Origin: a virus
Virus record (IMG/VR): IMGVR_UViG_3300024346_000638
Location: 1-20,853 of that record
Length of the DNA stretch: 20,853 nucleotides
Strand: one strand, 5' to 3'
Shown: in pieces, positions 1 to 20,853 of the stretch
Layout of the letters: each line of letters begins with the position of its first letter
How positions within the stretch are numbered: the stretch's first letter is position 1
Made by a program: the position numbers and the translations under genes
Notes under the pieces: generated by a model
Seen by the model: the letters and a program-made list of their open reading frames with translations, nothing else
Told to the model about the DNA's origin: nothing
Database searches by the model: none

Positions 1-2
1 CA

Positions 3-101
3 CCCGCACCATCAGCACCTCCAGTTAAAGAATCTAGATTGCAAACTAGTTTACGAGAATATTTAGTCTATAAGCAATTGAACAAGAAGGTGAGAAGATG
101 A
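3..101 (+). CDS. C-terminal end of an upstream phage gene (partial)
   Basis: Frame 3 is open from the window edge to a TGA at 99-101 and encodes 32 residues: a Pro/Ala-rich start (PAPSAPP) followed by a basic helical tail ending in YKQLNKKVRR. Its stop overlaps the ATG of the next gene in the ATGA arrangement, which is how several other genes here are joined, and this supports it as a real gene end. The other two forward frames are closed earlier, at 25-27 and 64-66. The fragment is too short to name. By position it is probably another virion or head gene, but that is inference. Confidence 0.6.
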   Translation, partial: PAPSAPPVKESRLQTSLREYLVYKQLNKKVRR

Positions 102-493
102 ATAAGCAACTAACATATAAACAACTCAAAGCCATTATTAAGGAATGTGCATGCCAAGCAATGAAAGGTGGAGAACCGGAATCGCACGTCGAAGTAATCG
201 AACTTGGCGAGCCGGAGATATCTGCTGGATTGTTTCCCGGTATGGGCATGCACGATGGTCATGAAGATATGGAAGGTTTAGCTGGCAAAGGCGATCACTG
301 GGATAGCGCAGATCAAGGTGAAAAAGGCATGATTATGGCCAACCTTGCAAAAATGTCGGAAAAAGCCACAGAACTTCATGGTTTGGCTGCACAAGTTCCA
401 GATAATGAGGAATGGGTTCAAGAAAAAATTGCGGTTGCATCTGCAATGATTGATTCTATTCACAACTATCTAAAATATAACAAACAACGCTAA
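98..493 (+). CDS. Small acidic phage structural-type protein, 131 aa
   Basis: The ATG overlaps the previous stop and is preceded by AAGGTGAG, a good ribosome binding site. The N-terminus is a short amphipathic segment (TYKQLKAIIKECA) closely resembling that of the minus-strand gene at 20601-20843. The middle (about residues 45-75) is Gly/Asp/His/Met-rich. The C-terminal third is helical, with an EEWVQEKIAVASAMIDSIHNYL stretch interrupted here for length: key residues are W-V-Q, then D-S-I-H and Y-L. I recall similar 'WVQ.KI..A...I..VH.YL' tails in small marine phage proteins, some annotated as virion components, but cannot verify that here. A capsid or prohead-associated role is inference; the function is unknown. 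Confidence 0.75.
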   Translation: MNKQLTYKQLKAIIKECACQAMKGGEPESHVEVIELGEPEISAGLFPGMGMHDGHEDMEGLAGKGDHWDSADQGEKGMIMANLAKMSEKATELHGLAAQVPDNEEWVQEKIAVASAMIDSIHNYLKYNKQR

Positions 494-505
494 GAGAGAT
501 ATTCA

Positions 506-889
506 ATGTTAACTGAAACCAAATTACAAAAACTTGTTTCTCTTATGGTTGAGAGAAAGATTCATATGCTCAAAGAGGGCAAGAAGTTTCAAGCTATTCG
601 CTCTTTGACCATTCAAGCGCAACAAACCGCAATGAAGTTTGAAGAAGATATTGTTGAGGCTCTTGAATTAAAAGATCCTGACGAGCTTTCAGATGAAGAA
701 CAACAAATTTATGCTCAAGCGATGGCAGATATGCATAGCAAAATGATCGAAGCTGTTGTTCATGCATCCGAGGTTGTTAAAAACCTTTCAGAACGTCAAA
801 AAGAACCAGAAACCAAAAAGTCTGGCAAAGCCGCATCAACGTCTGTTTCGGCAGGCAACACTGTAGAAAAAGATCTTCCTACACTTTGA
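506..889 (+). CDS. Hypothetical alpha-helical protein, 127 aa
   Basis: Starts 12 bases after the previous gene with AGAGAG as a plausible ribosome binding site. The protein is mostly helical, Lys/Glu/Gln-rich, with an acidic loop (DPDELSDEEQQ, about residues 53-63) and a low-complexity Lys/Ser/Thr C-terminal tail from about residue 98. No Cys, no membrane segment and no signal peptide are visible. I do not recognise the family. It lies directly before the gp26-like gene and is probably co-transcribed with the 131-aa gene, so a role in head or tail assembly is plausible but unsupported by any motif. Confidence 0.7.
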   Translation: MLTETKLQKLVSLMVERKIHMLKEGKKFQAIRSLTIQAQQTAMKFEEDIVEALELKDPDELSDEEQQIYAQAMADMHSKMIEAVVHASEVVKNLSERQKEPETKKSGKAASTSVSAGNTVEKDLPTL

Positions 890-920
890 ACATTCTTAGC
901 TAATGCATTGAAACTCTGGT

Positions 921-948
921 ATGCTAGTATAGGTTTATAAACTAGCAT
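921..948 (+). promoter_or_regulatory. Hairpin just upstream of the gp26-like gene
   Basis: An exact 8-base inverted repeat (ATGCTAGT at 921-928, ACTAGCAT at 941-948) encloses a 12-base A/T-rich loop. It ends one base before the CGGAG ribosome binding site (949-953) of the gene starting at 960. There is no T-run after it, so it is not a typical terminator. The left arm also contains an extended -10-like TGCTAGTAT (922-930), so a promoter or operator is another reading. Role is inferred from position only. Confidence 0.4.
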
Positions 949-959
949 CGGAGTAACAT

Positions 960-1859
960 ATGTCAATGACTGAAGAAGAAACAAGAGAATATAGAAACAG
1001 CATTTTTGCTGCGCAACAAGCAGCCCAAGGTGGTTTGCCTGTTGTTCAAGGTATGCAAACACAATCGGCTGTGCAAGCAGCTAGACAAGCTATTGGGTTT
1101 GAACTACCAGTAGCAGAGGTACCTCTTCCATCGAAAGGTCTAGTTTATCCTGATGGTCCATTGCACATGGCTCAAACAGTTGAGCTAAAACCAATGACTG
1201 CTCGTGAAGAAGATATTCTTATGAACCGTACCCTTGTTCGTAAAGGTACTGTTGTAACTGAGCTCATCAAAAGCTGCATCATCGACAAAAGTATCGATGT
1301 TAACAGTATGATTTCTGGTGATCGTAACGCATTAATGATTGCAGTACGTATTACTGGCTACGGCGCATCTTACGCACCAAAAGTCACATGCCCAGAATGT
1401 GAATTGCAACAAGATTTCTCGGTGGATCTAGAGAATTTACCGGTAAAAGAACTGGATCTTTCAAAACTTAAGCAAGTTGGACCCGGACAAAACGCATTTG
1501 AATTCACTTTGCCATTTTCGAAGAAAACAGTGGTCTATAAGTTCCTCACTGGCCGAGAAGAAGAAAGAATGCTTCAAGATATTGAAGCACGCCGCAAGAA
1601 GGGTATTGTTCAAGAAAATCTTGTAACAACCAAACTTATGAACAGTATTGTTGCGATTGAAGGCAACACAGAACGTGGCTTTATCAATCAGTTTTGTCAA
1701 CATATGCCTGCAAGAGATTCGTTGGCGTTGCGGAAAGTTCTGGACGAATCTGAACCCGGTATCGATATGACCGCCGAATTTGTATGCAATGGATGTGGAC
1801 ATCAGGAAGGATTGACCGTTCCACTCGGTCCTACCTTTTTTTGGCCTAACGCCCGATGA
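960..1859 (+). CDS. gp26-like baseplate hub/tail assembly chaperone, 299 aa
   Basis: Resembles the T4-type baseplate protein family (T4 gp26): an N-terminal linker, then LPSKGLVYPDGP (about residues 57-68), a helical core with the MTAREEDILMN stretch, and two CxxC pairs, C144/C147 (CPEC) and C276/C279 (CNGC), that would form a zinc ribbon. In T4, genes 26 and 51 sit just before the hub and tape measure genes and are needed for baseplate hub assembly without ending up as major virion parts. The start has a clear GGAG six bases upstream. The last residues (PTFFWPNAR) are read just past a run of seven T, where the +1 frame continues into the next gene. The zero-frame product and a 383-aa fusion may both be made. 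Family call is from remembered motifs; moderately sure. Confidence 0.75.
   Translation: MSMTEEETREYRNSIFAAQQAAQGGLPVVQGMQTQSAVQAARQAIGFELPVAEVPLPSKGLVYPDGPLHMAQTVELKPMTAREEDILMNRTLVRKGTVVTELIKSCIIDKSIDVNSMISGDRNALMIAVRITGYGASYAPKVTCPECELQQDFSVDLENLPVKELDLSKLKQVGPGQNAFEFTLPFSKKTVVYKFLTGREEERMLQDIEARRKKGIVQENLVTTKLMNSIVAIEGNTERGFINQFCQHMPARDSLALRKVLDESEPGIDMTAEFVCNGCGHQEGLTVPLGPTFFWPNAR
1816..1856 (+). promoter_or_regulatory. Candidate programmed +1 (or -2) frameshift window with a T7 run
   Basis: The frame of the downstream gene opens after a TGA at 1813-1815 and overlaps the gp26-like frame until that frame's TGA at 1857-1859. Inside this 41-base overlap is TTTTTTT at 1836-1842, read in the zero frame as ACC TTT TTT TGG. 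A Phe-tRNA on TTT (1839-1841) can re-pair one base later on another TTT, giving GGC as the next codon. The joined product would run PTFF-GLTPDDIEAVLL and have 383 residues. Frameshifted chaperone pairs before the tape measure gene are common in tailed phages. A -1 shift would not reach this frame. Confidence 0.55.
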
Positions 1860-1884
1860 TATTGAAGCCGTTCTACTTGAGCCA

Positions 1885-2112
1885 ATGTTTCTGCTCGGCT
1901 ACTATTACGGAATGACATACTCCGAATATTTGAACTTCCCAGTAGCTTACAAACGTTGGCTCATAGAACGCATCAATAAAGAAATCTCAAAGGCAGCAGA
2001 TAAAAACGCAGATATCCCCAGTAAAGCTCCGCACCACAACAGCGCAGACCTAAGAGCTATGACAGGTAAAGCAAGACAGTTTGTGAACCCGAGAACACAA
2101 AGATTTACCTAG
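1885..2112 (+). CDS. gp51-like tail assembly partner, 75 aa from first ATG; likely expressed as frameshift extension
   Basis: From its first ATG this frame encodes MFLLGYYYGMTYSEYLNF followed by a basic helix (YKRWLIERINKEI) and a basic tail. It has no convincing ribosome binding site (only GAG three bases upstream). The same frame stays open backwards through sensible sequence (PDDIEAVLLEP) into the T7 run at 1836-1842, which suggests that translation enters by frameshifting from the gp26-like gene, adding 89 residues from 1843. Position matches T4 gene 51, directly after gene 26. Alternatives are a stand-alone gene started by coupling, or a single-base indel in a formerly continuous gene. 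I am fairly sure it is coding, less sure of the start. Confidence 0.65.
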   Translation: MFLLGYYYGMTYSEYLNFPVAYKRWLIERINKEISKAADKNADIPSKAPHHNSADLRAMTGKARQFVNPRTQRFT

Positions 2113-2151
2113 CCAAAACGTTACCTCTCTTGTTTTACATAACTGATTTAG

Positions 2152-2181
2152 TGTGACATACTCAAACAACACTATGTCACA
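2152..2181 (+). promoter_or_regulatory. Hairpin enclosing the start of the 110-aa gene
   Basis: Exact 9-base inverted repeat TGTGACATA (2152-2160) and TATGTCACA (2173-2181) with a 12-base loop. The candidate GTG start (2153) is in the left arm and the ATG start (2174) in the right arm, so an RNA stem would hide either start codon. The half-sites also look like a protein-binding palindrome, but the spacing (12) does not fit a CRP site (6). Confidence 0.4.
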
Positions 2182-2485
2182 ACACTTCACTTATACTGTT
2201 GGTATACCACTTCCTCAAGGGGGCGAACTTTATCAGTTTGATGGAGAACGCTCCAAACTTGGGTCAAAAGACTTACCCGTCGGTCAGTTTTATCTCACAC
2301 GACCACTTGTAATTGCAAACAATCCTATTGCCATGGCAAGGCGTGACACAAGGTTTGGTAAACTAATTGTAAGACAATACGATTGCTATGGAATCATGAT
2401 GAAAATCGTTGAGTATAACGATGTAAAGGTGCATCAGTTGATCGATGGTCCCGATTTAATCTTGGAGTTTACATATAAACCATGA
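2174..2485 (+). CDS. Hypothetical protein before thymidine kinase, 103 aa
   Basis: The ATG at 2174 is chosen; an in-frame GTG at 2153 would add seven residues. Neither start has a visible Shine-Dalgarno sequence, and both lie in a 9-bp inverted repeat. The protein looks like a small beta-rich globular domain (alternating hydrophobics such as FYLTRPLVIA and GKLIVRQYDCYGIMMKIVEY), with one Cys and no membrane segment. Its TGA overlaps the ATG of the thymidine kinase gene (ATGA), so the two are translationally coupled and probably functionally linked. I do not recognise the family. Confidence 0.65.
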   Translation: MSQHFTYTVGIPLPQGGELYQFDGERSKLGSKDLPVGQFYLTRPLVIANNPIAMARRDTRFGKLIVRQYDCYGIMMKIVEYNDVKVHQLIDGPDLILEFTYKP

Positions 2486-3075
2486 AAACAGGAACACTTA
2501 CAGTCTATGCAGGTTCAATGTATGCAGGAAAAACAACAGCCCTAATCGCCGAGCTAGAAGCTAGTTTGGAAGAGAACAAAAATGTCCTTGTAATCAAACC
2601 GGTAATCGATGACAGATATTCAAACGATGATATCGTTTCTCACGACGGCACATCTCTCCAGAAAACAACAGGCCATGCTGTTCGTCGTTTAGGAATTAAT
2701 GAAACTCTGGATGAGTTAGATGTTGAGGGTGTTGACGTACTCTTAGTAGACGAAGCACAGTTCTTCAAAGATCTTTGTGAGGAATCGATTCCTCTTATTC
2801 TGGCATCTGGCGTTGATGTTGTTGCTGTAGGACTTGATATGGATAGTGAAGGTCAACCCTTCGGTTCTATGCCTTATCTGTTAGCTCTAGCAAACAACGT
2901 TTACAAACTTTCTGGGGTTTGTTCTGTTTGTGGTGATGAAGCAACAAGAACATTTCGAAAAGTTAATGCTTCCTCTTCTGCTCAGGTTCTTATCGGTGGA
3001 ATTGAAACCTATGAACCAAGATGCTTGGGTCATTGGATCGAAGGTCAAAAAGAAAAAAACAAATTCTTCAACTGA
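2482..3075 (+). CDS. tdk: Thymidine kinase, type II (197 aa)
   Basis: Phosphorylates thymidine to dTMP using ATP, feeding dTTP synthesis for phage replication. Visible motifs: the P-loop GSMYAGKTT (residues 11-19), the Walker B-like DEAQFF with D90 and the likely catalytic base E91, the GLDMDSEGQPFG motif after it, and a structural zinc site made of C147, C150, C181 and H184 flanking the lasso loop with the YEPRC motif. Length is normal for the bacterial/phage type II family (about 190-200 aa). It overlaps the 110-aa gene by four bases. T4 also carries a tk gene. Its TGA directly abuts the stop codon of the convergent minus-strand gene with no space for a terminator. High confidence. Confidence 0.95.
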   Translation: MKTGTLTVYAGSMYAGKTTALIAELEASLEENKNVLVIKPVIDDRYSNDDIVSHDGTSLQKTTGHAVRRLGINETLDELDVEGVDVLLVDEAQFFKDLCEESIPLILASGVDVVAVGLDMDSEGQPFGSMPYLLALANNVYKLSGVCSVCGDEATRTFRKVNASSSAQVLIGGIETYEPRCLGHWIEGQKEKNKFFN

Positions 3076-3591
3076 TTATTCCCAAGCACGGCAGCTCCAG
3101 AACTTGGCTTTAGTTCGTGGGCCGGGATTAGAACAGTTGTGACGAGCTCTAAAGCTTTTGCGACGTTTCGGATTACTCTTCTTGATACGCATGGTTCGAT
3201 CACCGAAAGTAACCTTTTTAACATTTCCAGTTTTTGGATCACGAACATATACTTTCGATTTCTTTTTACCACCGGGATCATTTGGCATTGGTTTGCCAAG
3301 AGATACTTTGCGGCCTCTATATTCTGCTTCAGTTAGCATCTTATAGTTCTCATTCATATAAGCAACAAGACAACCTTCGCAAACAGGTGTTCCATCCTCT
3401 AGCACCGCACCAAGTTCCAAAATGTTTTCTTCGTTTTCTGGCTGATCTTCGTCAAACAACAAATATTTGTCTTTATTTGAAATATAAAGAGGTTCGAGAC
3501 GATAGTCTCGAATTTCTTCATCATCACTACGATTTAGTTCTGATTGTAAAGCTTCTAGAATTAAAAGCTTCAGGATTTCTTTGTTGTTCAT
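3076..3591 (-). CDS. Conserved basic four-Cys phage protein, 171 aa
   Basis: Start ATG at 3591 follows TAGGAAAAGG on the minus strand, a good ribosome binding site; the longer open frame upstream overlaps the next gene and is not needed. The N-terminus is a short helix (MNNKEILKLLILEALQSEL), followed by an acidic stretch (residues 23-60). Then CEGC (C71, C74), LTEAEYRGRKVSLGKPM, VYVRDPKTGNVKKVTFG, and a strongly basic C-terminus KSFRARHNC (C153) - PGPRTKAKFWSC (C167). The four Cys could form a zinc site. I remember this C-terminal signature as conserved in many marine T4-like phages, where the protein is of unknown role and sometimes found with virion proteins; that is recollection, not a search result. 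Confidence 0.8.
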   Translation of the reverse strand: MNNKEILKLLILEALQSELNRSDDEEIRDYRLEPLYISNKDKYLLFDEDQPENEENILELGAVLEDGTPVCEGCLVAYMNENYKMLTEAEYRGRKVSLGKPMPNDPGGKKKSKVYVRDPKTGNVKKVTFGDRTMRIKKSNPKRRKSFRARHNCSNPGPRTKAKFWSCRAWE

Positions 3592-3626
3592 ATATAACCT
3601 TTTCCTATAAAGGTAAATATGAACGT

Positions 3627-3827
3627 TTATGTTAAGTTCGCCGTTTTCCGTTCTAAAGTTTGAATACGAGTTTCGTAGTCTCGTATGGTTGTTTCTAAAG
3701 TTTGAATACGTGTGACAAGAGTTGAGATATCGGTTCCGTTGACATTGCAAGGAACGTTAATATCAACTCTTGTAACTTTGTCTGAGCTGAAAGTAACCGG
3801 TTTCGGAGTGATATTTCTAATCGGCAT
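3627..3827 (-). CDS. Small coiled-coil protein with a 14-residue repeat, 66 aa
   Basis: Begins MPIRNITPKPVTFSS, a short beta-like N-terminal part, then two 14-residue coiled-coil units each beginning TRIQTLE (about residues 39-66) that end at the stop. The repeat is also visible in DNA as an exact 18-base duplication 42 bases apart. A TGA four codons before the ATG fixes 3827 as the only nearby ATG start; no Shine-Dalgarno sequence is visible, though a TATAAT lies directly upstream. The layout, a small domain plus a trimeric-type coiled coil, recalls fragments of phage fibre or whisker proteins, but that is inference. It could be a non-coding remnant, though the in-frame heptad repeat argues for coding. 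Confidence 0.55.
   Translation of the reverse strand: MPIRNITPKPVTFSSDKVTRVDINVPCNVNGTDISTLVTRIQTLETTIRDYETRIQTLERKTANLT
3651..3710. repeat. 18-bp exact direct repeat, 42 bp apart
   Basis: TTCTAAAGTTTGAATACG occurs at 3651-3668 and 3693-3710. The spacing of 42 bases equals two heptads of the coiled coil encoded on the minus strand, so the repeat is an in-frame duplication within the 66-aa gene. Confidence 0.9.
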
Positions 3828-3851
3828 GATTATATGTTATCATATAGCAAG

Positions 3852-3923
3852 GAGGGCACGTTTTATAAACTATTCAACTCTCGTCCATCCTTTATATATA
3901 GGGCAGAGGGGGCGTTTTATAAA
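3852..3923. repeat. Two leader-like direct repeats around the non-coding gap between minus genes
   Basis: GAGGGCACGTTTTATAAA (3852-3869) and GAGGGGGCGTTTTATAAA (3906-3923) match at 16 of 18 bases. A shorter relative, GAGCGTTTTAAAA (4341-4353), directly precedes the tape measure ATG. The second copy abuts the stop of the 115-aa minus gene. Read on the minus strand each has a TTTATAAAAC core, which could serve as a promoter for the 66-aa gene; read on the plus strand they look like a ribosome binding site plus spacer. The 3828-3923 gap holds nothing else except an A/T-rich 6-bp inverted repeat near 3832-3847. Confidence 0.55.
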
Positions 3924-4271
3924 TCATAATGGGAAGTCCACACCGAACACGGAGCGAAAGTTGTTTGCGTCAAGATTTTTTGCATCCAAGGCACGCATAA
4001 CGGAATCAACGCTAGCGCCCGGTCGTTTGATTTCATCTTGAAAACGTTTGCTGCTTTGAACTGCTCTAGCAAGTATTTCGATCTTCCTTGGATCTCCAGA
4101 AAGTTTAAATGGTGAACGTTGTCCTGTGACCATTGTGGTAATAATAGAAGCAAACACTAACTTTCCAAGGGTGGTCATTTTATAGTTGCTTACGGCCAAA
4201 GATATGGGGTTCTCCATATATGGAACACGCAAGAACTCATTCAGTATCTTTTCTGCTTGGTTTTCGTTCAT
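3924..4271 (-). CDS. Hypothetical phage protein, 115 aa
   Basis: The ATG at 4271 is chosen because it follows GGATG at a usable distance on the minus strand and gives MNENQAEKILNEFL; an ATG three codons upstream (4280) and one inside the tape measure gene (4415) are less likely. The protein is helical, with a hydrophobic segment KLVFASIITTMVTG (about residues 38-51), a basic middle and a C-terminal motif RPGASVDSVMRAL followed by KNLDANNFRSVFGVDFP. I have an impression of similar C-terminal motifs in other marine phage proteins but cannot name the family. It is transcribed divergently from the tape measure gene, with 82 bases between the two start codons. Confidence 0.7.
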   Translation of the reverse strand: MNENQAEKILNEFLRVPYMENPISLAVSNYKMTTLGKLVFASIITTMVTGQRSPFKLSGDPRKIEILARAVQSSKRFQDEIKRPGASVDSVMRALDAKNLDANNFRSVFGVDFPL

Positions 4272-4353
4272 AATAAGCATCCAGTTCGTATCATAAATAC
4301 TACCAACAAAATGTTCGTATCGATACTTATTCACAAGCAGGAGCGTTTTAAAA
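4272..4353. promoter_or_regulatory. Divergent control region between the 115-aa gene and the tape measure gene
   Basis: Contains GTTCGTATC twice (4284-4292 and 4313-4321), the second extending into the perfect palindrome GTATCGATAC (4317-4326). CATAAATA at 4292-4299 matches the T4 late promoter core TATAAATA at seven of eight bases and points toward the tape measure gene. AGGAG at 4339-4343, ten bases before the ATG, is the ribosome binding site. Promoter and operator assignments are inference from these patterns. Confidence 0.4.
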
Positions 4354-7300
4354 ATGGCCACAGCCGACAACCTTAAGATTGCACAACAACTGCTAGCAAC
4401 TATGCAGCAAATCACTGCACAAGTTGAAAAGCAAACAGAAGCTTATCACGCTCAAGCACAACTTGTTGACGCTTTGTGCAAAGCACAAGACTGTTTTGGT
4501 AAGATTGATGCCGTTAAGGTTAAAGAAGTAACTGAAGCTCTTCGTGAAGCTCAAGAGAAAACAAAAGAATTCGGTAAAGAAATTGAAGAAGTAGCAGAAA
4601 AAGAAGTTGGTAAACTTGAAGGTGCTGTTAGAAAACTCGCTGAAGGAGTTAAAAATCTAAGCATTCCAGCAGAGTTTCTTGGCGGCTTCAGATCTGGTTT
4701 AAATCTTTCAACAAATTTATTTAAAAACATTTTGTCTATGGGAGGTTCTGCTTTTGGTTTGCTCAAAGATATAGGCGGAATCTTTTTATCTTTACCCGGT
4801 AGGCTGTTGGACTTCTTTCAAGGTGCTGCTGGAGGTGGTACAGACGAATATAAAGGCGCACTTGAAGATCTTCGTAAAGAGTTTGGTAACTTAGAGGTAG
4901 GCACTTCTGCTGCTGTCAAAAACATGACAGAAAGTATGCATGGTTTAGGTGAATCCGGCCTTAGAATGTCTCAAGTGTTTGGCTATGGCCGTGCAGGTTT
5001 AGCCAAGCTCTTACGTGAGAACATGGAAATAGCAAAAGGCATGGGGCCAATATTTAGCGAGTTTGCTGCTTCTTTGCGAGGTTCCGAAAGAGATTTTACA
5101 GTTCTACGAAAAGCAACAGGCTTAAACGCTGAAGCATTAAAGACTTTCTATATAACTGCTAGGGAAGGCGGTGTTGATACCGGCACCGCCATTAAACAAC
5201 TAACCAAAGATATTGCAAGAGCAGAAAGAACGTTTGGTATTACTGCCAAGGAATATGGTGCTGACCTTAACTATATGATGAAGGAGACGGGGACGTTTGG
5301 GATTATGGCTCCCAAACAAATGTTGACCGTCGCAACTTATGCCAGAAAACTAGGTCTTTCTATGGAAGCACTTAAGAAAGTGATGGATAAGTCTCTTAAT
5401 TTTGAGGATGCCGCACAACAAGCTGCTAAGTTGTCGGAAGGGTTTAACATGAACATCGACGCTATGAAGTTGATGAAAGCCCAAAATCCTACAGAAAAAC
5501 TAGAGATGATGCGAAAAGCTTTCTTTAAAACTGGCAGAAACATCGAACAGATGACCATACAAGAACGTAAATACTTGGCTGAAACTGCTGGTGTTTCCGA
5601 AGAAGAAGCTAGGTTGGCATTCTCGCAAAAGAATCGAGCTTTGTCTGGAGCGGCCTTGGACGCTCAGATGAAGAAGTCTCAGAAACAACAGATATCCCAG
5701 CAAGAAGCAATGCAACAGTTGGCTAAATCGATTGAAAGATTGGTGCAGTCTGGCAGTGCAATGAAGGGATCATTCTTTGATATATTTGCCAAAGGTTTTG
5801 AAAGCGGTGTAAGACGAAGTAAAGAGTTCAGGGAAGTTACAAGAAACTTGCAGCGAAGTTTGCGGGCTGTTTATTTGGCTGGTCGTGAAGTTGGTCGCAT
5901 GTTTGTGCATGAATTCCCCGGCATAAAAGACATGTTTAAGGGTCTTGCAGAAATGTTTGATCCAAGACGCTTTAGGGATCTGATGACACAAGTCAAAGAA
6001 GAATTTCGAAAGTTTTTTAAAGCTTTGCAAACCGATCCAAAAGCAGGCGTGCAAGAGTTTATGAAGAACATGAAGAAGATATTCTTTGACTTCTTCACTA
6101 AAGGAACACCTTCTGGTATGAAGTTCCTTGATGGACTTAAAACCTTCTACAAAACAATCGGAATGATTTTTGTTGAAGGGTTAAGAAACGCACTGTCTGC
6201 CTTTAAAGACGTTCTTGGTATTGTTATTGGTTTTGTCCGTGACCCATCCAGTTTGAAAAAACTTGGTTCCGAAGCTGGCGACGGTATTAAGGGAATGTTT
6301 GTTCAAGCGTTTTCTTATGTGGTTAAAGAGCTTTGGCCATTGCTTCAAGTGATTGGTGGACAAATCGTTGAGCTTATGAAGTTGTTGTTTGAGAAGTATA
6401 TCAAACCTCACTTGCTTAAGCTTGTGGCGCTAATATTTGGTCCTGCTTTGTTTATGGGTATCGCTAGAGCCGCTGGTGCAGCTCTTCTAAAAGTTGGATT
6501 TGAAAAAGTTATAACAGGCTTTTTGGACAAAATGCCGGGAGCGGCACGGGCTGCGGGTGGTGCTGCGGGAGCCGGTGACGCCGCTAGCCAAGCACAACAA
6601 ACTGGTACCTTTGCATCAGACATGAAGAGCTTTGGTACAAACATGATTAAACTTGTTGGTGCGATGGCTGTGATTGCTGTTGCGATTAGATTGTTGATGC
6701 CAATCATTTTGTCGATTGCAAAAGAAATCGAAAACTCTGGATTGAGCAAAGAATCGATTGCGTTTACAGCGGTTTTGATTGGTATCTTTGGAGTTTTGTT
6801 TATTGGCCTTGGAAACATGGTTAAGGCAATCGCAACGGCTGATATCAAAGAAGGCGGTGTTATGAACGCCGTTAAATCGATTGGGTTGGCTAGCGTGGTC
6901 ATGTTAGCTTTGATACCCATAGCTTACTTGGCTGTTAACGTACTTGGCAAACTCCCAGCAGAAGATATAGCAAAAACAGTGTTGGTTATGAGTGCTTTCG
7001 GTGCGATGTTTGCCGGGATCGCATTACTCATTACTTTTATGGCCATGCAAAGTGTCCGATTAACGGAGGGTGCCATACCAGCTACGGTTGGTCTTGCCGC
7101 CGCAGCCCTAATGTTAGGTTTATTGGTGCCATTTGCAAGTTGGGTTATTGGAAAGCTTGGAAATATTAAAATTGCAGAAACCGAAAGTACTTTTCTTGTG
7201 TTAGGTTCGATGGTTTTGTTGCTTGGAGCAGTATCTCTTTTGTTTGTTGGTCTTGCTGCTCTTGGTGCAACAATCACGGCTTCTGCTGGTTTGGCCGTGG

Positions 7301-10014
7301 GCGCTGCCGTCGTTGGAGTCGTCGCAGCGGGCGTTGTTTTAGGATTAATGGCACCTTTTTCCAAGTGGTTAATCGGTGAACTTGGAAATGTAGACAAAGA
7401 AAAAACGGAAAAAACGTTTACTATTTTAGAATCAATGACCGAACTGTTTGCTGTTATAGCTGCTATGATCATGGGTATAGCTTTAGCATCAAACAATATC
7501 GGCTTAACCGCAATTGCCAAAATGACATTCATGCTCTACAAGGTAAAAGATACGGTTAATGTGTTGATCGGAATAGCAAAAAATATGCTTAAGGACTTGG
7601 GTACGGTCAATATCGATGAAAGTAAAGCAAAAGCCGCTGCTACGATTATGTCGGCTGTTGGCAATCTAATGAAAGATGTTATTGAGTCGATGGCATCTCT
7701 TGCTCTTGCTGGCCGTGGTAGTTTAGTGGGCATGATCGTTGGCCTCGACGCTAGTAATAGTTTTGGAAAGATCAAAGATATGCTCGTCGGACCTAATGGT
7801 TTGCTTAACACCATTAAAACAATTGTCTCAGATCTTATCACTACTATAGGAAACATTCAAGGCGATCCTGCTGTTCTTAAAGCCAAAGCAGAAGTTTTCG
7901 AAACGGTAGCGAAAGGGATCAGTAACATGCTGCCACCTTTAGCTAGACTCATTGAAGCTATAAGTTCATCAGGCAGCAACAGCTTGATTGGAATTCTCTT
8001 TGGGGCCGACGCAGGAGCTTTAATAGGTAATCTTGACAAAATCAAAAAATTTGTAGAAGACTTCCTTAATGGAATATTTAAAGGGCCAGACGGAATCGTT
8101 CCAAAGATTGCTGACAGCTTTAAAAACTTGAATCCATCTCAAGTTGAAGGTGTAAAAGCAGGCGCAACACTTCTTAGTTCATTTGTTCCTGCAATAGCTC
8201 AACTAACAGGATCGTTGCCAGAAACCATTAGAGCCGTTACAGGATTGGTTGATGAACTTAACACTGAAGACCAGATTGGTTGGGTTTTGGATAGTATCAA
8301 AAACTTGGTCACTGGAATAGTTGGATCGATGAGTTCAACTTTGACTAGTGTGATTTCCAGCATTAGTACACTTCTAAACAACAGTGCAATAACTCCAGAA
8401 AAACTAAAAGCTGCCGAAAGTATTGGCAACATACTAAAAGGCGTGGCCGAGTTAGCTAAAGTATTTGTTCTAACTCCAGATCAACTTAGATTTTTTAGAG
8501 TTTCAACAACTTGGACCGGAGCGCAAGAAAACTTAGATACTTCTGGCCTCTCAGCATATATGTCCAACATTACCACACAAGTTGAAAAACTTATAAATGG
8601 TGATGGAACACCAAACAACAAAGGCATCAAAGGAATCATTGAAGTTATCACTAGCATGACTGTTGATGAAAACAAAATCAAAGGCATTCAAGCTGTTACT
8701 TCGATCTTGGAAGTTTTGGGAAGAATCATTCCTTCAGTGATGGAATCGATGCGTTCTGCATCTGATAGCGTAAGAGCTGCATCTTTAACACCAGAACAAA
8801 TACAAGCAAGACAAAACTTGATTAGCACAACTCTTACATCAATATCAACGTTTATCAGTGACATGATGACAACGATTATTCCAAAAGTAATAACTTCGTT
8901 GCAAGATTTAAACATTGACACAAAGGCTTTAGCTTCAAAGATTAACGCAGTCAAAGGTGTGTTTGAGCTTATCAACACCATTACCGCAATAACCAACTCT
9001 TTGAAAGTGACAACCACGGGTGCAGGAGGTGCAACAACCACAAGCGTTCAAAGTGTGTTGGATACCATCAACCCTCCTTTAAACTTACTGATTGGATTGT
9101 TTAGCAAAACCGGCGTGGGTGACGTGCCGGGATATGGTAATACAACATACGCCGCACTAAACGCTCTTGCTACTTTTCCAGTACCAAAAGGTATTGCAGC
9201 AAAAGCAACAACAATAAAAACGGTTTTTGAAGCTATTAAAACTCTTATTGAGGCAACTAGAGCCTTGAAGGATATTGCAGGTTCAAACACAACTCCGATT
9301 GCTGCAAATGTTTTGGACGTTCCGCTTCAAAACATTGACAATGTGCTTCGTAGTTTAACAAGCACGGGCACTTCTGGAGGTCGTGGGGTTAATCCATTAA
9401 TGGATCAAAGCCGTGATAATCCACTTTTTAAACTTGGTGGAATATCACAGAGACTTAAAGGCAAGGCTGCCAAAATGACTGACATCGCTAGCAGCGTAGG
9501 AGAATTGATACGTGGCGCCGAAACGCTGGCCAATCTACCAGTTATCGGCTCAAACGCCGCAACGAAATTGGACAATAACCTTGTTGCAGTCTTTGGCCAT
9601 GGCACAGATATGGACTTTGATTCTATACTAGGTATTTTAGACTATCATTTTGGTTATATAGATTCCGAAGGTGGAGGAAGGATAACGACCATTACCACTA
9701 ATATAAGAGATAGAATTCTTACACCTATGAGAGACATGGTTAGCGCATACAATGAGTTTTCGGCAGAAATTGGAAGATTGGGTCAAGGTGTTGCTCCTTT
9801 GCAATTAAGTTTGGATAATTTGGGTTCAAGACTTGGTGCGGCTCAATCTATGACTGTTCGCAATGCCGCCGTCAACGCAACAATCAACGTTAACGTTACA
9901 TTAGATACTGATCAAATCACTACCGCACAACGTACTCGTTCCTCGAATGCAACGGCAACATCGCCTGTGCTTCAAATGACTGCATTTAACCCTAAATGGG
10001 GTACCCAAGGATGA
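4354..10014 (+). CDS. Tail tape measure protein, 1886 aa
   Basis: Sets tail length by spanning the tube during assembly and is later ejected. Evidence is size (the largest gene here), position after the gp26/gp51-like chaperones and before baseplate genes, a helical coiled-coil N-terminus (to about residue 105), a long helical body, and a hydrophobic block at about residues 687-1051 with many membrane-like segments. That block contains about four units of 70-76 residues; the last ones share the pattern W(V/L)IG(K/E)LGN followed by a T/S-rich hinge and a hydrophobic run. The C-terminal half is a series of Ile/Leu/Ser/Thr-rich helices. No peptidase or lysozyme motif was seen. AGGAG precedes the ATG. 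Its TGA overlaps the next ATG. T4's own tape measure (gp29) is far shorter. Function is confident; finer domains are not. Confidence 0.88.
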   Translation: MATADNLKIAQQLLATMQQITAQVEKQTEAYHAQAQLVDALCKAQDCFGKIDAVKVKEVTEALREAQEKTKEFGKEIEEVAEKEVGKLEGAVRKLAEGVKNLSIPAEFLGGFRSGLNLSTNLFKNILSMGGSAFGLLKDIGGIFLSLPGRLLDFFQGAAGGGTDEYKGALEDLRKEFGNLEVGTSAAVKNMTESMHGLGESGLRMSQVFGYGRAGLAKLLRENMEIAKGMGPIFSEFAASLRGSERDFTVLRKATGLNAEALKTFYITAREGGVDTGTAIKQLTKDIARAERTFGITAKEYGADLNYMMKETGTFGIMAPKQMLTVATYARKLGLSMEALKKVMDKSLNFEDAAQQAAKLSEGFNMNIDAMKLMKAQNPTEKLEMMRKAFFKTGRNIEQMTIQERKYLAETAGVSEEEARLAFSQKNRALSGAALDAQMKKSQKQQISQQEAMQQLAKSIERLVQSGSAMKGSFFDIFAKGFESGVRRSKEFREVTRNLQRSLRAVYLAGREVGRMFVHEFPGIKDMFKGLAEMFDPRRFRDLMTQVKEEFRKFFKALQTDPKAGVQEFMKNMKKIFFDFFTKGTPSGMKFLDGLKTFYKTIGMIFVEGLRNALSAFKDVLGIVIGFVRDPSSLKKLGSEAGDGIKGMFVQAFSYVVKELWPLLQVIGGQIVELMKLLFEKYIKPHLLKLVALIFGPALFMGIARAAGAALLKVGFEKVITGFLDKMPGAARAAGGAAGAGDAASQAQQTGTFASDMKSFGTNMIKLVGAMAVIAVAIRLLMPIILSIAKEIENSGLSKESIAFTAVLIGIFGVLFIGLGNMVKAIATADIKEGGVMNAVKSIGLASVVMLALIPIAYLAVNVLGKLPAEDIAKTVLVMSAFGAMFAGIALLITFMAMQSVRLTEGAIPATVGLAAAALMLGLLVPFASWVIGKLGNIKIAETESTFLVLGSMVLLLGAVSLLFVGLAALGATITASAGLAVGAAVVGVVAAGVVLGLMAPFSKWLIGELGNVDKEKTEKTFTILESMTELFAVIAAMIMGIALASNNIGLTAIAKMTFMLYKVKDTVNVLIGIAKNMLKDLGTVNIDESKAKAAATIMSAVGNLMKDVIESMASLALAGRGSLVGMIVGLDASNSFGKIKDMLVGPNGLLNTIKTIVSDLITTIGNIQGDPAVLKAKAEVFETVAKGISNMLPPLARLIEAISSSGSNSLIGILFGADAGALIGNLDKIKKFVEDFLNGIFKGPDGIVPKIADSFKNLNPSQVEGVKAGATLLSSFVPAIAQLTGSLPETIRAVTGLVDELNTEDQIGWVLDSIKNLVTGIVGSMSSTLTSVISSISTLLNNSAITPEKLKAAESIGNILKGVAELAKVFVLTPDQLRFFRVSTTWTGAQENLDTSGLSAYMSNITTQVEKLINGDGTPNNKGIKGIIEVITSMTVDENKIKGIQAVTSILEVLGRIIPSVMESMRSASDSVRAASLTPEQIQARQNLISTTLTSISTFISDMMTTIIPKVITSLQDLNIDTKALASKINAVKGVFELINTITAITNSLKVTTTGAGGATTTSVQSVLDTINPPLNLLIGLFSKTGVGDVPGYGNTTYAALNALATFPVPKGIAAKATTIKTVFEAIKTLIEATRALKDIAGSNTTPIAANVLDVPLQNIDNVLRSLTSTGTSGGRGVNPLMDQSRDNPLFKLGGISQRLKGKAAKMTDIASSVGELIRGAETLANLPVIGSNAATKLDNNLVAVFGHGTDMDFDSILGILDYHFGYIDSEGGGRITTITTNIRDRILTPMRDMVSAYNEFSAEIGRLGQGVAPLQLSLDNLGSRLGAAQSMTVRNAAVNATINVNVTLDTDQITTAQRTRSSNATATSPVLQMTAFNPKWGTQG

Positions 10015-10205
10015 TAAAGAAAAACCTAAACGAAGAAATATTTTCCAACAGCATGATCACCGGTTTGCTGGGGCAAATCGAAGATCCAAAAGAGCGAGAA
10101 AAAACGGTTCGAGCAATTCAAGGGATGCTTGAGCAGATGCAAGGTAAGTTTGATGGTCTTTCTCAAGCTTACGAAGAATTAGCCAAAAAACAGCGTTCGG
10201 AATAG
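10011..10205 (+). CDS. Small helical protein after the tape measure gene, 64 aa
   Basis: The ATG at 10011 overlaps the tape measure stop (ATGA), indicating translational coupling; an in-frame ATG at 9996 would add five residues. The product (MIKKNLNEEIFSNSM at its start) is charged and helical, with an amphipathic stretch EREKTVRAIQGMLEQM and a coiled-coil-like end EELAKKQ. No family is recognised. Coupling to the tape measure gene suggests a chaperone or small tail component, by position only. Confidence 0.7.
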   Translation: MIKKNLNEEIFSNSMITGLLGQIEDPKEREKTVRAIQGMLEQMQGKFDGLSQAYEELAKKQRSE

Positions 10206-10224
10206 TTATCCATCAAGGTAACTC

Positions 10225-13200
10225 ATGCCGCCAATAGTTCCACCAACCAATGATTCGTTGTCGGCTCCATTAGCCACAACCCCAACCGTAACAACAAGAC
10301 GTTTAGCGATCTTTTACCAAAGTGGTCGTGAAGCTCCTGTAGCCCCAGCAATCGATCGAGAAGTTGATATTGCAGAACCAATACTCGACCGATTTGCTGA
10401 CTATGCCTCCGAACGATCACAAATCAACAACATTTCTCTTGTCGCAGCCCCTGTAGAGAAAATCGGATTTGGAAACCAACAAGATACCAGACAGCCAAAA
10501 TATATCGATATCAGTGGTATTCCTAATGCCGCAACAGAGTTTAATAGTCAACCTACACAGTTTCCAATCGAAACCGTAACCCCTGATTCTGTTGGTATTA
10601 ACTACAAAACAGACAATGCTCAAGGACCAAGAAATTTCAACCTGAATGTGTATAAAAAACTATACATCAATCCAGACAACGCCAAATTGCATGGTGATTT
10701 GGTTGATGAAACGTTGTTGAGTTCAAGGGGGCATAACAGTGAAAACAAAACCATAACCCCAGACATAACTCAAGAAAAAAACGACGGCAAAATAACTCTT
10801 GGTTCTTATTTTTATAAGACAATTGGTAACAGTGTCAACTATGTTTCTGGGAGTTATGTTCGATCGACAGATCAAACACAGACCGATGTGCCTGCAATGA
10901 CCATCGATCAAATGAAAGTGATTGGTCTTAACGTTATGTTTGAGGCTGTGCAAGGTAGTGCAGGGCTTGATTATGCTATAACAGAAGAAAGTGCAGCATC
11001 AAAAGCCGAAGCCGAAGCCAGAATGGTTATTCCTTCAGAGCAAAGAATAGGGAAACGAGTAAGTTTAGGTAGATTTACACCGGCATATCAAATCAAAAAA
11101 CTTACCGGCGTAGAGAAACCAAACAATCTAAGCTTTATAGAAACAACCGATGATGTTCAAACATACGGTTCGCTCTATAACGTATATTCGCAGTTCGATT
11201 CTCTTATTTCAATAGGTCAAATAGCTCTTGCCGTTGCTATGATTTTGGCATTTGTTTTGTTGCTTAGTGTTATTGCTGCTATATCTAACAAGCGAAAAGA
11301 CCCTGTTGGAGAGACCCCGTTTGCAAGTCTGGATAACAGTGAAAAACAAAGGCTTTTGGGCGCTTCTGTTTTGCAAGACTCTGGTGTTTATCCATTAAGC
11401 AACGTTGATGGAGCTGACATTACTGCACAGTTTCTTGGCACTCAAGGTATGTTTTCTTACACTCGATATCAATTAGAAGAATGTTTGAATGCAGGCATTC
11501 AAGAGTTTTTTGGTTTTAGTTTTCTTGGAGGGAGCCTTACTACTGGTGTAGGCGCAGGGCAACAAGCTGCGGCATCGTCTTTAAAAATTCTTACAGAAAG
11601 CGGAAGATTAAACGTTATTCTTAGGGAGCTTTTGAGAAGCGGTATTACTGTGTTTGAAGATACCGCTTTAGATTTTACTGGCGGTGCTTCTATTGCGGGT
11701 ATCGGTAATCTGATACGCAAAATACGTGATTTGAAAATTGTTCGTTTTATCAACGTTTTGATGGGAATGGGTGACAAAGTTAAGTTTGAGTTTGATTTAA
11801 GAGCTCGGGCTGCTGCCAACTTGGATATATCCAATAACAGTTCATTAATGACAACAGGAAGTAACGTAAGCTATGTTGACAGCTTGCCGGATCTTCGTCC
11901 TTACTTCGTTGCAAAATCCAGATTAAGTTCGCAAAAAGGTTTGGCTTGGAGCAACAAGACTGCTGGCATGGTGAGTTTGCCCTTGGCTGGATTGGCTAAC
12001 CAGTTGCCACAACCCGGATCTTTTAACGCAGTTGGCCTAGGTCAAAACCAAAATGGATTTTCAACTCACTGGAGTGATCTAGGTTTGCAAGTTTCATTAC
12101 CCGACAATCATGAACAAGCCCAACTGCTTCACCTTAACGGAGAGCAACGTCAATCTGCTTGGCAGAATGGAAGACTATCAGCAGATGTTGTCAATTTGGT
12201 TGAAAACGAGCTTGAAGCCGATTATATGCCGTTTTACATCCATGACTTACGAACAAATGAAATATTATCATTCCATGCGTTTTTGGAAGACGCTAGCGAA
12301 GATTTCAACGTTGAATATAGTTCGCAAGAAGGTTATGGTCGCATGGATAAGGTTCAGATCTTTAAAGGTACAACAAGAAACATATCTGTTAACTTTAAGA
12401 TGGTAGCCACTTCTGAAGACGATCATGACATTATGTGGTACAAGATCAACCGTCTTGCCATGATGATTTACCCACAATGGACACAAGGCCGCAAAATAAG
12501 CGTTCAGAATATCAAGTTTATCCAGCCTTTCTCTCAGATTCCCGGCGCAACACCTGTAATTCGTCTTCGACTTGGAGATCTATATAAGAGCAACTATAGC
12601 AAAATGGCAGTTGCACGTTTGTTTGGTGTCACGACTGATGTAGATTATAACGTCGATGCCAACAACATAAAACAAGCACAGACGAGAGGAACGGCCCCCG
12701 CCGGAGGTGCCCCAGCATCCGACGCAGGTAATCCTACCACAGAAACCCCAGATGCAAAAAGACAACGTGCTGCCAAGTTGCGTGAAAGACCATTGGCCGC
12801 AGCAACAAATGATGGTGGAGCTGCGTCTGCAAATGGGCGCCGACATCGCCAAAGAACAACAAGCAGACCAACTTATGCAGTAAGAGAAGTGTTAGTTGCT
12901 GGCGATAAAATCGTGTTTAAAACCGAACATTTTCCAAACGCACGTAATTACAAACTTGCAAACGCAGCGACCGGTACAACACCAGAGGAACGTCAATTGA
13001 GTACGCTACCGTCTGTTCAGTTTGCCAGAATCATATGCAGAGTTGTTCGAATTACCGATAGCAATCGAAATGGTCATCATGTTGCAACAGAGATTATAGT
13101 AAAACCAGAACGTTATATTTGGGATGCTGCTGGCGCAATGCAAAACAATCAAACAAATAACATTGAAGCAACCCCCAGCGCACAAATTGTAGCTGCCAAC

Positions 13201-13800
13201 GGTTCAGAAGCTCCCGAAAACCATATAACAATCGAGCAACTACAAAACGGAAACATACTTGATACGGCTTCTACTTCTTTTATTTGGGAGCAAGAAGCAA
13301 GAAACACTAGTATTGCACAGCAGGCACAAAACTCAACACCTTCTCAGCAGGAAGAAGCGATTCGAGGATTATCTCCGCAAGTGTTTTATGATGTAAACAA
13401 CAACCCAATCATGAAAGCTTTTCGTTCATCTGGGGGTAAAGGTCTTGCTGGCGTGATCACAAGCTTTAAAATCGATTATGGTGAAGCCAAAGGAAACTGG
13501 GGAACTAACGGTAGTGACCTTCTTCGGGCTCCAATGTTTGTTACTGTACAGTTGCAAATGGCTGTAATTCACGACATTACCCCCGGTCTGGATGCAAACG
13601 GCATTATGTGGGCACCAATCTGGCCTGTTGGTAAAACTTCGAATCACTTCGTTAACAATGGAATAGCTGGTACAGAGAATCCCACTAGCATAACGGAACA
13701 ACCGGTTGGTTCGGGACAACATACCACAAAAGATATCGCCCCAGTTGATTATTTCGCTGTCAACAAAGGAAAACCTTTGTATTATAACCGTAAAGGCTGA
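10225..13800 (+). CDS. Large T4-like tail/baseplate structural protein, 1191 aa
   Basis: AAGG eight bases upstream is a fair ribosome binding site. Order of parts: a Pro/Thr-rich N-terminus, a region of unknown fold, one strong membrane-like segment (IALAVAMILAFVLLLSVIAA, about residues 331-350) followed by basic residues, a conserved-looking block around 663-752 with MPFYIHDLRTNEILSFHAF and GYGRMDKVQI, a low-complexity Ala/Gly/Thr/Arg linker (about 818-885), and a C-terminal domain with AGVITSFKIDYGEAKGNWGT and AVIHDITPGLDANG. I remember the HDLRTNE..SFHAF and HDI.PGLD signatures from large virion proteins of T4-like cyanophages. Placement between tape measure and hub genes supports a baseplate or tail-end role. 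The membrane-like segment could act during DNA entry; that is inference. Confidence 0.75.
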   Translation: MPPIVPPTNDSLSAPLATTPTVTTRRLAIFYQSGREAPVAPAIDREVDIAEPILDRFADYASERSQINNISLVAAPVEKIGFGNQQDTRQPKYIDISGIPNAATEFNSQPTQFPIETVTPDSVGINYKTDNAQGPRNFNLNVYKKLYINPDNAKLHGDLVDETLLSSRGHNSENKTITPDITQEKNDGKITLGSYFYKTIGNSVNYVSGSYVRSTDQTQTDVPAMTIDQMKVIGLNVMFEAVQGSAGLDYAITEESAASKAEAEARMVIPSEQRIGKRVSLGRFTPAYQIKKLTGVEKPNNLSFIETTDDVQTYGSLYNVYSQFDSLISIGQIALAVAMILAFVLLLSVIAAISNKRKDPVGETPFASLDNSEKQRLLGASVLQDSGVYPLSNVDGADITAQFLGTQGMFSYTRYQLEECLNAGIQEFFGFSFLGGSLTTGVGAGQQAAASSLKILTESGRLNVILRELLRSGITVFEDTALDFTGGASIAGIGNLIRKIRDLKIVRFINVLMGMGDKVKFEFDLRARAAANLDISNNSSLMTTGSNVSYVDSLPDLRPYFVAKSRLSSQKGLAWSNKTAGMVSLPLAGLANQLPQPGSFNAVGLGQNQNGFSTHWSDLGLQVSLPDNHEQAQLLHLNGEQRQSAWQNGRLSADVVNLVENELEADYMPFYIHDLRTNEILSFHAFLEDASEDFNVEYSSQEGYGRMDKVQIFKGTTRNISVNFKMVATSEDDHDIMWYKINRLAMMIYPQWTQGRKISVQNIKFIQPFSQIPGATPVIRLRLGDLYKSNYSKMAVARLFGVTTDVDYNVDANNIKQAQTRGTAPAGGAPASDAGNPTTETPDAKRQRAAKLRERPLAAATNDGGAASANGRRHRQRTTSRPTYAVREVLVAGDKIVFKTEHFPNARNYKLANAATGTTPEERQLSTLPSVQFARIICRVVRITDSNRNGHHVATEIIVKPERYIWDAAGAMQNNQTNNIEATPSAQIVAANGSEAPENHITIEQLQNGNILDTASTSFIWEQEARNTSIAQQAQNSTPSQQEEAIRGLSPQVFYDVNNNPIMKAFRSSGGKGLAGVITSFKIDYGEAKGNWGTNGSDLLRAPMFVTVQLQMAVIHDITPGLDANGIMWAPIWPVGKTSNHFVNNGIAGTENPTSITEQPVGSGQHTTKDIAPVDYFAVNKGKPLYYNRKG

Positions 13801-13805
13801 ATAAC

Positions 13806-14099
13806 ATGGCTACAAGCAGATACACCTTGACACCCAAAGTTAACTTCAATTTTCAATATGGTACAAGTGATACTATAGCAAAGATTCGTAGTGGGGTTGC
13901 TGCTGGACAAATCAGCGTTAACGTGATTTTTCTTAAAGAACTAATACGCTTGGATGTCTTGGCAGGTCAATACTACGGCGATGGAAAGTATTACTGGCTC
14001 ATAGCCGCCGCAAGTAACATAGGCTGGTGTACACAGATTCCTCCCAACACGAGAATCGTGATTCCAGACCTCCAGCAAGCACTTCAGTTCTTAGGCTAA
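13806..14099 (+). CDS. gp53-like baseplate wedge protein with LysM-type fold, 97 aa
   Basis: The body reads RLDVLAGQYYGDGKYYWLIAAAS followed by NIGWCTQIPPNTRIVIPDL, the pattern of small LysM-like phage baseplate proteins such as T4 gp53 and P2 gpX: RLD.LA..YYGD...WW.IA..N.I.....I.PG..L.IP. In T4, gp53 joins the wedges around the hub. Length is shorter than T4 gp53 (about 196 aa) and close to the minimal LysM domain plus N-terminal arm. It starts five bases after the preceding gene, with weak AAAGG upstream, and is followed by the hub gene, the expected neighbourhood. Family call is by remembered pattern, fairly sure. Confidence 0.75.
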   Translation: MATSRYTLTPKVNFNFQYGTSDTIAKIRSGVAAGQISVNVIFLKELIRLDVLAGQYYGDGKYYWLIAAASNIGWCTQIPPNTRIVIPDLQQALQFLG

Positions 14100-14139
14100 A
14101 AAAACCTGCCCTCTGTTTTGTTGCAATATATAGGATAAA

Positions 14140-17100
14140 ATGCTATCACTAGACATAGAAAACTCGATTCTTAATCCTGCTGCGGTACGTGCACTTAAAG
14201 ATACTCGTCTTGGTGAGTTGAAACGTAATTTTGCTGTATATTTTGGTTTCACAACACCAACTGAGCTAGCAAACTACTTTGCATTATCACAAGCGATTGG
14301 AACAGCGAATGCAAATGAAACTGGGAATACCGCAAGGGACAATCGTGCACCGGGATTGAACGAAGGTGTTCGTGGTGCAATAAACGATTTAAGTGTAAGA
14401 GCTGATCCAGAGCTAGCTCCTGTTTTTGCAAAACTGTTGGATTATGGAGGTGGCGCACGTAAAATTTTGGATGTTGATCAAGATGTTAGTTCTTCTGTAA
14501 GAGTTGGTTTGGATCAATTACTGTCGGCTGTAACCAACGAACAAAAGGCAAACAGAAGACACGCCATTGCTCGTTGTGTTAAACTTCACTATGCAGAAAA
14601 TGTGGTAGGGAATTCAGCGAACAATCTAGAAGGTAGCCCAGACAAAATCTTTTACTCTACGCTTGATCGGGCTATTCCTTCAACTGGGGATGCACAAAAA
14701 GATACAGAAATTCGCAGAAAGCTTTGTGCATTGCAAATGATAAATCCTTTGCTTGTACCGGGTGAAAAGAACTCAGAGTTGCTAACCGTTTTCTTTAACG
14801 CAATGCCAACGCTGGAAATGACAAGAGCAACACCTGTGATGAACATCAAGTTTTATTCATCCAGACAAGCAATAGAAGATAACAAACTTGCGGCGATCAC
14901 ATTGCAAAAGTTTGTTGAAGGTGCAAGAGATGTAGGCCAAAACACACCAGAAAACCTACCTTTGCGAGCTATCAGTTTGGCTAGTCAAATACCAACTGGT
15001 TCTGTTCCCGGTGATTTTGGCGGTGGGAGAGATTTTCAAAACTTTACAGTAGCAGGTTTGGAGTTGTTTCGTGCTCCCCAAACGTTAGTAAACATCGAAG
15101 CAACAAAAAACAAAGAAAACTATCTTGCTCCGGTAATTGATCCAATGCGTCCATTGGCTTCAATCAAGTCTTTTAGCATTGATATCAAAAGTGCATATGG
15201 TTTGCAAGGAACACGTTCAGCTACTTTGGAAATCATTTTGCATGATCGCTCACGCATGGGAGAGTTTGCTGATTTTATCAAACCAGATCGTTATGGTGAA
15301 TCGTTCCTCGAAGTTGAATACGGTTGGTCACATCCAGATCCCATGGGACAAAATCCATATGCAGATCTTTTGAATCTTACAAGAGCCATCGATCATTTTA
15401 CGGTTGTTACAAGTAACTTTAACTTTGATGATGTTGGACAAGTTAACATTACTTTGAACTTGATTGGTAGAGGTTCATCAGAAATCACAGAACTATCAAT
15501 CGTAGGTCAAGATTCTGCTGGACGTATTCAACAACAAATAAGAGAAGTGCAAAGACTTTCAGAAACAATCAACAGACTTTCTGGACTGGTTTTTCCTTCT
15601 CCCCCAGAAAACCAAAACAACAGAAATCAAAGACGTAGAGAAATCCGTGGCATACAAGGTTTAAGTGCTGCCGGTGATGCAACAAACAATTTGGTTCTTT
15701 CGAGGGATACCATAAGAGAACTTCATCGCTTGCAACAGACACTCGCCTCCAGAACAGGCAGAAATGTACAAAATCCTGCTCTTAGAGAAAATGCTAGACA
15801 GTTACAGTCAAAAATCAACGATCTTGTTGGTCGGAATATTCGTGAAAATGCTAATGCTCCCGGCGCTGGTGCAATCACAAACGTAACAAGAACAATTAAC
15901 CAAGAAGTACGAGAAATTCTAAACAGAATCAACCTTGCAGACGGACGAGCAAGAGCATCAGCAGCAAACTATTACAATGATAGCTTCTTGGAAACAATGC
16001 CACCTTTTGCATGGAACGCTTTAAAAAATGGCAATTTTTTAACACAAAACCGCATACAACCTTCTAGACAAGAAACACCAACAGGGCAGCTTCCTTCTAC
16101 GGGCAACAACGGAGCAACGGCTGGTCCCGGTACTGTTCCTGTTGAACAGTTTAGTGCAAACGCTGTGGTGTCATTAGGAACTTTAGTAACAGCTTTTATT
16201 GGTAAGCCTTTGGCTAGCCTTAAAAATCCGGATGGCAATCAAAAGTTTGAAGAAGTGCAGTTGTACTTTTATAACTTCAACAACAAAGCCAGTTTGATGA
16301 GTCATTGCAATATTTCTCAGTTTCCAGTAAGAACAGACTTCTTTGTTCGTGAGTATGGAAGAATGCGCATGGAAAACGTAGGCAGAACAGTTAACTTGAG
16401 CGTTAACGAGTTCATTAACTTTATTGCAACAAAGATTGTGGATGATCCTTTAAGTCCGGGTTACGGTATTGCCAGCCTTTACAAATACGAAAGAAACGAA
16501 CTAGTACCCGCTCACTCCAACACGTTTGATGATCAAATGTATACAAAAATGCGTAACTACAACATTGGTCATCACTCAGATTTCACCATGCCACAACTTA
16601 CTTTTGACATTGAAGCAACTCAAGCTGTTGTCAACAACAGAGTGGATGAAGGAAAAACGATACTTAAAATTCACATATATGACAAAGCTTGCTCACCCAA
16701 CAGTTCATTCAGGGAGTTATTAACGCTTGGAACAAGCAACGTAATGGGTGTTTTGAGTGCTTATGCAGGCGATGATCCTCAACGTCGAGCCACGGAATCA
16801 CAAGCGGCGCAGAACGGTGAAAGTGTGGAGCTTTTGAGAGAGAACTGGAGGGTTTTGCATAGTCGTCTTGTTGAGGAGTGCAGGTCTATGGGTTTGATTG
16901 AAAACATGAGACCTTTGCAACGCAGCGATGGTGCTTCTTTTCCTCAATATCGTTTTGTTGGTGGTGCTCAAAAACTCAAAGAGTTTGTTATGAAAAGCGT
17001 ACCTCATATCATATACGGTGCAATGGGAACAACAATTCGTACTGCTACTGTAAGCTCTATGAGCGATCCTAACTTGAACACAGTCAACATGTTACGTTCT

Positions 17101-17445
17101 CTTAGTGCCTCTCCTATTCAACCTAATGGTGAACAAACCGGCGGTGTTCCACTAAGTGTTTATCCAGTTGAACTAAGCATGACAAGTTTAGGTTGTCCGT
17201 TCTTGCGATATGGTCAAGAGTTATTCGTGGACTATAACACAAACACTTCGATCGATAACATATATTACATCACAGGTTTGCAGCATAAAATTGAAGCTGG
17301 GAGCTTTGAAACAACCATCAAATTTACAGCAAACGATGCCTTTGGTCAATATCGCAACCTTATTGGTCAACTTAACACGGCAGAAACTTCGCTTTCAAAC
17401 ATGCATGGGGAATCAATCCCACCATCAACAAACCAACGCCGATAA
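14140..17445 (+). CDS. gp27-like baseplate hub protein, 1101 aa
   Basis: The C-terminus (about residues 1007-1075) has PVELSMTSLGCPFLRYGQ, then IDNIYYITGLQHKIEAGSFETT, the typical ending of baseplate hub proteins (T4 gp27 / gpD class) where Y.ITG..H.I..G.F.T precedes the final strands. A first hub-like part at about 335-401 has SIKSFSIDIKSAYG, ATLEIILHDRSRM and FLEVEYGWSHPDP. Between them is a long Arg/Gln/Asn-rich helical insert (about 462-600) predicted to be coiled coil, which makes the protein far longer than T4 gp27 (about 390 aa). The start follows ATAGGATAAA. No lysozyme or peptidase motif was seen, so any lytic part would be elsewhere. It ends the tail module. Confidence 0.75.
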   Translation: MLSLDIENSILNPAAVRALKDTRLGELKRNFAVYFGFTTPTELANYFALSQAIGTANANETGNTARDNRAPGLNEGVRGAINDLSVRADPELAPVFAKLLDYGGGARKILDVDQDVSSSVRVGLDQLLSAVTNEQKANRRHAIARCVKLHYAENVVGNSANNLEGSPDKIFYSTLDRAIPSTGDAQKDTEIRRKLCALQMINPLLVPGEKNSELLTVFFNAMPTLEMTRATPVMNIKFYSSRQAIEDNKLAAITLQKFVEGARDVGQNTPENLPLRAISLASQIPTGSVPGDFGGGRDFQNFTVAGLELFRAPQTLVNIEATKNKENYLAPVIDPMRPLASIKSFSIDIKSAYGLQGTRSATLEIILHDRSRMGEFADFIKPDRYGESFLEVEYGWSHPDPMGQNPYADLLNLTRAIDHFTVVTSNFNFDDVGQVNITLNLIGRGSSEITELSIVGQDSAGRIQQQIREVQRLSETINRLSGLVFPSPPENQNNRNQRRREIRGIQGLSAAGDATNNLVLSRDTIRELHRLQQTLASRTGRNVQNPALRENARQLQSKINDLVGRNIRENANAPGAGAITNVTRTINQEVREILNRINLADGRARASAANYYNDSFLETMPPFAWNALKNGNFLTQNRIQPSRQETPTGQLPSTGNNGATAGPGTVPVEQFSANAVVSLGTLVTAFIGKPLASLKNPDGNQKFEEVQLYFYNFNNKASLMSHCNISQFPVRTDFFVREYGRMRMENVGRTVNLSVNEFINFIATKIVDDPLSPGYGIASLYKYERNELVPAHSNTFDDQMYTKMRNYNIGHHSDFTMPQLTFDIEATQAVVNNRVDEGKTILKIHIYDKACSPNSSFRELLTLGTSNVMGVLSAYAGDDPQRRATESQAAQNGESVELLRENWRVLHSRLVEECRSMGLIENMRPLQRSDGASFPQYRFVGGAQKLKEFVMKSVPHIIYGAMGTTIRTATVSSMSDPNLNTVNMLRSLSASPIQPNGEQTGGVPLSVYPVELSMTSLGCPFLRYGQELFVDYNTNTSIDNIYYITGLQHKIEAGSFETTIKFTANDAFGQYRNLIGQLNTAETSLSNMHGESIPPSTNQRR

Positions 17446-17478
17446 ATCATTTATTTAAACTTCAACATATGGTAACGT

Positions 17479-18591
17479 ATGGTCATGGATCATATCGAAG
17501 AACTCATCTCGCAGTTATATCTCGTCAGACAACCGCAACAACCTCCAGAACCGTTTATAAGGGCTTATAGGGGCTTGTCTCCAAGGCTGCAAGGCAATGC
17601 CGTACCTTGGCATTTAACGCTGCCTAAAAGCCTGTATAATCAGATTGAAAGGGATCAAGAAAGGTTCCACGCTGAACTTAACAGTCTAGATCTTGGATAT
17701 CTTCAAGACGTGTATATTCCAACACAAAAAGTGTTTGATTATATCATGCCAGCAAAGATTAATGTTGAACGTTATGAACAGTACGCAAAACTGGATCAAA
17801 CTGGTCATATCACATCGTTTAAACCAAACGGTTTAGGTTATGCTCAACCGGTTGAATATGATCGTGTAAGCAACATTACAGGAAGATTTAAAACAACTTC
17901 TGGACCTATGCTCTTGCACCTTCCAAAAATTTATCGAAGTGTGCTTGAAAGTCGTTGGGGTAATAATGGTCAGGTTATCTCCTTAGACTATAAATCACTG
18001 GAACCGAGAGTGTTGTTGGCTACATGTGGAACACAACCAAGGGAGAGGGACGTATATGACTCTATTGGTCTCTCTTTATTCCAAGATAATCTGGAAGTAA
18101 CCCGTGAGGTTGTTAAGAAGATTGTTTTGTCTGAGCTATATGGAGCGGGCATAGAAACTCTACGTCAACGTTTACCCAACATTCAAAATCTTGAAGCAGT
18201 TGTTAAGCAGATTGCAGAATGGTTCGGTTTAGAATCTCTTCGTTCCAAACTGTATGAACAGTGGAAAGAAACTGGATATAAGTTCGTCACCAATTTTTAT
18301 GGGAGAAGAGTTAAGACTGAAACTGCACACACGCTTGTGAATCATTACGTACAAAGTACGGCAGTGGATGTTGCAACGTTGGGATTCTTGAATATTCTAG
18401 ATTATGTGGCAGAGATCGGTAAAGAGGATGAGATTATTCCTATGTTTATTCTTCACGATGCGTTGGTGCTTGATATTCATGAAAATAGTTTTAGTATGAT
18501 TAATGGTTTGTGTAAATTGGGTAGTATGGACATCAGGAATCTAGAAGCCACCACATTTTATATGTCAATAGACAAAAGGTTTTCAGAATAA
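17479..18591 (+). CDS. Miniature family A DNA polymerase (palm/fingers only), 370 aa
   Basis: Motifs of PolA-type polymerases are present in order: TGRFKTT (T-G-R), motif A SLDYKSLEPRV with catalytic D170, motif B R209-x3-K213-x7-Y221-G222 (REVVKKIVLSELYGAG), QSTAVDVATLGF, and motif C LHDALVLD with H326 and catalytic D327. The second acidic residue of the usual HDE is Ala328. The position equivalent to E. coli Phe762 is Leu217. Only about 140 residues precede the T-G-R motif, so there is no 3'-5' or 5'-3' exonuclease domain and a reduced thumb. ATG 17479 is used; ATG 17485 is an alternative, and neither has a strong Shine-Dalgarno. The TAA overlaps the next ATG. Split PolA genes are known in the T4-related thermophage RM378, so the exonuclease may be encoded elsewhere. 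It could also serve repair. Confidence 0.82.
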   Translation: MVMDHIEELISQLYLVRQPQQPPEPFIRAYRGLSPRLQGNAVPWHLTLPKSLYNQIERDQERFHAELNSLDLGYLQDVYIPTQKVFDYIMPAKINVERYEQYAKLDQTGHITSFKPNGLGYAQPVEYDRVSNITGRFKTTSGPMLLHLPKIYRSVLESRWGNNGQVISLDYKSLEPRVLLATCGTQPRERDVYDSIGLSLFQDNLEVTREVVKKIVLSELYGAGIETLRQRLPNIQNLEAVVKQIAEWFGLESLRSKLYEQWKETGYKFVTNFYGRRVKTETAHTLVNHYVQSTAVDVATLGFLNILDYVAEIGKEDEIIPMFILHDALVLDIHENSFSMINGLCKLGSMDIRNLEATTFYMSIDKRFSE

Positions 18592-18956
18592 TGACGCTTA
18601 CGAAAGAAAAAGCAATTGAGCTCGCTTACTTTCTCTTTGAGAAAGAAACGAAAAGAGATATTAAGCCATTGCAACTTGAAGTATTGAAAAATAGTTCTCT
18701 TTCGAAAAGAGCATATTCTGCTTTTATTTCTCGATCAGAGGAGGATTGTCCTAATGAATATGTCCGTGATGTGATAAGTTCATGCGGCAGCACTGAACAG
18801 CTAGCATTGGACAATCTGTATTCACTCTTAGTGCGTACGCTTGGTGAGGAGGAACAACATGTTAAGAACACCATTGAAACGCTAGAATTTTTGCTTGCCG
18901 ATAACAAAACCAGACTGAGTAAAGTTCAACAACTAAAACAGGAAATAAATCTATGA
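18591..18956 (+). CDS. Hypothetical helical protein in the replication operon, 121 aa
   Basis: Starts at the last base of the polymerase stop (TAATG) and overlaps the HD-domain gene by ATGA, so all three are translated as one coupled set. The product is helical and charged, with a Lys/Glu-rich N-terminus (MTLTKEKAIELAYFLFEKET), two Cys at about residues 43 and 59, and a coiled-coil-like C-terminus (HVKNTIETLEFLLADNKTRL). No family is recognised. The coupling suggests a partner or accessory subunit of the small polymerase or the HD enzyme, which is inference. Confidence 0.75.
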   Translation: MTLTKEKAIELAYFLFEKETKRDIKPLQLEVLKNSSLSKRAYSAFISRSEEDCPNEYVRDVISSCGSTEQLALDNLYSLLVRTLGEEEQHVKNTIETLEFLLADNKTRLSKVQQLKQEINL

Positions 18957-19561
18957 ACCAAGAACAAGTAATCATTAAGAACTTTGAGCTTTTCAAGACA
19001 CAGGCTTCGAAGCTTGGTACAAAGGGAGGTTCTATTATAAGTTATATGGATAACAACAGTGAACGAATCATGCTTGCACCTGCTTCAACAAAGCGAGATT
19101 ATACTTGCTGCCATCCCGGTGGCCTCGTGGAGCATTCTTTGCGTGTACTACAAAACATGGCCAAGCTGCGTCAGGTATACAATCTTACGGACTCTGTATC
19201 AACTCAGAGTATTATTCTTTGTTCTTTGTTTCATGACATTGGCAAAGTTGGTACGGAAAGTAAGGAATACTACGTAGATAACACAAGTGATTGGCATCGT
19301 GATAAACTAGGCATTTATTACAACGTTGCCGATCGATTCCAGCATGTACCAGTATCTCAACTAAGCCTTTTTACACTTTCTCAAAATAAGGTTGAGATTG
19401 ATATTGATGAGTGGTATGCTGTATCAACGATCGGAAGCAAAGGTCAGCGAGAAGAGCTTCCATCGCAAGGAGAACCTTGGATTTCTGTTCTTCTTTCACA
19501 AGCTGTAAAAGCTGCTTGTGTAATGGGTAAAGGTAAAGAAAAGGTTCTTTCAATCCAATAA
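18953..19561 (+). CDS. HD-domain phosphohydrolase, 202 aa
   Basis: HPGGLVEHSLRVL (H54, E60, H61) followed by LFHDIGK (H94-D95, K98) are the metal-binding signatures of HD-domain hydrolases. Phage members of this type usually act on nucleotides or nucleic acid phosphates. The first His/Gly-rich motif matches the 'afPGGLveHsl' pattern of phage and bacterial HD enzymes. Beyond residue 130, DIDEWYAVSTIGSKG occupies the place of the usual E-x-AI-x-HxG helix, with the His replaced, so metal ligation there may differ. A Cys pair (TCCHPGG) sits just before the first motif. Overlaps the upstream gene by four bases. Substrate cannot be read from the sequence. Confidence 0.85.
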   Translation: MNQEQVIIKNFELFKTQASKLGTKGGSIISYMDNNSERIMLAPASTKRDYTCCHPGGLVEHSLRVLQNMAKLRQVYNLTDSVSTQSIILCSLFHDIGKVGTESKEYYVDNTSDWHRDKLGIYYNVADRFQHVPVSQLSLFTLSQNKVEIDIDEWYAVSTIGSKGQREELPSQGEPWISVLLSQAVKAACVMGKGKEKVLSIQ

Positions 19562-19664
19562 CAATATTCGCTGGCATAATATTTAGTAGGTAGACCACCC
19601 TATTAGGTATTAATTCAATACAACCAAACAACAATTGTGGTCAAGAAAGAAAAGAGCAAATATC
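19562..19664 (+). promoter_or_regulatory. A-rich leader of the ssDNA-binding protein gene
   Basis: The 103 bases between the HD gene and the gp32-like gene have no ORF of note. The last 50 bases are A/C-rich and poor in structure apart from the short palindrome ACAATTGT, then turn purine-rich (AAGAAAGAAAAGAG) before the ATG. Upstream there is an A/T-rich GCATAATATTTAG that could be part of a promoter. In T4, gp32 represses its own translation by binding an unstructured A/U-rich leader; a similar mechanism is possible here but is inference. Confidence 0.3.
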
Positions 19665-20501
19665 ATGGCAAGTTACAATCTCGATGCAATCAAAGCAGCT
19701 CTAACCAAAAACGATAAATCATCAACGGCTGGTAAGGGAACACAACAAAAACAGGCATATTGGAAGCCTACGATGGGTGAACACGATATTCGTTTTCTTC
19801 CCATTGTAAATTCTTCAAACGAGCCGTTTCAAACAGTGGCTTATTATGGGGAACCACTAACAGCAAACCGTCTGGTTGCACCATACGCATTCGGGCTTCC
19901 AGATCCTATCAAGGAACAGTTTGAAGAGCTTCGCAACAGCAAGAAGCATCCTGATGGTTGGTCTATTGCCAAACACCTTCGTGCCAAGGAACGTTTTTAT
20001 GCGGTTATCCTTGTTCGTGGTGAAGAAGACAAAGGTCCGCAAGTTTGGGAGTTCTCAAAGGAAACTCGTGATCAAGTTTATGGCATCCTTACACACAAGG
20101 ATAACATCGACGAAGACATGCTTTCACCTGATGCAGGTTATGACTTCACTTGCTCGGTTACGCAAGTAATCGAAGGTGGCAAGCCACGCATCTACAAGGG
20201 TTCACCCGTGAAGCAAATCAACCTTCAAGCTCGCAAAAAGCCTTCTCCCCTAAGCAAGGACAAAGCCCAAACGAAGAAATGGCTGGAAGCAGTTCCAAAT
20301 CTTGAAGAAATGATCAAGCGACAATGCAAAGCACCAGAAGAACTCGTCGAAGTGCTCGAACAGTTTGTTGCAAATCTTACAAGTGGTCCTGCTCCTGCCT
20401 CAACTCGTGAGTCTGGAACGGATCTTACCGAAGCCCGCACCGGTAAAGCAATCGCTAACCCTGCCTCTGATAAACTTGATAACGCTTTCGCTGATCTGTA
20501 A
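19665..20501 (+). CDS. gp32-like single-stranded DNA-binding protein, 278 aa
   Basis: Coats ssDNA during replication and recombination. The ATG at 19665 is chosen (MASYNLDAIKAALTKND); an in-frame TTG at 19635 would add ten residues. The OB-fold region matches T4 gp32 in pattern: a basic N-terminal arm, GEHDIRFLP (about residues 38-46), ERFYAVILVRGEED...GPQVWEFSKETRDQVYGIL (interrupted), then DFTCSVTQV and a Thr/Pro/Ala linker to an acidic end LDNAFADL, like the acidic tip of T4 gp32 that contacts partner proteins. T4 gp32 has a zinc site (Cys/His) between the first two blocks; here that stretch has no Cys pair, so the zinc subdomain appears absent. It follows the polymerase and HD genes, consistent with a replication module. 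Confidence 0.85.
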   Translation: MASYNLDAIKAALTKNDKSSTAGKGTQQKQAYWKPTMGEHDIRFLPIVNSSNEPFQTVAYYGEPLTANRLVAPYAFGLPDPIKEQFEELRNSKKHPDGWSIAKHLRAKERFYAVILVRGEEDKGPQVWEFSKETRDQVYGILTHKDNIDEDMLSPDAGYDFTCSVTQVIEGGKPRIYKGSPVKQINLQARKKPSPLSKDKAQTKKWLEAVPNLEEMIKRQCKAPEELVEVLEQFVANLTSGPAPASTRESGTDLTEARTGKAIANPASDKLDNAFADL

Positions 20502-20536
20502 TGCAATAACTTAACTTACCGTATCTCCTCCTCTTC

Positions 20537-20583
20537 AAACCGAAAACCCCGGCAGGATTTGTTTCCTCCGGGGTTTTCGGTTT
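20537..20583. terminator. Strong bidirectional intrinsic terminator
   Basis: AAACCGAAAACCCCGG (20537-20552) pairs exactly with CCGGGGTTTTCGGTTT (20568-20583). The intervening bases add a 4-bp inner stem AGGA (20554-20557) with TCCT (20564-20567), closing a 6-base loop. T residues follow on the plus strand (TTTT at 20581-20584), and the A residues at its 5' side act likewise for the minus strand. It lies between the convergent gp32-like and 80-aa genes and probably ends both transcripts. Confidence 0.92.
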
Positions 20584-20600
20584 TCTGAGCTTAATCAAAT

Positions 20601-20843
20601 TTAGAATCGATACTTTTTATGACCAGCACCCGCCAAGTCTTCGAAGTTTGATTGTTCGATATTTTCAATATCTTTTACAAACTTTCTTAGGTAATCGATT
20701 TTCCCTGAGTTTGCGTAATTTTCTCCGAACTCAGCAGCTAGTCTTGTTATTTCTTGTTTTTGATCTTCATCAAAATAAGATTCTTGTACATCCATAATCG
20801 CTTCTTTAATCAAACCTTTTAGTTGTTTTACTGTAATCTTCAT
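20601..20843 (-). CDS. Small protein with a QLK-hIKEA N-terminal leader, 80 aa
   Basis: AGGAG five bases before the ATG on the minus strand is a strong ribosome binding site. The N-terminus ITVKQLKGLIKEAIMDV closely resembles the leader of the 131-aa protein at 98-493 (LTYKQLKAIIKECACQA). The remainder is acidic and helical (DEDQKQEITRLAAEFG; YLRKFVKDIENIEQ) with a basic aromatic end HKKYRF. No family is recognised. Short N-terminal leaders of this general kind direct internal proteins into the T4 prohead (capsid targeting sequence), so a packaged or prohead-core protein is possible; this is inference. Confidence 0.75.
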   Translation of the reverse strand: MKITVKQLKGLIKEAIMDVQESYFDEDQKQEITRLAAEFGENYANSGKIDYLRKFVKDIENIEQSNFEDLAGAGHKKYRF

Positions 20844-20853
20844 TTGAACTCCT

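Follow-up and report, generated by a model that had tools for sequence, protein, structure and literature searches.

A probable programmed +1 ribosomal frameshift in a gp26-like tail assembly chaperone gene of contractile-tailed phages

The window analysed here is a stretch of viral DNA of 20,853 nucleotides, which is IMG/VR record IMGVR_UViG_3300024346_000638 from position 1 to 20,853. On its plus strand, an ORF at 960..1859 has a zero-frame product of 299 amino acids. This protein matches PF12322 (T4_baseplate) with an E-value of 6.4e-16 and 59.1 bits, against a curated cut-off of 24.5. It also matches the baseplate hub family phrog_150 (E 5.1e-21) and, in hhalign, the T4 gp26 family (E 1.3e-6). 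The ORF stops at a TGA at 1857-1859. A second frame is open from 1816 to 2112 and is bounded upstream by a TGA at 1813-1815.

The two open frames overlap for 41 nucleotides of the plus strand (1816..1856), in phase +1. The overlap contains a run of seven T's at 1836-1842, which the gp26 frame reads as TTT TTT TGG. An earlier note on this DNA had described this overlap and the site within it, and both are as it said. It had also claimed that a +1 slip leads straight into the second ORF. This was borne out: the +1 reading across the junction gives ...PTFFGLTPDDIEAVLLEPMF..., and the fused product counts 294 + 89 = 383 amino acids.

The 89 amino acids that a +1 shift would add are encoded at 1843..2112 on the plus strand. 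This second domain is identified by its frame relation in relatives, by its dN/dS and by an AF2 model, which is helical with a pLDDT of 80. The window's own copy has no match in Pfam, PHROGs or NCBIfam; 6 out of 25 relatives match DUF6760 (PF20546) at E <= 0.1, the best at 1.1e-7. PDB fold searches with models of gp26 and of the second domain returned nothing significant. For gp26, the highest-probability match was the HK97 chaperone 2ob9, at a non-significant 0.28.

The phages immuto, LIS04 and SP-15 have the gene order sheath, tube, gp26, second ORF, tape measure. This places the pair where G/GT sits in lambda. In the window the pair precedes an ORF of 1886 amino acids (4354..10014, plus strand), with a thymidine kinase-like gene and others in between. 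No family match was found for the long ORF, but by its length and position it is probably the tape measure protein, the expected client of a chaperone.

Some other genes of the window can be recognised. The thymidine kinase-like ORF (2482-3075) was seen by eye, and contains GSMYAGKTT. An ORF at 13806-14099 (97 amino acids) matches the baseplate wedge family phrog_7145 with an E-value of 3.8e-5. At 17479-18591 there is an ORF of 370 amino acids with palm-like motifs of a family A DNA polymerase, again by eye (DYKSLEPRVLLA, LSELYGAG and HDALVLDI); it is short for a polymerase.

Relatives were gathered from viral contigs and phage records, using the window's gp26, its second domain and their relatives as queries. 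This gave 179 distinct junctions. At 171 of them, down to identities of 24-40%, the second frame stands in +1 relative to gp26. Three more could not be classified because contig ends cut them; all three carry TTT TTT TGG. The other five have a different frame, and are four jumbo phages plus LR756511 (L047), which is off-pattern and was set aside. From binned bacterial genomes came 13 further loci, evidently phages, and these are +1 without exception (13/13). An arrangement this regular is far beyond what chance would produce.

Firmicute and Streptomyces relatives (L048, L049, L050, L051, L055 and L138) also have their second frame in +1. Their joints read TTT CAC, TTT CGT, TTT CGC, TTT CAG or TTT AGT. 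One of these, TTT CGT, also forms the core of the +1 site in influenza PA-X.

The slip site itself was studied in the 167 loci with an FxWP or FxYP ending. In the window it is TTT TTT TGG CCT, at 1836..1847 on the plus strand. The form TTY YTT TGG/TAC CCN is found in 164 of the 167, made up of TTT TTT TGG (114 loci), TTT CTT TGG (39), TTC TTT TGG (7), TTT TTT TAC (3) and TTT CTT TAC (1); the last three loci have TTT CTA TGG. The earlier note had taken the T7 run as the key feature. The run is present in the window and in 117 loci, but is not itself conserved, since the remaining 50 have TTT CTT, TTC TTT or TTT CTA. The conserved unit is TTY YTT T, and the junction as a whole is kept as TTY YTT TGG CCT.

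All sites other than CTA would allow the tRNA on the second codon to re-pair one base ahead, onto TTT. The three CTA loci, and LR756508, would require a slip one codon earlier, from TTT to TTC. When the open windows of the 167 loci are intersected, the shift is confined to 18 nucleotides, from -2 to +15 relative to the first T of the motif. Here this corresponds to 1834..1851 on the plus strand.

Codon choice at the site is constrained. At under 75% identity there are 88 non-redundant loci, and all 88 have YTT as their second slip codon, where 56 would be expected from each gene's codon usage. All 14 leucine codons at this position are CTT, against 3.2 expected. Within gp26, synonymous codon conservation at the site has ratios of 1.41, 1.60 and 2.23; elsewhere this is 0.99 +/- 0.14, with a maximum of 1.45. 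The overlap just upstream of the site shows no such rise, which suggests that the +1 frame is not read there. Dual coding past the shift would account for part of the conservation, which means that codon conservation alone cannot prove the exact slip codon.

The second frame is under selection as a protein. From the gp26 stop up to the first common ATG, dN/dS is 0.15 in the +1 frame and 4.35 and 1.04 in the other frames; past this ATG it is 0.07 in the second frame. In the window, the second frame offers its first ATG at 1885, and no Shine-Dalgarno was found there. Across the 167 loci, 44 have no second-frame start codon in reach at all, and only 25 have one with a Shine-Dalgarno. The 142 others lack such a start, and none occurs at a common position. 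The absence of a proper ribosome binding site, which the earlier note had remarked on, extends from the window to most of its relatives. The counter-case it had named, homologues with a well-placed start for the second gene and no overlap, fails since there is no such start. Because the second frame evolves as a protein yet has no shared start, it would most simply be entered from gp26.

The main alternative is that the second frame is a separate gene, reached by termination-reinitiation or by an internal start, for example at ATG 1885. This ATG is only 25 nucleotides past the gp26 stop, and 123 of the 167 loci offer some ATG, GTG or TTG up to 30 nucleotides past it. In addition Cygsa01, a relative from the -1 group described below, is annotated with two genes that overlap at TAATG. 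Such starts are not at a common position, however, and the strong purifying selection in the +1 frame already applies ahead of ATG 1885. Reinitiation also leaves the codon constraint at TTY YTT TGG unexplained. A separate gene is therefore unlikely, and a start belonging to the second ORF itself was rejected on the start-codon survey and the dN/dS values.

The phase, the conserved site, the protein-level selection and the missing start can all be read directly from the sequences. Aligning homologues had been proposed in the earlier note as a check; this was done, and phase, site and missing start all turned out to be conserved. This supports its idea of a frameshifted chaperone pair ahead of the tape measure gene. 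Very probably, then, the window comes from a contractile-tailed phage in which a tail assembly chaperone gene undergoes programmed +1 ribosomal frameshifting.

It would work as follows. Most ribosomes would translate TTT TTT TGG CCT AAC in the gp26 frame and terminate at 1857-1859; their product would be the short chaperone of 299 amino acids. In a fraction of ribosomes, which pause while TTT (or CTT, in some relatives) occupies the P site, the P-site tRNA would re-pair one base ahead, from the TTT at 1839-1841 to the TTT at 1840-1842. They would then read GGC CTA ACG CCC... up to 2112, and produce the long form of 383 amino acids, with its helical second domain of 89 residues. The shift by the ribosome, its efficiency and the chaperone function are inferred.

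The earlier note had allowed for either +1 or -2. A -2 shift, as reported for phage Mu, would reach the same frame. TTT TTT TGG and TTT CTT TGG permit re-pairing two bases back, and there is a Shine-Dalgarno-like element far upstream; distant elements of this kind have been linked to backward shifts. The variants argue against it, however. TTC TTT TGG (7 loci, 4 of them non-redundant, and also L223) would put tRNA-Phe on TCT, a mismatch, and the TTC TTT CGT of GXN1 would do likewise. TTT CTA TGG would put tRNA-Leu(UAG) on TTC, again mismatched. A +1 shift is possible at every site. Of the two options +1 is favoured, and -2 is very unlikely.

The RNA polymerase might also slip on the T run, leading to mRNAs one base longer or shorter. 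The T7 run in 117 of the 167 loci would fit with this, but in the other 50 the run is broken to 3 or 4 T's and the frame relation is unchanged. Given that TTC TTT TGG and TTT CTT TGG hold at most 3 or 4 T's, polymerase slippage is highly improbable. Since some variants break the T run, and some disallow re-pairing two bases back, a ribosomal +1 shift is the simplest reading.

An indel from assembly or sequencing, or a pseudogene in decay, has the homopolymer alone in its favour and can safely be dismissed; the simple indel that the earlier note had named as a refutation fails, as the same overlap is found in more than 170 independent contigs, and the arrangement also in the isolates SP-15, Mel-JY01 and immuto.

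Upstream of the site, at 1804..1811 on the plus strand, lies AGGAAGGA, a weak Shine-Dalgarno-like element that ends 27 nucleotides before the second slip codon. In relatives this element is mostly GGAGGT, and its distance to the second slip codon is 19 nucleotides (26 loci), 25 nucleotides (26) or 27-29 nucleotides (18). Compared to synonymous shuffles that keep the protein, the element is stronger in the 88 non-redundant loci (-10.06 versus -5.56 kcal/mol, Wilcoxon p 7e-16). Its conservation exceeds what coding requires.

A role as an internal start was rejected in general, as no shared start codon follows the element. Start codons are found after it in frame 0 in 20 of 78 loci and in frame +1 in 8 of 78, where the control rates are 14% and 30%. 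Elements known to act on frameshifting are located 3 nucleotides (prfB, +1) or about 10 nucleotides (dnaX, -1) upstream, and the spacing found here resembles neither. Downstream, there is no sign of a 3' stem or pseudoknot, with mean MFE z-scores between -0.25 and -0.78 and no covarying pair.

The same junction is found in more distant relatives, in other forms. In the cyanophage-type loci (L258-L337), gp26 ends in T TTT TTC in 76 out of 76 cases. The second domain is in -1 in 75 of these, and the other locus is cut short. The T4-like cyanophage-type gp26 genes of S-RIM8 (L254), L255 and L256 have T TTT TTC at their ends as well, and again the second domain follows in -1. The combination is also present in Aeromonas 65.2 and SRB7757, and in the jumbo phages Atu_ph07, PA5oct, 121Q and Phosso (L052, L053, L054, L056). 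Annotations of these loci vary: the 'baseplate hub assembly catalyst' of S-RIM8 is a stub of 45 amino acids, and in 121Q and Phosso the second domain is annotated as a separate gene that overlaps the gp26 stop.

There are also fusions, in sheath-tube clusters of bacterial genomes. L238 (1369-2124) and L239 (1336-2091) have PF12322 and PF20546, above or near the cut-off, in one uninterrupted ORF of 251 amino acids, with FF at the joint. In the third such cluster, L237 (1378-2106), one ORF reads ...AGFFWAELDAW...; its formal match is to PF12322 only, and both domains were seen in one frame by eye. In L234 they are apparently two genes. A PF12322 scan of genome contigs returned only phages binned with the genomes; the injection systems were found by a family search in one phylum. 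To judge by these matches, bacterial phage-like injection systems carry the same two domains fused in-frame. A natural fusion of this kind speaks for the frameshift product being a real protein.

According to Vladimirov, Gautam and Davidson (Virology 2022, as cited in PMC10885494), the T4 proteins gp26 and gp51 are short and long tail chaperones, and phages like T4 have one short chaperone gene and one that is long and fused. As far as this citation goes, the T4 pair has already been described as chaperones. Both T4 families are of the same family as the window's gp26. T4 encodes the two proteins separately, on opposite strands, and does not frameshift, whereas here there would be one gene with +1 recoding.

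By hhalign the families of gp26 and gp51 are paralogues (E 1e-22), and both match phrog_150. T4 gp51 is longer than gp26 at its C terminus. This extension aligns in register with the second domain at an E-value of 0.06-0.24, which is non-significant alone; the fused product aligns with the gp51 family at 3.4e-4, and one member's second domain matches phrog_634 at 0.047. The earlier note had spoken of a gp26/gp51-like pair. The gp26 half of this stands, but the second frame is not a whole gp51, and corresponds weakly to the C-terminal extension. When a tree is built from the first domain, a single change suffices for the +1 rows, although support for that branch is low (31/8); the T4 pair is nested among the -1 rows.

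Frameshifted tail chaperone pairs are usually -1. The tail assembly chaperones G/GT of lambda, for example, use a -1 frameshift (Atkins 2016, PMC5009743). The likeness lies in two products from overlapping frames between the tube and tape measure genes, with no start for the second frame; the differences are that the shift is +1, and that a member of the T4 gp26 family comes first. On the best reading, gp26 would be the short tail assembly chaperone and the 383 amino acid +1 product the long one. The analogy with gpG and gpGT of lambda suggests that the tape measure protein would be coated by the short form, and that the tail tube subunit would be recruited by the long one.

Forward shifts in tail chaperone genes are not new. 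The haloarchaeal myovirus HSTV-2 has a +1 frameshifted tail chaperone (Atkins 2016, PMC5009743), and 350 forward sites are reported for SEA-PHAGES (PRFect, PMC10885494), where the 'four' motif covers TTT T. A conserved TTY YTT TGG was not found described for these sites in the literature consulted.

The +1 site of bacterial prfB is CUU UGA, with a Shine-Dalgarno 3 nucleotides upstream. The similarity is that CTT T in the P site slips to TTT, as it would in the CTT variants here, and that there is a Shine-Dalgarno-like element upstream. Unlike prfB, a sense codon (TGG or TAC) follows instead of a stop, and the element is 19-29 nucleotides away, not 3.

No description of a +1 frameshift in gp26 genes was found in the openly accessible literature. 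Such a frameshift is opposite in direction to the usual one, and would occur in a family where frameshifting was thought to be absent. T4 has been named as an exception to the conserved tail-chaperone frameshift (Atkins 2016, PMC5009743). The gp26 family around T4 widely carries putative recoding signals, in both directions. Gene callers overlook the second product or cut it short: in the annotations of SP-15, immuto, LIS04, BRock and LuckySocke it is either missing or a stub of 36-60 amino acids.

A wider reading is offered tentatively. One homologous junction may have been solved in four ways: +1 in this clade, -1 on T TTT TTC in cyanophage-type and jumbo phages, duplication in T4, and fusion in the injection systems. 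With this would come a new signal, TTY YTT TGG, with a Shine-Dalgarno-like element 19 or 25 nucleotides upstream that might stimulate or tune +1 by an undescribed geometry. We know of no general motif that is accepted for a bacterial forward slip at a sense codon. More than 170 natural variants of one +1 site would be an unusually rich set on forward slipping at sense codons.
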